In this document: piece by piece, positions 1 to 59,990 of the stretch
Position numbering within the stretch: the first letter of the stretch is position 1
Layout of the letters: every line of letters starts with the position of its first letter
From: an uncultured Bacteroidales bacterium
GTDB lineage: Bacteria; Bacteroidota; Bacteroidia; Bacteroidales; Bacteroidaceae
Direction: 5' to 3'
Length of the DNA: 59,990 nucleotides
Assembly (NCBI GenBank): GCA_945787885.1
Contig: CALZJF010000012.1
Span: 1 to 59,990, forward strand
Notes under the pieces: model-generated
What the model was told of the DNA's origin: nothing
The model's input: the letters and a program-made list of their open reading frames with translations, nothing else
Databases searched by the model: none
Translations under genes and position numbers: made by a program

Positions 1-81
1 GATACGGTGCGAGAGGCGTGAAGACATCCAAGTAAAACAGAAACACTGCCTTACACTGAAAACTAATTTATAGAATCTACC
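1..81 (-). mobile_element. MITE-like repeat, copy A (partial, cut by the window edge)
   Basis: This is the terminal 81 bases of the 189-bp element seen complete at 3989-4177, and it ends in the inverted-repeat end GAATCTACC. The next four bases, TTTA (82-85), would be one half of the target duplication. The other half lies outside the window. It abuts a type-2 repeat whose sequence breaks off exactly here. No coding capacity is seen. Confidence 0.85.
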
Positions 82-283
82 TTTATGGTTGTGATGAAAA
101 TCCCGAGCTTTGCAAACCTTCTGTAGAGCTCCCGCTTCCCAAGTGTTTATTTCCACCCCTCCAAGTGATTATTTTGACCCCGGGAAATGGTCATTTTGCC
201 CTTCAAGATGGTCACTCTGAGACGAAAAAAGTGCCGTAGAAGTAAGGCATCTTACTGCAAAATAATTTTTCTTACCTACATAT
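82..283 (-). repeat. Type-2 intergenic repeat, copy 1, with four tandem ~22-bp units
   Basis: Read on the minus strand, this matches the elements at 20310-20870 and 33491-33848, from their left end as far as the TTTGCAAAG..GATTTTCA block, where MITE copy A interrupts it. Bases 141-223 hold four tandem units of 19-22 bp with consensus AAGTGRTYATTTTGNCCCC, each spaced about two helical turns from the next. The left end of the element faces the start of nanA. There is no plausible gene in it. Confidence 0.75.
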
Positions 284-329
284 AAAAGAAAAATAGTCAA
301 GTGATGACTTTAGGATGGGAAAATAAACG

Positions 330-337
330 TAAATTTG
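330..337 (+). promoter_or_regulatory. Possible -7 box for nanA
   Basis: TAAATTTG fits the Bacteroidetes -7 consensus TAnnTTTG and lies about 50 bases before the nanA start. No good TTTG -33 box is present at 19-21 bases upstream, so the call is tentative. The 3' half overlaps a small palindrome, ATTTGC-CTC-GCAAAT. Confidence 0.4.
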
Positions 338-385
338 CCTCGCAAATATAGAATCATCCTATAGATTACCCTAAAAATCACGATT

Positions 386-1321
386 ATGGAAAAAATAAAA
401 GGTCTGATTGACGCTCCTTTCACCCCGTTTCATGCAGACGGTTCACTAAATCTTTCTCCCATACCTGCCTATGCCGCATTACTGGCTCGCAACGGTCTTC
501 AGGGCGTTTTCATCAATGGCTCTTCGGGAGAGGGCTATATGCTGACAGAAGAAGAGCGTATGCAGCTCACCGAGGCTTGGATGGCTGCCGCTGCACAGGT
601 AAAGACTCGTGAAGGAGGTGCATTTAAGGTCATCGTCCATGTTGGTAGCACGAGTGTCACCTCCAGTCGGCGAATGGCAGCTCATGCCCAGAAGGTGGGA
701 GCATGGGGCATTGGTGCCATGGCTACACCTTTCCCGAAAATCGGAAGCATTGAGCAGCTCTGTCAGTACTGCGAAAATATTGCCAGTGCTGCTCCTGAAC
801 TGCCGTTTTATTACTATCACATCCCCGCCTTCAATGGTGCCTTCCTCTCTATGTACGACTTTTTGAAGGCCGTTGATGGACGCATACCAAATTTTGCAGG
901 CATCAAATATACGTTCGAAAGCCTCTATGAATACAATCGCTGTCGAAGATATAAGAATGGGCAGTTCGACATGCTACACGGACAAGATGAAACCATCCTT
1001 CCCTGTCTGGCTATGGGAGGCGCACAAGGTGGCATCGGAGGTACGACGAACTACAATGGTTGCAATCTCGTAGGCATCATCGATGCTTGGAATGCTGGCG
1101 ACTTGAAAAAAGCGCGCGAACTGCAAGACTTTTCGCAGGATGTCATTGATGTCATCTGCAACTTCCGCGGTAATATCGTTGGCGGCAAGCGCATCATGAA
1201 ACTCATCGGACTGGATTTAGGACCGAACCGCGTGCCTTTTATGAGTGTGACGGATGAAGAGGAAGCTGAACTTCGTCGCCAGTTGGAGGCTATCGGATTC
1301 TTTGACCGTTGCAACAAGTAA
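386..1321 (+). CDS. nanA: N-acetylneuraminate lyase
   Basis: Class I aldolase of the DapA/NanA superfamily, predicted to cleave N-acetylneuraminate to pyruvate and N-acetylmannosamine in the cytoplasm. The 311 residues are the usual length for the family. Visible motifs are the pyruvate-binding GSSGEG at 45-50, a FYYYHIP segment at 141-147 carrying the catalytic tyrosine typical of sialate lyases, and GIKYT with the Schiff-base Lys174. The YYYHIP motif favours NanA over DapA, and a true dapA lies at 17007-17909. NanE and NanK are not nearby, but nagB, which acts later in the same catabolic route, is about 20 kb away. The gene starts after a type-2 repeat and is followed at 80 bases by rlmD. 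Confidence 0.9.
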   Translation: MEKIKGLIDAPFTPFHADGSLNLSPIPAYAALLARNGLQGVFINGSSGEGYMLTEEERMQLTEAWMAAAAQVKTREGGAFKVIVHVGSTSVTSSRRMAAHAQKVGAWGIGAMATPFPKIGSIEQLCQYCENIASAAPELPFYYYHIPAFNGAFLSMYDFLKAVDGRIPNFAGIKYTFESLYEYNRCRRYKNGQFDMLHGQDETILPCLAMGGAQGGIGGTTNYNGCNLVGIIDAWNAGDLKKARELQDFSQDVIDVICNFRGNIVGGKRIMKLIGLDLGPNRVPFMSVTDEEEAELRRQLEAIGFFDRCNK

Positions 1322-1401
1322 CTTCGCGGCGGCTCCTGTTCTCCTTCCGCATCGGCAACTTGTCGCCCATTATCCTTCCACACAACAGCAAACATCCCTT
1401 T

Positions 1402-2853
1402 ATGGCAAGAAAGAAAAAAACACTTCCTGTACTTGAAAATATTGAAATAACAGACATTGCCGCTGAAGGCAAAGCCTTAGCCAAAATTGACGGTATGGCC
1501 GTCTTTGTCCCCTATGTTGTCCCCGGCGATGTGGTGGATATTCAACTCCGACGCAAGAAACATAGTTTTGCCGAAGGAGAAGCTATTTTGTTTCATAAGA
1601 AAAGCGATGTGCGTTCCGAACCTTTCTGCCCTCACTACGGCGTGTGTGGAGGTTGCAAATGGCAAATCCTTCCCTATGAGGAGCAATTGCGATGGAAGCA
1701 AAAACAGGTGGTTGACCATCTGACGCGCATCGGCAAGGTGGAACTTCCTGAATGCCGCCCCATTCTTGGCAGCAGGAAGACGCAGGCATATCGTAACAAG
1801 CTGGAATTTGGATGCTCCAATAAGAAATGGCTCACCCTCGAACAAGTAAAAAGTGGTGAAGTCTTTAGCCAAATGAATGCCTTGGGATTCCATATCTCCG
1901 GAGCCTTCGACAAAATTCTTGACATTGAGTCCTGCCGTTTAATGGACGATGTGAACAATCGCATCCGAAATTCACTGCGGGCTTATGCCATAGAGCAGCA
2001 TCTTGGGTTTTATGACCTCAGGCAGAACAAGGGACTTCTGCGTGGCATCATGATTCGCACATCGAACAGCAAAGTATCTCCGGAGTTGGAGTCGGATGCC
2101 ACAGAACTTATGCTTCTTGTACAGTTCTGCATAACGACTGATGCTGAACGCGAACAGGCTATGGGGGTTATGCAGTATCTCCATACTACGTTCCCCGAAA
2201 TCACCTCGTTGCTGTACGTGAACAACACTAAGTGCAATGACACGATTTCCGATCTTGAAGTTCACACGTTCGCTGGCACTGACCATATCTTCGAGTGTAT
2301 GGAGAATCTGCGCTTTAAGGTGGGGCCGAAAAGCTTTTACCAAACCAATACAGAGCAGGCTTATGAGCTCTATAGGGTGGTGAGAGACTTTGCGGGTTTG
2401 ACGGGAAGCGAACTGGTCTATGACCTCTATACGGGCACGGGCACTATTGCCAACTTTGTTGCGGGGAATGCCCGAAAAGTCATTGGCATAGAATATGTGC
2501 CGGAAGCTATCGACGATGCGCGCATCAATGCTCGCCTGAATCAGCAGGAAGAGAAGATGCTCTTCTTCGCTGGCGACATGAAAGACATCCTCACAGATAG
2601 TTTCATCAATGAGCATGGCCACCCCGATGTTATCATTACCGACCCTCCTCGCGCTGGTATGCACACGGATGTAGTACGAGTCATTCTCAATGCCGCTCCA
2701 CGAAGAGTAGTCTATGTAAGCTGTAATCCTGCCACTCAGGCTCGTGACCTCCAATTGCTCGACCAGCTTTACCGTGTAGAAGCCGTGCAGCCCGTAGATA
2801 TGTTCCCGCATACTCACCACGTAGAGAATGTTGTGCTCCTCACGCTTCGCTAA
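1402..2853 (+). CDS. rlmD: 23S rRNA (uracil-5-)-methyltransferase, RlmD/RumA family
   Basis: S-adenosylmethionine-dependent enzyme predicted to form m5U in 23S rRNA. From the chosen ATG the protein has 483 residues. It begins with a TRAM RNA-binding domain (about 5-66), followed by cysteines C76, C82, C85 and C178 in the spacing that holds the [4Fe-4S] cluster in RumA. A Rossmann methyltransferase domain follows, with YDLYTGTGTI, DPPRAG and YVSCNP, in which C441 is the expected catalytic cysteine. An in-frame start at 1309 would overlap nanA and add a non-conserved N-terminus, so 1402 is preferred. The target uridine (747, 1939 or other) cannot be decided from sequence alone. Confidence 0.9.
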   Translation: MARKKKTLPVLENIEITDIAAEGKALAKIDGMAVFVPYVVPGDVVDIQLRRKKHSFAEGEAILFHKKSDVRSEPFCPHYGVCGGCKWQILPYEEQLRWKQKQVVDHLTRIGKVELPECRPILGSRKTQAYRNKLEFGCSNKKWLTLEQVKSGEVFSQMNALGFHISGAFDKILDIESCRLMDDVNNRIRNSLRAYAIEQHLGFYDLRQNKGLLRGIMIRTSNSKVSPELESDATELMLLVQFCITTDAEREQAMGVMQYLHTTFPEITSLLYVNNTKCNDTISDLEVHTFAGTDHIFECMENLRFKVGPKSFYQTNTEQAYELYRVVRDFAGLTGSELVYDLYTGTGTIANFVAGNARKVIGIEYVPEAIDDARINARLNQQEEKMLFFAGDMKDILTDSFINEHGHPDVIITDPPRAGMHTDVVRVILNAAPRRVVYVSCNPATQARDLQLLDQLYRVEAVQPVDMFPHTHHVENVVLLTLR

Positions 2854-3520
2854 GCTACAATCGTATGTAGTCCGGCAAGATGCTCCTGCCCTGTGTAGGC
2901 TTCTTCTGCGAATGTCGAATGCAGATTTCCGGCAGGCATCTACTCTGATGCGCTCTGCCGACTTCTGGCAAAACGTGGAAGAGTCCATTTTTTGGAGCTT
3001 TGCTGCAGTCTTTGTCGAAGCCAATAGTAAGGCGTTCTTGGGTACATTTCTGAGGGCGATGGAGCAGAAGCACTCTTTGCAGCACCTGAATTTTCAAGGA
3101 GAGACTTTTGATTCTTTCGTGTGTGCCTGCACCACTCCCTTAGACCGCAAGAAGGCGGCTGAGGCGATTTTTCCACTGATTGAGCAACCGGCAGAACTTG
3201 CCCGACTTATCAGGCAACTCGATTGTCATGATGACAATCATTTGCGCCTACTACAATTGCTCTTCCATATTCCCACGGATGCTGCACGATTCTTGTTTTT
3301 CCAAGAGATAAAGCAACATGACGATGATACTGCTGCCTTGCAACGCTTTGCCATCGATTTCCTGCGGCTTGGCGACCATCGATCGTTTAATATGTCGCGC
3401 ATCATGCAGTGTTATTTTGCCTTGCCTCCTCTGCCGGGCACATTCTCATTAGAAATTCCTGACTACGAACTTTCTCGTCTGGACGATTTTTCCGCATTTC
3501 TAAAGATTCTGGCTCGGTAG
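2828..3520 (+). CDS. Hypothetical protein, downstream of rlmD
   Basis: I do not recognise this 230-residue protein. It is predicted to be soluble and largely helical, with no signal peptide or membrane segment and no catalytic motif that I can name. Its 5' end overlaps rlmD by 26 bases, which suggests translational coupling. An internal ATG at 2912 (MSNADFR) is an alternative start that would remove the overlap. It is co-directional with rlmD and the following thioesterase. The codon usage looks normal for the region, so I regard it as a real gene. Confidence 0.65.
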   Translation: MLCSSRFAKLQSYVVRQDAPALCRLLLRMSNADFRQASTLMRSADFWQNVEESIFWSFAAVFVEANSKAFLGTFLRAMEQKHSLQHLNFQGETFDSFVCACTTPLDRKKAAEAIFPLIEQPAELARLIRQLDCHDDNHLRLLQLLFHIPTDAARFLFFQEIKQHDDDTAALQRFAIDFLRLGDHRSFNMSRIMQCYFALPPLPGTFSLEIPDYELSRLDDFSAFLKILAR

Positions 3521-3554
3521 ATGTTATTGTATATTCCCTATACCCTTTCATCGA

Positions 3555-3977
3555 ATGGAACCTATATTCTACAGCAAACTGGATATTCAAATCCGTTTCA
3601 ATGACCTTGACGCCTATCGTCATGTCAACAACAATAGTTATTTTTCCTACTACGATTTGGGCAAAGATGAGTATTTTCGTGAGGTATTCCCTCCTGATTT
3701 CCGTCTGCAAAACGTCGTACCCATTATAGCTAATATAAAGGCTGATTTTCTTTCCCCTATTCTCTATGGCGACAAGATTGTCATGGAGACCCGTTGTAGC
3801 CGTCTTGGCAACAAGAGTTTCACGCTTCAGCAGCGGGCAGTAAACGTTTCGACGCGCAGTGTGGTGTGCGAAAGCGAGACCGTCATGGTTTTCTTCGACA
3901 TAACTACGCAAAAATCAGCACCGATTCCTCCTGAATATCGCCGAAACATTATTGCCTTCGAGCGTGGACAGGTATAG
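3555..3977 (+). CDS. Acyl-CoA thioesterase, 4HBT (YbgC-like) hot-dog family
   Basis: Small cytoplasmic hot-dog-fold thioesterase of 140 residues, the usual family size. The N-terminal motif IRFNDLDAYRHVNNNSYF (about 10-27) is the 4HBT signature: the Asp in DLDAYRHVNN is the expected active-site residue and HVNN forms the turn before the central helix. The acyl-CoA substrate cannot be inferred. It is last in the nanA-rlmD-hypothetical run, and a MITE-like element begins 11 bases after its stop. Confidence 0.85.
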   Translation: MEPIFYSKLDIQIRFNDLDAYRHVNNNSYFSYYDLGKDEYFREVFPPDFRLQNVVPIIANIKADFLSPILYGDKIVMETRCSRLGNKSFTLQQRAVNVSTRSVVCESETVMVFFDITTQKSAPIPPEYRRNIIAFERGQV

Positions 3978-3988
3978 TGCTCTTTCAA

Positions 3989-4177
3989 GGTAGGTTCTAT
4001 AAATTAGCTTGCGATGTATTTGCGACTATCGTGCCGTAGGTTTTTGTTTTTCACGAGGGAGCGTAGCGTGCTACGTGACTGAATGAAAGACAAAAAGATA
4101 CGGTGCGAGAGGCGTGAAGACATCCAAGTAAAACAGAAACACTGCCTTACATTGAAAACTAATTTATAGAACCTACC
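3989..4177 (+). mobile_element. MITE-like element, copy B (complete, 189 bp)
   Basis: The ends GGTAGGTTCTATAAATTAG and CTAATTTATAGAACCTACC are perfect inverted repeats. The flanks carry a 4-bp target duplication, TCAA, at 3985-3988 and 4178-4181. The interior has no reading frame worth calling but contains a conserved hairpin, CGTAGC-GT-GCTACG, around 4067-4080. The complete copy at 18173-18361 has the same length in the opposite orientation. It fills most of the gap between the thioesterase gene and aroB, and is presumably moved by a transposase encoded elsewhere. Confidence 0.88.
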
Positions 4178-4263
4178 TCAAAAGAATGAGGAGTGTGGAA
4201 TCTGAAGCCTCAGATGGGCAATTCCTCATTCCTCATTCTCCCAGAAGTTTATACGCCCTCCTT

Positions 4264-5313
4264 ATGCAGCAAATCCTTTTCACCGACAATGTTTCTGCCA
4301 GTGTCATGCAAGTGGTGGCAGATATGGCTCCTGATGCGGTCTTTCTCTTTGCCGACTCCCACACCTCACGTCTCTGCTTGCCACTTTTAGGCCCCGTGTC
4401 AGAGCGTGCAAAGGTCATCACTATGCCTGCGGGCGAAGCCAATAAGAATTTCGAGACATTGACATCGTTCCTCGCCGAACTTTCTGATTCGGGGTGTACG
4501 CGCCATTCTCTTATAATAAATGTAGGAGGCGGCGTTGTCACAGATCTTGGAGGTTTTGGTGCCAGCATCTTCAAGCGTGGGGTGCCCTTCCTGAGCATCC
4601 CAACCTCTCTCTTGGCGATGGTGGATGCCTCTGTGGGGGGGAAGACTGGCATTGATTTCAATGGTTGCAAAAATGAAGTAGGTGCCTTTGCTCCTGCATC
4701 TAAGGTTATCATCTCTTCCAGTTTCCTTCAGACATTGGATGTGCAAAATCTGTTGAGCGGATATGCTGAAATGCTCAAACACTCATTGCTCATCGGCGAA
4801 GAGTCGTGGCGTAGGCATATCTGTTTCCTGCCCGATGATTTATCCCATCTGTCATTTGTTGATTTGGGCGTTCTTATACAGGAAAGTGTGGCATGCAAGC
4901 AGCGCATCACCACCGCCGACCCTTCCGAGCAAGGCATACGCAAATCTCTTAACCTCGGTCACACCCTCGGCCATGCTTTAGAGAGTCTGCTCCTCCAGCG
5001 GGGGCACCCTGTCCTGCATGGCTATGCCGTGGCTTGGGGGGTGGTGGCGAGCCTTTATATTAGTGTGGCACTTTGCGATTTCCCCTCTGATGTGCTTCGC
5101 GCCACCAGCCATTTTGTGTTGGAGCGTTATGGCCGCCCGCCTATCACTTGTAAGGATTATCCCGCCCTGCATGCGCTGATGCTGCACGACAAGAAGAATC
5201 GTGCGGGTCGGCTACGCTTCACTCTGCTAAAAAGGCCTGGAGAGGTCTGTCTGGATGTTGAGCCTTCAACGCCCATCATTGAAGAAGCTCTTGATTTCCT
5301 GCGTGAAGCATAG
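4264..5313 (+). CDS. aroB: 3-dehydroquinate synthase
   Basis: Second enzyme of the shikimate pathway: NAD- and metal-dependent conversion of DAHP to 3-dehydroquinate. The 349 residues from this ATG match the family. NAD-binding GGGVVTDLGGF is at about 88-98 and PTSLLAMVDASVGGKTGID at 113-131. The metal-ligand segments GYAEMLKH, LGHTLGHALE and VLHGYAVAWG follow in the right order. An in-frame ATG at 4186 would start 5 bases after the MITE target duplication and add 26 residues unlike AroB, so 4264 is chosen. The promoter must lie in the MITE or just after it. Confidence 0.93.
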   Translation: MQQILFTDNVSASVMQVVADMAPDAVFLFADSHTSRLCLPLLGPVSERAKVITMPAGEANKNFETLTSFLAELSDSGCTRHSLIINVGGGVVTDLGGFGASIFKRGVPFLSIPTSLLAMVDASVGGKTGIDFNGCKNEVGAFAPASKVIISSSFLQTLDVQNLLSGYAEMLKHSLLIGEESWRRHICFLPDDLSHLSFVDLGVLIQESVACKQRITTADPSEQGIRKSLNLGHTLGHALESLLLQRGHPVLHGYAVAWGVVASLYISVALCDFPSDVLRATSHFVLERYGRPPITCKDYPALHALMLHDKKNRAGRLRFTLLKRPGEVCLDVEPSTPIIEEALDFLREA

Positions 5314-5382
5314 TTGCCTCCCCCCGTTTTTCATTTCTCTCTTTTTTATTTTTCTCCTCCTCTGTATTCCTTTTCTAATATT

Positions 5383-6468
5383 ATGAAATTGAAAACATGG
5401 TTTCTCGCCATGCTGACCTCGGTACTTCCCCTGCCCATGCTGGCAGACTCTGCCGATGAAGTCTTGGGCTTTAACGATGGCCCTGCTCTTACCCAACTTT
5501 ATATCGACTCTCGCTTTGCGTGGCAGGGTCAGCGCCTGAATGGGCATGCCGTAGATGATGCGCAGGGCTTCCGAGGGCAATATTTCCTGTTGCGATTAGA
5601 CGGGCAAATTGCTAAAGGATTCAATTTTAGCTATCGGCAACGCCTTAACAAATATGCTCAGGAGGCTTCTTTTTTTGATGCCACCGATTGGCTCTATCTT
5701 CAGTACAGCCATCGGCGTTTCTTCCTTTCGGCAGGAAAGGTTGTGGCAGCCATTGGCGGTTATGAATATGACATGGCTCCCATCGACCTTTACTATAACT
5801 CTGAGTTCTGGAACAACATCCCATGCTTCCAGCTTGGAGCTTCCGCAGGCTATCACCTCACCTCGCATGATGCCCTGACCTTCCAGATTTGCAATTCCCC
5901 ATTCCGTTCGTGGCCTGGCTGCAAGAATAATGCCTTGGGCTATAGCCTAATGTGGAGTAGCCAGCATGGTCTGTTTGAAAGCCTGTGGTCTGTGAATCTT
6001 TTTGAGACTCAGCCGAATCACTACATCCACTTCATCTCGTTGGGCAACCGTTTCCATTTCGGGCCACGCGTTCGTCTGGACTTCGATTTCCAAAACCGTG
6101 CCGCCAAGCATCAGACTTTTCTTTTCAAAGATTGCAGCCTCGTCGCCAATCTTTCCGTTCGTCCCGTCGATGTCCTGAATCTGACAGCAAAATATACGTT
6201 CGATGTTAATCATTCTGGCACTACGGCCGACCGCCTCGTCTATGATGGCACGAAACTTCACCGTGTTTCGCTGAACATAGAGGCCGAACCCCTCAAAAAA
6301 CATCCTGACTGGGTGCGAATCTTTGCCGCTGGCGGTTGGGGATGGGGCACAAACACCAATCCTGATGGCACGATTTCCGATCAACAGCTGATGCTGCAAG
6401 CCGGCTTGAAATTCAGAATAGACCTCTTCGAGGGGCTTCAAACTATGATTCATAAACGCGCGAAATAG
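5383..6468 (+). CDS. Outer-membrane beta-barrel protein (porin-like)
   Basis: Predicted outer-membrane barrel of 361 residues. The chosen ATG gives a good signal peptide (MKLKTWFLAMLTSVLPLPMLA, cleavage before DSADE). A start at 5314 would put 23 odd residues in front of it. The mature part has alternating aromatic/polar strands such as FRGQYFLLRLDGQIAKGFNFSYRQRL, and resembles Bacteroidetes proteins annotated as phosphate-selective porin-like. It follows aroB by 69 bases and precedes the Gate-domain membrane protein. The substrate is unknown. Confidence 0.7.
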   Translation: MKLKTWFLAMLTSVLPLPMLADSADEVLGFNDGPALTQLYIDSRFAWQGQRLNGHAVDDAQGFRGQYFLLRLDGQIAKGFNFSYRQRLNKYAQEASFFDATDWLYLQYSHRRFFLSAGKVVAAIGGYEYDMAPIDLYYNSEFWNNIPCFQLGASAGYHLTSHDALTFQICNSPFRSWPGCKNNALGYSLMWSSQHGLFESLWSVNLFETQPNHYIHFISLGNRFHFGPRVRLDFDFQNRAAKHQTFLFKDCSLVANLSVRPVDVLNLTAKYTFDVNHSGTTADRLVYDGTKLHRVSLNIEAEPLKKHPDWVRIFAAGGWGWGTNTNPDGTISDQQLMLQAGLKFRIDLFEGLQTMIHKRAK

Positions 6469-6524
6469 GCAGTCATTCTCTTTCGTGACGTAATATTTTA
6501 TTCGCTTGATATTTAACTACTTAT

Positions 6525-7706
6525 ATGAAACGCATCCCTTCTGGCATCATCTGCCTGCTTATCGTAGTCATCTTTTTCGGCTATTTGGCGCAGTCCATGG
6601 GACTGGCTAATATGCTGAACACAGTCATGCGCACGGCTCACGACCTTCTGCTCAACACCGTCTTTTATCTGATGGGCATCTGCGTCATCACGGGAGCCTT
6701 AGGCAAAGTCTTTGTCGAGTTTGGAGTTGTTGATCTCATTCAGCGTATGCTTCGCCCCGTCATGAAGCCGCTCTTCAATCTTCCCGGCGTCGCATCGTTA
6801 GGAGCTGTGCTGACCTTCCTTAGCGACAACCCAGCCATCATTTCCCTCTCCAAAGACAAAAAGTTCAGTCGCTATTTTAAGACGTACCAACTCATCTCTC
6901 TCACCAATTTCGGCACAGCCTTCGGCATGGGCTTGATAGTCATCGTCTTTATGATAGGTCAGGGCTATTTTGCCGCCCCATTCATAGGTCTGCTTGGAGC
7001 TTTTGCTGGTTGCATCGTTTCCACGAGAATGATGCAATATTTCGTATGCAAAGACTATCCTGCCTACCGCGATGAGCCAGCTTGCCTCGATGTTGAAATG
7101 GAAGAGCATACCAGCCAGCAGTCCACTTCATTCGCCTCCGATACCGCTGATTCTACCTTCATCCGTACGCTCAACGCACTCTTGGATGGTGGAAAAAGCG
7201 GTGTGGAGATAGGCATCGCCATCATCCCGGGTGTACTCATCATATCCACCATGGTCATGATGCTCACCTTTGGCGGTAGCGCGCAAGGCGTGGATGCTTT
7301 GGGCAATCCCATCGTGGTATATACTGGCGGTGCCTACGAAGGCACGCGCCTCCTTCCATGGTTGGCGGGCCATATAAATTTCATTTTCGAATGGCTTTTC
7401 GGTTTCACCGCCTCCGAGCTCATCGCCTTCCCCATCACCGCTTTGGGAGCTGTAGGGGCTGCCTTAAGCCTGATTCCTGAATTTGCCAAACAGGGCATAT
7501 TAGACGGCAATGCCATCGCTGTCTGCACGGCTATGGGCATGTGCTGGAGTGGTTATCTCTCCACTCATACAGCCATGCTCGACTCTTTAGGCTATCGCCA
7601 GCTCCTCTCGCGAGCCTTCACCAGCCACTTCTTCGGAGGCATAGCCGCAGGCATAGTTGCCCATTTTGTTTATATGTTAGCGCAGGCAGCTGCCCTCGTC
7701 CCATAG
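6525..7706 (+). CDS. Gate-domain (nucleoside recognition) membrane protein, CD0519/CD1768 type
   Basis: Polytopic inner-membrane protein of 393 residues with roughly nine to ten hydrophobic segments. The conserved LSDNPAIISLSKDKKFSRYFKTYQ stretch (about 105-130) and two Gate-like halves separated by a charged linker (about 175-215) match the CD0519/CD1768 family related to spore-maturation SpmA/B and nucleoside-recognition proteins. The transported molecule is not known for this family. It sits 56 bases after the porin-like gene and 28 before the EamA transporter, so the three may be co-transcribed. Confidence 0.75.
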   Translation: MKRIPSGIICLLIVVIFFGYLAQSMGLANMLNTVMRTAHDLLLNTVFYLMGICVITGALGKVFVEFGVVDLIQRMLRPVMKPLFNLPGVASLGAVLTFLSDNPAIISLSKDKKFSRYFKTYQLISLTNFGTAFGMGLIVIVFMIGQGYFAAPFIGLLGAFAGCIVSTRMMQYFVCKDYPAYRDEPACLDVEMEEHTSQQSTSFASDTADSTFIRTLNALLDGGKSGVEIGIAIIPGVLIISTMVMMLTFGGSAQGVDALGNPIVVYTGGAYEGTRLLPWLAGHINFIFEWLFGFTASELIAFPITALGAVGAALSLIPEFAKQGILDGNAIAVCTAMGMCWSGYLSTHTAMLDSLGYRQLLSRAFTSHFFGGIAAGIVAHFVYMLAQAAALVP

Positions 7707-7734
7707 TATATAGATATTTTTCCTTTTCCTGCAC

Positions 7735-8658
7735 ATGTGGTTTTTGATGGCTCTCGTATCTGCCTTGTTGTTAGGTTTTTACGATGTGGCAAAGAAATAC
7801 AGTCTGAAGGGAAATGCCGTCATTCCCGTCTTGTTCCTGACGACATTGTTTTCAGCCCTTCTCTTTCTCCCACTGATAGTTGGCAGCCGAATGGGTTGGC
7901 TTGCCCCCGGCAGTCTTCTCTACGTCCCGTCGTGCGAATGGGCACTGCATCGATGGGTGGTGCTGAAAGCCCTCATTGTGCTTGGTTCGTGGATGTGTGG
8001 TTATTTTGCCATTAAGCATCTGCCGCTCACGATTGTTGGTCCCGTCAATGCAGCACGTCCCGTCATCGTTGTCGTTGGGGCCTTGTTGTTTTTTGGCGAG
8101 CGCCTGAACGCATGGCAGTGGCTGGGCGTTGGGGTGGCAGCCATTGCTTTTGTCCTGCTGGGGAATACCGGGCGCAAAGAGGGAATATCGTTTGTGCGCA
8201 ATCGTTGGGTTTTTCTGCTTGTTCTCGCCGCCATTCTTGGTGCCGCCTCTGGTCTCTACGACAAATATCTGATGTCGCGCATCGGTCTTCATCCGTTTTT
8301 CGTGCAGAGCTGGTTCAGTCTGTGGCAGGCTGTCATGATGCTCGTGGTCCTGCTGGTGTGGTGGCGTTCTCTGAAGACTGCGGAACGCCCTCAGCATGGT
8401 GGATTCACCTGGAGGGGAAGCATTCTTCTCATTCCCCTCTTCCTCAGTGCCGCCGATGCCTGCTATTTCCACGCGCTGGCAGACTCAGATGCTCTGATAG
8501 CCATTGTTTCGATGGTGCGCCGCAGTAGTGTAATCGTCAGTTTCGTCTTTGGAGCCATTTTCTTTCATGAAAAGCAGATACGCAGTAAAGCTGCCGACCT
8601 TCTTCTGCTGCTGTTAAGCATGGTCTTCCTGTGTCTGGGAGCAATGAGTGAAGGGTAG
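7735..8658 (+). CDS. EamA/DMT-family transporter
   Basis: Inner-membrane protein of 307 residues with ten predicted helices in two five-helix repeats, the standard drug/metabolite transporter layout. The first EamA repeat ends with FGERLNAWQWLGVGVAAIAFVLLG and the second with FFHEKQIRSKAADLLLLLLSMVFLCLG, the conserved E-R/K...LG endings of each half. The substrate cannot be inferred. It is the last gene of the first plus-strand block, followed by a 590-base gap with repeats. Confidence 0.85.
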   Translation: MWFLMALVSALLLGFYDVAKKYSLKGNAVIPVLFLTTLFSALLFLPLIVGSRMGWLAPGSLLYVPSCEWALHRWVVLKALIVLGSWMCGYFAIKHLPLTIVGPVNAARPVIVVVGALLFFGERLNAWQWLGVGVAAIAFVLLGNTGRKEGISFVRNRWVFLLVLAAILGAASGLYDKYLMSRIGLHPFFVQSWFSLWQAVMMLVVLLVWWRSLKTAERPQHGGFTWRGSILLIPLFLSAADACYFHALADSDALIAIVSMVRRSSVIVSFVFGAIFFHEKQIRSKAADLLLLLLSMVFLCLGAMSEG

Positions 8659-8880
8659 GGGGAAACTTGCATTCTTTGTAGGAAAGTCCAATGGTGCAGA
8701 GAGCGGACGTGCTTCGTCCGCACACTGCTTACCCCGGAGTGTTCAGGAAAACACGCGGTTATATCAAGAAGTAAGCATAGTTTTGCACAAACAGATATAG
8801 GACACGCAGAGAATGCTTGGAGACCGACAGGCTGAGCGAGAAAATGCGATAGAAACCTTCTAAAACTTGACGGCACATAT

Positions 8881-9010
8881 TCATCTCAGAGTGACCACAT
8901 AGATGGGTCAGGATGACGGTTTTTGGGGGTAAAAGCAATCACTTGAAGGGTGGAAAATGGTCACTTGAGAGACGTAAGCACTGAGGAAGGCTTGCGAAGC
9001 ACAGTTTTTT
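8881..9010 (+). repeat. Type-2 intergenic repeat, diverged partial copy
   Basis: ATCTCAGAGTGACCA followed by four imperfect 20-22-bp units (for example AAAAGCAATCACTTGA and AAAATGGTCACTTGAG) and GGCTTGCGAAGC corresponds to the core of the elements at 20310 and 33491. The outer ends are missing or unrecognisable. A short frame at 8950-9201 runs across this repeat and is not considered a gene. Confidence 0.65.
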
Positions 9011-9104
9011 TCCCTCAGCCGTATGCTTCAGGTCTGTCCCCAAAAGTATTCCCGAAGAGTGACAAATGGCAAGATGAGAATAAAACTACTCGTGATGAAA
9101 ATAT

Positions 9105-9158
9105 TCAGGTAGGTAATAAGCAAATTATTAGACGTATATTTGCTTATTACCTACCTGA
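9105..9158. repeat. Perfect 21-bp inverted repeat (hairpin)
   Basis: Bases 9105-9125 and 9138-9158 are exact reverse complements (TCAGGTAGGTAATAAGCAAAT on the left) around a 12-base loop. It lies between the convergent EamA and beta-barrel genes but about 450 bases from the first, with no T-run after either arm, so a simple terminator is not the best reading. Each arm resembles the left end of the type-2 repeat (AAGTAGGTAATGAAAATTATT), so it may be two such ends placed head to head. Confidence 0.7.
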
Positions 9159-9249
9159 GCATTTGCCTCCCCCCGACATCGATGTAGGGCGGCACATATA
9201 GATACTTACAATAAACTAATTTGGGCGACTTAACTTACTGACATGAATA

Positions 9250-9825
9250 TTATTTCTTAGGTCTTCCACCAATAACGAAGCCTAATGTCACTTCGAAGTT
9301 GTGGGCACCTTTCTTACTTATATTGAATTGAGTGGTAAGTCTGATATGACGCAGTAATTCTATGCCCACACGAGGCGCAATAAACAGAGATATGCCAGAA
9401 GAGGGATAATACTCGTCGCCTACCACATCAAGCGAGGCAATACCTAAACCTGTACCAACAAAAGGGTTGATTTTCTTTCCCTGACGAAAATTGTAATCTG
9501 TTACAGCAGCAAACGCAAGCGTACGATTGCTCTGCCAGTGGTCATGTCCATCGTTTATAAGTTCATTGTATCCCCAGCGTGCTGTTGAAAGTTCTAACAG
9601 TACACCACAATCCCAAGGCGTTCCTTTGAAATTGTATCTGGCTTCAAGACCGAGTGATGCACCGACTTGAGGGGACGTAAAGTCATGAAAGTTTCCCAAA
9701 GGAACAGTAATACCCAAGCGGGCTTCTCCTTCAAATTTTTGAACGATAGTCTGAGCTTTGGCATTATTTACTTGACAAAAAGGCCATGCTAAAAGCAATA
9801 TCAACAAATGAATTTTATGCTTCAT
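9250..9825 (-). CDS. Small outer-membrane beta-barrel protein, function unknown
   Basis: 191 residues with a signal peptide (MKHKIHLLILLLAWPFCQVNNAKA, cleavage before QT). The mature part has an eight-strand-like pattern (EARLGITVPLGNF, ASLGLEARYNF, PFVGTGLGIASLDV, APRVGIELLRHIRLTTQFNI) and ends VTLGFVIGGRPKK. It resembles OmpX/opacity-type barrels of Bacteroidetes. The enzymatic or adhesive role is unknown. It stands alone between repeats and a glycosyltransferase. Confidence 0.7.
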   Translation of the reverse strand: MKHKIHLLILLLAWPFCQVNNAKAQTIVQKFEGEARLGITVPLGNFHDFTSPQVGASLGLEARYNFKGTPWDCGVLLELSTARWGYNELINDGHDHWQSNRTLAFAAVTDYNFRQGKKINPFVGTGLGIASLDVVGDEYYPSSGISLFIAPRVGIELLRHIRLTTQFNISKKGAHNFEVTLGFVIGGRPKK

Positions 9826-10005
9826 TATTTATTTAATATAATTTTAACGAAGTATAAATTGTTAAAATTTCGGCTATTGCATTTCTTGCTAAATAGATAA
9901 TCTTTAATTGAGCAGCACTGTTGTGGATTTTTTTGAGTACCTGATCAGCAAATAGTTGCTCAGTATTTTGTCATGTCAGCTCTTTCACCAATCCTCTCCT
10001 GTACG

Positions 10006-10908
10006 TTAGTCTGTTTCTTGGAAGTCTATGGGAATCTCCTCGGCTACGGAATCATTGAGGGGATGCGTCATGATGTAGATAAAGCCATCGAACATATCGC
10101 GGAAGCACGCCCATCGTAGTGCTATGCTGGATTTGGGGCGAACATGATGGGCTGCCCGCGTCGCAGCATCGGGGAGCGGCATCGTCAGGGCAGCATAGAC
10201 GATGCGGAGGAGGGCCATCGGTGTACTGTAGAGCATATAGAACACGGCTCCTTTGCTCCGCCGTACGCGCTTGTCATAGAAAAAACGGCTGCCCGTGGTT
10301 TCTGCATTTGGAATTGTGCAAATGGGGAAGGGGAAATAGCGGATGCAAAGCCCATACTGATGTGCCTGATGAATGAAAACCTCCTCCTCACCACAGGATA
10401 GATAGGGTGCGCCGAGTCCGAAACGTGTGTCGAAGAGTGGCAGACACTGGTCTAAGCGTAGCGCAATTTCCAAGCTGGAGATATAAGTGCCGCGCGGACG
10501 TTGGGGATAATCAAACGTATAGTCAGCATAAGGCTTCATAGGTGTACCATCGGTGGTGAGGACTTGGAAGCAGGCTATATCGACATCGGGATTTTGCTCG
10601 AAGGTGGAGATGACGTGGTCTATCTGCGCTTCCGTATAGCGTGCGTCATCATCAGCAATGATGGCCAACGGTGTGGCACAATGGCGAAGCGCATGGTTGC
10701 GATTGACAGAGAGCCCACTCTTCGGTAGGGGCAGGATGGTCACGTCTGAGCGATGGCGAAGCTCCTCTGGAATCATCTGCAGGAAGAGGTCGTTCGTATA
10801 TTGGAAGGAAACGACGTAGCAGACTTCCTCACGCTGAGGGAGGAGCATGGAGGCCACGTTTGCTACGCGGTCGTTCAGCGTACAGATGAGTAAAGAGATT
10901 TTGGGCAT
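10006..10908 (-). CDS. Glycosyltransferase family 2 protein
   Basis: 300 residues with a GT-A fold. The N-terminus PKISLLICTLNDR is the nucleotide-binding first strand. SVNRNHALRHCATPLAIIADDDARYT (about 65-90) carries the DDD metal-binding motif typical of GT2 enzymes. A later GAPYLSCGEEEVFI segment holds the acidic base region. No membrane anchor is obvious beyond a hydrophobic stretch near 220-235. The sugar donor and acceptor cannot be inferred. It is downstream of dnaE with a 120-base gap and no other glycan genes beside it. Confidence 0.8.
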   Translation of the reverse strand: MPKISLLICTLNDRVANVASMLLPQREEVCYVVSFQYTNDLFLQMIPEELRHRSDVTILPLPKSGLSVNRNHALRHCATPLAIIADDDARYTEAQIDHVISTFEQNPDVDIACFQVLTTDGTPMKPYADYTFDYPQRPRGTYISSLEIALRLDQCLPLFDTRFGLGAPYLSCGEEEVFIHQAHQYGLCIRYFPFPICTIPNAETTGSRFFYDKRVRRSKGAVFYMLYSTPMALLRIVYAALTMPLPDAATRAAHHVRPKSSIALRWACFRDMFDGFIYIMTHPLNDSVAEEIPIDFQETD

Positions 10909-11028
10909 GGGGTTGGTGAGAAGTATTTTTAAGGGAGGAGGGGTAAACTGGAAAAAATTATCTCTGAAAATGTTTGGCTGCCTTATTATTTTGCTATTCC
11001 CTTCCCCCCCTCAAATCTAAGTCTCTGA

Positions 11029-14000
11029 TTAGTTGATCTTATATGTCAAGGCATCGTTGCTTTCGATGTAGTCTATAATCTTTTTAGAGATATTGATGCG
11101 AAGTCCGTTGGAGGTCATTGTCAGCTTAGTGTTCTGAATGGGATCGCAGAGGGTGAAATCAAGCTCGCAGTCACCGGGAGAGTCGGCGAGCATTGCCACC
11201 AGCTCAGAGACGCGTTCCTCATCAAGCACATCAATATTGCAAATGATATTGAGGCGCTTGATTTTGCTACTTTTGATGTCGGCGAGGAAATCTACTTTCG
11301 TGATATTCAGCTGCGGCAGCGGTTCGCCCCATGTGCGCGCTTGCACCATACCCGTGATGAAGAGCGATGCTCCGACACAGAAATAGCCTTTGAACTGCGC
11401 CCAAGCGTCGCCGAAAAGTGCCAATTCGCCTGGACCTTCAAAGTCTTCAATGACCACCTTACCGAAGGGAACTCCGCGTTTCGTGGTTCGCTCTTCAACA
11501 CTCGTCACGATGCCGCCGAGATAGACGATTTGATTCATGTAGGAATTAAGGTCGTCAACGTGAGGCATACGCATGGTGCAGATATGGTCGAGCACAAGTT
11601 TGAAATCATCGAGGGGATGGCCAGAGAGATAGATAGAGATGAGGTTGCGCTCCTTGTTCAGGCGTTCGAGGTCGCTCCACTGAGTGTATGCCGTCGGTGG
11701 TTTGGGCTTTTGAATCTCCACGGCCTCAAAGCCTCCAAAGAGCGACATTTCTTGCTCGCGCTGCTCCTGCTGATAGCGTTGGCCATAGGCTACGAGATTT
11801 TCGAGGAAAGTGCCTCCGCGTTCGGTCTCAGCAAAATATTGTTCGCGGCAAATGCCCTCAAAGCAGTCGAACGCCCCCGATAGAATCAGGCATTCCAAGT
11901 TTTTGCGGTTGCAGGCGTTGAGATTGATGCGCTCGAAGAAATCATAGACATCCGAGAATTTTCCCTGGCTGTTGCGCTCCTCGATGATGGTAGAGATGGC
12001 ATTTTCTCCGACACCCTTGATACCAGCCAGTCCGAAGCGGATGTTTCCGCTGGCATTCACGCTGAATTTTACGATTGACTCATTGACATCAGGGCTGAGC
12101 GTGCTGATGCCCATGTTCTTGCTCTCATCCATAAGTTTTGACACCTCGGTGATGTCGCTGCTTCTACAGGAGAGGAGTGCCGCCATATATTCAGCAGGAT
12201 AGTGTGCTTTGAGGTAAGCCGTCTGGTAGGCCACCCAGCTATAGCATGCTGCATGAGATTTATTGAAAGCATAGGAGGCAAACTTCTCCCAATCGCTCCA
12301 GATGCGCTCTAATACTTCGGGATCATGCCCATTGCGTTTTCCGCCCTCTATGAATTTGGGCTTCATCTGCGCGACGATGTCTGCCTTCTTTTTACCCATG
12401 GCTTTTCGGAGCGCATCGCTCTCACCGCGGGTGAAGTCAGCCAACTGCCGGGAGAGGAGCATCACTTGTTCCTGATAGACCGTAATACCGTAGGTGTCTT
12501 TCAGGTATTTCTCCATGCAAGGAATGTCGTAACGTATCTCTTCCCTACCATTCTTACGGGCAATGAAGGATGGAATCTTGTCCATCGGTCCGGGACGGTA
12601 GAGGGCGTTCATGGCTATGAGATCCTCAAAGACTGTCGGGTGCAGTTCCTTCAAATATTTCCTCATGCCTGGCGACTCAAACTGGAAAGTTCCGACCGTG
12701 AGTCCCTGTTGATAGAGGCGATAGGTCAGTTCATCATCAATAGGAATGTTGTCAAGATCGACATCAATGCCTCGTGTGAGCTTGACATTCTTCACTGCCT
12801 CCTTCTGCTCAGAAAGAGTTTTGAGACCGAGGAAGTCCATTTTGATAAGTCCCGTAGATTCTATGACGTGGCCATCGTATTGCGTAACGGCAGTTTTGAT
12901 ATTGGGAAAATCTGGGTCGTCGGCCGTACTAACGGGGACATGTTCGCTGATAGGGTCGCGACAGATGATGAATCCGCAGGCATGTATGCCGATATTTCGC
13001 ACCGTTCCCTCCAGCATTCTGGCATACTTAATCGTATTTCGCAGCTTCTGGTCGGCCGAAGCCTCTGCCATCTGGAGCTGCGGCGTACACTTGATGATAT
13101 TCGTCAGATTTGACTTTAAGCCATCGGGCAGTCGGTCAGGGATGGCTTTGCAGAGAGCATTAGTGACATCAAGCGGCACTTTCTCCACGCGTGCCACATC
13201 TTTGATGGAGTTTTTTGCAGCCATCGTGCCGTAAGTAATGATGTGCGCACAGTTTTCTACTCCATATTTCTGCATAACCCACTGCAACACCTTGCCGCGT
13301 CCGTCATCATCAAAGTCTGTATCAATATCAGGGAGAGAAATACGATCTGGATTGAGGAAACGCTCAAAGAGGAGGTCATACTTCAGAGGGTCGATTTTAG
13401 TGATACCCAAACAATATGCCACCACGCTTCCTGCAGCAGAACCACGGCCAGGCCCCACCCATACTCCCAGTTCGCTACGGGCAGCATTAATGAAATCCTG
13501 TACGATGAGGAAGTAGCCAGGGAATCCCATGGTCTTCATGATATGAAGTTCGAAGCGTATGCGTTCGTCAACCTCCTCGCTGAGCGGTTCACCATAGATG
13601 CGGCGGGCTCCCTCGTAAGCCAATTTAGCAAGATAGTCAGCCTCAAACTTGATGCGGTAGAGTTTCTCATAGCCGCCGAGCTTATCAATCTTCTTCTTTC
13701 CCTCCTCAAAGGGCAACGGGTTTTCGCCATTTTCATCAGTGGTGAACTCGCGGAAAAGGTCATCTTCAGAAAACTTTTCACGCCACACCTCTTCAGTACC
13801 AAAGTCTGCAGGGATGGGGAAGAAGGGCATGATGGGAGGGTTCTCAATGTCGTATATTTCTACCTTATCGAGAATTTCCACTGTGTTTGTCAGTGTTTCT
13901 GGCATATCGTGGAAGACCTCTTCCATTTCCGCACGCGTTTTGAACCATTCCTGCTTGCTGTAGCGCATACGACTGGGGTCTTCAAGTTCCTTGCCTGTAG

Positions 14001-14739
14001 AGAGACACAGCAGATGGTCATGAGCCTCGGCATTATCTTCATTGACGAAGTGGCTATCATTTGTACAAATGATTTTGATGTCGTGGCGTCGAGCCAGTTC
14101 GATGATATGCGGCTCCACTTCCTTCTGCTCCGCGTATGTTTCTCTGTTTGCCAAGATGGTAGCATCTTTCACTTCATGGCGCTGGAGTTCCAAATAATAG
14201 TCGTCACCCCAGATGTCTTTGAACCATTTTACACGCCTGTCAGCCTCCTCCATTCGCTCGTGCTTGATGTGTTGAGGGATTTCACCGCCCAAGCAAGCCG
14301 ACGAGATGATGAGTCCTTCGTGAAACTCTTCGAGGTCGGCAAAGTCTGTTCGAGGGTGCATATAGAAGCCATCCACCCACGAACGGCTGACGAGTTTGAC
14401 CAGATTGTGGTATCCCACTTTGTTTTTTGCCAAAACAACGAGGTGCCATCCGCCCATATCCTCGCGCTGCTCTTTGAGAGCTTTATTGCCACGCCGGGCT
14501 ACATACATTTCGCACCCAAAGATGGGCTTAAACGGCTCAAGGCCCTCTTTTTTCCTGCCTTTATTGACCTTTTGGCAATAGTCGAAAAACTCTTTGATAC
14601 CGAACATATTGCCATGGTCCGTGATGGCCATGCCCTTCATCCCATCTTTGACAGCCTTGTCAACCAACTGATTGATAGGACTCTGACCGTCGAGCAAAGA
14701 ATAATAAGTATGAACGTGTAGATGAACAAAGTCGAGCAT
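11029..14739 (-). CDS. dnaE: DNA polymerase III alpha subunit
   Basis: Replicative polymerase of the C-family, 1236 residues. The chosen ATG gives MLDFVHLHVHTYYSLLDGQ, the conserved start of the N-terminal PHP domain with HLHVHT. The polymerase core carries the catalytic aspartates in LPDIDTDFDDDGR, GPGRGSAAGS and the tau-type fingers. Near the C-terminus there is an OB-fold segment (VYLGGIVTSVEERTTKRG). A start 39 bases upstream would overlap the preceding porin gene and adds nothing conserved. The start is 10 bases after the stop of the putative porin, so the two may share a transcript. Confidence 0.95.
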   Translation of the reverse strand: MLDFVHLHVHTYYSLLDGQSPINQLVDKAVKDGMKGMAITDHGNMFGIKEFFDYCQKVNKGRKKEGLEPFKPIFGCEMYVARRGNKALKEQREDMGGWHLVVLAKNKVGYHNLVKLVSRSWVDGFYMHPRTDFADLEEFHEGLIISSACLGGEIPQHIKHERMEEADRRVKWFKDIWGDDYYLELQRHEVKDATILANRETYAEQKEVEPHIIELARRHDIKIICTNDSHFVNEDNAEAHDHLLCLSTGKELEDPSRMRYSKQEWFKTRAEMEEVFHDMPETLTNTVEILDKVEIYDIENPPIMPFFPIPADFGTEEVWREKFSEDDLFREFTTDENGENPLPFEEGKKKIDKLGGYEKLYRIKFEADYLAKLAYEGARRIYGEPLSEEVDERIRFELHIMKTMGFPGYFLIVQDFINAARSELGVWVGPGRGSAAGSVVAYCLGITKIDPLKYDLLFERFLNPDRISLPDIDTDFDDDGRGKVLQWVMQKYGVENCAHIITYGTMAAKNSIKDVARVEKVPLDVTNALCKAIPDRLPDGLKSNLTNIIKCTPQLQMAEASADQKLRNTIKYARMLEGTVRNIGIHACGFIICRDPISEHVPVSTADDPDFPNIKTAVTQYDGHVIESTGLIKMDFLGLKTLSEQKEAVKNVKLTRGIDVDLDNIPIDDELTYRLYQQGLTVGTFQFESPGMRKYLKELHPTVFEDLIAMNALYRPGPMDKIPSFIARKNGREEIRYDIPCMEKYLKDTYGITVYQEQVMLLSRQLADFTRGESDALRKAMGKKKADIVAQMKPKFIEGGKRNGHDPEVLERIWSDWEKFASYAFNKSHAACYSWVAYQTAYLKAHYPAEYMAALLSCRSSDITEVSKLMDESKNMGISTLSPDVNESIVKFSVNASGNIRFGLAGIKGVGENAISTIIEERNSQGKFSDVYDFFERINLNACNRKNLECLILSGAFDCFEGICREQYFAETERGGTFLENLVAYGQRYQQEQREQEMSLFGGFEAVEIQKPKPPTAYTQWSDLERLNKERNLISIYLSGHPLDDFKLVLDHICTMRMPHVDDLNSYMNQIVYLGGIVTSVEERTTKRGVPFGKVVIEDFEGPGELALFGDAWAQFKGYFCVGASLFITGMVQARTWGEPLPQLNITKVDFLADIKSSKIKRLNIICNIDVLDEERVSELVAMLADSPGDCELDFTLCDPIQNTKLTMTSNGLRINISKKIIDYIESNDALTYKIN

Positions 14740-14749
14740 AAGGATAAAC

Positions 14750-16912
14750 TCAGTTAAAGAAATTCCAGCTAATGCCAAATCGCAATACGCGTTGGTTAGT
14801 GGGATAGTGAGGTGTCATAAAATAGTTTCCATTGCCGCAATTGACGTGTCCCATCATCACATAAAAACGGCAATGCTTCAGATGGAAATTGGCATAGATG
14901 TTCACCCAAGGATAGTTGCCTAACTGCTGCCGATGTTCTGCATCCTGCACAGCATAGCCACCAATCATGGGCACATAAGCAGGAGCATAATAACGGGTAA
15001 AGTAGCGCACGTCGGCACCAATCTCCGTACGCAACACCTTAGCAATGCGGAAGAGGAGATAGAGATTTGACCATCCGTTGAATAGAGGGAGCGGAAGCAC
15101 CTTGTCGTCAGAAGATTTCTGAAGAGTCAGCCTATTCTCCCAATTAAGCGGTCCGAAGGTAAAGTCTTGTTGCAGTCCCACTTGTAATAGCTGCACATTT
15201 TTTTCAGCTTGCGCAGGGCATACGCCATAGAGCGTTTTGGATGTTGCTGCAGGTGTTTCGCCCTCATCGGCGGCGGTAGTTCCCATCTGCTGTATTTGCT
15301 GCCAGAAGGTGAAGTTCTGTATGGTTTCTGCACCAACGGTGAGACGCGTTTTTCGCCATCTCAGTTCCCCTTCTATCCGTGTGCGAAAGGTTTTTGAAAG
15401 ATCAACATCCCACCATGCCGTTGCACTGTGGAAGTGTAGGTAGTAGTAGGCTGGCGTTTCGTTACGTACGAAGCCTCTCGCCAAGATGTTGAGGCTGTCT
15501 TTTCGGATGGGGATATTGAAAGACAAATTGCCTTCTACATTGAACTCACCCCAGTCAGCACCTGTGGTACGCAGTTCGCCCAAGACATTGTAGTGGAACA
15601 AGCGCCCCTGTTCGCGCATGAGTTGTACTCCGAGCGTGATATAGTTATAGTGTTCGGTCTGCATACGCCGCGCTTTGTCTGGCAAAGAGAAGCTGGCATA
15701 TTCGTGAGTAGCATACAGGCGCATACCCGTCTTCACCCATTTTTTGAAACCCTCGCTCATCTCTATGGCCAATGTGTTGCGGACAGAGATGTAGCGCGTG
15801 GGGTCATAGATGCTATCGGCAGCATCGCCATAGAAATCATGGAGATAGAAGTCAGATGTTGCACGATTGTCAATGTAGTATCTGCGGTTATGGTCCACCT
15901 GCATGGTGTGGATGAAGGCAGCAACGGGAACAAAAGTGCTAACGATGATAGAATCAGCCATCTCATCTTTAGCCTTTGCCACGAGCATGGTGTCAGCAGT
16001 TAAAGAATCCACTTTCACCTCCGCTGTTTTTGCTATCGGATTGCCTTGGCTGTCGGGGTGACGGTAAAAGCCTATGTTGTACCGGTGTGTCAGGAAAAGT
16101 GTATTGAGTTTCAGGCGATTGAAGGCAGCTTGCAGCCTCACGGGCATATCGGCAGGCTTGTATTTCGTAGAGAAATATTCGGGATGCGTGATGTAAAGGT
16201 CGTCCTCCAATCCGCCATTCTCTGCATTCTTCGTGCGGTCTAACAGATAGTAGGTGTGCATCTGATATTTCTCTCCACGATGGCTGGCGAAGATTTTAGA
16301 AGCAATGCTGGATTGTTGCTGTTGGCTGAAATAACCACGTCCGTAGAGATAATCAACCTTAAAGCCCAGTCCAGTGCGTTTTCCGGCATTAGTAGCAAAC
16401 AAGACTCTGAGGCGGTCGTCGCCGTTCGTCTTGTTGCCTTGAGTCATATAGGAAAGGTTGGTGATGGGAGATTTTGTGTTTGTGAAAGCACAATCCCTTA
16501 CAGAGTTAAGGACGAAACCATAAGGCTTATCGAACACAAACTGGCTCGCCATCGCATAGTCTTGGTTGCCATTGTAGAGGCGTGGTGTGCGTGGTGCGCC
16601 GAGATTTCCCGTCGTGTTGTACTCGCCGTAACGTCCTTCTGTAGCATTGTCGTTTTGGAAGAGGTGCGCCACGGTGTCTGGTATGGTGGGGATAATGGTG
16701 CCAAACCGTTCGTCAATAGTCCATGTCGTCAGTCCGCGAGGTATGACCTTTGTAGAGTCTTTTTCAGTCTTTCCGCCGTTTCGTCCAGTTGTTCCCATGG
16801 TTGATGTCCCACGGCGTGTTTGGGCGTTTGCCGTATGCACAGCAAGCATCGCACAGAGCGCGATGCTTGCAAAAATGATAATTTTTCGGATTGATTTCAT
16901 ACCCGTTTTCAT
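14750..16912 (-). CDS. Putative porin (Porin_10-like outer-membrane protein)
   Basis: About 720 residues. Starting at MKTGMKSIRKIIIFAS gives a signal peptide ending HTANA before QTRRG. An earlier in-frame start at 17002 would place 30 non-signal residues first. After a Gly/Thr-rich linker the long remainder is beta-rich (YGFVLNSVRDCAFTNTKSP, LNTLFLTHRYNIGFYRHP, ending RVLRFGISWNFFN) and has the typical C-terminal aromatic residue. It matches the large putative-porin family of Bacteroidetes. The substrate is unknown. It lies between dapA and dnaE on the same strand. Confidence 0.75.
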   Translation of the reverse strand: MKTGMKSIRKIIIFASIALCAMLAVHTANAQTRRGTSTMGTTGRNGGKTEKDSTKVIPRGLTTWTIDERFGTIIPTIPDTVAHLFQNDNATEGRYGEYNTTGNLGAPRTPRLYNGNQDYAMASQFVFDKPYGFVLNSVRDCAFTNTKSPITNLSYMTQGNKTNGDDRLRVLFATNAGKRTGLGFKVDYLYGRGYFSQQQQSSIASKIFASHRGEKYQMHTYYLLDRTKNAENGGLEDDLYITHPEYFSTKYKPADMPVRLQAAFNRLKLNTLFLTHRYNIGFYRHPDSQGNPIAKTAEVKVDSLTADTMLVAKAKDEMADSIIVSTFVPVAAFIHTMQVDHNRRYYIDNRATSDFYLHDFYGDAADSIYDPTRYISVRNTLAIEMSEGFKKWVKTGMRLYATHEYASFSLPDKARRMQTEHYNYITLGVQLMREQGRLFHYNVLGELRTTGADWGEFNVEGNLSFNIPIRKDSLNILARGFVRNETPAYYYLHFHSATAWWDVDLSKTFRTRIEGELRWRKTRLTVGAETIQNFTFWQQIQQMGTTAADEGETPAATSKTLYGVCPAQAEKNVQLLQVGLQQDFTFGPLNWENRLTLQKSSDDKVLPLPLFNGWSNLYLLFRIAKVLRTEIGADVRYFTRYYAPAYVPMIGGYAVQDAEHRQQLGNYPWVNIYANFHLKHCRFYVMMGHVNCGNGNYFMTPHYPTNQRVLRFGISWNFFN

Positions 16913-17006
16913 CTTGGAAATGTAGGGGGCTATGTAGCCTATAGAGGACAGCCAAAAATCCGCCCTCTTTTGGGGATGTTTTAGGATGAAAAGAAATAAC
17001 ACCCCA

Positions 17007-17909
17007 TCAATAAAGTTCTGCTCCTCCGAATTTTTCTAAGGCATCCTGCATTTCCTCCATAGTGGAGGTGCTGACGGGGACAAGCGGGAGCCGTAAAGTG
17101 TTAGAACACATGCCACGCAGTTGCATAAGGGCTTTTACGCCTGCAGGATTGCCTTCTACGAAGGCGAGGCGGAAAACATCAGCCATCTTGCGATGCACAT
17201 CAAGTGCGGCATCCATTTTTCCTTCGATCGTGGCATGTACCAACTCTCCCATCTCTTCGGCAAAGGCATTTCCCACAGCTGATATGAGTCCTACACCGCC
17301 TAAAGTGATAATTTCAAAGGCAATGGCATCATCGCCACTGATGACTTCGAATCCATCAGGAGCTTGCGCAATGATTTGCTCCACCTGTCCAAGATTTCCA
17401 CTTGCCTCTTTGATGGCCACCACATTGCTGCAATCGTTGGCAATGCGCACCACCGTTTGCGGTAGGAGATTGACCCCCGTGCGGCCAGGAATGTTGTAAA
17501 GCACAATGGGAAGAGGCGAGGCCGCAGCTACAGCCAGATAGTGGCGATATAAACCCTCTTGCGTAGGTTTGTTATAATAGGGGGCTACCACCAATATGCC
17601 ATCAAAACCATCGAGGTTGGCTGTTTCGAGATATTCGCATAGATGGAGAGTATCGTTGCTGCCGCAACCCAGCAGAAGAGGGACACGTCCGCCGACGGTC
17701 TCTACAAAGGTTTCCATCAGCATCTCTTTTTCTTCTGTAGTTAATGTCGGTGTCTCCGCTGTGGTACCCAGGACGCAGAGATAGTCAGCCTCACCCTTTT
17801 CTATCAGATAGGCGATATGTTCGCGTAGCGCGTAGAAATCGATGTTGCCCTCTGGAGTGAAAGGGGTCACGACGGCCACTCCGTAGCCTTTGAAGATATT
17901 TTTTCTCAT
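17007..17909 (-). CDS. dapA: 4-hydroxy-tetrahydrodipicolinate synthase
   Basis: First committed enzyme of the lysine/diaminopimelate branch, condensing pyruvate with aspartate semialdehyde. The protein has 300 residues from MRKNIFKGYGVAVVTPF. Active-site elements are GTTAETPTL (48-56), Tyr138 and Arg143 in LYNIPGRTG, and Schiff-base Lys167 in AIKEASGN. The frame stays open up to 18038, but that stretch contains a clear promoter on the same strand, so the upstream ATG is not used. The Ala in place of Gly in GTTGE is a small departure from the usual motif. Confidence 0.93.
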   Translation of the reverse strand: MRKNIFKGYGVAVVTPFTPEGNIDFYALREHIAYLIEKGEADYLCVLGTTAETPTLTTEEKEMLMETFVETVGGRVPLLLGCGSNDTLHLCEYLETANLDGFDGILVVAPYYNKPTQEGLYRHYLAVAAASPLPIVLYNIPGRTGVNLLPQTVVRIANDCSNVVAIKEASGNLGQVEQIIAQAPDGFEVISGDDAIAFEIITLGGVGLISAVGNAFAEEMGELVHATIEGKMDAALDVHRKMADVFRLAFVEGNPAGVKALMQLRGMCSNTLRLPLVPVSTSTMEEMQDALEKFGGAELY

Positions 17910-18007
17910 AGCCTTTATATGAACGTCTATTGAATCGATATACATTGGAAGCATCGTGGTATGACTATATGCGATGCCAACCATTATTTTGCCAAGTTTT
18001 TCGCCTA

Positions 18008-18039
18008 CAAAATTACAATGAATCCCGTTTTTTTGCAAA
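18008..18039 (-). promoter_or_regulatory. Promoter of dapA
   Basis: On the minus strand TTTG (18036-18039) is followed after exactly 20 bases by TAATTTTG (18008-18015), an almost ideal Bacteroidetes sigma-ABfr promoter. Transcription would start near 18004, giving a leader of about 95 bases. The promoter lies inside the 5' extension of the dapA frame and so helps to fix the start at 17909. Confidence 0.75.
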
Positions 18040-18172
18040 TAAAACGCTTGTTATCACCTTTATACCAGCCTTTCGAGTGGAAATTAGTCAATTAGAATGT
18101 AGGAATCAGGAATGAAAAACAGGCATCATGAGAGGGGAATTTGGCTAAGACAGAGAGAATATTAGCATTATA

Positions 18173-18361
18173 GGTAGGTTCTATAAATTAGTTTTCTATA
18201 TAAGGCAGTGTTTCTGTTTTACTTGGATGTCTTCACGCCTCTCGCACCGTATCTTTTTGTCTTTCATTCAGTCACGTAGCCCGCTACGCTCCCTCGTGAA
18301 AAACAAAAAACTACGACACGATAGTCGCAAATACATCGCAAGCTAATTTATAAAACCTACC
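18173..18361 (-). mobile_element. MITE-like element, copy C (complete, 189 bp)
   Basis: This has the same length as copy B in the opposite orientation. The ends GGTAGGTTCTATAAATTAG and CTAATTTATAAAACCTACC form inverted repeats with one mismatch. The target duplication TATA is at 18169-18172 and 18362-18365. The internal hairpin is CGTAGC-CC-GCTACG, where the loop differs from copy B while both arms are kept. It lies between the dapA promoter and the 3' end of the aldo-keto reductase gene. The rest of the 18040-18405 gap shows nothing else. Confidence 0.88.
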
Positions 18362-18405
18362 TATAGTCAAGATGGAAGAAACTTTGAGAAGTCTTCAAAG
18401 CATTA

Positions 18406-19389
18406 CTACATTGCCAATCCTTGTTTATCTAAAACACAATCGATGCGCGCGAGTTCTTCGTCGCAGAAATCGAGTCTATTCAATGTTTGCAGATTGTCTT
18501 CCAGCTGAGCAACTGATGATGCACCAATGATTACACTTGTGACACGAGAGTCGGTCAGTAGCCATGCCAATGCCATTTGTGGGAGCGTCTGTCCACGTTC
18601 CTCTGCTATTTTCGACAATTGTTGTGCCGCCCAGATACGTTCCTCAGTGACTTGTTCGAGTTTGAGAAATCCCGTAGCACGAGCAGCGCGACTGTTTTCA
18701 GGGATGCCATGCAGGTATTTCGGTGTAAGCAGTCCCTGTGCCAAGGGTGAGAAACAGACAAAGCCGCTGCCATTCCGTGCAGCAATAGCCAGATTAGAAT
18801 TTTCTGTATGGGCTATGCTTCCACGCTTAAACATGTTGGCAGGATATTGACTCAGCAGGCAGGGTACATCGTGGGCTGCCAAGTAAGAATAACACTGTTC
18901 CTGCAGCTCTGGCGGATATTTTGATATGCCAGCATACAGCGCCTTTCCTGAGCGGACAATATCTACCAAAGCCTGCATGGTTTCCTCGATGGGGGTAATG
19001 CCATCGTAACGGTGACTATAGAAAACATCTACATATTCCAGTCCCATGCGTCGCAGGCTCTGGTCGCAAGATGCAATGAGGTTCTTTCGCGAACTGCCCT
19101 CACCATACACACCCGCCCACATGGCATGGCCAGCCTTGGTGGTGATGAAGAGTTCGTCGCGATGGCTTTGGAGATGGTCGCGCAGGATCTTTCCAAAGTT
19201 TTTCTCTGCGCTTCCAGGTTCTGGACCATAGTTGTTGGCAAGGTCGAAATGGCAAATGCCAGCATCGAATGCACGAAGTATCATGGCACATGCTGTGTCG
19301 TAAGAATCTACTGAACCAAAGTTGTGCCATAGTCCTAAGGAGAGCATGGGCAGCTGTACGCCGCTGCGACCGCAATATCTGTACTGCAT
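18406..19389 (-). CDS. Aldo/keto reductase, YghZ/Gpr-like
   Basis: NADPH-dependent TIM-barrel reductase of 327 residues. The catalytic tetrad is complete: Asp49 and Tyr54 in DLANNYG, Lys85 in TTKAG, and His126 in YSHRYD. The segment GPEPGSAEKNFGKIL and the overall length fit the YghZ (L-glyceraldehyde 3-phosphate reductase)/KvAKR group. The physiological substrate is uncertain and may be a methylglyoxal-type aldehyde. It is 39 bases from the patatin-like gene upstream on the same strand. Confidence 0.88.
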   Translation of the reverse strand: MQYRYCGRSGVQLPMLSLGLWHNFGSVDSYDTACAMILRAFDAGICHFDLANNYGPEPGSAEKNFGKILRDHLQSHRDELFITTKAGHAMWAGVYGEGSSRKNLIASCDQSLRRMGLEYVDVFYSHRYDGITPIEETMQALVDIVRSGKALYAGISKYPPELQEQCYSYLAAHDVPCLLSQYPANMFKRGSIAHTENSNLAIAARNGSGFVCFSPLAQGLLTPKYLHGIPENSRAARATGFLKLEQVTEERIWAAQQLSKIAEERGQTLPQMALAWLLTDSRVTSVIIGASSVAQLEDNLQTLNRLDFCDEELARIDCVLDKQGLAM

Positions 19390-19428
19390 ATTCGTATGAT
19401 TTTTTTATTAGAGGGGGCTTATATATAT

Positions 19429-20280
19429 TTATTCTGTTGCAAGAAATTCTTTGATTTCATCAATATGCTGGCGAGCATAATCACGCCCAGCCTGATAGAT
19501 GTCTTGCATTTTCTGACGATTCATCTCTGTACGGCCAATTCGCAAAGGTTTCTCAGGGCAAAGAATCAGGGTGTTTCCCTTCTTCGCTTCCTCTTGTATG
19601 TAATCCAACTGAGCATTGTACATCTTATGGCGTCGCGCCATAGCCTTGACGATAGCAGGATATTTCCGGCAGAAAAGGTGGAAGACAGGCATTAGTTTTG
19701 TGCGTTTCTTCCGAAAGCCTGCCGGTTGCGTTAGAATGACGATGTTGCGCTGATAGCCCTCGCTCTGCCAGTATTTTAGAGGTATGCTATCTGCGATGCC
19801 ACCATCGAGGAGTTTGAAACCTCCGATATTGACTGCTTGGGAAACGATAGGCAGGGAGGCGGTGGCTCGAAGCCATTCCAATCCCTCATGGTTCATGGTT
19901 TCTACACGGTGATAGACGGGTGTTGCCGTAGCGGTATCTGTGCAGACGACGCAGAAGTCTGTAGAGTTTCGTGTGAAGGTTATATTGTCGAAGATATCAA
20001 TCTCCAAAGGCAAAGTGTGATAGGCAAACTCTGCCCCGACAAGATTGCCCGTGCGTATCCATGATTTTAGACTGCAATAGCGCCAGTCGTCAGCCATGTT
20101 CATGTTATAGCGTAGTGAGCGTCCGGGTTGCTCCGATTTATAGTTGCAGCCCATAGTAGCTCCTGCCGAAACGCCGATAATGCCATCAAAGCGTATGCCG
20201 TGCTCCATCATCACATCCATGATACCAGTGGAAAAGAGCACACGGAGTCCGCCGCCTTCAAGTACAAGTCCTGTTTTCAT
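19429..20280 (-). CDS. Patatin-like phospholipase family protein (YjjU-like)
   Basis: 283 residues with the patatin layout: oxyanion loop EGGGLRV (8-14), nucleophile Ser38 in GVSAG, and the catalytic Asp in LLDGGIADSIP (about 157). No signal peptide is seen, so it is probably a cytoplasmic or membrane-associated lipid acyl hydrolase. The sequence order and length match YjjU-type bacterial patatins. A type-2 repeat starts 29 bases before its ATG, so any promoter lies within or before that repeat. Confidence 0.88.
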   Translation of the reverse strand: MKTGLVLEGGGLRVLFSTGIMDVMMEHGIRFDGIIGVSAGATMGCNYKSEQPGRSLRYNMNMADDWRYCSLKSWIRTGNLVGAEFAYHTLPLEIDIFDNITFTRNSTDFCVVCTDTATATPVYHRVETMNHEGLEWLRATASLPIVSQAVNIGGFKLLDGGIADSIPLKYWQSEGYQRNIVILTQPAGFRKKRTKLMPVFHLFCRKYPAIVKAMARRHKMYNAQLDYIQEEAKKGNTLILCPEKPLRIGRTEMNRQKMQDIYQAGRDYARQHIDEIKEFLATE

Positions 20281-20309
20281 TACAAGTGGGTAATCAAAAT
20301 GAGTTTATA

Positions 20310-20870
20310 GTAAGTAGGAAGAAAAATTAGTTTACAGTAAGATGTTTTATTCCTATAGTACATTTCGTCTCGGAGTGACCATTATGAAGGGAAAAATGAC
20401 CATTTCCTGGAGTCAAGATAATCACTTAGTGGGGCGAAAATGATGACTTGGGAAGCAGGAAATCTGTAGAAAGATTGCAAAGCCCGGAATTTTCACCACA
20501 ACTACACAATTCATGCCAGTCAGAACAGAGTGAATTTCACGGGTTCTGGGGGCGAAAAGGGGCTTCCTGAGGTTGATTTATCAACAAGCATTAACTCAAC
20601 AGGAAGCACGCCCCGTATAGTTCCTCGGATAAGGGCAACATATTTGGCACTGGTTATAGGTAACCTCTATAAATTTCTTTGCGATGGAAGGTTGTGTTTC
20701 TGTTTTACTTGGATAACTTCACGCCTCACGCACCGTATCTTTTTGTTTTTCATGCAGTCACGTAGTCCGCTACGCTTCCTCAGGAAATCAAAAACCTGCG
20801 GCACGATAGCTGCGACCACATCACAAGCTAATTGATAGAACCTACCTATAAGCTAATTCTTGCGACTTAC
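20310..20870 (+). repeat. Type-2 intergenic repeat, copy 2 (interrupted by MITE copy D)
   Basis: The sequence can be aligned through its length with 33491-33848. The left end is GTAAGTAGGAAGAAAAATTAG and the right end CTAATTCTTGCGACTTAC, which form imperfect inverted termini. The four ~22-bp units lie at about 20366-20460, followed by TTGCAAAGCC, TTCATGCCAGTC, ACAAGCATTAAC and ATAGTTCCTCGGATAAGG blocks shared with the other copy. A MITE at 20659-20846 splits it near its right end. Without the MITE and its duplicated TATA, the element is about 369 bp and fills the gap between two minus-strand genes. Confidence 0.8.
20659..20846 (-). mobile_element. MITE-like element, copy D (188 bp, diverged)
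   Basis: The left end GGTAACCTCTATAAATT and right end AATTGATAGAACCTACC are imperfect inverted repeats. TATA is duplicated at 20655-20658 and 20847-20850. Its body aligns with copy C but has many substitutions, including a broken hairpin arm (CGTAGT-CC-GCTACG), so this is the oldest-looking copy. It is inserted in a type-2 repeat, and the paralogous uninterrupted site is at about 33820-33830. Confidence 0.85.
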
Positions 20871-20886
20871 TTAATTTTCAAATGTC

Positions 20887-21258
20887 TCAGAGAAAATTGC
20901 GTAATAACCACCATACTGCCGTGGCAATAGCAAGGATGAAGAATATGCTACGTGGTGGAAGGTAATGGTTAATGTATTGCCGCATCTTTCCCCGAGCAAG
21001 GTGTCGCACTATCAATAGTGCAGCAAGAAGGGGAACGATGCTGAGCAGAAACGGGTTGAAGCGAAAAGCTCCTGCCAGGTCTCCTAAAAGCAGTGCATGG
21101 AGTGCTCGCTGTGCGCCACACCCTGGGCAATACAACCCTGTCAGACGCAGAAAGGGGCATTGCGGCATCCACCATGCACTGGAAGGGTCTGCCCAATAAT
21201 AGAAGGCTATGATTAGAGCCATGCAGACGATGGCAATGACTGTTGAGGCTGGTTTCAT
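20887..21258 (-). CDS. DUF2752 domain membrane protein
   Basis: 123 residues with three hydrophobic segments. The family signature CPFLRLTGLYCPGCGAQRALHALL is at about 34-57, with the CPGCG motif followed by R-A-H. This is the hallmark of DUF2752, a short membrane family common in Bacteroidetes with no established function. It is flanked by the type-2 repeat on its 3' side and by nagB upstream on the same strand. Confidence 0.85.
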   Translation of the reverse strand: MKPASTVIAIVCMALIIAFYYWADPSSAWWMPQCPFLRLTGLYCPGCGAQRALHALLLGDLAGAFRFNPFLLSIVPLLAALLIVRHLARGKMRQYINHYLPPRSIFFILAIATAVWWLLRNFL

Positions 21259-21385
21259 AGATGTTCAGCGTCTGAGCAAAAAATATGGGTGTGCAGGAGG
21301 GACATACTTCCTGCACACCCACTTGCAGAGGGAGATAAAGCAAATGGAGGCTAAGCTCCATTGGGGAAAAGGAAGAAGAGGGAAT

Positions 21386-22177
21386 TTAGAGATTATCCTT
21401 TTCGATATCTTTGAAATAGCGATAGGTGCCCACCTTAATTTCTTCGCAGGCAGCCTCGTCGCAAACAATGATGGCACCCTTATGCTGCTGGAGCGCAGAG
21501 ATGGTCCATGCCTGAGTGACAGGGCCTTCGATAGCGGCCTGCAGCGCACGAGCCTTGTTGTGGCCGTTGCAGACGATCAGTACCTCTTTTGCATCCATGA
21601 CGGTGCCGACACCAACGGTAAGAGCCGTCTTGGGAACCTTGTTGACATCGTTGTCGAAGAATCGGCTGTTGGCAATGATGGTATCAGTGGTGAGGCTCTT
21701 CTGACGTGTGCGGCTGGTAAGGCTGGAGAACGGTTCGTTGAATGCGATATGTCCGTCGGGACCAATGCCTCCCATAAAGAGATCAATACCTCCTGCTGCC
21801 TCGATGGCTGCCTCATATGCAGCACATTCGGCTGCAACGTCCGTAGCATTACCGTTGAGGATGTGTACGTTTTCCTTCTTGATATTGATGTGGCTGAAGA
21901 AGTTGTTCCACATGAAGCTATGATAGCTTTCGGGATGCTCTTCGGGGAGACCAACGTATTCGTCCATGTTGAAGGTGACAACATGTTCAAAACTTACCTT
22001 TCCTTCTTTGTAGAGTTCGATGAGATGCTTGTAGAGACCGAGCGGGCTACTACCCGTGGGACATCCGAGCACGAAGGGTTTTTCTGCGGTGGGATTGGCT
22101 GCATTGATTTTGCTTGCAACATACTCGGCAGCCCACTTCGAGAGGGCTGCGTAGTCAGGCTGAATAATTACGCGCAT
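21386..22177 (-). CDS. nagB: Glucosamine-6-phosphate deaminase
   Basis: Converts glucosamine 6-phosphate to fructose 6-phosphate and ammonia in the cytoplasm. The 263 residues match the hexameric NagB family. Motifs in order are [13 protein letters not shown] (phosphate binding), FNMDEYVGL with the catalytic Asp, and [14 protein letters not shown] with the catalytic His. Together with nanA at the left edge it would complete part of sialate or amino-sugar catabolism, although they are not in one operon. A separate promoter upstream supports independent expression. Confidence 0.95.
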
Positions 22178-22309
22178 GGTATAGATAGTGTGATTTTAGG
22201 TGAAAGTGGTGAAGAACAACTTCTGCCAAGAATTTATTTCAGAGATGTAAAGGTGTGTTTGGAGAGGCAGGTGCATTGTTTTACCACCGTCAGTGATTAA
22301 ACTTCGCCA

Positions 22310-22341
22310 CAAAGTTACGATGAAAATTGTTGTCTAACAAG
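22310..22341 (-). promoter_or_regulatory. Probable promoter of nagB
   Basis: On the minus strand TAACTTTG (22310-22317) matches the TAnnTTTG -7 box. A near-consensus CTTG (22338-22341) lies 20 bases upstream in the -33 position. The leader to the nagB ATG would be about 130 bases. The same 235-base gap contains no other feature that I can see. Confidence 0.6.
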
Positions 22342-22412
22342 CAGAAAGACGTAGTTTTTGATAAATGTAACTGCTTTTTATCTGTAAACGCAAGAAGAAT
22401 CTGCCTATACTG

Positions 22413-24563
22413 CTACTCTTGATAGCTATTTTTCCACGCTTCTGCAGCTATTCGTCGTGCTTCAGCTCGAGCAGGCTTACCCGTCTCTGTCAGTGGTAGG
22501 GCATCTACGCTAATAAAATGGCGTGGACACTCATAGGTTTCAAGGCGTGCTTTCAGCATCTGCCTGAGTGCAGAGACTGAGATGGGCTGATCTGTAGGCG
22601 CAACATATAGCAGCGTCAGAGTTTCACCTAAAGCGACATCTGGAATAGCAGTAAGTTGATATGGAAATGGCAGTATGCCGATGCGTTGCTCTATATTGTC
22701 AAGCGAAAGTTTGATGCCACCAGAGGAGATGATGTTGTCCGTACGACCGAGAATGGTAAAGGATCCGTCAGGGCGGATGTGAACGATATCGTGTGTCTGA
22801 AGAGGTCGAGGGCTGAGCTGCGGAGCATCAATACAGAGGCAGCCATTGGTGTCGGTGGAGATATGAATGCCTGGCAAAAGAGTATAGGCATCGCTTTGAA
22901 GCGGACCATTGAGACGACGTAGAGCAATATGTGATAAAGTCTCCGTCATGCCGTAGGTACTATACACCGCACCATGGCATTGCTGAAGGGCTGTATGTAA
23001 AGATTCGGAAATGCTTCCGCCACCGATGATGATATGAGGAATATGGCAGAAAACGCGTCGCTCAGAAGCATTCTGAAGCGTATGCCAAGCTTGCATGGGC
23101 GTAAGTGCGATGAAATCTGGAATAAGAGGATGTAGGCGATTGCCCAGCTCTCGTGGCAGTTTGGAATCACTATGGTTTGTGTGACTCTGCTGCCAAAAGC
23201 CTTCTGCATCAAGTAGTGCTGCTGCGGTGTGAAGGGGATGGGAGGAAGGAGCTACTGCCTGCAGACGAAGGCCACCCACAAAAGCACGGATGACCATCAT
23301 CTTGCCCGCTATGTATTTCAAAGGCATACATAAGAGAGCCGTTTCGCCAGCCTTGAGCTGAAGAAAATTGAGTGTCATCCGTGCGCTGGCTTCCATCCTG
23401 CTTTTTTCCACTTCATAAGAACGGGGGTCGCCAGTGCTGCCACTGGTATAGACAGTTATCGTCTGGGACGATATGTCTTCCCACTCTTTTTGGAAACGTT
23501 CGACTTCTTCCTGAAATTTTCGTTGCTGCTGGCTGGGGGCACACCAAAGTTTGTCGGCCATGATGCGCAAATCAGTTGCTTCTATATTATCAGAAAAGAG
23601 TAGGCCCGTACCTAACCCTTGTGGTATCTGTGGTTTCTGCAACGCACACCATTGTGCAATGGCGTTGAGGCCAATGTTGCTCTCTAAAGCAGATGTTACC
23701 CAATATCCTATACCGCGCTGACGTGCCAGATTAATCCATTCGTCACAACCTGAAAAACCGCCATGCAGTGAGGGTTTGAGAATGATATATTGCGGATGTA
23801 GCGTATCGAGCAAGGCTTGCTTCTCCTGTATCGTGTGTATGCCTATCAATTCTTCGTCAAGCGCAATGGGGATGGGACTTTCATGACTGAGACGAGCCAT
23901 TTCTGCATATTGCCCCTGACGAATGGGCTGCTCAATGCTGTGTATGTCGAAGAGCGAAAGCTCTCTCAAACGTTGCAGGGCATGAGTGGGAGTGAATGCG
24001 CCATTGGCGTCGAGACGAATTTGGAGGACATCAGCAGGAAAATGACTGCGCAACGTACGGATAAGCGTCAACTCCTGTTCCCAATTAATAGCTCCCACCT
24101 TTATTTTAACGCAGCGAAATCCCTGTTCTACTTTTTCCTCCATACGGCGCAGCATTTTCTCGAAGGAGCCCATCCAGACCAATCCATTGATGGTAATACC
24201 CTGTTCGCCACGAGAAAAAGGAGTATCGAAAAGCATGAGGGGCGACCGACCTGCCTCCATGGCTGTCAGCGACTGCCATGCTGTCTCTAAACCAAAGAGA
24301 ATACTGGGATAGGGGCGAAGAAAGTCGTAGGGTATGGACTGATGGGTAGAGAAGCGATGGCAAGCTTCGCGCAGGATTGCTTCATAGTTGGGCACATCAT
24401 CGCAGGAGAGCTTGAGGAGCGGTGCACATTCTCCTATGCCAAAAGAATGCGTAGAATGGCGATGTATGCATACATACCACACCTTGCGGGTAAGATAAAC
24501 TCCGCGCGATGTGCCTGCTGGCTCAATAAAATGAAGAGTGCGGGGATGATAGGTGACAATCAT
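22413..24563 (-). CDS. menC-menE: Fused o-succinylbenzoate synthase and o-succinylbenzoate-CoA ligase (MenC-MenE)
   Basis: A single 716-residue protein joining two consecutive menaquinone enzymes. The first 345 or so residues are MenC of the enolase superfamily: KIK (about 153-155), RLDANGAF with the first metal ligand, SIEQP, IALDEE and the second lysine in IILKPS. After a charged linker (about 345-368) comes a short MenE of the ANL adenylating superfamily: [13 protein letters not shown] (P-loop, about 370-382), [40 protein letters not shown] and [11 protein letters not shown] with the terminal catalytic lysine. The ATG chosen overlaps the menB stop as ATGA, a classic coupling. No stop or frameshift lies at the junction. 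Confidence 0.93.
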
Positions 24564-25423
24564 GGCAGTTTGGGGAATTTTGTCCAATCGGGCTTTCGCT
24601 TTTCCAGAAATGCCTGCCCACCTTCGTGCGCCTCATCGATGAGATAGTACAGCATGGTAGCGTCGCCTGCCAATTCCTGAATACCAGCTTGCCCGTCGAG
24701 TTCGGCATTTAATCCGGCCTTTATCATTCGTAGAGCAAGGGGCGAATGTTCCATCATCTTCTTTGCCCACGCTACAACTTCGTCTTCAAGGCAATCGAAG
24801 GGTACTACCTTATTGACCATTCCCATCTGTTCTGCTTCGGCAGCAGTATAGAGGCGACACATGAACCAAATTTCGCGCGCCTTCTTCTGTCCGACGATGC
24901 GTGCAAGATAGCTGGCACCAAAGCCTGCATCGAACGAACCTACTTTCGGCCCCGTCTGTCCGAACATGGCATTTTCTGAAGCTATGGTGAGATCGCACAT
25001 AAGGTGTAACACATGGCCACCACCTACGGCAAAACCATTGACCATCGCAATGACGGGTTTGGGTAGCGAACGGATTTGTTTCTGAACTTCAAGGACGTTC
25101 AGACGTGGTACGCCATCGCCACCAACATATCCCCCGCGGCCTTTAACGTGCATATCTCCTCCCGAACAGAATGCCTCCGTGCGCAGACGCTCTGCTTCGC
25201 TCTGACCTTCCTGCAGTGGAGTATGAGCACCTGTCAACACGACCACATTGATGCGGGAATCTTCACGGCAGATGCGCAGAGCATCACTTATCTCTTGTAC
25301 CGTGAGAGGAGTGAAGGCGTTGCGAAAGCGTGGACGGTTAATGCTGATACGAGCAATACCTTCGAAGTAGTCAAATAGAATTTCATTATAGGATTTCAGG
25401 GATGTCCAAGTTCTCATAATCAA
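24560..25423 (-). CDS. menB: 1,4-dihydroxy-2-naphthoyl-CoA synthase
   Basis: Crotonase-fold enzyme that closes the second ring from o-succinylbenzoyl-CoA. 287 residues. [16 protein letters not shown] (about 86-101) is the MenB active-site loop that is disordered without ligand. [21 protein letters not shown] forms the oxyanion hole, and [21 protein letters not shown] carries the conserved Asp. An alternative ATG two codons in is equally possible. Its stop overlaps the start of the menC-menE fusion by four bases, and menD ends 14 bases upstream. Confidence 0.95.
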
Positions 25424-25437
25424 GATAAGACTGATAG

Positions 25438-26976
25438 TTAATAATTTTCATCTTCAACAAAGATTTCCATCACAACGGGGCGTTCAGAGGAGACTTCCAT
25501 CAGTTTTTCGAGAAAACAGTCGAAGTCTGCTGTCAAGTCGGAGCTCGTCTGGCTGAGATAAGTGCAGTCAAAAGATGCTGCTATGCCTTTTGCTGTAAAT
25601 GGATGGGATGCTGCAATATAATCTGTCAGAGCTGGCGACTGAGCAAGACCTGGCAATTTGCTGAAAATTCCCCCATGACCATTGTTAAGCAACATGATGC
25701 GGAGATTAGCGCAAAGGCGAACATTCCACAAAGCATTCGCATCGTAGAAGAAACTAAGGTCGCCCAAAATGCAGAGAACGAGATGTTTTGTAGCAAGACT
25801 ATAGCCTGCTGCTACAGAAAGACAGCCTTCAATGCCGTTCGTGCCACGATTGCAATAAGTGTGTTCTGCTAAACGATGGCGAGATATATGACGTTCTGCC
25901 CAACGAACTGCGGTGCTGTTGCCCAAGAAAAGAGCCACAAAACTACACTTCTGTGAGTGGAATAATGTAGCCAGCGAATGATTACTGGGCGAAACAGCTA
26001 CTTGTGGAGTGCCTGCTGTGCAAAGATGAGAAAGCCAGTTTACTGCCGTTGGTACAGGTATGCGGAGTTTGTAGGCAAGATGGCAAAAGGTGTCTGGCAT
26101 TTCGTTTGTATCATCAATGCGGATGATGACAGGTTGCTGTCTGCGAAGCAGGAGTTTAATGTCTTTATTGACAAATGCCCCACCGATATGTACAATGACA
26201 TCATGGGATGTCGTAGGAAGACCATCTGAAAATTCAGCATGATTGCTGATATTCTCTGCAAAGACTTTCCATCCTAAAGATTTCAGTTTCTGCAAATCCT
26301 GTAATGGAGTATCCTCATATTGCCCGATGACTAATAATGGTGCTTTGGCTTGCAGGATAATTTGCTGAAGATGTTCCGGAATATCGCAAAGCGCAAGCGG
26401 ATGGTAAGTATGAATGATACGCTCTACAGGTAGTTGCGGTACAGAAAATGAAAATAGCGGTTCGCTGATAGGGACGTTCAGATGCACTGGTCCTTCCTGC
26501 TTGCTTAAAGTCGAGAGAGCTTCGTTTGCTACGCGGTTGCAATACCAATGGTGTTCGGCGGTGTCAGAAGGAGTCAGTTCTGGCAACGTCCAAGCAGAAG
26601 CGTACGATTGTAACGCACCGTGCTGCGGAAGCGTCTGACCATCTAATTGTCCAATCCATTGCGCAGGGCGGTCTGCAGATATAATAAAAAGAGGAATACG
26701 GCGGAAAGCTGCTTCTGCTACACCGGGGAGGAGATTGAGCAAAGCGCTGCCACTGGTGACGCATACTATGATGGGACGCCGTATGGCAAGCCATAATCCG
26801 ATAGCAATAAAGGCAGCGGAGCGTTCGTCCGTGACAGGATAAAGATTGAAGTCTGCCTCGTGGAGATTATGTATGATGACGGCATTTCTGCTGCCAGGAC
26901 ATACCACCGCGTCGTGCAGACCGTGGGCCAGAAGTAACGATGTGAGGGTGTTGACGTGAGGCTTATCGCAAAACAT
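25438..26976 (-). CDS. menD: 2-succinyl-5-enolpyruvyl-6-hydroxy-3-cyclohexene-1-carboxylate synthase
   Basis: Thiamine-diphosphate enzyme using isochorismate and 2-oxoglutarate. 512 residues, slightly short for MenD but with all regions. The N-terminal [12 protein letters not shown] contains the substrate-binding [24 protein letters not shown] is typical of MenD; the C-terminal [17 protein letters not shown] and [16 protein letters not shown] form the ThDP/Mg site (GDLSF...N). It overlaps menF by 14 bases, again suggesting coupled translation. Confidence 0.95.
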
Positions 26977-27985
26977 GGAGCATGGTTTTCATTTTTCGCA
27001 CTGTCTCAGTCCACTCTGTCTGGCAGACACTGGCAGGCAAGAGTCCGCCTCCCGCATAGAGCGTAGCCGTTTCACCGAGAATCTGCATGCAACGAAGGGT
27101 GACATAGAGATGCGTGCCGCAGGATAATCCGACGGGACCAGAGAATCCCGCATAGTACGCACGGTCATGAGGTTCTACCTCCTGAAGAATCTTTGCGGCA
27201 GTGACCGTAGGATGACCGCAGACAGCGGGAGTGGGGTGTAGCGTTCTGATAATGCTACCTACAGGGAGCTGTGAAGGCATCGTGAAGTGTGTACAAAGGT
27301 GGACTACTTGCCCTGCTGTAAGCGTCTGTAGCGCAGATACTGTGGGGTTTAGTCCGAGGGAGAGAAGTTGATGATGAATATAGCGGCTGACAATTTGCTG
27401 CTCTTCACAATCTTTTGGAGACCATGTTTCGGGTGAACGGCCTGCAGCTTCTTCAATTGACATGGTGGCTGCAAGGGCCATTGTGTGAAAACCCTCAGGA
27501 ACAGTCTCTAACAACACTTCTGGAGTGGCTATGAGCCATGAAGAGTGGTCTGATAGGAAGATAAGAGACACAAAGCTATGAGGGTAGCCATGACAGGCCG
27601 CGACAAACAACTGGCGATACTCTGCAAGGCTAAGCGGCGCGGAGAACTGCAGAACCCACGTGCGAGAGAGTACAATCTTCTCCACGATGCTTTGCTGCAG
27701 ATATTCCATACTCTTCCCAAATGCTTCGGAATATTGCTTAAGACTTTCAGCAGTATTGTCTGTATAGGATAGATGTAGTGAGGTGGAAGCATCCGGAATC
27801 TCCCATGTTTCCTGCGTTTCGGCAGGAAAAAGGAGCGTGGGATGCGGCCCTTGAATATCGAATGGGGCAAAGATATAGCCAGCGGTTTCGCCTATTTCTG
27901 TCAAGTCTGATATAGACAGAGGGTGTTGGCATGTAATCTCGTGTGCCTGGCAAGTATTGGGCAAACGATAGAGAATGCGGTTCAT
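26963..27985 (-). CDS. menF: Isochorismate synthase
   Basis: Chorismate-utilising enzyme producing isochorismate for MenD. 340 residues from the ATG (MNRILYRLPN); a GTG two codons earlier abuts the mazG stop. The C-terminal chorismate-binding fold contains EKIVLSRTWV, PEVLLETV, MALAATMSIEEAA, and the hallmark PTPAVCGHPTVTAAKILQEVEPHDRAYYAGFSGPVG. The length is shorter than E. coli MenF, as is usual in Bacteroidetes. It is the first menaquinone gene of the block, after mazG. Confidence 0.92.
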   Translation of the reverse strand: MNRILYRLPNTCQAHEITCQHPLSISDLTEIGETAGYIFAPFDIQGPHPTLLFPAETQETWEIPDASTSLHLSYTDNTAESLKQYSEAFGKSMEYLQQSIVEKIVLSRTWVLQFSAPLSLAEYRQLFVAACHGYPHSFVSLIFLSDHSSWLIATPEVLLETVPEGFHTMALAATMSIEEAAGRSPETWSPKDCEEQQIVSRYIHHQLLSLGLNPTVSALQTLTAGQVVHLCTHFTMPSQLPVGSIIRTLHPTPAVCGHPTVTAAKILQEVEPHDRAYYAGFSGPVGLSCGTHLYVTLRCMQILGETATLYAGGGLLPASVCQTEWTETVRKMKTMLHVLR

Positions 27986-27990
27986 CTGCA

Positions 27991-28830
27991 CTATAGGGAA
28001 GTAGAGGAAGATTCGGCTTTTTTTGCTTCATTCCAGATTTCATCCATTTCTTCCAATGAGAGGTCTGCCAGTTTTCGTCCCTGACTGCGTACAGTTTCCT
28101 CTAAAAAAGTGAATCGACGGATGAATTTCTGATTAGTATGTTCCAAGGCGTTGTCGGGATTGATTTTATAGAGTCGGGCCGCATTGATGAGTGAAAAGAG
28201 GACATCACCAAATTCTTCTTCTGCCTTTTGAGCGTCAAGATTCTCTACTTCGACTTCAAATTCAGCAATTTCTTCCTTTACCTTTTGCCATACTTGCGAG
28301 CGTTCTTCCCAATCGAACCCTACGTTTCGTGCTTTGTCTTGTATGCGATAGGCCTTTATGAGAGAGGGTAGGGCTGTGGGCACGCCTGCCAGTACGGTCT
28401 TGTTGCCATCTTTCTCTTCTTGCTTAATCTTTTCCCACATTTTTGAGACATCTGCTTCATCTTTTATCGGTAGATGATTCATGAGTTTTGCGCCTGCTGC
28501 CTCAATATCTGATGGTGGGAAGACATGGGGATGGCGGAATACGAGCTTATCGCAGAGGCGAGAGCAGACATCTGCCACGTCAAAACGATTCTTTTCGCTT
28601 CCTATTTTAGCATAAAACAAGACGTGTAGCAAGACATCGCCCAGCTCTTTACAAATCTCATCGGGCTGGTCTTTGATGAGTGCGTCGCAGAGTTCATAGG
28701 TCTCCTCTATGGTGTTCGGGCGCAACGACTCGTTGGTCTGCTTGCGGTCCCAAGGGCATTTCTCACGGAGTTCGTCGAGAATGTCAAGGAGGCGTGAAAA
28801 TAATTGGAGTTTTTCTTCTTTCGTATGCAT
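27991..28830 (-). CDS. mazG: Nucleoside triphosphate pyrophosphohydrolase MazG
   Basis: House-cleaning NTP pyrophosphohydrolase with two MazG repeats. 279 residues from MHTKEEKLQLF; an upstream in-frame ATG would add ten residues and run close to the Crp/Fnr gene. The first repeat has KCPWDRKQTNESLRPNTIEETYELCDAL with the EExxE-type metal site and ELGDVLLHVLFYAKI. The second has EIAEFEVE and EEFGDVLFSLINAARL. Its stop is five bases before the menF ATG, so it is co-transcribed with the menaquinone genes. Confidence 0.93.
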   Translation of the reverse strand: MHTKEEKLQLFSRLLDILDELREKCPWDRKQTNESLRPNTIEETYELCDALIKDQPDEICKELGDVLLHVLFYAKIGSEKNRFDVADVCSRLCDKLVFRHPHVFPPSDIEAAGAKLMNHLPIKDEADVSKMWEKIKQEEKDGNKTVLAGVPTALPSLIKAYRIQDKARNVGFDWEERSQVWQKVKEEIAEFEVEVENLDAQKAEEEFGDVLFSLINAARLYKINPDNALEHTNQKFIRRFTFLEETVRSQGRKLADLSLEEMDEIWNEAKKAESSSTSL

Positions 28831-28870
28831 GAAGTAGTGTGTATGTTGGCGTGCGGACACTTGCCGCTAT

Positions 28871-29560
28871 CTACAATTGCTGCTGGCGGAGGATGATTTT
28901 TTCAATTTCAGGAATTTCAATTCGTCCTCGCGACAGATAGACAAGATTCTGATTTTTTAGTTCGTTGAGCATCTTTGATACATTCAACCGTGTGGTGACG
29001 AGTTCATTGGCAAGTTCTACCATACCGATGTCAAGCTCTTTGCGGCCTGCCGGACGTGAAGCGCGAGCCAACAAGAAATAGAGGAAGCGCGCTTCAACCT
29101 GAGCAGGCAATTGCTTCCACATTCTGCTTTCCCATGTTTGTTTGGCAGAGCAGACAAGATTAAGGTAGTTAATGTGAATGGTCAGGAAGCTAAAAAGAAT
29201 GTCGCGGACTTCATTTTTCGGCACGATGAGTATGGTGGCTTCCGCTGATGCGACTCTCACTGTTGAGCTATAATAGGGTTTGCGTCCAAAAAGACGGTCA
29301 GGCTGTAAGACTGTAGGTTTTTCGCTGTATTCACGGAAAGTATAGCTGCCATCATCAGATCGTTTTTCGTGGATGAAGCGTCCAGAAATCGTACATACTA
29401 ATTCCTGACACGGGGTGTCGGCTATCACGACCTCCTCACCTACACGCACAGTTTGAAACGTAAAGTGAATCTTTGATGCGATTGCTTCAAAATCGCCGCG
29501 GCTGATACCTTGAAAAAGAGGTATGCTGACCAATCGCTGGAAAGTGTTTGTGTTTATCAT
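28871..29560 (-). CDS. Crp/Fnr family transcriptional regulator
   Basis: 229 residues. The N-terminal cyclic-nucleotide-binding-like beta roll (about 10-125) is followed by a dimerisation helix and a C-terminal winged helix (about 165-225: GMVELANELVTTRLNVSKMLNELKNQNLVYLSRGRIEI). There is no cluster of N-terminal cysteines as in FNR, so iron-sulfur sensing is not supported. The effector is unknown. It is located between apbE and mazG in a block devoted to redox cofactors, so control of respiratory or quinone genes is a reasonable inference. AAGTAGGTAATGA, the left-end sequence of the type-2 repeat, lies directly before its ATG. Confidence 0.88.
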   Translation of the reverse strand: MINTNTFQRLVSIPLFQGISRGDFEAIASKIHFTFQTVRVGEEVVIADTPCQELVCTISGRFIHEKRSDDGSYTFREYSEKPTVLQPDRLFGRKPYYSSTVRVASAEATILIVPKNEVRDILFSFLTIHINYLNLVCSAKQTWESRMWKQLPAQVEARFLYFLLARASRPAGRKELDIGMVELANELVTTRLNVSKMLNELKNQNLVYLSRGRIEIPEIEKIILRQQQL

Positions 29561-29575
29561 AAGTAGGTAATGAGA
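29561..29575 (-). repeat. Isolated left-end sequence of the type-2 repeat
   Basis: AAGTAGGTAATGAGA here equals the left end of the element found at 59836 (AAGTAGGTAATGAAA), with the same placement directly before a start codon. Only about 13 bases match, so a short conserved leader motif is an alternative to a repeat remnant. Confidence 0.4.
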
Positions 29576-29590
29576 AAAGGTGGGGTGGGG

Positions 29591-30592
29591 TCAATTCAAA
29601 TAGGATGCAAAACGCTCTGATTTCCAAACTTGCAGGCGTCCTTCCTCATCAGCATAAATGAGATAGGCACTAATCTGACGGTGTGATTTCAGGAACTCCT
29701 CTGCGCGCTTTAGTCCCATCACCATAAAAGCTGTGGCATAGGCATCTGCAGTCATGCAGGATGGGGCTATGACAGTGGCAGAGAGCAGACTGTGTTCAAC
29801 GGGATAGCCCGTGGTAGGATTGATGGTATGCGATATCTTTCGCTGTCCTTTATAGTAGAAATTTCGGTAATTTCCGGATGTGGCTACTGCACAATCAGTG
29901 ATATGAATGATTTCCTGCAATTCATTGCGAACGCCTGTGGAGTCGTCGGTAGGCTTCGTGATGCCGACCGACCATTTTTCTCCTTCAGGGTTTACACCGC
30001 GGGCGACGACTTCGCCTCCAATCTCTACCATGAAATTGCGGCAGCCTCTTTGGGACAGCATCTTTGCCACATGGTCAACACCATATCCTTTGGCAATGGC
30101 ACCACAATCTAATGTGACGGATGGATGCTTACGGCGAAGTCCCTCATGTTTGCTGTAGGTCAGATTTTGGTAACCAATATATTGCCTTAAAGAATCCACC
30201 TGCTGGCGAGTGACTTCCTCACGGTGTTTGAAGCCAAATCCCCAAAGATTGACCAAAGGCGCAACCGTCATGTCAAAGGCACCTTGTGTTTCTCGGCTGA
30301 CCTCAAGACCATGGCGGACTACTTCGTTAAAGCAAGCATTATCCTCAATCTTTTCGCCCCGATTAAAACGGGAGAGTATGCTGGAGTCGTTGAACATAGA
30401 GAGGGCGGCATCTACCTCGTTGAGGCTCCGAACGATTTCATCGTCCAGATTTTGCGATGATGCGTATTTTATATGGTACGTAGTTCCAAAAATCCGCCCT
30501 TCAGCAACGTGGTACTTCTTGCTGCTGAGTATATACCACGTCCCAATGATAAGTGTGAGCAAAAATGAAAAAGCCGCTATACGACGGAGCAT
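29591..30592 (-). CDS. apbE: FAD:protein FMN transferase (ApbE family)
   Basis: Attaches FMN covalently to Thr/Ser of target flavoproteins such as NqrB/C or RnfG/D. 333 residues. An N-terminal membrane anchor (LRRIAAFSFLLTLIIGTWYIL) without lipobox is followed by GRIFGTTYHIKYA, the family start. Further motifs are DMTVAPLVNLWGFG, VTLDCGAIAKGYGVDHVA, FMVEIGGEVVARG and ISHTINPTTGYPVEHSLLSATVIAPSCMTADAYATAFMVMG, including the metal-binding D/T in the last. It lies 30 bases upstream of the Crp/Fnr gene. Its protein substrate is not in the window. Confidence 0.93.
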   Translation of the reverse strand: MLRRIAAFSFLLTLIIGTWYILSSKKYHVAEGRIFGTTYHIKYASSQNLDDEIVRSLNEVDAALSMFNDSSILSRFNRGEKIEDNACFNEVVRHGLEVSRETQGAFDMTVAPLVNLWGFGFKHREEVTRQQVDSLRQYIGYQNLTYSKHEGLRRKHPSVTLDCGAIAKGYGVDHVAKMLSQRGCRNFMVEIGGEVVARGVNPEGEKWSVGITKPTDDSTGVRNELQEIIHITDCAVATSGNYRNFYYKGQRKISHTINPTTGYPVEHSLLSATVIAPSCMTADAYATAFMVMGLKRAEEFLKSHRQISAYLIYADEEGRLQVWKSERFASYLN

Positions 30593-30621
30593 AGTCTATA
30601 GTATAAATAGGTGAGTGATTA

Positions 30622-31380
30622 TTACAGCTCGAAGACGAGCACGAACGTTCCTCCAAAACAGGAATTGGAAGTGACATTTTTGCCGTAGCCTGGCACATAA
30701 AAGGCATGTCCGGGAATGCCTTGCTTTTCGTGGAAACGATATTTATAGCGCACCGTCCATCCGCAATGGATGAATTTCCAAAGCTGTGTTTGTATGCCGA
30801 ATAAGAGTTCGCCCCAGTTCATACGCCCTTTTGTGCCATGACTCTTATAGGCAAACTCATAGGGCCAATAGTCATCGACAATGGTTGGGCCATCCAAGTC
30901 GTACGAAAAGCTGCTAAAACCATAGCGTAGTCCTACGAAGTAGCGGTTTCGGGAGGCAAGATTCTTGTTCAGGCTATAGTCCATTCCCACTCGGAAGAAA
31001 GGAGAATGCACCTGATAATGAAGTCCTGAACGGTCTGCTGTATAGTTGGATGTTCCTATACCCAATTCTACCGTAGGGAAATATCGACGCTGTATGCCTA
31101 CGTGTGCCGAAACTTCATATTGTCCCCATTTGGCAAACTGTGACATAAAGATTCCGCAGAGGTCTGCACTTATGCCGTACCCGGAGAACAATGGAGGTTT
31201 TGATGGTGTCTTCAAGTCGATATTAACGCTCTGTATGCCCTTTGTCCTGTTTTCTTGGACGGGGGTCTGCGTAGTATCAGCTACTGCGGGCAACACGCTG
31301 AAAGAAGGCTTGCTATCGGCCCACAGACGACAGGGAAACGTCAGCAGGATGATGATAGAAAATACGAATGTTTTCGACAT
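30622..31380 (-). CDS. DUF6048 family protein (probable outer-membrane beta-barrel)
   Basis: 252 residues with a signal peptide (ending CRLWA before DSKPS) and a beta-rich C-terminal part: PTVELGIGTSNYTADRSGLHYQVHSPFFRVGMDYSLN and NRYFVGLRYGFSSFSYDL, ending CFGGTFVLVFEL. Similar Bacteroidetes proteins are classed as DUF6048 and usually sit beside DUF6452, as here. The function is unknown. Its 5' end overlaps the DUF6452 gene by 68 bases in a different frame. Confidence 0.75.
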   Translation of the reverse strand: MSKTFVFSIIILLTFPCRLWADSKPSFSVLPAVADTTQTPVQENRTKGIQSVNIDLKTPSKPPLFSGYGISADLCGIFMSQFAKWGQYEVSAHVGIQRRYFPTVELGIGTSNYTADRSGLHYQVHSPFFRVGMDYSLNKNLASRNRYFVGLRYGFSSFSYDLDGPTIVDDYWPYEFAYKSHGTKGRMNWGELLFGIQTQLWKFIHCGWTVRYKYRFHEKQGIPGHAFYVPGYGKNVTSNSCFGGTFVLVFEL

Positions 31381-31861
31381 CGCTAAAATCTACTAAAGGA
31401 CGGATGATGCTCACACTGTCAAGCGTATAGGAGAGCATTCCATCGGTGTGTGGCACAAACGACAAATCTGTGATATGGTGAAAGACAGCACCAGGGCAAT
31501 CCATTGCTTCAAAATGAGGCTCGTTGGTATGGCTGATATAGAGTGTGTCAGTGATGGCGGTTTCCCCGTCTGTTTGTATGAGGTATAGTGTATCTATGGC
31601 AGCTCCGATACTCATAGGCAGTTGCACGCTCTTCACGTTTGGCTCTGCATTGAGCAGCGTGTCAGTGCCGGCTGCCGCTATACTTAGTGTGCAATCGAGA
31701 GGTGCTGACGTTTCTGCCGACGTATCGAAGAAGTTGATGGTCATGACCACCACGGAGTCAAGCGGACAATCAATGTTCGTACAAGACAGGAAAGTATCTG
31801 TAAGGAGCAACAAACCAGAAAGTAATATTGTGTGCTTAAACGTGGTCTGTATCAGTTTCAT
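31313..31861 (-). CDS. DUF6452 family lipoprotein
   Basis: 182 residues. The N-terminus KHTILLSGLLLLTDTFLSC gives a lipoprotein signal with the acylated cysteine at about position 27, followed by TNIDCPLDSVVVMTINFF. The beta-rich remainder with a SLPMSIGAAIDTLYL-like core fits the DUF6452 family of Bacteroidetes, whose function is not known. The 3' 68 bases overlap the signal-peptide region of the DUF6048 gene. Confidence 0.7.
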   Translation of the reverse strand: MKLIQTTFKHTILLSGLLLLTDTFLSCTNIDCPLDSVVVMTINFFDTSAETSAPLDCTLSIAAAGTDTLLNAEPNVKSVQLPMSIGAAIDTLYLIQTDGETAITDTLYISHTNEPHFEAMDCPGAVFHHITDLSFVPHTDGMLSYTLDSVSIIRPLVDFSDVENIRIFYHHPADVSLSSVGR

Positions 31862-31900
31862 GTTTTCTGTGATGGAGAGGAAAATGCGGCAAAGGGAAAA

Positions 31901-32872
31901 TCAAATTTCCTTTTCGACATGATAATCGTTGCGGCTGGCAGAATTTCTGCTGACGAGATCACCAATGAAACCCGTGAGAAATAGTTGTGTGCCTATAATC
32001 ATCATGGTCAGCGCAATGAAGAAATAGGGCGAATGAACCACTAATGGGGCGGGATTTCCTGCAATCAAGGCAGAGAGCTTGATGCCTCCTACCACGATGC
32101 AGGCTATAAACCCGATGAAGAATACCATCGTTCCCAAAAATCCGAAGACGTGCATAGGTTTGCGTCCGAACGACTGCAGGAACCATAGTGTCAGCAGGTC
32201 GAGATAACCATTGACGAAACGGTTCCACCCCATAAACTTCGATTTTCCGAATTTTCGCGCTTGGTGATGTACACGTTTTTCGCCAATTTTGTCAAAGCCT
32301 GCATTCTTTGCCAGATAGGGTATATAGCGGTGCATCTCTCCGAAGACTTCAATGCTCTTTACTACTTCTTGGCGGTATGCTTTCAGCCCACAGTTGAAAT
32401 CGTGGAGATTATGGATGCCACTGACAGCGCGTGCCGTCGCATTGAAGAGTTTCGTCGGAATCGTCTTTGAGAGAGGGTCGCCTTGACTACGGTTCATCTT
32501 GTAACCACTGACGAGGTCATATCCCTCTTCCGTAATCATGCGATACAGTTCAGGAATCTCATCCGGACTATCTTGTAAGTCTGCATCCATCGTGATGACG
32601 ACATCGCCTTTTGCTGCACGGAAGCCATTGTATAAGCCAGGGCTCTTTCCGTAGTTTCGACGGAATTTTATGCCATGCACGTTGGCATCTTTTTCTCGTA
32701 GCGATTCTATGACGCTCCAGGAATGGTCGGTAGAACCATCATCGACAAAGATTACTTCATAGGAAAAATGGTTTTCTGTCATTACGCGTTGAATCCAGGC
32801 GTGGAGTTCGGGGAGCGACTCGTCTTCATTATACAAAGGGACGACGACGGATATATTGGGAGCGGAAGTCAT
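31901..32872 (-). CDS. Glycosyltransferase family 2, DPM1/GtrB-like with C-terminal membrane helices
   Basis: 323 residues. The GT-A domain starts ISVVVPLYNEDESLPELHAW, continues with VIFVDDGSTDHSW (about 40-52) and DVVITMDADLQDSPDEIPEL, which has the DxD-type motif. Two C-terminal transmembrane helices follow (about 230-255 and 268-292). This is the layout of polyprenyl-phosphate sugar transferases such as GtrB or ArnC. The sugar cannot be determined. It is ten bases after the DUF4199 gene and probably in the same transcript as the menaquinone block. Confidence 0.87.
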   Translation of the reverse strand: MTSAPNISVVVPLYNEDESLPELHAWIQRVMTENHFSYEVIFVDDGSTDHSWSVIESLREKDANVHGIKFRRNYGKSPGLYNGFRAAKGDVVITMDADLQDSPDEIPELYRMITEEGYDLVSGYKMNRSQGDPLSKTIPTKLFNATARAVSGIHNLHDFNCGLKAYRQEVVKSIEVFGEMHRYIPYLAKNAGFDKIGEKRVHHQARKFGKSKFMGWNRFVNGYLDLLTLWFLQSFGRKPMHVFGFLGTMVFFIGFIACIVVGGIKLSALIAGNPAPLVVHSPYFFIALTMMIIGTQLFLTGFIGDLVSRNSASRNDYHVEKEI

Positions 32873-32882
32873 ATATGTTTAT

Positions 32883-33491
32883 CTATGTTTGTTTGGGTGT
32901 CTGAAGGTAATTGTTTCGTCTCATGCTCACCAGGCCAGCCAAGATGGAGATGAAGGGGCTGGAGAGTATATAGAAATAGATGATTAAAGCAGCGAAGTTG
33001 GCAGCTCCGAAATTTCGTAGCTCATTGACGACATCAATCATAGTGTGGCCGTTCGTGGAAGCCTTGATGGTTTCCGACATTCCGCTTTGGTTCATCAATT
33101 CCACCATCTCTGGTCGTGATAAAGTGGCTGTATAACAGTCAAACACATAACCATTGTCGAAAAACTGCATATAGACAAACGTGGCTACTGCTGCCCATAC
33201 TGCCGTATAAAGTAGGGTTAGGAAAGCATGCACAAACCCTCGGCTAAACGGAAAAGGGCGGTCATTGCCTGCTATGCGCCTGAGGCGAAGGGTGAAAATG
33301 CAGGTCAGTGCGGGAATACTTATGAGCATGAGCATCCATAGAGTGCTGAATAGCGGATGCGACAGTCCCGCCACATAGCATGCCTGGCAGCCTACAGCCC
33401 AAAGCCCCAGCATGATGCCATGCTGCATGGCGTAGGCATTGGTTTGCCTGAAATTGGCTTGACGAAGTCGTATGATTTCCTCGTTTTCCAT
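32883..33491 (-). CDS. DUF4199 domain membrane protein
   Basis: 202 residues with four hydrophobic segments in the arrangement of DUF4199: two near the N-terminus (GIMLGLWAVGCQACYVAGL and LFSTLWMLMLISIPALTCIF), one at about 88-108 and one near the C-terminus (ANFAALIIYFYILSSPFISILAGLV). The charged segment between helices three and four is poorly conserved in the family. The function is unknown. In Bacteroidetes DUF4199 genes often precede a DPM1-type GT2 gene, as here. It is the first gene of the block, and a type-2 repeat touches its start codon. Confidence 0.83.
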   Translation of the reverse strand: MENEEIIRLRQANFRQTNAYAMQHGIMLGLWAVGCQACYVAGLSHPLFSTLWMLMLISIPALTCIFTLRLRRIAGNDRPFPFSRGFVHAFLTLLYTAVWAAVATFVYMQFFDNGYVFDCYTATLSRPEMVELMNQSGMSETIKASTNGHTMIDVVNELRNFGAANFAALIIYFYILSSPFISILAGLVSMRRNNYLQTPKQT

Positions 33492-33848
33492 AAGTTGGTA
33501 ATAATATTAGTTACTGTAAGATGCCTTACTTCTACGGCACATTTCGTCTCAGAGTGACCATTTTGAAGGACAAAATAGCTATTTACCGAGGGCAAAATAA
33601 TCACATAGGGGGATGAAAATGATTACTTGGGAAGCCGGAGTTCTGAAGAAGGTTTGCAAAGCCTGAGATTTTCACCACGGCTACTCATTTCATGCCAATC
33701 CGAACTGATTGGATTTCATGGGTTTAGGGGAGGGCTTCCTGATTCAGACTTATCTACAAGCATTAACACAACGAAGCATGCCCCAGATAGTTCCTCGGAT
33801 AAGGACTACACATTTAGTACTTCTTAAAAACTAATTCTTACGACTTAC
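33491..33848 (+). repeat. Type-2 intergenic repeat, copy 3 (complete, uninterrupted, about 358 bp)
   Basis: It spans the whole gap between the DUF4199 start codon and the 3' end of the AmpG-like gene, whose TAA stop is formed by the element's terminal ACTTACTT. The left end is TAAGTTGGTAATAATATTAG and the right end CTAATTCTTACGACTTAC. Four tandem ~22-bp units lie at about 33544-33635. This copy represents the uninterrupted form against which MITE copy D at 20659 can be measured. A 66-residue frame at 33627 is not considered coding. Confidence 0.8.
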
Positions 33849-35128
33849 TTATCTATACTAAGATGTGTTTTTTTCATGCCGAAGTCTGCCGGAACTCTAA
33901 TGATGGAGGCAGCCAAGAAGGTGAGGGGCGTAAGACACATGATTAGAATGAAAAATCTGTAATACCCCATCATATCTGCCAGCCATCCTGCAAACATTCC
34001 TGGCAGCATGAGCGAAAGTGCCATGAATCCTGTGCAGAAAGCATAATGGGCTGTCTTGGAAGAGCCTTGCGAGAAGTAGAGCATGAAAAGCATATAGCAT
34101 GTAAAACCAAAACCATAACCAAATTGCTCAATGGCAATGCCTATGTTCACCCACAACAAATTCTCAGGCTGATAGTAGGCTAAGAAGATATATACACAGT
34201 CAGGTATGGTGATTGCGCAGACCATGGGCCACAGCCAACGTCTGAAGCCGCCTCGCGCTACGCATATACCGCCTATAATGCCTCCTAAAGTCAGCCCGAG
34301 CACTCCAACCGTGCCTTGCGTGATGCCTAATTCGCCGGGGGTAAGTCCCATTCCGCCTTTGCTTACTTTCTCTAAGAGAAACAGTTGACTGATTTTCCCC
34401 AGCAGGGCTTCTGGCAGACGGTATAACAGCAAGAAGGCGATTCCTATCCAGATATGTGGCTTTTGGAAGAAAGTGCGGAAAGTGTTTAGCGTCTCGCTAA
34501 AACTGGAAGGGGCGTGGTCAACGTCTTCGCGAGGGTTGGGCAGGAAGAAGTGGTGATAGAGTGCCAAAAGCAGGAATGTTGCAGCCGCCACGTAGAAGAT
34601 GATGCTCCAGGCTGTTATGGGATTTCGAATGGCCTCAAGCACTTCCACGAGTTTTAAGAGAAGTGCCTGTCCAGCTATGGTGGCAATACGATAGAAGGTG
34701 GAGCGTATGCCCACGAATAACGATTGGTCGTGGTCATCGAGTGCCATCATGTAAATGCCATCTGCTGCAATGTCGTGGGTAGCACTGGAGAATGCCGTGA
34801 GCCATAGGAACGCCAGTGTCCACTGGATATAATGAGCAGTAGGAATGGTAAACGCCACACCTGCCAACCCTGCACCGATGAGCAGTTGCATAGAAAGTAT
34901 CCACCAACGTTTGGAGCGGTTGTTCTCAACAATCGGGCTCCAAAAGGGTTTGATAACCCATGGCAGATAAAGCCATGAGGTGTAGAGGGCGATATCTGTA
35001 TCTGTCAGCCCTAAACGCTTGTACATGACGGCAGCGATTGTGACGACAATGATATTTGGCAGCCCTTCTGCGAAATAGAGCGTTGGAATCCATGCCCACG
35101 GTGAGTGGCTGCGTTCGTTTAACTGCAT
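33845..35128 (-). CDS. MFS transporter, AmpG-like
   Basis: 427 residues with about twelve predicted membrane helices. SPWAWIPTLYFAEGLPNIIVVTIAAVMYKRLGLTD at the N-terminus is typical of the AmpG/acetyl-CoA transporter branch of the MFS, with the conserved FAEGLP motif. LYTSWLYLPWVIKPFWSP is the loop 2-3 motif of the same group. AmpG imports anhydro-muropeptides in Gram-negatives; this role is likely but not proven. It is 21 bases downstream of the GT2-DUF4922 fusion and presumably co-transcribed with it. Confidence 0.8.
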   Translation of the reverse strand: MQLNERSHSPWAWIPTLYFAEGLPNIIVVTIAAVMYKRLGLTDTDIALYTSWLYLPWVIKPFWSPIVENNRSKRWWILSMQLLIGAGLAGVAFTIPTAHYIQWTLAFLWLTAFSSATHDIAADGIYMMALDDHDQSLFVGIRSTFYRIATIAGQALLLKLVEVLEAIRNPITAWSIIFYVAAATFLLLALYHHFFLPNPREDVDHAPSSFSETLNTFRTFFQKPHIWIGIAFLLLYRLPEALLGKISQLFLLEKVSKGGMGLTPGELGITQGTVGVLGLTLGGIIGGICVARGGFRRWLWPMVCAITIPDCVYIFLAYYQPENLLWVNIGIAIEQFGYGFGFTCYMLFMLYFSQGSSKTAHYAFCTGFMALSLMLPGMFAGWLADMMGYYRFFILIMCLTPLTFLAASIIRVPADFGMKKTHLSIDK

Positions 35129-35149
35129 GATACCTGATTTTTGTGGGTT

Positions 35150-37513
35150 CTATATATTATTGGTATTTAGAGCCTTAGCAATTTTTGCTATCGTTTTCTC
35201 GAAGGTCTGATTGTCAATGCCTACTTCTTGCAGAATCTCAGTTGCCTTGTCAAGGGTCAGTCGTTCAAAATCAGTGGCACGCGGTGCTATCAGAAGTCCT
35301 GCCATGTCTAAGCTTCCGGGTGATATCAAATATTGCTCTTCGCCTTCTGCAGCATAGCAGGATGGCCGATGTTTCTTGCGTGGGAATATCACGATGGTGT
35401 AGCAAGTTTCAGGACTGATGGGCAACAGATTTTCGCTGTGCGTCCATCCGAGGATGTTGAACATACTGCCACCATCAAGATGTGCGGCAGCGGTTTCCGC
35501 GTCTGCTTTCTTCGGCAATTCCTGTACGACGAGTTCCAAAGCCTCCTTCAGCTGCTTCTTGCCATATCCCGTGACTACAAAGGCAGGACATACAAACGAG
35601 TTCAACGAAAGCACTTCAGCATCCCCCAGTTTTCCAATCAACGTTTGTTCAAGGGTATTCCATTGCTGCACGAGTGGCACATGGTCTGCGCTGCCAGCCT
35701 GAAAATGGGCATGGTCTGGCGCTGAAGCACCGCATTCCGCACCATTGTAAAAAACGAGGTCTCCCTCGAAATCTTGTACTAATTGCAGGAAAACATCGAC
35801 GTGGGGCAAAAATTCCTGTGGTAGATGCTGCAGTGTAGGAATGGTATAGTGGCGTAAAAGGATGGGGTAGGGATTCACAAGTATTTCATGTCGCTGTCCA
35901 TAGGGTTGCGCCACTTGTTCTTTGGGGCGGTTGGCAGCGCAGAGGAAGCATCGCCGCTGTGCAATGGCTTCCTGCCTGATGTCTGCTCCCGTTGATTGGA
36001 TTCTGCCGGGATTATATTGTACCGAAAGCAATGCCGACAAAGGACGGTTTTTCGCCTGCTTATGCAGGTCTTCATATCTTTTGGCAGTCTCGCGCCATGT
36101 TTGCATCTGATAGCAGAACATTTCGTAGATACTCCCGAAGATGCTTTTCTTTCCCGCATTGAGTTGTTGGCGAGCTTGAATCTCTATCGTACGGAGCTGG
36201 TCTTTATAAGCATTGTTGCTGTTGGTCTTCTCTAAACTTAGTGCGGCATCGGAATTGCCATCCCAGCGTCGGCAAAGATACAGCTCATCGTAGATGCGTG
36301 CTATGCGGTAACGACGACTGATGGCAAGGCCTAACGCATAGTCTTCGCCATAGCTCGTGTTGGGGAATCCTATCTTTCTGAGAATGGAAGTATTGAAAGC
36401 ACGCGGCGCGCCTAAACCGTTTACACGCAGAGCATTATTGCGCCCGTTGTGTGCTGTCCATTCCGTGTGGGCAATCAGTCCCGGAGGCAATGTCTCCAAA
36501 TTAAAGTTCACCATGCGATATGCCCCGACAACCATGGCGGCATTCTCTTCCCGAAATTTCGATACGATTCGCTGCAGGGTATCGGGGCCGCTGTAGAGGT
36601 CGTCGCTGTCCAATTGTACAGCATATTTTCCGCAATGCTCGGAGCGAATGGCCAAATCCCAGCATCCACCAATGCCTAAATCATCGCGGTTAGGCTCTAT
36701 CAGTATGATGCGCTTATCGGTCTGACGTTTTACAGCTTCGGCGGTGCCGTCTGTCGAATGATTATCAACGATGATGATATTGAAATCAAAGTCCGTCTGC
36801 TGTGACAGGACGCTTTCTATGGCATCAATGATAGTCTTCACGCGGTTGCGCACAGGAATTATCACCGAGGCCTCCACAGGGAATGCTCCGTCTGCCTCCT
36901 CATGCTGCGGCTCTTCGAAGACTGGTGGCAACCACGCTCCTATGGCTTTCAGGTGTACAGTCACGGCATGCTCCATCTCTTTCTGCACGACCTGTATTTG
37001 CGGATTCACATAGTCAAACTGCCGTTCGCCGCTTTTCCGGTTGTCATATTCTATTTCCGTATAAAGAGGTTCGCGCAAGTGCACAATCTCGCCTGTACGG
37101 CTAAGATACAGCCGGAGGGCATAGGCCGCGGCATACTGATAGTTTTCGTGGTGAACTTTTGCAAACGTCCTCAGCAGGTCGCCACGCACAAACCAAATTC
37201 CTCCGAAGTCAAAATCATCGCGCAGAGCCCCCGGCTGATAGTCTATCGTTGGGTGTAGGGAGGGAACTGAAATGCTGCCGTCTGCCAGTTGTTTCTTCTC
37301 CCATCTGTCAGCATAAACCATGGCTGCTCCTGTATCAGAAGCCACTTCTACCATTCGCTCAAAACATCTGTAGGCGGGTTCGGGCTGTGATGGTTTCAAA
37401 TATAAGGCAACATACGTGGCACTGCTGTGCAGTGCAGCTTCGACGAGAGCTTTTGATGCACACCAGAGGTCGCCACACAGGGGGATGTCTGAAAGAATTT
37501 CGTAGGTTTTCAT
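35150..37513 (-). CDS. Glycosyltransferase GT2 fused to DUF4922 (HIT/GalT-like phosphorylase fold)
   Basis: A 787-residue, three-part protein. Residues 1-200 resemble a GT2 domain without its first strand ([14 protein letters not shown]). About 212-420 is a full GT2 domain: [41 protein letters not shown] with the DSDD metal motif at 302-305. About 500-787 is DUF4922, with RRCFLC at 520-525 and the HIT-type histidine motif HAHFQ at 601-605. Relatives of that fold are nucleotidyltransferases and phosphorylases (GalT, Ap4A phosphorylase, GDP-glucose phosphorylase). Its function in Bacteroidetes is not established as far as I know. The AmpG-like neighbour suggests cell-wall sugar recycling, which is an inference. 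Confidence 0.82.
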
Positions 37514-37614
37514 GCTATGCTGTTTGGGGCTTTTTCGTTTGGAAAAATGCTATAAGCAAGTAATAGGGGAATGAGCTTTATTGTTTTGATACCTGCTATA
37601 AGTCATTTTGCCTA

Positions 37615-37622
37615 CAAAATTA
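37615..37622 (-). promoter_or_regulatory. Possible -7 box of the GT2-DUF4922/AmpG-like operon
   Basis: TAATTTTG on the minus strand matches TAnnTTTG about 100 bases before the start codon. No TTTG is found 19-21 bases further upstream, so this is weaker than the dapA promoter. Confidence 0.45.
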
Positions 37623-37708
37623 CAAAGTTTATACATTCCGCCCATCACAACACTGAAAAAAAGTGACGCTTTACGGTCAAACAGGGTGTTTTTGGGGTAA
37701 AAAAAATA

Positions 37709-37740
37709 CAGGCAGACAACGTATATTGTTTGTCTGCCTG
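37709..37740 (-). terminator. Rho-independent terminator after the GNAT gene
   Basis: CAGGCAGACAA (37709-37719) pairs with TTGTCTGCCTG (37730-37740) around a ten-base loop. Reading on the minus strand the hairpin is followed by TATTTTTTTT. It lies 26 bases after the stop of the acetyltransferase gene and ends the ribH-thyA-GNAT block. Confidence 0.88.
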
Positions 37741-37765
37741 ATATATTGTCTGATATATTGTGTCG

Positions 37766-38287
37766 TCAACGTGGTATTTCCAGTCTTAGAATGCTGATGG
37801 GACGCTGTTTTCCTGCATAGAGTTGCTCGTCATACGCTGTTTCTCCCGTTGGCAAGAATCCGCATTTGAGCATTACACGTCTTGATGCCACATTGTCCGT
37901 GAAGTGTCCGCAGATGAGCGAGGGAATAAGAGTGGAATGTCGTACATGTTCAATGATAGCTGCTAATGCTTCCGTACAATAGCCTTTATTCCAGTAAGCC
38001 TTGCCTATCCAATATCCTGCGATGGGCTCTCCTTCGCGTGCCGGGAGTTTACAATCGCAGGACGCGCCATAGCCGATGGCCCCAATCACCTCTTCGGTTT
38101 CTTTGAGCACGATGGCCCAAGTGGTGTCATCGTTAAAGATTGTTTGTATGACATTCCGGCTTTCTTCGATTGTCTGGTGTGGTGCCCATCCTGCCCGACT
38201 CCCAATGTCTGGGTCAGAAGCGAGGGCGTAGAGGGTCTCGGCATCCGTCTCTCGCCAGTGTCGCAGTAGTAATCGTTTCGTTTCCAT
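37766..38287 (-). CDS. GNAT family N-acetyltransferase (RimJ/RimL-like)
   Basis: 173 residues, cytoplasmic. TKRLLLRHWRETDAETLYALASDPDIG at the N-terminus is the RimJ/RimL (Acetyltransf_3) opening. The acetyl-CoA loop region is IAGYWIGKAYWNKGYCTEALAAIIEH, and ITxxxNxAS-like TDNVASRRVMLKCGFLPTGE follows. It could act on a protein N-terminus or on a small molecule; the substrate is not predictable. It is 25 bases after the AlkZ-related gene and ends at a strong terminator. Confidence 0.87.
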   Translation of the reverse strand: METKRLLLRHWRETDAETLYALASDPDIGSRAGWAPHQTIEESRNVIQTIFNDDTTWAIVLKETEEVIGAIGYGASCDCKLPAREGEPIAGYWIGKAYWNKGYCTEALAAIIEHVRHSTLIPSLICGHFTDNVASRRVMLKCGFLPTGETAYDEQLYAGKQRPISILRLEIPR

Positions 38288-38312
38288 AGGATTAAGCTAT
38301 TTTGTTGTCCGT

Positions 38313-38996
38313 TTATGCCCCTCTACTGAGTATGCTCACGATGGATTCTTCCGTTGCATAGGGTAGAAATTTCAGGAAGTGTTGCACCATTTTCCGAAGA
38401 GATTCCTCTGGCGAGCAATGCGCCCTGCAGGCTTCTTTGCCAAAGAGTTGTTGTGGTGTAGTCAATACAGCCCATCCCCATCCGTAGGGGTTGCCATGTT
38501 TGTCTTTGGGATAAACGAAGTCTTCTGTCACGATTCGGCAGCCCGTCTCTAACCGACGGATATACGTATCAAACTTTCCGCGCATCTTCGGTTCTGTAAA
38601 GCCGCACGCCGTCCGCAGCTGGCGCGTGGTCATGCGTCTGTGCTCTTGCAGCGTGAGCAGAATCATTTCCTCTATGCTGCCGTCGGCTACAGGAGGGGCG
38701 ATGCTACTGCGATAGTTCATAAAGTCTGCCCACCATTCGCCGCTGATGAAGCACGCCTTCCCCAAAAGGAATTTGCCATAAGCACAGCGGCTTTCCTGAA
38801 TAATGTCCGACTTCCATTCCCACAGCGGCCATTCCCATCCTCCTTCAGGGAGAGGGGAGTAGTTGTATATTGGCAGGAGTGCGTCTTCTGCCGACCATCC
38901 GTCGATGCCCGTGCGCAGAAGCGGAAGGAATCCTATTTGTGAGATGTAGGTTATCAGTTCTGCCTGGTTCCTGACGCTATGATATTTTAGCTTCAT
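38313..38996 (-). CDS. AlkZ-related protein, function uncertain
   Basis: 227 residues from MKLKYHSVRNQAELITYISQIGFLP. The order of blocks (an N-terminal QIGFLPLLR, GKACFISGEWWADFMNYR, and a winged-helix-like SIEEMILLTLQEHRRMTTRQLRTACGF) resembles short Bacteroidetes/Firmicutes proteins called AlkZ-related, distant from the YcaQ/AlkZ crosslink glycosylases. The catalytic QxQ of true AlkZ is not seen, so glycosylase activity should not be assumed. A start 36 bases upstream is possible but lacks support. The protein is Trp-rich (WEWPLWEWK). Confidence 0.5.
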   Translation of the reverse strand: MKLKYHSVRNQAELITYISQIGFLPLLRTGIDGWSAEDALLPIYNYSPLPEGGWEWPLWEWKSDIIQESRCAYGKFLLGKACFISGEWWADFMNYRSSIAPPVADGSIEEMILLTLQEHRRMTTRQLRTACGFTEPKMRGKFDTYIRRLETGCRIVTEDFVYPKDKHGNPYGWGWAVLTTPQQLFGKEACRAHCSPEESLRKMVQHFLKFLPYATEESIVSILSRGA

Positions 38997-39073
38997 TTTC
39001 TTTTGCAATGATATTCCTTTTCTAAGGGGCATAAGACCCTTTCTGTCAGACGCGCGCGAGCCCCCACGCCCAC

Positions 39074-39871
39074 CTATACCGATACCTCAGCCTTGATGTG
39101 CGGATGTGGATCGTAGCCCTCTAACTTAAAGTCCTCATATTTAAAGTCAAACAGGCTCTCCACTTTGGGGTTAATGACCATGCGCGGCAAGGGGCGCGGC
39201 GTGCGGGTCAGTTGTAGCCGGGCTTGCTCCAAATGATTGAGATAGAGATGCGTATCGCCTGTCGTATGAATAAACTCCCCAGGCTCCAGATGGCATACTT
39301 GTGACATCATTTGCAGCAGCAGCGCGTAGGAGGCAATATTGAAGGGCACACCCAGAAATGTGTCTGCCGAACGCTGGTAGAGCTGCAGTGATAGCCGTCC
39401 GTTTGCCACGTAGAACTGGAAAAGGCAGTGGCAGGGCGGCAGTGCCATATCTTCTGTCTCTGCGGGGTTCCATGCCGTCACCATTATGCGCCGGCTGTCA
39501 GGATGATGCCGGATGAGTTCTACAACCTGCGAAATCTGGTCTATCGTCTGCCCGTCTTTCCCTGGCCATGAGCGCCATTGATGTCCATAGACGGGGCCTA
39601 AATCCCCCGTCGTAGGGTCGGCCCATTCATCCCAGATGCTCACCCCATGCTGCTGAAGATACCGCACATTCGTATCACCCGAAAGAAACCATAACAGTTC
39701 GTAGATGATGCTCTTTAGATGAAGTTTCTTAGTCGTTAACAGAGGGAAACCTTCTGAGAGGTCGAAGCGCATCTGGTGGCCGAAGACGCTCAGGGTGCCG
39801 GTGCCGGTGCGGTCCGTCTTTTCAGTTCCCTCTGTGAGTATGCGGTCTAAAAGTGCAAGATATTGTTTCAT
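39074..39871 (-). CDS. thyA: Thymidylate synthase
   Basis: Classical folate-dependent dTMP synthase. The start [15 protein letters not shown] gives 265 residues, essentially E. coli length. Catalytic Cys147 lies in [32 protein letters not shown] (20-38), [34 protein letters not shown] and [14 protein letters not shown] are all present. A longer frame starts at 39928, but its extra 19 residues are not ThyA-like. The start overlaps the stop of the preceding small membrane protein as ATGA, so translation is coupled. Confidence 0.96.
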
Positions 39872-40161
39872 GATGTAAGGACGATGTAGAAAGTAAGAAG
39901 GTTGATGCACCAACCTGCTATGCAGCATCCGATGGCCAAACGCTCACGAGCCCATCCCCAGGCGAATATGCTGATAAAGAAGAGGGCAATCGGCAGCACC
40001 CACAGCAGTTGGGTGATGAGGTAGAGCATGAAACTCCAGAACAGAGAGGAAACTTCTCCCAACGGATGCAGTCCGCCAAACATCAGGAATATCATCATCC
40101 CCATCGCTATGATGACATTGGGAAAGTTGATGGCTAAAAACCATTTAGGGTATTGGTCCAT
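39868..40161 (-). CDS. Small membrane protein encoded before thyA
   Basis: 97 residues with three hydrophobic segments ([44 protein letters not shown] and [20 protein letters not shown]). I do not recognise the family. The ATGA overlap with thyA and the good membrane-protein composition support a real gene. No catalytic or binding motif is visible. Confidence 0.7.
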
Positions 40162-40226
40162 ATTTTTTTGCTGTCATGGTTTTACAAGGGAGCGCACGAA
40201 GGCTGCCAGAAGGAATGGCTGAAGGA

Positions 40227-40496
40227 TCAGTATTTTGAGAAATCTCCGTTGAAACCCTTCCCCAATTCAGGATCAAGAGCCACGGCCTTCTGAAAATCCT
40301 CCAGAGCCCCCTGTGAGTTTTTCAGGCGGTAGGCTATCTCGCCCCGGCGAAGCAGGATACGTCCTCTTATCTTCTTCTCAGTTTCTGGCAGTAGTTGCAG
40401 CGCCACATTCAGCAAGTTCTGAGCCAAATCCGTTTTCCCCTGACGCTCGAACTCATCGGCTTGGCGCAGCATCTCTGCCCAATAATCTGTTTCCAT
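40227..40496 (-). CDS. Small tetratricopeptide-repeat protein
   Basis: 89 residues, cytoplasmic, made of about two TPR-like helix pairs: WAEMLRQADEFERQGKTDLAQNLLNVALQLLPE and GRILLRRGEIAYRLKNSQGALEDFQKAVALDPELG. The second matches the TPR consensus well. It is probably a protein-interaction module; its partner is unknown. It lies 48 bases after ribH on the same strand. Confidence 0.75.
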   Translation of the reverse strand: METDYWAEMLRQADEFERQGKTDLAQNLLNVALQLLPETEKKIRGRILLRRGEIAYRLKNSQGALEDFQKAVALDPELGKGFNGDFSKY

Positions 40497-40544
40497 TTTT
40501 TATGTAAAAGTTGGGGTGGAATGTAGGTAGGGGTTGTTTACGGC

Positions 40545-41021
40545 TTAGTCGAACGAGTGGGCGTATTCTACCATCCTGATAGCCGTGATGGCAAATTCTG
40601 CCCCTTTATCCAGACGTCCGGCCCGCTCCTCGGCTTGCTCCATGTTGTTAACGGTCAGCACACCGTTGATAACGGGGATTTTTCCCTCTAAGTTCAGGTG
40701 TACGAGTCCCTCCGTCGTGCCCTCGCAGATATAATCAAAATGCGGAGTGTCACCGCGGATGACGCAGCCCAGAGCGATGATAACATCAATGTAGCCATGT
40801 TCTGCCATGCGCGAGCAGCCATATATCAATTCAAAACTTCCTGGCACACGTCGCACGCTGATGCTACTTTCGTTCACGCCACAGGCTTTCAGCGTTTCAA
40901 TCGCACGCTCCAGTAGGCGGTCAGTGATACGGTGGTTCCATTCCGTAGCCACAATACCAAAACGCATATTGCTGGCATCGGGCAATTCGCCCGTATTTTG
41001 TAAAAGAGAATAGTCTGACAT
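40545..41021 (-). CDS. ribH: 6,7-dimethyl-8-ribityllumazine synthase
   Basis: Penultimate riboflavin enzyme, forming icosahedral or pentameric shells. 158 residues from MSDYSLLQNTGELPDASNMRFGIVATEWN. Substrate-site motifs are RVPGSFELIYG, ALGCVIRGDTPHFDYICE with the catalytic His, and PVINGVLTVNNMEQAEERAG. An upstream ATG at 41066 would add 15 unusual residues. A promoter is not obvious in the 90 bases upstream, where a terminator of the previous gene ends. Flavin supply may matter to ApbE-dependent systems, but no linkage is shown. Confidence 0.95.
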   Translation of the reverse strand: MSDYSLLQNTGELPDASNMRFGIVATEWNHRITDRLLERAIETLKACGVNESSISVRRVPGSFELIYGCSRMAEHGYIDVIIALGCVIRGDTPHFDYICEGTTEGLVHLNLEGKIPVINGVLTVNNMEQAEERAGRLDKGAEFAITAIRMVEYAHSFD

Positions 41022-41117
41022 TTCTGAAGATTGTTTATAGCAGGCATCATGATTGAGCGCATGCAAAAAAAGCTATTACTCTTTTTCTGCACACCTGTTT
41101 GTCTGCTTTAGTTGAAA

Positions 41118-41180
41118 AAAGTTTGCCTCTACACACGCGCCAATTATATATTAATATATATGTGTGTGTAGAGGCAAACT
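41118..41180 (-). terminator. Terminator after the TPR membrane protein gene
   Basis: Perfect 19-bp arms (41118-41136 and 41162-41180, AAAGTTTGCCTCTACACAC on the left) surround an AT-rich loop of 25 bases. On the minus strand the hairpin runs into TTTTTTCAAC. It separates the TPR gene at 41215 from ribH. Confidence 0.85.
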
Positions 41181-41214
41181 TTATCCGTATGTTTATTTTT
41201 TAATGTTTTAATGC

Positions 41215-41931
41215 TTACTTCGTACGCTCAATGTATTTGTCGATTTCCGGACCAATCACCACTCCGTTGCTGTTCGTTACGGTGCAGTATTGACTCGTAG
41301 GATAGTTCTCCTTAATCTCCACGTAAATTCTGTTAGCCTCCTGAACTTTCTTCATGCTTTCCAGCATCTGTGCAGCCTGCATCAGGTAAATGGGGCTGAG
41401 AGCAGCATTCGAAGCCTTCTTGGCAGCCTTCCTGAAAGTCTCTACGGCTTTGTCCGTCTGGCCTTCGGCTGCATAGCAGTTTGCCAAGGCAGCAATGCCA
41501 TTGGCAGAAATCGTCGTGTCGTCCTTCGGCGTGAAGGCCTCCAGATATTCAATGGCCTTCTTCATGTCGCCCTGCTTGGCATAACTGATGCCAGCATAGA
41601 GGTTGGCCACATTGGCAGCATCTGTAAAGGAATATTCCTTGGCTATCCGTTCATAACCCTTAAAGGCATCTTTAGCCGTCGATGCTGTATCGCCCTTCAA
41701 AGCAAGGTCGTATTGTCCCGTTGCAAAATATGTTGCGCCGAGAGCTAACTGTGCCTGTGCGGCCTCTTCGCGGTCGGAAAGCCAACGGTGACCGCCGAAC
41801 CATGCCAAGACGATGGCAATAATAGCTGCAAAGCCGAAAATCAGCGGCTTTTTGTACTGATTGATAAATTTTTCTGATTTTGTGAGAGCCACTTCGATGT
41901 CAAGAGGCTGTGCGGTAGTGTTGTTTGCCAT
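41215..41931 (-). CDS. Membrane-anchored tetratricopeptide protein (YfgM-like)
   Basis: 238 residues. A short cytoplasmic N-terminus is followed by one transmembrane helix (about 33-53: PLIFGFAAIIAIVLAWFGG) and then TPR-like pairs such as AAQAQLALGATYFATGQYDLALKG, NVANLYAGISYAKQGDMKKAIEYLEAF and ALANCYAAEGQTDKAVETFRKA. The layout matches YfgM-type proteins that assist envelope-protein folding; the exact role is uncertain. It starts at MANNTTAQPLD; a longer frame to 41967 is less likely. It is divergent from recF. Confidence 0.8.
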   Translation of the reverse strand: MANNTTAQPLDIEVALTKSEKFINQYKKPLIFGFAAIIAIVLAWFGGHRWLSDREEAAQAQLALGATYFATGQYDLALKGDTASTAKDAFKGYERIAKEYSFTDAANVANLYAGISYAKQGDMKKAIEYLEAFTPKDDTTISANGIAALANCYAAEGQTDKAVETFRKAAKKASNAALSPIYLMQAAQMLESMKKVQEANRIYVEIKENYPTSQYCTVTNSNGVVIGPEIDKYIERTK

Positions 41932-41984
41932 TGTATGTTTTATCAAATTATGCTGAATTGTATTCACACGGTGTATAACGGCCG

Positions 41985-41992
41985 CAAAGTTA
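41985..41992 (-). promoter_or_regulatory. -7 box of the TPR membrane protein gene
   Basis: TAACTTTG on the minus strand fits TAnnTTTG and lies 54 bases before the ATG. The -33 region is only TTTT at the right distance. Confidence 0.5.
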
Positions 41993-42087
41993 GCTATTTC
42001 TCCCGACTGATAAAAGGATTTCCCTGTTTTTTCATCTTTTTCCTCACTTTTTTAGCCCTAAATGCACACAGTTCGCTCCTTTGATGC

Positions 42088-42095
42088 TATTTTTG
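42088..42095 (+). promoter_or_regulatory. -7 box of recF
   Basis: TATTTTTG matches TAnnTTTG and is 65 bases before the recF ATG. No convincing -33 TTTG is present. It is divergent from the TPR promoter about 100 bases away. Confidence 0.45.
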
Positions 42096-42159
42096 CGAAA
42101 TCGGGTCTCCCACTGTTCCCTGATTCTTCTTTCCAGATTCTACATTCTTTTCTGAAACC

Positions 42160-43275
42160 ATGATTCTTGAGCAACTCACTTTGCTGAACTACAAAAACAT
42201 CGAAGAAGCCATCCTCTCCTTTTCGCCCAATGTTAATTGTCTTATTGGCGACAATGGCATGGGGAAGACCAATGTGCTCGATGCCATATATTATCTTTCA
42301 TTCTGCAAGAGTGCATCCCTACTGCCCGACCATCAGATTATCCGTCACGAGGCCGACTTAATGATGCTGCAGGGGAGGTATCGCAATGCCGTTGGTGAGA
42401 TTGATGTCATATCCTGTGGTCTGAAGCGCGGGCAGCGGAAGCACTTCAAATGCAACGATAAGGAATACAAACGCCTTTCAGAGCATCTCGGACGCATACC
42501 CCTTGTGATGATTTCCCCTTCCGACTCCTCGCTGGTCAGCGGTGGCGGCGAGGAACGCCGCCGCTTCATGGACATCGTCATCAGCCAGGCCAACCCCTCC
42601 TATCTCGAGGCATTGATAAGATATGGTAAGAGTCTGCAGCAGCGGAATGCCCTGCTTAAGCAGGAAGAGCCTGACTGGGGTTTTTGCGATGTCCTGGATA
42701 TGATGATGTCTGCAGATGCCGAAGTCATCTGCACTGCAAGGCGGGATATGGTGCGCGCCTTTCTCCCCGTCTTTCAGGATCTGTATGGCAGACTGTGCAA
42801 TAGCGCAAATGAAAGCGTCGGCATCAGTCTGACCACACATGCCGACCGCGGCCCCCTCTTGCCCATCCTCGCAGCATGGCGCGAGCGCGAGCACATCGTG
42901 GGATATACGCTCCACGGGCCACACAAAGATAATCTCGAACTCTCGCTAAATGGCTACGAAGTGCGTCGCGAGGGAAGCCAGGGGCAGACAAAAACCTTCT
43001 TTATCGCCATGAAGCTGGCGCAGTTCCTCTATCTTAAATCCATCGGGCTCAGTCGCACGCCCATCCTGCTCCTCGACGACATCTTCGATAAGCTAGATGC
43101 CGGCCGCGTCAGGCGAATCATAGAGCTGGTCAGCGGCGACGATTTCGGGCAGATTTTCATTACAGACACGAATCGCGAACATCTTGACTCCATGCTCCAC
43201 GCCTTAGCCTCACGCAATGCTCAGATGTGCTGCTATAAGCTCTTCGGCGTCGACTGTGGTGTGGTGAAGGGTTAA
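42160..43275 (+). CDS. recF: DNA replication and repair protein RecF
   Basis: SMC-like ATPase that helps load RecA at gaps through RecOR. 371 residues, normal length. Walker A GDNGMGKT is at 30-37, after the family start MILEQLTLLNYKNI. The signature region is EGSQGQTKTFFIAMKLAQ and Walker B is ILLLDDIFDKLD, followed by DDFGQIFITDTN. It is not next to dnaN or dnaA, which is usual for Bacteroidetes, and is followed at 73 bases by a DUF721 gene, the common arrangement in the phylum. Confidence 0.96.
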   Translation: MILEQLTLLNYKNIEEAILSFSPNVNCLIGDNGMGKTNVLDAIYYLSFCKSASLLPDHQIIRHEADLMMLQGRYRNAVGEIDVISCGLKRGQRKHFKCNDKEYKRLSEHLGRIPLVMISPSDSSLVSGGGEERRRFMDIVISQANPSYLEALIRYGKSLQQRNALLKQEEPDWGFCDVLDMMMSADAEVICTARRDMVRAFLPVFQDLYGRLCNSANESVGISLTTHADRGPLLPILAAWREREHIVGYTLHGPHKDNLELSLNGYEVRREGSQGQTKTFFIAMKLAQFLYLKSIGLSRTPILLLDDIFDKLDAGRVRRIIELVSGDDFGQIFITDTNREHLDSMLHALASRNAQMCCYKLFGVDCGVVKG

Positions 43276-43348
43276 GCAAGCGACCTTCTTAGCGAAGAAT
43301 CCCACGTAATAAGTCCGATTATTATAATTTTGACTACATAATATATAT

Positions 43349-43648
43349 ATGGAACGACGCAAAAGCCAAACTCTCACCGACGCATTATTCCTCTTTATGC
43401 GCGAGAGCGGTCTGGAGACACCGCTGCTCCAGCATCGCGTGGTAGAAAACTGGACGAAGACGGTAAAGCCCGAGATAGCACAGCGAACACGCGCTCTTCG
43501 CGTACAAAACCAGCAGCTGTTCGTGGAGGCTGACTCCCCCTCGCTTTGCTCCTATCTCGCCATGTATCGTTCCCAGCTCGTGATGTGTCTAAACGAGCGA
43601 GTGGGCAGCCGCATTATCCGCGACATCCGTTTCTTTCCGAAAACATGA
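43349..43648 (+). CDS. DUF721 domain protein
   Basis: 99 residues, cytoplasmic. Matches the DUF721 (DciA-related) family: LTDALFLFMRESGLETPLLQHRVVENWTKTVKPEIAQRTRALRVQNQQLFVEADSPSLCSYLAMYRSQLVMCLNERVG covers the whole domain. DciA proteins help load replicative helicase in many bacteria, so a role in replication is plausible here, beside recF, but is not proven for this short form. Confidence 0.85.
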   Translation: MERRKSQTLTDALFLFMRESGLETPLLQHRVVENWTKTVKPEIAQRTRALRVQNQQLFVEADSPSLCSYLAMYRSQLVMCLNERVGSRIIRDIRFFPKT

Positions 43649-43718
43649 CTTTTTTCCTGCGCCATCCCGCCCTTTGGATGGCTCATCTTGCGTATCTACG
43701 ACCTTCCACCTCACATTT

Positions 43719-43825
43719 CATCTCTGAGTGACCATTCTAAAGGAAAACATGACCATTTTGTGAGGTTAAAATAATCACTTTGAGGGGTGAAAATGATTAC
43801 TTGGGAAGCAGAAGTCCTGTAGATT
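43719..43825 (+). repeat. Type-2 intergenic repeat, core only
   Basis: CATCTCTGAGTGACCATT, then three further units of about 22 bp and TTGGGAAGC, align with the core of copies 1-3. The outer parts are lacking: the similarity stops shortly after GTCCTGTAG. A 92-residue frame crossing it on the minus strand is not accepted as a gene. The stretch 43826-44090 shows nothing else that I recognise. Confidence 0.7.
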
Positions 43826-44095
43826 TGACCAATACGTAGCGAAGGACGGCGAACTCCGACATCGCGTGCGAGCAGGGCAGCGCGCTCTCGCTCGCGATGA
43901 CTCCCTTGAGGCCGGGAAGATGCGAATGTAGCAGTCCGCTCCCTCACACCTTTCCTTCCCGCGGACAATTCTAACAGAATGTCAAGCATGGGGAGGCAGG
44001 AGGTGCATCTTGCACAAGAGGGGAGACAGGAACGGCAGAATAGGGTGGCAAAAAGATAGATGTTAAATCTTTTTTCTCTATTTTTCTCTGCATTG

Positions 44096-44127
44096 TTTGG
44101 ATATTTCCCCTTTTGACATTAACTTTG
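44096..44127 (+). promoter_or_regulatory. Promoter of the CapD-like dehydratase gene
   Basis: TTTG (44096-44099), a 20-base spacer and TAACTTTG (44120-44127) form a near-perfect Bacteroidetes promoter. Transcription would start near 44131, leaving an untranslated leader of about 370 bases before the chosen ATG at 44504. Confidence 0.75.
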
Positions 44128-44503
44128 CAAGGGAAAAAAGAAGCGGGATTCGCTTTGCCGTACTGTAAAAGACTATATGCAGATTACAGGGAACGAAAAG
44201 GCTACAGACTGCTTGCCTGGGAGTGTGCGAGCTGTTCGCAAGAAAAAAATCCAAGTAAAAAAAATGTCTGACTAATTGGGGAATGCCAGACTTTTTGCGT
44301 CAGCGCATAGGGCAGAAATTGTAGATGTAATGCGATAGCATTTTGAGAGACAGAAAGGATTGGGGCAGGAAATGCGTCGGGGCGACATCTGCGGTACAGG
44401 GAAAAAGATAGTCCTCCCCTCCCTCAAAATATATAACAAAACAGCTTGCCATTTTCTCTGCAGAGGTATGGCATTACAAAAACAAACAAAAAAAGGGAAA
44501 CAT

Positions 44504-46483
44504 ATGGATATCATCAGCAAATTGTCTCATTGGTATTTCTCAAAGAAAGCCTTACCGTATTGGTGTGTCCTGCTTTTGGATTGCACCATAGTTCTTTGCG
44601 CTGGAGTGGCAGCTTTTCTGCTGACCAGCGATGACAGCGCGGCCTTCAGCCATTTTGTACCGGCAGCGGTGGGGCTGGCGGTCACAGTGGCGGTCTTCGG
44701 CTTGTGCTTCAGATTCTTCCACACCTATACGGGCATCGTACGCTTCTCCTCATTCGTAGACCTCTATCATGTGGCTTCTGCCAATGCCGTGGCAACCGTG
44801 GCCATAGTGCTGCTGAGATTGTCTCTGGGAGATGCGGTGCGTCCTTTTGTCTGTCTCCCCTCGCTGCTGGATGCTGCCGTCATCTTCAGTATCTCCACAC
44901 TGCTGATGTGGGTGGAACGAGTGGCGGTGAAGGGGATGTACGATATTTTCCGTCAGGATGCCAACACCAAGCGCGTGTTTATATATGGCGTGCAGGCGGG
45001 CGGTGTAAGCATTGCCAAGAGCATCCAGAATGAAAATCCACTTATCTTCAAGGTGGCAGGATTTGTCAGTCCGGAGCAGAAGACTTCTGATTATCTGATG
45101 GGAACGATGGTCTATGAAGACGATGCTCGGCTGATTTCGCACATGAAAGCGAAGGAGGCTGAGATACTTATCGTGAGCCCGTTGCAAAGCGAATATTTCC
45201 GCACGCGTCAGGAGCTCATCTCGCAGCTTCTCGCTGCCAACATCAGGATTATGATGATGCCCGTGGCAGAGGAGTGGAACGAGAAGCAGCAGCTGACGCG
45301 CAATGAGCTGAGAGAGGTGGAGATTGAGGACCTCTTACCTCGCAAGAAGATAGAAATTGACATGGATGCCATCGGGGCGATGCTGACGGGCAGACGCATC
45401 CTCATCACGGGAGCTGCGGGAAGTATCGGCAGCGAGATGGCAAGACAGGTGGCAAAATTCGCTCCTGCAGAACTCATCCTGGTGGATCAGGCGGAGACAC
45501 CGATGCACGATGTGCGGCTCTATATGACGCGCAATCACAGCGCGCTCAACGTTTGGACCATCGTAGGGTCAATCACGAACGAGGGGCAGATGGAGAATAT
45601 CTTCGCGCAGCATAAGCCTGAATATGTATTCCATGCTGCTGCCTATAAGCACGTGCCGATGATGGAGGATAATCCTGCCATGGCTGTGCAGAACAACATT
45701 TATGGCACGAGGGTCATAGCGGACCTCGCCGTGAAATACGGCACAAAGAAGTTTGTCATGATTTCTACGGACAAGGCGGTGAACCCCACGAATGTGATGG
45801 GATGTTCGAAGCGCATCTGCGAAATCTACTGTCAGGCGCTGAATGCCGAGATATTGAAAATCAACAGAGATGTCAAGGAGAAAGGTGCTGCCGAAGAGAC
45901 GGCGAAGATGCTGCGGCAATATGATGGCAGTCTGCCCGCTACGCAATTTATTACGACACGCTTTGGAAATGTGCTTGGCAGCAATGGATCGGTGATTCCT
46001 ATCTTCAAGGAGCAAATCAAGAAGGGTGGTCCGATTACGGTGACCCACCCCGACATCATTCGCTTCTTCATGCTCATCTCTGAAGCCTGCCGTCTGGTAC
46101 TGGAAGCGGGGACAATGGGGCAAGGCGGTGAAATCTTCGTCTTCGACATGGGGGAGCCCGTGAGGATTGCTGATTTGGCACAACGGATGATTGACCTTTC
46201 GCAGGCAAAGAATGTACAGATTATTTATACAGGCCTTCGCGACGGCGAAAAACTCTATGAGGAGGTGCTGAACAATGAGGAACGCACAAAGCCGACGTGT
46301 CATCCAAAGATAAAAGTGGCTGCCGTACGCGAATATCCGTATAGTCTGGCACTTCAGAACGAAAAAGAACTCTATGCCCTATCGCAGACTTTCGACGACA
46401 TCGAAATTGTGCGAAAGATGAAAGACATTGTGCCGGAATATAAAAGCCAAAACAGCAAGTATGCTGAATTAGATAAAGAATAG
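44504..46483 (+). CDS. Nucleoside-diphosphate sugar 4,6-dehydratase, CapD/WbpM/PglF-like
   Basis: Membrane-bound polysaccharide-precursor enzyme of 659 residues. Four N-terminal membrane helices (about 20-130) are followed by a CoA-binding-like Rossmann domain (KRVFIYGVQAGGVSIAKSI) and a catalytic SDR domain: ILITGAAGSIGSEMARQ, FHAAAYKHVPMMEDNP and FVMISTDKAVNPTNVMGCSKRICE, in which the Ser-Asp-Lys replaces the usual Tyr-based motif as in this family. It probably makes UDP-4-keto-6-deoxy-GlcNAc. An upstream ATG at 44360 has poor composition. No other capsule genes are adjacent. Confidence 0.9.
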   Translation: MDIISKLSHWYFSKKALPYWCVLLLDCTIVLCAGVAAFLLTSDDSAAFSHFVPAAVGLAVTVAVFGLCFRFFHTYTGIVRFSSFVDLYHVASANAVATVAIVLLRLSLGDAVRPFVCLPSLLDAAVIFSISTLLMWVERVAVKGMYDIFRQDANTKRVFIYGVQAGGVSIAKSIQNENPLIFKVAGFVSPEQKTSDYLMGTMVYEDDARLISHMKAKEAEILIVSPLQSEYFRTRQELISQLLAANIRIMMMPVAEEWNEKQQLTRNELREVEIEDLLPRKKIEIDMDAIGAMLTGRRILITGAAGSIGSEMARQVAKFAPAELILVDQAETPMHDVRLYMTRNHSALNVWTIVGSITNEGQMENIFAQHKPEYVFHAAAYKHVPMMEDNPAMAVQNNIYGTRVIADLAVKYGTKKFVMISTDKAVNPTNVMGCSKRICEIYCQALNAEILKINRDVKEKGAAEETAKMLRQYDGSLPATQFITTRFGNVLGSNGSVIPIFKEQIKKGGPITVTHPDIIRFFMLISEACRLVLEAGTMGQGGEIFVFDMGEPVRIADLAQRMIDLSQAKNVQIIYTGLRDGEKLYEEVLNNEERTKPTCHPKIKVAAVREYPYSLALQNEKELYALSQTFDDIEIVRKMKDIVPEYKSQNSKYAELDKE

Positions 46484-46546
46484 GGCTTGATATAAATATT
46501 TTGCACGCCTGCCTTGCGGCTCCGTGTAATCTATTTGGAAAATTTT

Positions 46547-46583
46547 GGGCTGAATCCTATACTCTATAGGGTTCAGCCCTTTT
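46547..46583 (+). terminator. Terminator after the CapD-like gene
   Basis: GGGCTGAATCCTATA (46547-46561) and TATAGGGTTCAGCCC (46565-46579) form a 15-bp stem with one G-T pair and a three-base loop, followed by TTTT. It ends the plus-strand recF block. Confidence 0.88.
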
Positions 46584-46620
46584 AATATGGCGGTTATCGG
46601 CTGCATTCATCATGTAGGTT

Positions 46621-46654
46621 GGGGGGGGGCAGGGCGCAGGGATGAGGGGGGGGG
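46621..46654 (+). repeat. Paired nine-base G-tracts (possible G-quadruplex)
   Basis: Nine Gs at 46621-46629 and nine at 46646-46654, with GGG twice in between, lie between two convergent terminators. No coding frame uses them. Four G-runs of three or more within 34 bases satisfy the usual quadruplex pattern. Length polymorphism is likely, but sequencing error cannot be excluded. Confidence 0.6.
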
Positions 46655-46725
46655 TATTCTTTTCTGGCTACGCCCCACAAAATGCTGTTTGAACATCCTC
46701 AGCACTGGGAGAAGGTGGCAAAAAA

Positions 46726-46758
46726 TAGCCCCATCCTTTTAAGTCAAGGATGGGGCTA
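46726..46758 (-). terminator. Terminator after the pseudouridine synthase gene
   Basis: TAGCCCCATCCTT (46726-46738) and AAGGATGGGGCTA (46746-46758) form a 13-bp stem with a seven-base loop. On the minus strand it is followed by TTTTTT. Confidence 0.88.
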
Positions 46759-46799
46759 AGACAGAAAAGAAAGAGAGTTGGCGGATGAGTTTCACCTAA

Positions 46800-47729
46800 T
46801 CAGACAGGGGCATTCTGCGCATCGGCCCCAGAGGTCTCTGCCGCCTTCTTCATCGCCAGCAGGAAAGCCTTTGGGATGGGAGTCTCAAAATGCAGGGGTT
46901 CACCCGTGATGGGATGGAAAAAGTCGAGTCGGAAGGCATGCAGGCAGAGGCGACCACAGGGGTCATCGCCATTGCCGTATTTGATGTCGCCACAAACGGG
47001 ATGCCCTAAGTCTTGCAGATGCACGCGAATCTGGTTTTTACGCCCCGTTTCCAACTTTAGCTCTACGAGGCTATAAGCATCGTTGGATTTTAACGTGGTG
47101 AAATGCGTGACAGCATATTTTCCGCCGTTGTCAACAGGCGAGCTAAAGGTGAAATAAGCCTTATTGTCTTTTAGCCAAGAAGCTACCGTTCCCTTTGCGC
47201 GATCCATACGCCCAGAAGCGAGTGCAACATATCGGCGGTCGGTCACAATCTCCCGCCAGTTATGCTCTAATATCTGCTCAGCCTCAATCGTCTTGGCATA
47301 GACCAAGAGTCCGCTCGTGTCGCGGTCCAAACGATGCACCACGTGGGCGGTGCATTTTTGGCGGCTTTTTCTGAAATAGTCGTCAAGCACGGTCTTCACG
47401 CAGAACTGATGATGATCCGTGGCCATGGAGAGGATGCCAATGTTCTTCTCTATGACGCAGATATGGCGGTCCTCATATACCAACTTCACAAATCGGTTAG
47501 TCAGTGGGGTGGCATTCTTACGTTTTGAAACTTCGACCACCATACCCGGAAGGAGGTGGAAATCGAACTGCGTGATGATTTTACGGTTTACGCGGACACC
47601 GCTTCCTGAGAGTATGGATTTGGCTTTTGAACGGCTAATGCCATCAAGCGACTTGAGGATGAAGGCCAGGAGCTCGGCCTCTTCCTTCACTTGAAATGTG
47701 GTGTACTGGGGAGCTTGAGGATTGTACAT
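46800..47729 (-). CDS. RluA-family pseudouridine synthase
   Basis: 309 residues. An N-terminal S4-like RNA-binding domain (LAFILKSLDGISRSKAKSILSGSGVRVNRKIITQFDFHLLPG, about 21-62) precedes the catalytic domain, with HRLDRDTSGLLVYAKT (132-147) holding the nucleophile Asp135. KTGRKNQIRVHLQDLGHPVCGDIKYG is the second conserved block, here KLETGRKNQIR. The layout fits RluA/RluD/TruC. The exact rRNA or tRNA uridine is not predictable. It is 48 bases downstream of the HtrA-like gene. Confidence 0.9.
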   Translation of the reverse strand: MYNPQAPQYTTFQVKEEAELLAFILKSLDGISRSKAKSILSGSGVRVNRKIITQFDFHLLPGMVVEVSKRKNATPLTNRFVKLVYEDRHICVIEKNIGILSMATDHHQFCVKTVLDDYFRKSRQKCTAHVVHRLDRDTSGLLVYAKTIEAEQILEHNWREIVTDRRYVALASGRMDRAKGTVASWLKDNKAYFTFSSPVDNGGKYAVTHFTTLKSNDAYSLVELKLETGRKNQIRVHLQDLGHPVCGDIKYGNGDDPCGRLCLHAFRLDFFHPITGEPLHFETPIPKAFLLAMKKAAETSGADAQNAPV

Positions 47730-47777
47730 TAATGAGGGGGGAGGGATGAAGTGGGAAAAAGATAGGCGTAGGCAGGC

Positions 47778-49259
47778 TTATTTCTCTTTGGAATCTGAGA
47801 GTTCCACCGTGAAGCTGCGGTTGAGTCCAGACTGCGTTTTGGCCCGAATCCATAGTACACGGTCTGTGCTCATATTGGCTTTCTTGACGGCCTCTTCAAA
47901 GTCTTCTACCTTCTGCATGGGGACATCGTTCACCTGAGTGATAATGATGCCCTTCGTAATGCCAGCATCCATCATCTTGCCACGGCGAATATTCGTGACG
48001 ACGATGCCGTATTTCAGTCCCAGCTCCTTCTTCTCTTGTTCTGAAAGCACGCGCATGGCGGCACCCAAAGCATCGGTGTCGAGGCTTTCGAGCTGCGACG
48101 TAGTGCCCTGAGCATTTCGGAGCGTAAGAGTGGTGGTGTATTGCTTCTTATTGCGCAGATAGACCACCTTCACTTTATCGCCAGGACGATGGGATACGAT
48201 GATTTCCTGCAGTTCTCCAAACTTTTCTACTTTCTTACCGTCAACACTGATGATGACGTCGCCGCTTTCGATGCCGCCCTCTTCGGCAGCACCATCAGAA
48301 GTGACCTCATTAACATAAATGCCGGAGACTGCGCCTAAATCTACTTCCTTGCCCTTTTCTTTCTGACTGTCAATGTAATCAGAAACGTCAGTGCCCGCTA
48401 TGCCCAGCAATGCGCGTTGTACGAAGCCGAACTCCTTGATGTCCTTCACCACCTTATTCATGATAGTGGTTGGGATGGCAAAGCCGTAGCCAGAGTAAGC
48501 CCCCGTCTGGGAATAAAGCATGGCATTGATGCCCACCAGCTGACCCTGAGCATTCACCAAGGCACCTCCAGAGTTGCCTGGATTGATGGCAGCATCGGTC
48601 TGGATGAAACTTTCGATGGAATTTTGTGCTTTCAGACTGCGTGCCTTGGCACTGACGATACCAGCAGTGACGGTTGAGGTGAGTCCGTAGGGGTTGCCAA
48701 TAGCCAACACCCATTCGCCGACCTTCAGATCATCGCTTGATGCTACCTGAATAGGAGTAAGCCCGTCGGCCTCGATTTTGATAACGGCGAGGTCAGTGTC
48801 TTTATCGGTGCCGATGATGCGTCCCTTGAACTCACGGTTGTCATTGAGTTTTACAAGAATCTCATCAGCTTCGCCTACTACATGGTTATTCGTGACAATA
48901 TAACCATCGGCGGTCAACAATACGCCTGAGCCTGATCCCTGACGTTTCGGGGTTTCCACTTGACGGCGCTGCTGACCCTGTCCGCGGTTGCCAAAGAAAT
49001 CACCAAAGAAATCTGAGAAGGGGTCGAAATACTGCACCTCTTCAACCTTGCTGTTCGTCGTGACTTTGATGAAAACCACGGAATTGGTGGCCTGTTCGGC
49101 AGCGTACGTTAAATCAACGGGCTGTGCTGCTGACGGAGCCTTATAGGCAGCAGATTCAATCTTATTGTTCGCATCGTCAACGACTTTTACAGCTACTGCT
49201 GTCATGCTGCTGCTTAGAATAGCGCAAAGTGCAAGTGTACCAATAGTTTTTTTGTTCAT
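47778..49259 (-). CDS. Periplasmic serine protease, Do/HtrA (DegP-like)
   Basis: 493 residues. After a signal-anchor stretch (TLALCAILSSSMTAVAVK) come a flexible region with FFGDFFGNRGQGQQ and a trypsin domain with the full triad: His126 in VTNNHVVG, Asp156 in KDTDLAVI and Ser230 in PGNSGGAL. Two PDZ domains follow (about 280-380 and 405-490), with VNEVTSDGAAEEGGIESGDVIISVDGKKV in the first. A role in envelope protein quality control is expected. It is the DegP layout rather than the single-PDZ DegS. A second trypsin-like protein is at 50689. Confidence 0.94.
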   Translation of the reverse strand: MNKKTIGTLALCAILSSSMTAVAVKVVDDANNKIESAAYKAPSAAQPVDLTYAAEQATNSVVFIKVTTNSKVEEVQYFDPFSDFFGDFFGNRGQGQQRRQVETPKRQGSGSGVLLTADGYIVTNNHVVGEADEILVKLNDNREFKGRIIGTDKDTDLAVIKIEADGLTPIQVASSDDLKVGEWVLAIGNPYGLTSTVTAGIVSAKARSLKAQNSIESFIQTDAAINPGNSGGALVNAQGQLVGINAMLYSQTGAYSGYGFAIPTTIMNKVVKDIKEFGFVQRALLGIAGTDVSDYIDSQKEKGKEVDLGAVSGIYVNEVTSDGAAEEGGIESGDVIISVDGKKVEKFGELQEIIVSHRPGDKVKVVYLRNKKQYTTTLTLRNAQGTTSQLESLDTDALGAAMRVLSEQEKKELGLKYGIVVTNIRRGKMMDAGITKGIIITQVNDVPMQKVEDFEEAVKKANMSTDRVLWIRAKTQSGLNRSFTVELSDSKEK

Positions 49260-49325
49260 TGTCTTGTTGCAGTTTTTCTATGTTTTATGGGAGGCTTTCC
49301 ATACTTCCCCCACGTCTTTGTACTG

Positions 49326-49333
49326 CAAAATTA
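49326..49333 (-). promoter_or_regulatory. -7 box of the HtrA-like gene
   Basis: TAATTTTG on the minus strand fits TAnnTTTG, with a leader of about 60 bases to the ATG. A -33 TTTG is not seen at the right spacing. Confidence 0.5.
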
Positions 49334-49447
49334 AGTGTATCTCGTGTAATAGTGTTTTATACCAGTAGGCGTTTTTGGGGAAATTGAAAACCTTTAACAC
49401 TCCATCATGAGGTAAATTGTCAGAGTATGAAGTTCGGGATGAGAGTT

Positions 49448-50596
49448 TTAGCCCCACATTAGTTCTGCTATAATGGCGTCAGAAATGAAGATGCCGCTGC
49501 GTGTCAGGCATAAAAATCCATCGCGAAACGTAAGCAGATTTTTCTGGAGATAAGGCTCTGCCATTCGCAGAAGATAGCTCTGCCTGAACGTTGGGAGGGC
49601 GGCCAGTTCTAATCCTTGGGCAGTGCGCAAGCGCGTCAGGACTATCTCATCGTATCGCTCATCGACGCTGAGATTTTCGATCGTATATGGCGGTTGCTGA
49701 TGATTGCTGGTGCCCGTATTCCCCCAGAAATCTATATATGCGGTGAGGCTGTCGGAGTTCCAGCGGCGAGTGTGCAGGCCATCGAAGGAGTGAGCGGAGG
49801 GGCCAAGACCGATATACATCTGCCCCGACCAGTAGCCGGAATTGTGACGGGAATGATAGCTGGGAAGTGAAAAATTAGAAATCTCATACTGTTCAAATCC
49901 CGCTTGCTCGGCTGATTGCCGTAGCATTTCATACATTTCGATGAAGACCTCCTCGGGCGTTTCTTCGATTTCTCCCCGCAGTTTCCGCTGGTAGAGCGGT
50001 GTGCCGGGCTCTATGCTTAAGGCATAGCTTGAAAGATGCTTGATTTCAAGCGAAAACGCCGTCGTCAAATCTTCTGCCCATCGTTCAACATCTTGTGTTG
50101 GCAGACCGTAAATAAGGTCGATACTGACGTTGCTAATGCCATTATCCTGAATGATGCCGACAGCCTCTATAGCCTGACGGGCAGTATGGCGCCGGGATAT
50201 GCTTTTCAGTACCTCGTCGTTGAAACTCTGAACGCCCATACTGATGCGGTTGATGCCTGAACGCCGCAGATTTTCCACCACGGCGGGCGTGACATCATCG
50301 GGGTTTGCCTCGACTGTAATCTCCGCATCCTGGGATATTTGATAGTTGCGGTGCAGTACGGCCATGATTTTTGCTATGCCCTCCGAAGGAAGACACGTGG
50401 GGGTGCCGCCTCCGAAATATACAGAACTAATGGTCGTCTCTGCTGACGCTTGCTGTGAGCGTTGTTCTGCTTCGCGACAGAGCGCAGCGATGTAAGCCTC
50501 TTTTTCTGCTTGGCTGCAGACCGTGCTGTAAAAGCTGCAATAAGCACAACGCGACTTGCAGAATGGGACATGAATATAGATGCTGCCGTTGTTCAT
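49448..50596 (-). CDS. hemW: Radical SAM heme chaperone HemW
   Basis: 382 residues from MNNGSIYIHVPFCKSRCAYCSFYS, with the CxxxCxxC cluster motif at Cys13, Cys17 and Cys20 (the usual HemN/HemW N-terminus). YFGGGTPTCLP, RISMGVQSFNDEVLKSISRRHTARQA and VSIDLIYGLPTQ follow, and the C-terminal HemW domain with SAHSFDG is present. A longer frame starts at 50677 with 27 residues of poor composition. HemW rather than HemN is favoured by the length and by the absence of the HemN N-terminal extension. Confidence 0.92.
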   Translation of the reverse strand: MNNGSIYIHVPFCKSRCAYCSFYSTVCSQAEKEAYIAALCREAEQRSQQASAETTISSVYFGGGTPTCLPSEGIAKIMAVLHRNYQISQDAEITVEANPDDVTPAVVENLRRSGINRISMGVQSFNDEVLKSISRRHTARQAIEAVGIIQDNGISNVSIDLIYGLPTQDVERWAEDLTTAFSLEIKHLSSYALSIEPGTPLYQRKLRGEIEETPEEVFIEMYEMLRQSAEQAGFEQYEISNFSLPSYHSRHNSGYWSGQMYIGLGPSAHSFDGLHTRRWNSDSLTAYIDFWGNTGTSNHQQPPYTIENLSVDERYDEIVLTRLRTAQGLELAALPTFRQSYLLRMAEPYLQKNLLTFRDGFLCLTRSGIFISDAIIAELMWG

Positions 50597-50688
50597 CTCC
50601 TCTCTGTGATACTGGGATGTAGGTGTAGGGTTATAGTGTAGGGGCGAAAAAAACGTGGCAGAAGATTTTTCCGCCACGTAGAGTATGC

Positions 50689-51759
50689 TTATTCTTCAAG
50701 CAGGCGTTTAAGATATTTTACAGGAACACCATAGTTGAAGTTTTGCGTATTGTTCAGTCCGGCATAGTTCACGGCTACAAGCTCACCTTTGGAGTTCACC
50801 ACGGGCGAACCACTGCTGCCTGGCAAGGTGGGGATGGAATACATGATGCGGTCAGATGTGCGCTGGCTGATGCTGCCATTGTTGAACTGCGACTTCACTC
50901 CCTCTTTCGTCAGCGAAAGCTTCGGACCGAGATTGAAACTCTGCATGTAAAGGTGAGCATTCTTGTCATCGCTGAACTTGCGCGTAAGTTTGTCGGCAAA
51001 GGAATAAGTGTCTAAAGGATCATTCTCAGGCACTTGGAAGATATATTTGCCCTCAGGTGTCTTCTTGTCTTTAATCTGAATGATGGCAACATCATGTTCA
51101 GGGTCCGACTTTTTCAATACGCATGAAATGAAGTCGCCTGTATTCGTGACGTAGGTGTCGTTATAGGCGATGCTAATCATATTATTGTATCTCACTTCAG
51201 AATCGCTGGCGCGCACATTGTCCAGCTCATCATAGACATTGTAGTAGTTTTCCAATTCTTCCTTAAGATTGTCGCGATAGGCTTGTATCTTATAATAATC
51301 GGAATAACTGACATCAGTGCTATAGCTTGCAAAACGACAGGCTTCCTCCGCTTTTTCGTATGATTCCTTCGTCTCATAATATGCCGTGGCGATGACAGTC
51401 TTTAATACCTTAATGACTTCTCCCATCGAGCGGTTAATATCTTTGTCTTTTGCCACATTGCTGACCACATGGGCATTCGTAGCTATCAGACCATCTGTGG
51501 AGATAAAGAATCCCGTGCCGTAAGAGATGGAGTATTCCACGGAATCACGATTGAATGAAATACCCTGAACACCATCTTTCTCATCGAACTTAGTGAAATA
51601 GATGGTTGTGCCATTTGACAGTTCGACCTCATAATAACTTTGATTCTGGATTAGCACAACGCCAGAATTTGTCTCTTCCTTAATATCAGACTCTGGTTTG
51701 TTATTGCAAGATTCACAAAGTAGAGAAGCGAAGAGGATAAAAGCAAAAACTTTCTTCAT
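50689..51759 (-). CDS. Trypsin-like serine protease lipoprotein
   Basis: 356 residues. The N-terminus MKKVFAFILFASLLCESC gives a lipoprotein signal with the acylated Cys at 18, followed by NNKPESD. The trypsin-like domain has His97 in IATNAHVVS, an Asp in PEHDVAIIQIK and Ser in LPGSSGSPVVNSKGELVAVNYAG. Between them lies an unusual acidic/tyrosine-rich helical insertion (about 112-190, including YYETKESYEKAEEACRFAS). There is no PDZ domain. The substrate is unknown. It is 92 bases upstream of hemW on the same strand. Confidence 0.8.
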   Translation of the reverse strand: MKKVFAFILFASLLCESCNNKPESDIKEETNSGVVLIQNQSYYEVELSNGTTIYFTKFDEKDGVQGISFNRDSVEYSISYGTGFFISTDGLIATNAHVVSNVAKDKDINRSMGEVIKVLKTVIATAYYETKESYEKAEEACRFASYSTDVSYSDYYKIQAYRDNLKEELENYYNVYDELDNVRASDSEVRYNNMISIAYNDTYVTNTGDFISCVLKKSDPEHDVAIIQIKDKKTPEGKYIFQVPENDPLDTYSFADKLTRKFSDDKNAHLYMQSFNLGPKLSLTKEGVKSQFNNGSISQRTSDRIMYSIPTLPGSSGSPVVNSKGELVAVNYAGLNNTQNFNYGVPVKYLKRLLEE

Positions 51760-52004
51760 ATTTCTTGACTAATTAGTTTACAATAGGTCAGCTCTCAATA
51801 TTCCATAGATGGTTTTCATCCTGAAAGCCTTCTGTTCGTCGCTGCAAAGTTATTGTGTTTTAGATTATTTTACAAGAATTGGTGTCATTTTTTCAACGTC
51901 TTTCTCAAAGAATGCGCTACTTTTGGGCTATTTTGCACTTGAACGATGGGACGACGAAGATAAAAGTTCCGTTCCGTACGGCATATGCGTATGCGTAGTT
52001 TTTA

Positions 52005-53678
52005 TCAGGAAAGCCGTATCACATCCGTGCAATATGTTAAGACTGCGGGACGATGAGTGACAAAGATGATTGTGCTGCCTGTGCAAGCCTGCAGAATCCC
52101 TTTAATGACGCGGTGCTCTGTTGAAATGTCAAGAGCTGATGTACATTCATCGAAAATCATGATGCTCGCGGGGCGCAGCAGGGCGCGGGCAATGCAGAGA
52201 CGCTGGGCCTGCCCTTCGCTGATTCCGCCGCCTCTCTCCGTGCAGATGGCATCAAGCCCCTGCGGAAGGGAGAACACAAAATCTGCGGCTGCGTGCCGAA
52301 GTGCTTCTGCCATTTGTTCATCTGAGGCGGTAGGGGCAGCCAAGAGCAGATTCTCACGGATGCTTCCGCTGAACAAGCTGTTGCCCTGTGGCACATACGT
52401 GAGGTAACGGCGAGTGGTGGGCGTAATGGGAATGTCTCCTAAAGTAACATTGCCCATAGTAGGACGTAATAGTGAGAGCATCAGGCGGACGAGGGTGGTC
52501 TTTCCGCTCCCTGTTGCCCCTTGAATCGCCGTCACAGAACCAGGTCGAAAGGTATGGGAGAAAGCGGAAAGCACCCATTGTTCTTCTCCGGGGTAGCGAA
52601 AACTCACCTGATGAAAAGTCAAAGGCGGAGGGACGACCGTCAGAATGCCTGCTACAGCAGTAGAGTTCGGATGGGATGAGATGGCAACAGTGGCAGAGGA
52701 GTCCTGCTCGTGTTCCAGTTTGTCCAGCTCCATGAGTCTCTCAATAGCTGTGGCAGCAGATACGAGTATGGGTACGAAGCGAGTCAGACTGCGGATAGGA
52801 CCTTGTATCTGACCGACAAGCTGTATGAAAGCTGTCAGCGAGCCGTATGTGATAATGCCTGCTTGCAGATGCTTTACACCCCATATGAATGTAAATAGGT
52901 AGCCTGTGGCGAATCCCACATTCATCATCATCTGCGAAATGCTGCTGTATCTCGTACGCTCAATGACCTTCGCCTGCAGATGCTGCTGCTGAAGGGTGAG
53001 ACGTTCGCCGATATAGGCGATACGGTCGAAGGTCTTTACGATGGTACTATGCCGCAGACTCTCTTGTATGGAGGTCAGTACGTGGCTCTCCGATTCGCGA
53101 ATGGCATGGGCTATATTGTGTAGCCTACGCATAAAGAGCTTGCTCAGTAAGACAAACGCTGGGGCAACAATGACTACAATGAGGGCCAGACGATTGTCAA
53201 GCAAATATAAAAAGACAAAAGCTCCACACAACTGGAAGAGGATAGTGAGGAGCAAGGGAATCTGCTCATTGATAAGGTTCGCCACGATGTCCACATCAGT
53301 TGTCATCCGGCTGACTATGTCTGTCGTATGCACTTTTCTCAAGTCCGTCCAAGTGGCTTGTAGCAACCGTGACAGCATGCTTGCCTGAAGGGCATTTCTC
53401 ATGCGGACTCCCAGCAAAGCCCTGACCCTACTGGAAATGAAATTCGTCAGCACCTGTCCTGCAACGAAGGCTATCAGTAAGCTTATAGCAGCATCAAGTG
53501 AACCCGCTTTGACCTCTGTAGCAATATCTATCGTCCACTTCATTCCCCACACAAAGGCGAGCGACAGGCTCACGCTCAATATCCCTAAAATGCAGTTGAG
53601 CCACATCTGCAGTCGATGTTCCCGGCTATTCCGCATGAGCCATCGTAGGCTACGTCTTGTTTGCCGTAAGACTTTCAT
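52005..53678 (-). CDS. ABC transporter, fused permease and ATPase (MsbA-like half-transporter)
   Basis: 557 residues from MKVLRQTRRSLRWLMRN. Six membrane helices (about 20-300) precede an ATPase domain: Walker A GATGSGKTT, Q-loop YVPQGNSLFSGSIREN, signature ISEGQAQRLCIARALL (a variant of LSGGQ) and Walker B IMIFDECTSALD with the switch His in VTHRP. It should act as a homodimeric exporter, in the style of type I lipid or drug exporters. The substrate is unknown. The small gap before it (51760-52004) shows only a partial match to the type-2 repeat left end (AATTAGTTTACA). Confidence 0.9.
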   Translation of the reverse strand: MKVLRQTRRSLRWLMRNSREHRLQMWLNCILGILSVSLSLAFVWGMKWTIDIATEVKAGSLDAAISLLIAFVAGQVLTNFISSRVRALLGVRMRNALQASMLSRLLQATWTDLRKVHTTDIVSRMTTDVDIVANLINEQIPLLLTILFQLCGAFVFLYLLDNRLALIVVIVAPAFVLLSKLFMRRLHNIAHAIRESESHVLTSIQESLRHSTIVKTFDRIAYIGERLTLQQQHLQAKVIERTRYSSISQMMMNVGFATGYLFTFIWGVKHLQAGIITYGSLTAFIQLVGQIQGPIRSLTRFVPILVSAATAIERLMELDKLEHEQDSSATVAISSHPNSTAVAGILTVVPPPLTFHQVSFRYPGEEQWVLSAFSHTFRPGSVTAIQGATGSGKTTLVRLMLSLLRPTMGNVTLGDIPITPTTRRYLTYVPQGNSLFSGSIRENLLLAAPTASDEQMAEALRHAAADFVFSLPQGLDAICTERGGGISEGQAQRLCIARALLRPASIMIFDECTSALDISTEHRVIKGILQACTGSTIIFVTHRPAVLTYCTDVIRLS

Positions 53679-53873
53679 TATAGGTATAGATGTTTCATGA
53701 TAAGACAATAAAAATCAATATGATAAGACAGCAAAACCTATTCATTTCGCTTTCTGGCGGAAGGAGAGGTTGTCGAACTTTTAATGCCTTTAGCGTATAT
53801 TTACCTATTAGGAATCAACGCTTTATGTCGCCATAATATTCTGCGGACAATAAAGCTATGCAATAAATTTGTA

Positions 53874-54472
53874 ATTTAAGTTTCGGAAGTAAACTATGGT
53901 GTGAAAATATTGGCATGAAAAAGGCATGGGATTTCTTGCGTATGTCGCAAAAGAAATGAGTAGCGTTATGGTGCAAAACAAAAAAAACTCATATATCCTA
54001 TGCCAGTGTACAAAATTAGAAAATTTCCCTCAGAGACAAGCACATTTTTCAAGAAAAGTGACTCAGAGACCGCAATGTTTGCCATTATGAACGTGATTAA
54101 GGGTATAAGGATGAACGAGCAGACGCTCTTCGGTCGTAAGGGCAGGTGCAACTGCAAGTATTCGTTGCTGCAGGTGTTCCAGCCACTGCTGGTATGTCCT
54201 TGGTTCATGATTCGTAATCCTTTCAGCACCTATGGCTCGCCGTTGGGCGGCAAGCTTGGCTGTCGTAAGGATGTGTCCTATGAGTTTCTCAACGATGGCC
54301 GCACCGACTGACGCAAGCTGGCGTATCATATTGCCAGCAGCCATCACAAAAGTTTTCTCCATTGATGATGAAGAAGTGCTTGATGCCTTGATTAGTGAAT
54401 CTGACGAGCTTGCTCATATCTGTAAATTATACCAATGTAAAATGGCGAGTTAGGAACTTCCGAAACTTAAAT
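53874..54472. repeat. 17-bp inverted repeat pair flanking a small gene
   Basis: ATTTAAGTTTCGGAAGT (53874-53890) recurs inverted as ACTTCCGAAACTTAAAT (54456-54472). The right copy lies immediately before the -7 box of the PepSY gene. The left copy lies about 195 bases before the ABC transporter on the opposite strand. The pair therefore points outwards to both divergent genes. Shared operators or the ends of an invertible or inserted segment are both possible. Confidence 0.55.
54063..54362 (-). CDS. Small hypothetical gene, possibly frameshifted
   Basis: 99 residues: MEKTFVMAAGNMIRQLASVGAAIVEKLIGHILTTAKLAAQRRAIG and a charged C-terminal half. I do not recognise the family. A start further upstream, at 54417 in another frame, reads MSKLVRFTNQGIKHFFIINGE before going out of phase, and that reads like protein. 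One base change near the GAAAAC run at about 54357 would join both parts into about 117 residues. It may therefore be a pseudogene or carry a sequence error. It lies between 17-bp inverted repeats. Confidence 0.4.
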   Translation of the reverse strand: MEKTFVMAAGNMIRQLASVGAAIVEKLIGHILTTAKLAAQRRAIGAERITNHEPRTYQQWLEHLQQRILAVAPALTTEERLLVHPYTLNHVHNGKHCGL

Positions 54473-54476
54473 AAAA

Positions 54477-54484
54477 TAATTTTG
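54477..54484 (+). promoter_or_regulatory. -7 box of the PepSY gene
   Basis: TAATTTTG fits TAnnTTTG and stands 16 bases before the ATG, so the leader would be very short (about 12 bases). The 17-bp repeat copy at 54456-54472 occupies the spacer and -33 region, where a regulator could act. No TTTG -33 is seen, which would fit activator dependence. Confidence 0.5.
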
Positions 54485-54500
54485 CACATCTGCTTAAGCT

Positions 54501-55751
54501 ATGAAACGATTACTCCGAAATATTCATCTCTGGTTGTCTATCCCCACGGGCATCATCATCTCCTTGGTTTGCTTCTCGGGTGCTATGCTCGTTTTTGAAA
54601 AAGAACTGACTGAGACAATTGATTCAGAAGTTTATTTTGTAAATGAAACAAACTCCACTCCTTTGCCACTACAAGTACTGATGGAAAAGGTGGAGCAGAC
54701 ATTGCCCGACTCCGTGAGCATCACGGGCTTGACTATTTCCTCCGACCCTTCGCGCGCCTATCAGGTGAGTCTCTCCAAGCCTCGTCGAGCTTCTATCTAT
54801 CTCAATCCGTACACGGGTGAAGTGACGGGAGGCAGCAATCGATTGCCCTTTTTCCATACCATGTTTCGTCTGCATCGATGGCTGTTGGGCCTCGCCTCTG
54901 TTCCCAATGGCATAGCTTGGGGTAAGCTCCTGACAGGGTGTTCCACGCTATTCCTCGTTTTCATACTTCTCTCAGGTCTTTTGATGTGGCTCACCAATCG
55001 CCATAAGTCCTTGATGGACAGCCTTGTCATTCGCGTTTCGAAAGGTTGGCGACGCTTTTGGCATGACCTCCACGTCGGAGGCGGTATCTACGCCACCGTC
55101 TTCCTGCTGGCAATGGCTTTGACGGGATTGACATGGTCATTCTCTTGGTATCGAAACGCCTTCTATTCTGCTTTGGGCGTAGAATCATCTGATATGGCTA
55201 AAAGCCTGAGCCATCAGCAAAGAAGTAATGATGAAGTTGGTTCTCACCGTGAAAATCATGTAAAGCTGCATGAGCGCAGCCAGCATCTGGAACACCAAGG
55301 CAGAAGTTTTGAAGGCAAACATGCAAAGTCTGATTCCATGACATGGCATACAGGCGATGCCCATCCTCATGCCGAGGAGCATCAGCATTCGCCCTATCGC
55401 CCTTGGGATGAAGTATTTGCTGAAGTGGCACAAAGAAATCAGGGCTATCAGCAGATAACGCTGAAGTCTGAAGTGGCAGAGGTGGTTCCAAATGGGCGTC
55501 GAAGCCTTCGAGCTACTGATAAATATCTGTATGACAGGCGAACAGGCGATATAACCGAGGTGAAACCGTATTCCGCAGAAAGTCGAACTTCAAAGGTGAG
55601 AAACTATGTGTATATGGTACACACGGGTAGTTGGGGAGGGCTCTTCACTCGCATTCTTGCTTTTCTGGCGGCTCTCATCGGTGCGACTTTGCCCCTTACG
55701 GGCTACTGGTTGTGGCTGAGGAAGCGCAAGGCAAAAGGGCATCGACATTAG
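54501..55751 (+). CDS. PepSY-associated membrane protein with histidine-rich loop
   Basis: 416 residues, PepSY_TM family, with about four membrane helices (about 12-34, 145-166, 192-215 and 380-405). Conserved His residues occur in NIHLWLS (His9), FHTMFRLHRW and FWHDLHVGGG. Members are often linked to iron or siderophore reduction. Between the third helix and the C-terminal PepSY part (about 238-296) there are twelve histidines in 59 residues (HLEHQGRSF, HTGDAHPHAEEHQH), suggesting metal binding in the periplasm. It has its own promoter and a strong terminator. Confidence 0.87.
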   Translation: MKRLLRNIHLWLSIPTGIIISLVCFSGAMLVFEKELTETIDSEVYFVNETNSTPLPLQVLMEKVEQTLPDSVSITGLTISSDPSRAYQVSLSKPRRASIYLNPYTGEVTGGSNRLPFFHTMFRLHRWLLGLASVPNGIAWGKLLTGCSTLFLVFILLSGLLMWLTNRHKSLMDSLVIRVSKGWRRFWHDLHVGGGIYATVFLLAMALTGLTWSFSWYRNAFYSALGVESSDMAKSLSHQQRSNDEVGSHRENHVKLHERSQHLEHQGRSFEGKHAKSDSMTWHTGDAHPHAEEHQHSPYRPWDEVFAEVAQRNQGYQQITLKSEVAEVVPNGRRSLRATDKYLYDRRTGDITEVKPYSAESRTSKVRNYVYMVHTGSWGGLFTRILAFLAALIGATLPLTGYWLWLRKRKAKGHRH

Positions 55752-55777
55752 CGGGCAGTGCTTTTTATATACAGTAT

Positions 55778-55826
55778 TCCTGAGTTCAACAGTCTGAAAA
55801 GGGCTGTTGAACTCAGGAGCATTTTT
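55778..55826 (+). terminator. Terminator after the PepSY gene
   Basis: Fifteen-base arms (55778-55792 and 55804-55818, TCCTGAGTTCAACAG on the left) are followed by TTTTTT. It separates the PepSY gene from the convergent HXXEE gene. Confidence 0.9.
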
Positions 55827-55868
55827 TGTGTGGACGAGTAAAGAATGGCAGTGGTCTTACCGTTTGTG

Positions 55869-56381
55869 CTATGCCTTGTGGGCAACAGACATACCTAACC
55901 AGTGAGCAAACCGAAGGTTTACTATCATTACGATGATGCCAGACATACCCCAGAGCAGCATCTCCAGTCCGCTCATGAAATACCAGATGCTTTGCAATAT
56001 CATGAAAGAGTAGGGGAGCAGGAGCAGAGAGGTGGCAATACCGGGGACGTAGCCCCTCACTACGAAAGCCTGCACGATGTGCGTTAGCTGATGAAAGGAG
56101 AAGGCCATGAAAAGAGCCGACCATATCTGCAGGCAGTAGTCGCCTTGTATGAGCACGTAGCAAGTGGCAACTGTGATTATCAGCCATTCTTCAAAGGCTG
56201 CCACGGCAAAAGCCTTCGTTGTGAGGCGGCTGAGATGCGTCAGCAGGGGTTTCAACTTCGGAAACCGTTTCTTCAACGCGTCATGGTGCGCCAACATCCA
56301 TCGATGTTGCAGCAACACCTCCTCTGCCTCATGCAGCAGGAAGACCAGCGGAAAGGGTATGATGAGGAGGAGTATCAGCAT
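55869..56381 (-). CDS. HXXEE domain membrane protein
   Basis: 170 residues with about five hydrophobic segments. The family motif occurs as FLLHEAEEVLLQHRW (His-x-x-Glu-Glu) near the N-terminus, and a second conserved histidine lies in FSFHQLTHIVQAF. Both would face the membrane interior and could bind metal. The family function is not established. It is 19 bases after the PNPOx-like gene and ends the rightmost minus-strand block. Confidence 0.8.
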   Translation of the reverse strand: MLILLLIIPFPLVFLLHEAEEVLLQHRWMLAHHDALKKRFPKLKPLLTHLSRLTTKAFAVAAFEEWLIITVATCYVLIQGDYCLQIWSALFMAFSFHQLTHIVQAFVVRGYVPGIATSLLLLPYSFMILQSIWYFMSGLEMLLWGMSGIIVMIVNLRFAHWLGMSVAHKA

Positions 56382-56400
56382 AGTCTGTTAAATAAGGTAT

Positions 56401-56913
56401 TTACGAGTGTGTCTGCTTCATTTCATCCCCATTCTCATCATATTGCTTCCGTTTGCCCACGGGAGGTTCGGTCAGGGTGATTCTGACTACAGCCGTCCGA
56501 TGCTGTGAGCGATTGATACTGCTGTCGAAGGCTGCCATGTGGTCCGGAAGGAATCGTTCGCAGATGAGACGAAGACCTTTAGTCTTTTCTGCATCATCTT
56601 CTACGATGGTTGCTTTTCCAAAGGCAATGGCAGATTTATACTGCAAGGTGAACGTGGCATCCTTCGGTCCCACTGTTGGCGTACAACGCGTCACGGCTGA
56701 CAGGCAAACTTCCGGGTGAATTTTGATGGCATCCAGCTTTTTGCCTTCAAGAGCACAGTGGAAATACCAATTCACACCGTCGTCAGATGCTAAGGACAGA
56801 GGCAAACCATAGGGGCGACCCGTCGCATCGGTAAAACTTACCGTGATATAGGGTGCCTTGTGCATCACTTCCAATGCCCATTCGCTATCCATTTCTCTCG
56901 ATTTCTTTCTCAT
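56401..56913 (-). CDS. Pyridoxamine 5'-phosphate oxidase-like flavoprotein (NimA-related)
   Basis: 170 residues. The start MRKKSREMDSEWALEVMHKAPYITVSFTDATGRPYGLPLS is characteristic of the flavin-binding PNPOx group that includes the nitroimidazole-reductase Nim proteins. WYFHCALEGKKLDAIKIHPEVCLSAV gives the phosphate-binding block, and YKSAIAFGKATIVEDDAEK follows. The conserved His of Nim is present (FHCA). Whether it reduces nitro compounds cannot be concluded from this family membership alone. It is 35 bases after the SDR gene. Confidence 0.83.
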   Translation of the reverse strand: MRKKSREMDSEWALEVMHKAPYITVSFTDATGRPYGLPLSLASDDGVNWYFHCALEGKKLDAIKIHPEVCLSAVTRCTPTVGPKDATFTLQYKSAIAFGKATIVEDDAEKTKGLRLICERFLPDHMAAFDSSINRSQHRTAVVRITLTEPPVGKRKQYDENGDEMKQTHS

Positions 56914-56948
56914 TCTTGTTTTCGCTTTTGTTCTTTCAGGTCAGTTTC

Positions 56949-57821
56949 TTATGATGTTCGGAATGGGCGCAGCAATGCCTCGGATATTCCCGAGAGGCTA
57001 TCCCTGAAATGAATGCCGTGGCGTTCGATGCGTGAGCAGTCCATCGTAAGATTTCGGGCTTGGTTGCTGTATCGCTCCTCATCGGGCAGAATCCATGTTG
57101 CAGGATGATTAAGACCCATCAGGCGGGCAGCCTCTACGAACAGTGCATGGCTGTTCAAATCGTTGCCACTGCCAAAGTTGTAGATACCTCCTGGCAGCCA
57201 GAGGGCCTTTTCGATGTTTCTGACCACCTCCCATACATAGCTTACGCCGCGAAATTCATGCGTTGCCACTCGCACGCTCGTCTTTTCAGCAAACGCTTTC
57301 TGAAGATTCACCAGCAGATTGGTGTTCAGCTTCAGGTGGCTCGTGGGCAAATCGTACATCCATGTCAGGCGTAGTCCCACAGCTTCGGGCAAATTCCTCA
57401 GCGCACGTTGTTCAGCCTCAAGTTTATGCTGACCGTAGATATTGACGGGGAGCAGCGGAGCCTCTTCGGTCAGCGGTCCCAGCAGCGGAGTGCCATTATA
57501 CACTTGGTCGCTGGACATGAAGATAAGCCGTGCCCCAGTGAGTTTGCACGCTTTTGCCACTCTCACCGTGCCCTGTACGTTTACTCGGTGCGATTCTTCC
57601 GCATGCTGCTCGCAATACCATGTGTTGCTTAAGGCGGCACAATGTACGACGGCATCAGGACGATGCTCCTCCATGTAGGTTCTCACAGCGTCTTCGCGAC
57701 TGACATTCAGTTCGCTGTGGGGTGGGAGGAGCAGTTCGTATCTGTCTTTGAGGTAGTAAGCCAGGCGGCAGCCCAGAAAACCGCTGCTGCCAGTGATGAG
57801 TATTTTGTTTTTCATAATCAT
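56949..57821 (-). CDS. SDR-family NAD(P)-dependent oxidoreductase (RfbD-like)
   Basis: 290 residues, extended SDR. ILITGSSGFLGCRLAYYLKDRY holds the NAD(P)-binding GxxGxxG. PDAVVHCAALSNTWYCEQ, LIFMSSDQVYNG and NIYGQHKLEAEQ (catalytic Tyr-x-x-x-Lys in YGQHK) follow. The closest well-known relatives are dTDP-4-dehydrorhamnose reductases, but no other rhamnose genes are nearby. Its start codon overlaps the MmcQ-like stop by the ATGA arrangement. Confidence 0.83.
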   Translation of the reverse strand: MIMKNKILITGSSGFLGCRLAYYLKDRYELLLPPHSELNVSREDAVRTYMEEHRPDAVVHCAALSNTWYCEQHAEESHRVNVQGTVRVAKACKLTGARLIFMSSDQVYNGTPLLGPLTEEAPLLPVNIYGQHKLEAEQRALRNLPEAVGLRLTWMYDLPTSHLKLNTNLLVNLQKAFAEKTSVRVATHEFRGVSYVWEVVRNIEKALWLPGGIYNFGSGNDLNSHALFVEAARLMGLNHPATWILPDEERYSNQARNLTMDCSRIERHGIHFRDSLSGISEALLRPFRTS

Positions 57822-58222
57822 TCGTATGCTGCAAAGTGTGTAGCGGTAGATGCCGTGCCAGACTCATAGCGCAGTCTGAGGCTTTTCGGCAGTTTGGAAA
57901 CCATCAGCTGATATGACTCACGAATCCACAATCGTACAGTTTCTTCGTCGATGGAAGCATAGAAGACATCGCTCCAATGCTTTTTGTTCCAATGCCATGC
58001 CGGCGTGACTGCTGCATAGGCTTCGCGCAGTGCTTCATTGCGTTCAGGTGTCAGTTTGATGGCAAACCTTGGTCCTGCGTCTGCTTGCCTCTCGCAGCCG
58101 AGCCACAGACACAGGAAAATCTTTCCTTCCAGTCTGAAGGTGATATTGTCGTCTCCAAACGGTTGGTCTTCCGTCACGCCATAGAGCGAGAGGACGTATT
58201 CCCTTACTTCTTCAATATTCAT
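57818..58222 (-). CDS. MmcQ/YjbR family protein
   Basis: 134 residues. MNIEEVREYVLSLYGVTEDQPFGDDNITFRLEGKIFLCLW is the YjbR/MmcQ fold start, then RFAIKLTPERNEALREAYAAVTPAWHWNKKHWSDVFYAS with the conserved P-x-W-H-xNKKHW. DNA binding has been proposed for the double-wing fold, but the role is unknown. It is six bases after the DinB-like gene and overlaps the SDR gene. Confidence 0.88.
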   Translation of the reverse strand: MNIEEVREYVLSLYGVTEDQPFGDDNITFRLEGKIFLCLWLGCERQADAGPRFAIKLTPERNEALREAYAAVTPAWHWNKKHWSDVFYASIDEETVRLWIRESYQLMVSKLPKSLRLRYESGTASTATHFAAYE

Positions 58223-58228
58223 GGAGCT

Positions 58229-58747
58229 TTAAGTATTGAAAATCAAATCATTGATTTGACTGATATGCAACTTCAGATGGTCAATGTATCCGCGTATCAT
58301 GGCATCGAGCGTCACCTTGCAGCCTTCATAGTCTGTCCAATAGTTGTCGAGCTGAGTCTCATCAACCGAACGGATGATGTGGCAGAGGTGTAAGTTGTAG
58401 TATTTGAATAGCCACACCAGTGTTTGCCAGTCTTCGTGCTGATAGTCCTGAAGGGTAATCCAGAGGTCGTTGTCTTGTGTGTAATCAGGAAAGACGAGCA
58501 TTCCCATCTCGGTGTTGGGCATGGAGTGTCCGCATCGCGGAGCATACTGTAGGCGCACCATTCGCTGATGGTTGTTGGAGGCAGAGTCGATGAGGTGTCC
58601 CACGAGCATCTTCACCGTGCGGTTCTGGTGGTTTCGCCTTATGCTTACCTGCTCATCTGTCAGCGCAAGGAGTCGAGGTATCTCTCTGTCGAGCACATCG
58701 CAGATACCATCAATGAAGGCTTGATATCTGTTGGTCATGTTCTGCAC
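58229..58747 (-). CDS. DinB-like domain protein
   Basis: 172 residues, four-helix bundle of the DinB/YfiT type. The metal-binding histidines expected in the family are seen in GHLIDSASNNHQR (about 50-62) and YIDHLKLHISQIND near the C-terminus. Members include thiol-dependent metalloenzymes. The function here is not known. An alternative start three codons in (MTNRYQ) exists. It sits between the DJ-1-VOC fusion and MmcQ/YjbR in a run of small stress-type genes. Confidence 0.8.
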   Translation of the reverse strand: MQNMTNRYQAFIDGICDVLDREIPRLLALTDEQVSIRRNHQNRTVKMLVGHLIDSASNNHQRMVRLQYAPRCGHSMPNTEMGMLVFPDYTQDNDLWITLQDYQHEDWQTLVWLFKYYNLHLCHIIRSVDETQLDNYWTDYEGCKVTLDAMIRGYIDHLKLHISQINDLIFNT

Positions 58748-58810
58748 GTTCTTGTATTCAGAATGAAATTGGATGTTTTGAAGCTTACTTCAGCGTTTCC
58801 GCAAACCTAC

Positions 58811-59815
58811 TTATTCCCTTGTGAATGATGATATTTCAATCAGATTTCCATCAGGGTCTGCCACGTAGCAGGTGCGCTGTCCCCATGGCTCGGTGGTGGG
58901 AGCGAAGATGGGATGAGCCCCCAAGTTGATGGCTCGGTGATATTCCTTATCAACATCTGCAAAGCATGGCACATCGAACGAGACTTCCATGGTGCCGTTT
59001 AGCCCACTTGGGTAACTATAGGTGTGCGAGGTCATCTCCTCAAAGGCTTTGCGGGGAAACAAGATGATGCGTGAATCGCCGAGTGTCATTTCCACGTTTG
59101 GGTCGATGCCGTTCCAAGTTGTTTGAAATCCAAAAATATCGCGATAGAATGCCACGGTGCGAGCATTGCTTGTCGTGAAAAGTCCGATGGTGTTGAAAAA
59201 GAAGCGCGGACGTGGAGCCATTAGTTTCACAAAGCCTTCCTTGTTGAAGGTATAATAGCGATCAATCGTTTCTGCGCTGTCTGTGGCGAGAGCCTTGAGC
59301 ATCTCACGGGCAAACTCCAGACTGGCACTGCCATTGGCTGTCACGATATGCCCATCGCAAACCGCTTGCTGATCTACGTAGCCCACTTCGTTCTGATAGT
59401 GCTCGCCGCCCCAGCGTTTCAGTTCGTCGATGCCGTTTCCTGTGTGGCGCACATGGTTGAGAAATCCCTGACTTGCCATCCACGATGCAGCATTGCAGAT
59501 AGCCCCCACAAGTATGCCCGCTTCGATGGCTCTTGCTACAATGGGAGACAGAAGCGCTGCCTCTGGCCTATTCCATCCATAGCCGCCAATGAGAACGAGT
59601 GCTGCAAAATCCTGAGGCATAGACTTGATGGAATAGTCAGGCAGGACGCGCAGACCTGCTATGGAGGCCACGGGCTCCAGACTGGGACCCACGATTTTAT
59701 TGACGTACTGAGAATCTGTTCTGATGCCAGTCTCATTGCTGGCAATTCCCACGCCGAGAAAAGCAAGTTCATGGTCGGCATAGGGTGGGAGTAACACGTA
59801 TAATACTTCTTTCAT
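58811..59815 (-). CDS. DJ-1/PfpI domain fused to a glyoxalase (VOC) domain
   Basis: 334 residues. About 1-195 is DJ-1/PfpI: YVLLPPYADHELAFLG, ALVLIGGYGWNRPE, the nucleophile elbow at Cys107 in VGAICNAASWMAS, and IVTANGSASLEFARE. About 200-334 is VOC: FNTIGLFTTSNARTVAFYRDIFGFQ, then TMEVSFDVPCFADVDKEYHRAINLGAHP and the closing CYVADPDGNLIEISSF with the usual metal-ligand Glu. Both domains belong to families that act on reactive aldehydes, so a detoxifying or protein-repair role is an inference. It starts the last minus-strand block. Confidence 0.85.
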   Translation of the reverse strand: MKEVLYVLLPPYADHELAFLGVGIASNETGIRTDSQYVNKIVGPSLEPVASIAGLRVLPDYSIKSMPQDFAALVLIGGYGWNRPEAALLSPIVARAIEAGILVGAICNAASWMASQGFLNHVRHTGNGIDELKRWGGEHYQNEVGYVDQQAVCDGHIVTANGSASLEFAREMLKALATDSAETIDRYYTFNKEGFVKLMAPRPRFFFNTIGLFTTSNARTVAFYRDIFGFQTTWNGIDPNVEMTLGDSRIILFPRKAFEEMTSHTYSYPSGLNGTMEVSFDVPCFADVDKEYHRAINLGAHPIFAPTTEPWGQRTCYVADPDGNLIEISSFTRE

Positions 59816-59835
59816 AAATAAGTGGTGAGGTGGGG

Positions 59836-59860
59836 TAAGTAGGTAATGAAAATTATTTTA
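59836..59860 (+). repeat. Type-2 intergenic repeat, left end (interrupted by MITE copy E)
   Basis: GTAAGTAGGTAATGAAAATTA matches the left end of copies 2 and 1 (GTAAGTAGG and GTAGGTAAGAAAAATTATTTT). The MITE begins at 59861 and the rest of the repeat is beyond the window. Its left end again faces the start codon of a gene, the DJ-1-VOC fusion. Confidence 0.55.
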
Positions 59861-59990
59861 GGTAGGTTCTATAAATTAGTTTTCTATGTAAGGCAGTGTT
59901 TCTGTCTTACTTGGATGTCTTCACGCCTCTCGCACCGTATCTTTTTGTCTTTCATTCAGTCACGTAGCCCACTACGCTCCATCGTGAAAA
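59861..59990 (-). mobile_element. MITE-like element, copy E (partial, cut by the window edge)
   Basis: The first 130 bases of the 189-bp element in copy C orientation, starting GGTAGGTTCTATAAATTAG and nearly identical to copy C over the shared part. The left target-duplication half would be TTTA at 59857-59860. The internal hairpin is CGTAG-CCCA-CTACG. The window ends inside it. Confidence 0.85.

Follow-up and report, generated by a model that had tools for sequence, protein, structure and literature searches.

The 59,990-base stretch of DNA analysed here, referred to as the window, contains a 189-bp sequence at positions 3989..4177 that recurs at other places in the same stretch. Its occurrence raised the question of whether it represents a MITE family mobilised in trans, and of what is carried between its inverted ends.

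Copies in the window and in the host genome

Three complete and two edge-cut copies with shared inverted ends were located in the window, as the original prediction had described them. The first complete copy (3989..4177, plus strand, hairpin on the plus strand) is flanked by the target duplication TCAA (left 3985..3988, right 4178..4181), and its structured RNA core, a long hairpin, occupies 4008..4128 (+). The second, likewise of 189 bp, has its hairpin on the minus strand (18173..18361, −), with TATA at 18169..18172 and 18362..18365 and the core at 18222..18342 (−; scored at 91.2 bits by a covariance model built on the core). The third copy is diverged and 188 bp long (20659..20846, −); it is flanked by TATA at 20655..20658 and 20847..20850 and contains a core at 20708..20827 (−; 63.2 bits). 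The right part of a further copy lies at 1..81 (+) and is followed by TTTA at 82-85, while part of another at 59861..59990 (−) is preceded by TTTA at 59857-59860 and includes a partial core (59910-59990, −; 51.5 bits). The predicted duplications, TCAA, TATA and TATA together with one TTTA half at each edge copy, were thus all read in the sequence. The window is the entire contig C12, and both of its edges are therefore assembly breaks within MITE copies. The 19-mer end was detected seven times in the window with up to three mismatches, compared to 0.01 occurrences expected from dinucleotide-preserving shuffles; the end at 20659 of the third copy has more than three mismatches and was missed at this threshold. 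The longest stop-free frame across the three complete copies comprised 59 codons, indicating that the copies contain no transposase gene, in agreement with the predicted lack of a reading frame.

Other repeats were observed in the window. A second intergenic family (88-227 on the minus strand, 20350-20502, 33529-33678 and 43703-43823), with aligned and folded copies about 78-83% alike, is not recognisably related to the MITE and has no clear ends; two of its copies lie near MITE copies. A 54-bp repeat (20603-20656 and 33773-33826, 81% alike) is situated downstream of two copies of this second family.

A whole-genome search for the termini had been put forward as a check. In the host assembly (2.70 Mb in 96 contigs), the 16-bp end core was found with at most one mismatch 177 and 184 times, a total of 361 termini, and its reversed control was absent. 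These termini correspond to about 180 MITE copies. Among 277 candidates, the 40 copies scored by BLAST covered the whole element and matched the first window copy at 98-100% identity, which suggests a recent burst.

Three sources supplied 158 distinct copies in which both ends were present, 157 of them with readable flanks. An exact 4-bp duplication was present in 84 of the 157 copies versus 1461 of 19879 mixed flank pairs (7.3%). The longest flank match among the 158 copies was 4 bp in 84 cases, 5 or 6 bp in three and 3 bp or less in 71, and the commonest targets were TATA, TTAA, TTTA and TAAA. Most copies measured about 190 bp: 123 of 158 fell into the size class of 174-205 bp, the remainder ranged from 50 to 370 bp, and the ends were 19 bp long. 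Further host copies had lengths of 79, 80, 105, 203 and 258 bp. The element is short, has terminal inverted repeats, duplicates its target, lacks a transposase gene and is present in high copy number. It is a MITE, and the family is real and recently active. The original reading holds in these respects (small size, no coding capacity, many copies, inverted ends and duplications), but it was incomplete, as the RNA core had not been foreseen.

A conserved hairpin core

Just inside one element end, a core of about 121 nt folds into a single long hairpin. The aligned copies share the order of end, adjoining core, variable tail and second end. For the core of the first window copy (4008..4128) an MFE of −57.6 kcal/mol (z −9.7) was calculated, compared to −36.3 kcal/mol (z −6.3) for the reverse strand.

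For the comparative analysis, the 123 copies of the 174-205 bp class were dereplicated to 90, which were alignable over nearly their full length. These were reduced to 78, with eight host copies plus the window copies kept, and finally to 71 by dropping the host copies L008, L014, L021, L022 and L031 and the divergent L052 and L143. Three rows stayed in the set: L070, which looks chimeric, and L084 and L182, both of them poor. The dropped L143 matched the covariance model with 56 bits. No match was obtained for L052 and L141 (about 192 bp), two elements of around 190 bp with window-type ends from the same genome (G047), nor for the 75-bp and 85-bp elements L079 and L153.

RNAalifold, applied to the whole element, revealed double changes in 29 of 41 pairs. 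In a 44-pair structure over the 71 copies, 88.4% of 3073 cells were paired as opposed to 70.1% after shuffling, and 545 cells with double changes compared with 157.4 in the shuffled alignments; none of 500 shuffles equalled any of five covariation measures. When the partners were slid by 1-3 columns, 90-160 double-change cells remained instead of 545, a comparison which favours the 44-pair structure since it was derived from the alignment under test. Given that cells are not independent events, changes were also placed by parsimony on a FastTree tree. On 102 branches, distributed over 34 of the 44 pairs, both partners had changed and the pair was kept, whereas the slid controls gave 3-15 such branches. 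Double changes that broke the pair numbered 22 (slid controls 5-13). One-sided pair-breaking changes amounted to 156 versus 171-211 in the slid controls, so the pairing constraint is real but loose.

A search of the window against Rfam 15 gave no match at gathering score; for 16 other loci, only miRNA models far below gathering score and one tRNA gene were obtained. The original prediction had treated a functional RNA under selection as a possible refutation of the MITE. The covarying core does present a structure under selection, yet the MITE reading stands beside it, and both hold for the same element.

One strand of the core is favoured

The forward strand was the stabler one in 70 of 71 cores, with mean values of −43.4 versus −32.5 kcal/mol. 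In a fold derived without G·U pairs, and hence symmetric between the strands, 146 G·U cells were counted against 77 A·C cells. Several mismatches are conserved: at columns 52-53/79-80, G·A occurs in 49 and A·G in 57 of 71 copies, and G·A occupies columns 56/76 in 59 and columns 34/98 in 45 of the 71. The partners beside them vary, with A·U in 25 and A·G in 19 copies at columns 35/97 and C·A in 36 and A·G in 21 at columns 57/75. Strand preference and conserved G·A mismatches together point to RNA of one strand as the probable functional form of the core, rather than to a cruciform.

The position of the copies relative to genes was evaluated for 101 copies that had a neighbour no more than 1 kb away on each side, using script-made ORF calls and copy orientations assigned by fold energy. 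The core strand was sense to both neighbours in 46 copies and antisense to both in 20 (p = 0.0019, in a set that includes orthologous or otherwise non-independent copies), and in 35 of the 101 copies the two flanking genes had opposite directions. For the sense-to-both copies, the median distances to the two neighbours were 29 and 17 bp. This intergenic position and the sense bias fit, as indirect evidence, selection on a read-through RNA.

The core in elements with other ends

In the genus, the 16-bp end core (at most one mismatch) was present in 23 of 58 genomes. The covariance model of the core matched in 30 of the 58, including 13 of 19 good assemblies, with 1 to at least 62 core copies per matching genome, and several core-positive genomes lacked window-type ends. 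A scan of genome contigs for end variants, which excluded the subfamily of the window, yielded at least 80 stretches from Alistipes sp., Rikenellaceae, Bacteroidaceae, Paludibacteraceae, Prevotellaceae, Prevotella, Candidatus Colicola and uncultured Bacteroidales MAGs. Many of the MAGs concerned were ruminant-derived, and 48 of 63 copies in these stretches measured 186-195 bp.

Several further types of ends were found around the core. In G003 and G007 the core is enclosed by AACCCAAATCGGTCATTAGA ends; 27 of 35 end pairs of this class in G003 span 194-197 bp, and 9 of 11 copies from the two genomes have a duplication of 3 bp instead of 4 bp, which probably reflects another transposase. Single loci in G043 and G044 hold 194-bp elements with AGAAACTGTTTTGAATTTATC ends and identical cores, and single loci were likewise found for a 190-bp element with AGTAACGGTAAAATAATAAG ends in G014 and a 196-bp element with TAAGTAGGTGTTCAGAATGAAT-type ends in G010. 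The GGGTGGTTCTAATAATTC ends in G057, which are related to those of the window, delimit elements of 181 bp (19 of 24 end pairs span 180-182 bp). The second core copy of L244 (870-990, +; 63.4 bits) belongs to a 193-bp element whose ends, AGAAGATGTTT, are different again. Of 23 model-found places inspected for ends, two lacked inverted ends and L273 had ends of only 8 bp. Among the 21 elements with ends, three of them akin to those of the window, 18 preferred the same strand and three folded equally well or better on the reverse strand. The fit of these loci to the model is not independent of how they were found; their ends and duplications are.

Plasmid and phage searches for the family returned nothing. 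Viral contigs, searched with two core patterns and one end pattern, gave a single stretch in total: a core copy (67.7 bits) at 8610-8729 (−) of L300, an IMG/VR contig of 12,639 bases classed as viral. This copy has a GGCTTGTTCTATTAATTAG end and lies in a 2.4-kb region in which no ORF reaches 100 aa.

Core-less elements and orthologous sites

Host derivatives of 79/80 bp that lack the hairpin core were flanked by an exact 4-bp duplication at five of five sites; a 105-bp derivative had no exact 4-bp duplication. The core-less 79/80-bp elements have thus moved, and the hairpin core is not needed in cis for transposition.

Comparison of related genomes revealed two sites occupied in both of two genomes (L172/L180 and L202/L237). 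The occupied site L225, with a copy that has no duplication, lacks the element in the relative L183, where the junction could not be aligned exactly. At another orthologous site, a 191-bp copy in L175 is matched by a 76-bp core-less remnant in L198. For the copies of the window itself, no empty sites were found in relatives. A lone leftover MITE end with the same neighbouring sequence was noticed in two genomes (L172, position 1609, and L180, position 5301), which suggests a slow decay of old copies.

Search for an autonomous partner

Mobilisation in trans had been deduced from the missing transposase, and it agrees with the anatomy of the elements and with the genomes and loci searched, none of which yielded a transposase-bearing transposon with these ends. 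An IS with the same ends and 4-bp duplications did not turn up among the loci inspected for PF01609, PF03400 and PF13359 in the host and its relatives. No parent was found in what are draft assemblies, so that its absence is weak evidence.

The near-complete G003, with 92 ends, contains three end-to-end spans of 4.5-5.0 kb, two of which have a nearer end inside and the third host genes; the 4.5-kb span was rejected as a partner as it contains genes for a TonB receptor, a thiamin pyrophosphokinase and an NMN transporter. In G057 (63 ends) no end-to-end span exceeded 300 bp, and the single 2.4-kb span of G058 (64 ends) has a nearer end inside it. None of the 80 end-variant loci had an end pair more than 300 bp apart.

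The domain PF01609 (DDE_Tnp_1) was absent from the host and present in 28 of the 58 genomes of the genus, and none of 30 PF01609 loci taken from a longer list had a pair of MITE ends around the transposase. A multi-copy element of G056 (L110, L137, L159-L161) was seen to carry a single unpaired end-like 21-mer, GGGGTTCTGTATAAATTAAAG, near its transposase domain. The ends of the IS5 and IS1 families also have a G-rich start and are partly similar to the MITE ends. PF03400 (IS1 family transposase) was found in none of the 58 genomes, and PF13359 in one, at five loci without a pair of MITE ends. Pfam assignments for 43 of 57 ORFs beside unpaired ends pointed to ordinary genes; the families listed, 25 out of 49, include no transposase.

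Two loci deserve separate mention. On the host contig C3, a decayed transposase-like remnant (L089, approximately 297-856) with a ACGTGAGTTCG end lies inside a MITE end. It presumably is of the IS982 type, and it was rejected as a partner, since its own ends, judged by eye, mark it as an insertion into the end of a MITE copy. In the Porphyromonas literature, a similar end belongs to ISPg3, which is placed there under IS5 (PMC4596501). In L280 (G003:C6 2675000-2693000), repeats mostly 2580 bp apart each contain the same truncated end of the second class, several with an adjacent PF01609 fragment. The partner transposase of the MITE may lack such ends, may be lost or may fall into unassembled repeats.

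Interpretation and alternative explanations

We favour, with a probability of about 0.6, a trans-mobilised MITE superfamily that carries a structured RNA of one strand, whose probable site of action is read-through mRNA. The superfamily would consist of MITEs of about 180-196 bp in Bacteroidales, with ends on which DDE-type transposases act in trans by cut and paste; we infer these enzymes to leave 4-bp duplications in the window class and 3-bp duplications in the second class with its unrelated ends. As RNA of one strand, the core of about 121 nt would fold into a long hairpin with conserved G·A mismatches. A role in read-through mRNA is suggested by gene position and strand bias. There a protein that binds double-strand RNA, RNase III for instance, might attach to the core or cleave it, by analogy with the Neisseria elements described below. 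An action of this type could render an insertion tolerable or useful to the host; core-bearing copies might thereby be retained, and various transposase systems could come to adopt them. The structured RNA seems to spread inside simple transposons and to keep its shape between species while sequence and ends change.

Tentatively, this reading may be extended: the RNA family, not the transposon family, could be the unit of inheritance, with several chassis carrying the hairpin because the RNA helps an insertion to persist. The RNA could, for instance, allow the insertion to be removed from mRNA or let it have a protective effect there. Mobile elements that capture the core RNA would then out-compete bare MITEs.

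Against a role of the RNA stands the explanation as a plain MITE, in which the hairpin descends from a palindrome and has no function; template switching or conversion would keep its two arms alike, so that they co-vary without selection. The transposition of core-less derivatives is in line with it, as are some adjacent pairs of the apical stem that change together, the orthologous copy that lost the core alone, and the two elements of about 190 bp, L052 and L141, with these ends and no match to the core model. Correction between arms would erase mismatches, however, yet G·A mismatches are retained at fixed positions; it would also be neutral with respect to the strand, yet 70 of 71 cores prefer the same one and G·U cells exceed A·C cells. 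As the core moreover persists across unrelated ends, we regard this explanation as unlikely.

A free-standing non-coding RNA with a function in trans, for which the transposon ends serve as a vehicle, appears rather improbable. It would account for a core conserved across end types and occurring in 30 of 58 genomes of the genus, but copy numbers between 1 and at least 62 among the matching genomes would be unusual for a housekeeping RNA.

The hairpin could also act on the level of DNA, as cruciform or single strand, and help the transposase to bind, the ends to pair or the element to replicate. Such a function is very improbable: the core does adjoin one end in the aligned copies and element size is tightly clustered within each class, but elements of 79/80 bp moved without the core and acquired proper duplications at new sites, the same core is combined with the ends and duplication lengths of different transposases, and the excess of G·U over A·C fits RNA better, as a cruciform counts both strands alike. 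Fixed, non-mobile host RNA genes are hardly credible, for although two sites are shared by related genomes, about 180 host copies, of which the 40 scored among 277 candidates are 98-100% identical, and exact target duplications contradict immobility, and L183 lacks the element at the L225 site, with a junction that is not exact.

Significance and comparison with known elements

If the preferred reading of a MITE superfamily with a structured RNA is right, some bacterial MITEs are more than remnants left by deletions in IS elements: they carry a conserved RNA that is independent of their ends. The family would then allow the causes of MITE maintenance in genomes to be tested directly and would add to the gut Bacteroidales an RNA family that matches nothing in Rfam 15. 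MITE copies would also explain some of the contig breaks in gut assemblies, both ends of the window being such breaks.

No description of the element was found among the open-access papers that the literature searches listed, subscription journals being outside their scope. Rfam families such as Bacteroidales-1 likewise represent structured RNAs of Bacteroidales, and none of them matched the window at gathering score. The genus Cardinium also belongs to the Bacteroidota. A MITE of about 240 bp, MITECca01, is described from a Cardinium symbiont (PMC9769881); its authors name a known parent of the IS982 family, whereas none was found for the MITE of the window, and the words hairpin and secondary structure are absent from their text. 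The Porphyromonas gingivalis elements MITE239, MITE464/PgRS and BrickBuilt are MITEs of Bacteroidales as well, and BrickBuilt is intergenic. Their ends, given as ACGTGAGTTCGA..., GAGACTGTTGCA... and GAGACCTTCGCA in print, differ from those of the window MITE in a comparison by eye and resemble known IS ends of that species (PMC4596501).

The Correia elements of Neisseria (CREE/NEMIS) share with the present family the short length, inverted ends, target duplication, lack of a transposase and a hundred or more copies, and RNase III binds or cleaves the hairpins that they form in mRNA (PMC2649163). They differ in their TA target and in their sizes of mostly 104-108 or 153-157 bp, while the duplication of the elements described here is 4 or 3 bp. 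Furthermore, the hairpin of CREE/NEMIS is formed by the terminal repeats, whereas the covarying hairpin of the present family is an internal core apart from the ends. This core, a strand-specific covarying hairpin that recurs in elements with unrelated ends, is the unusual feature of the family.
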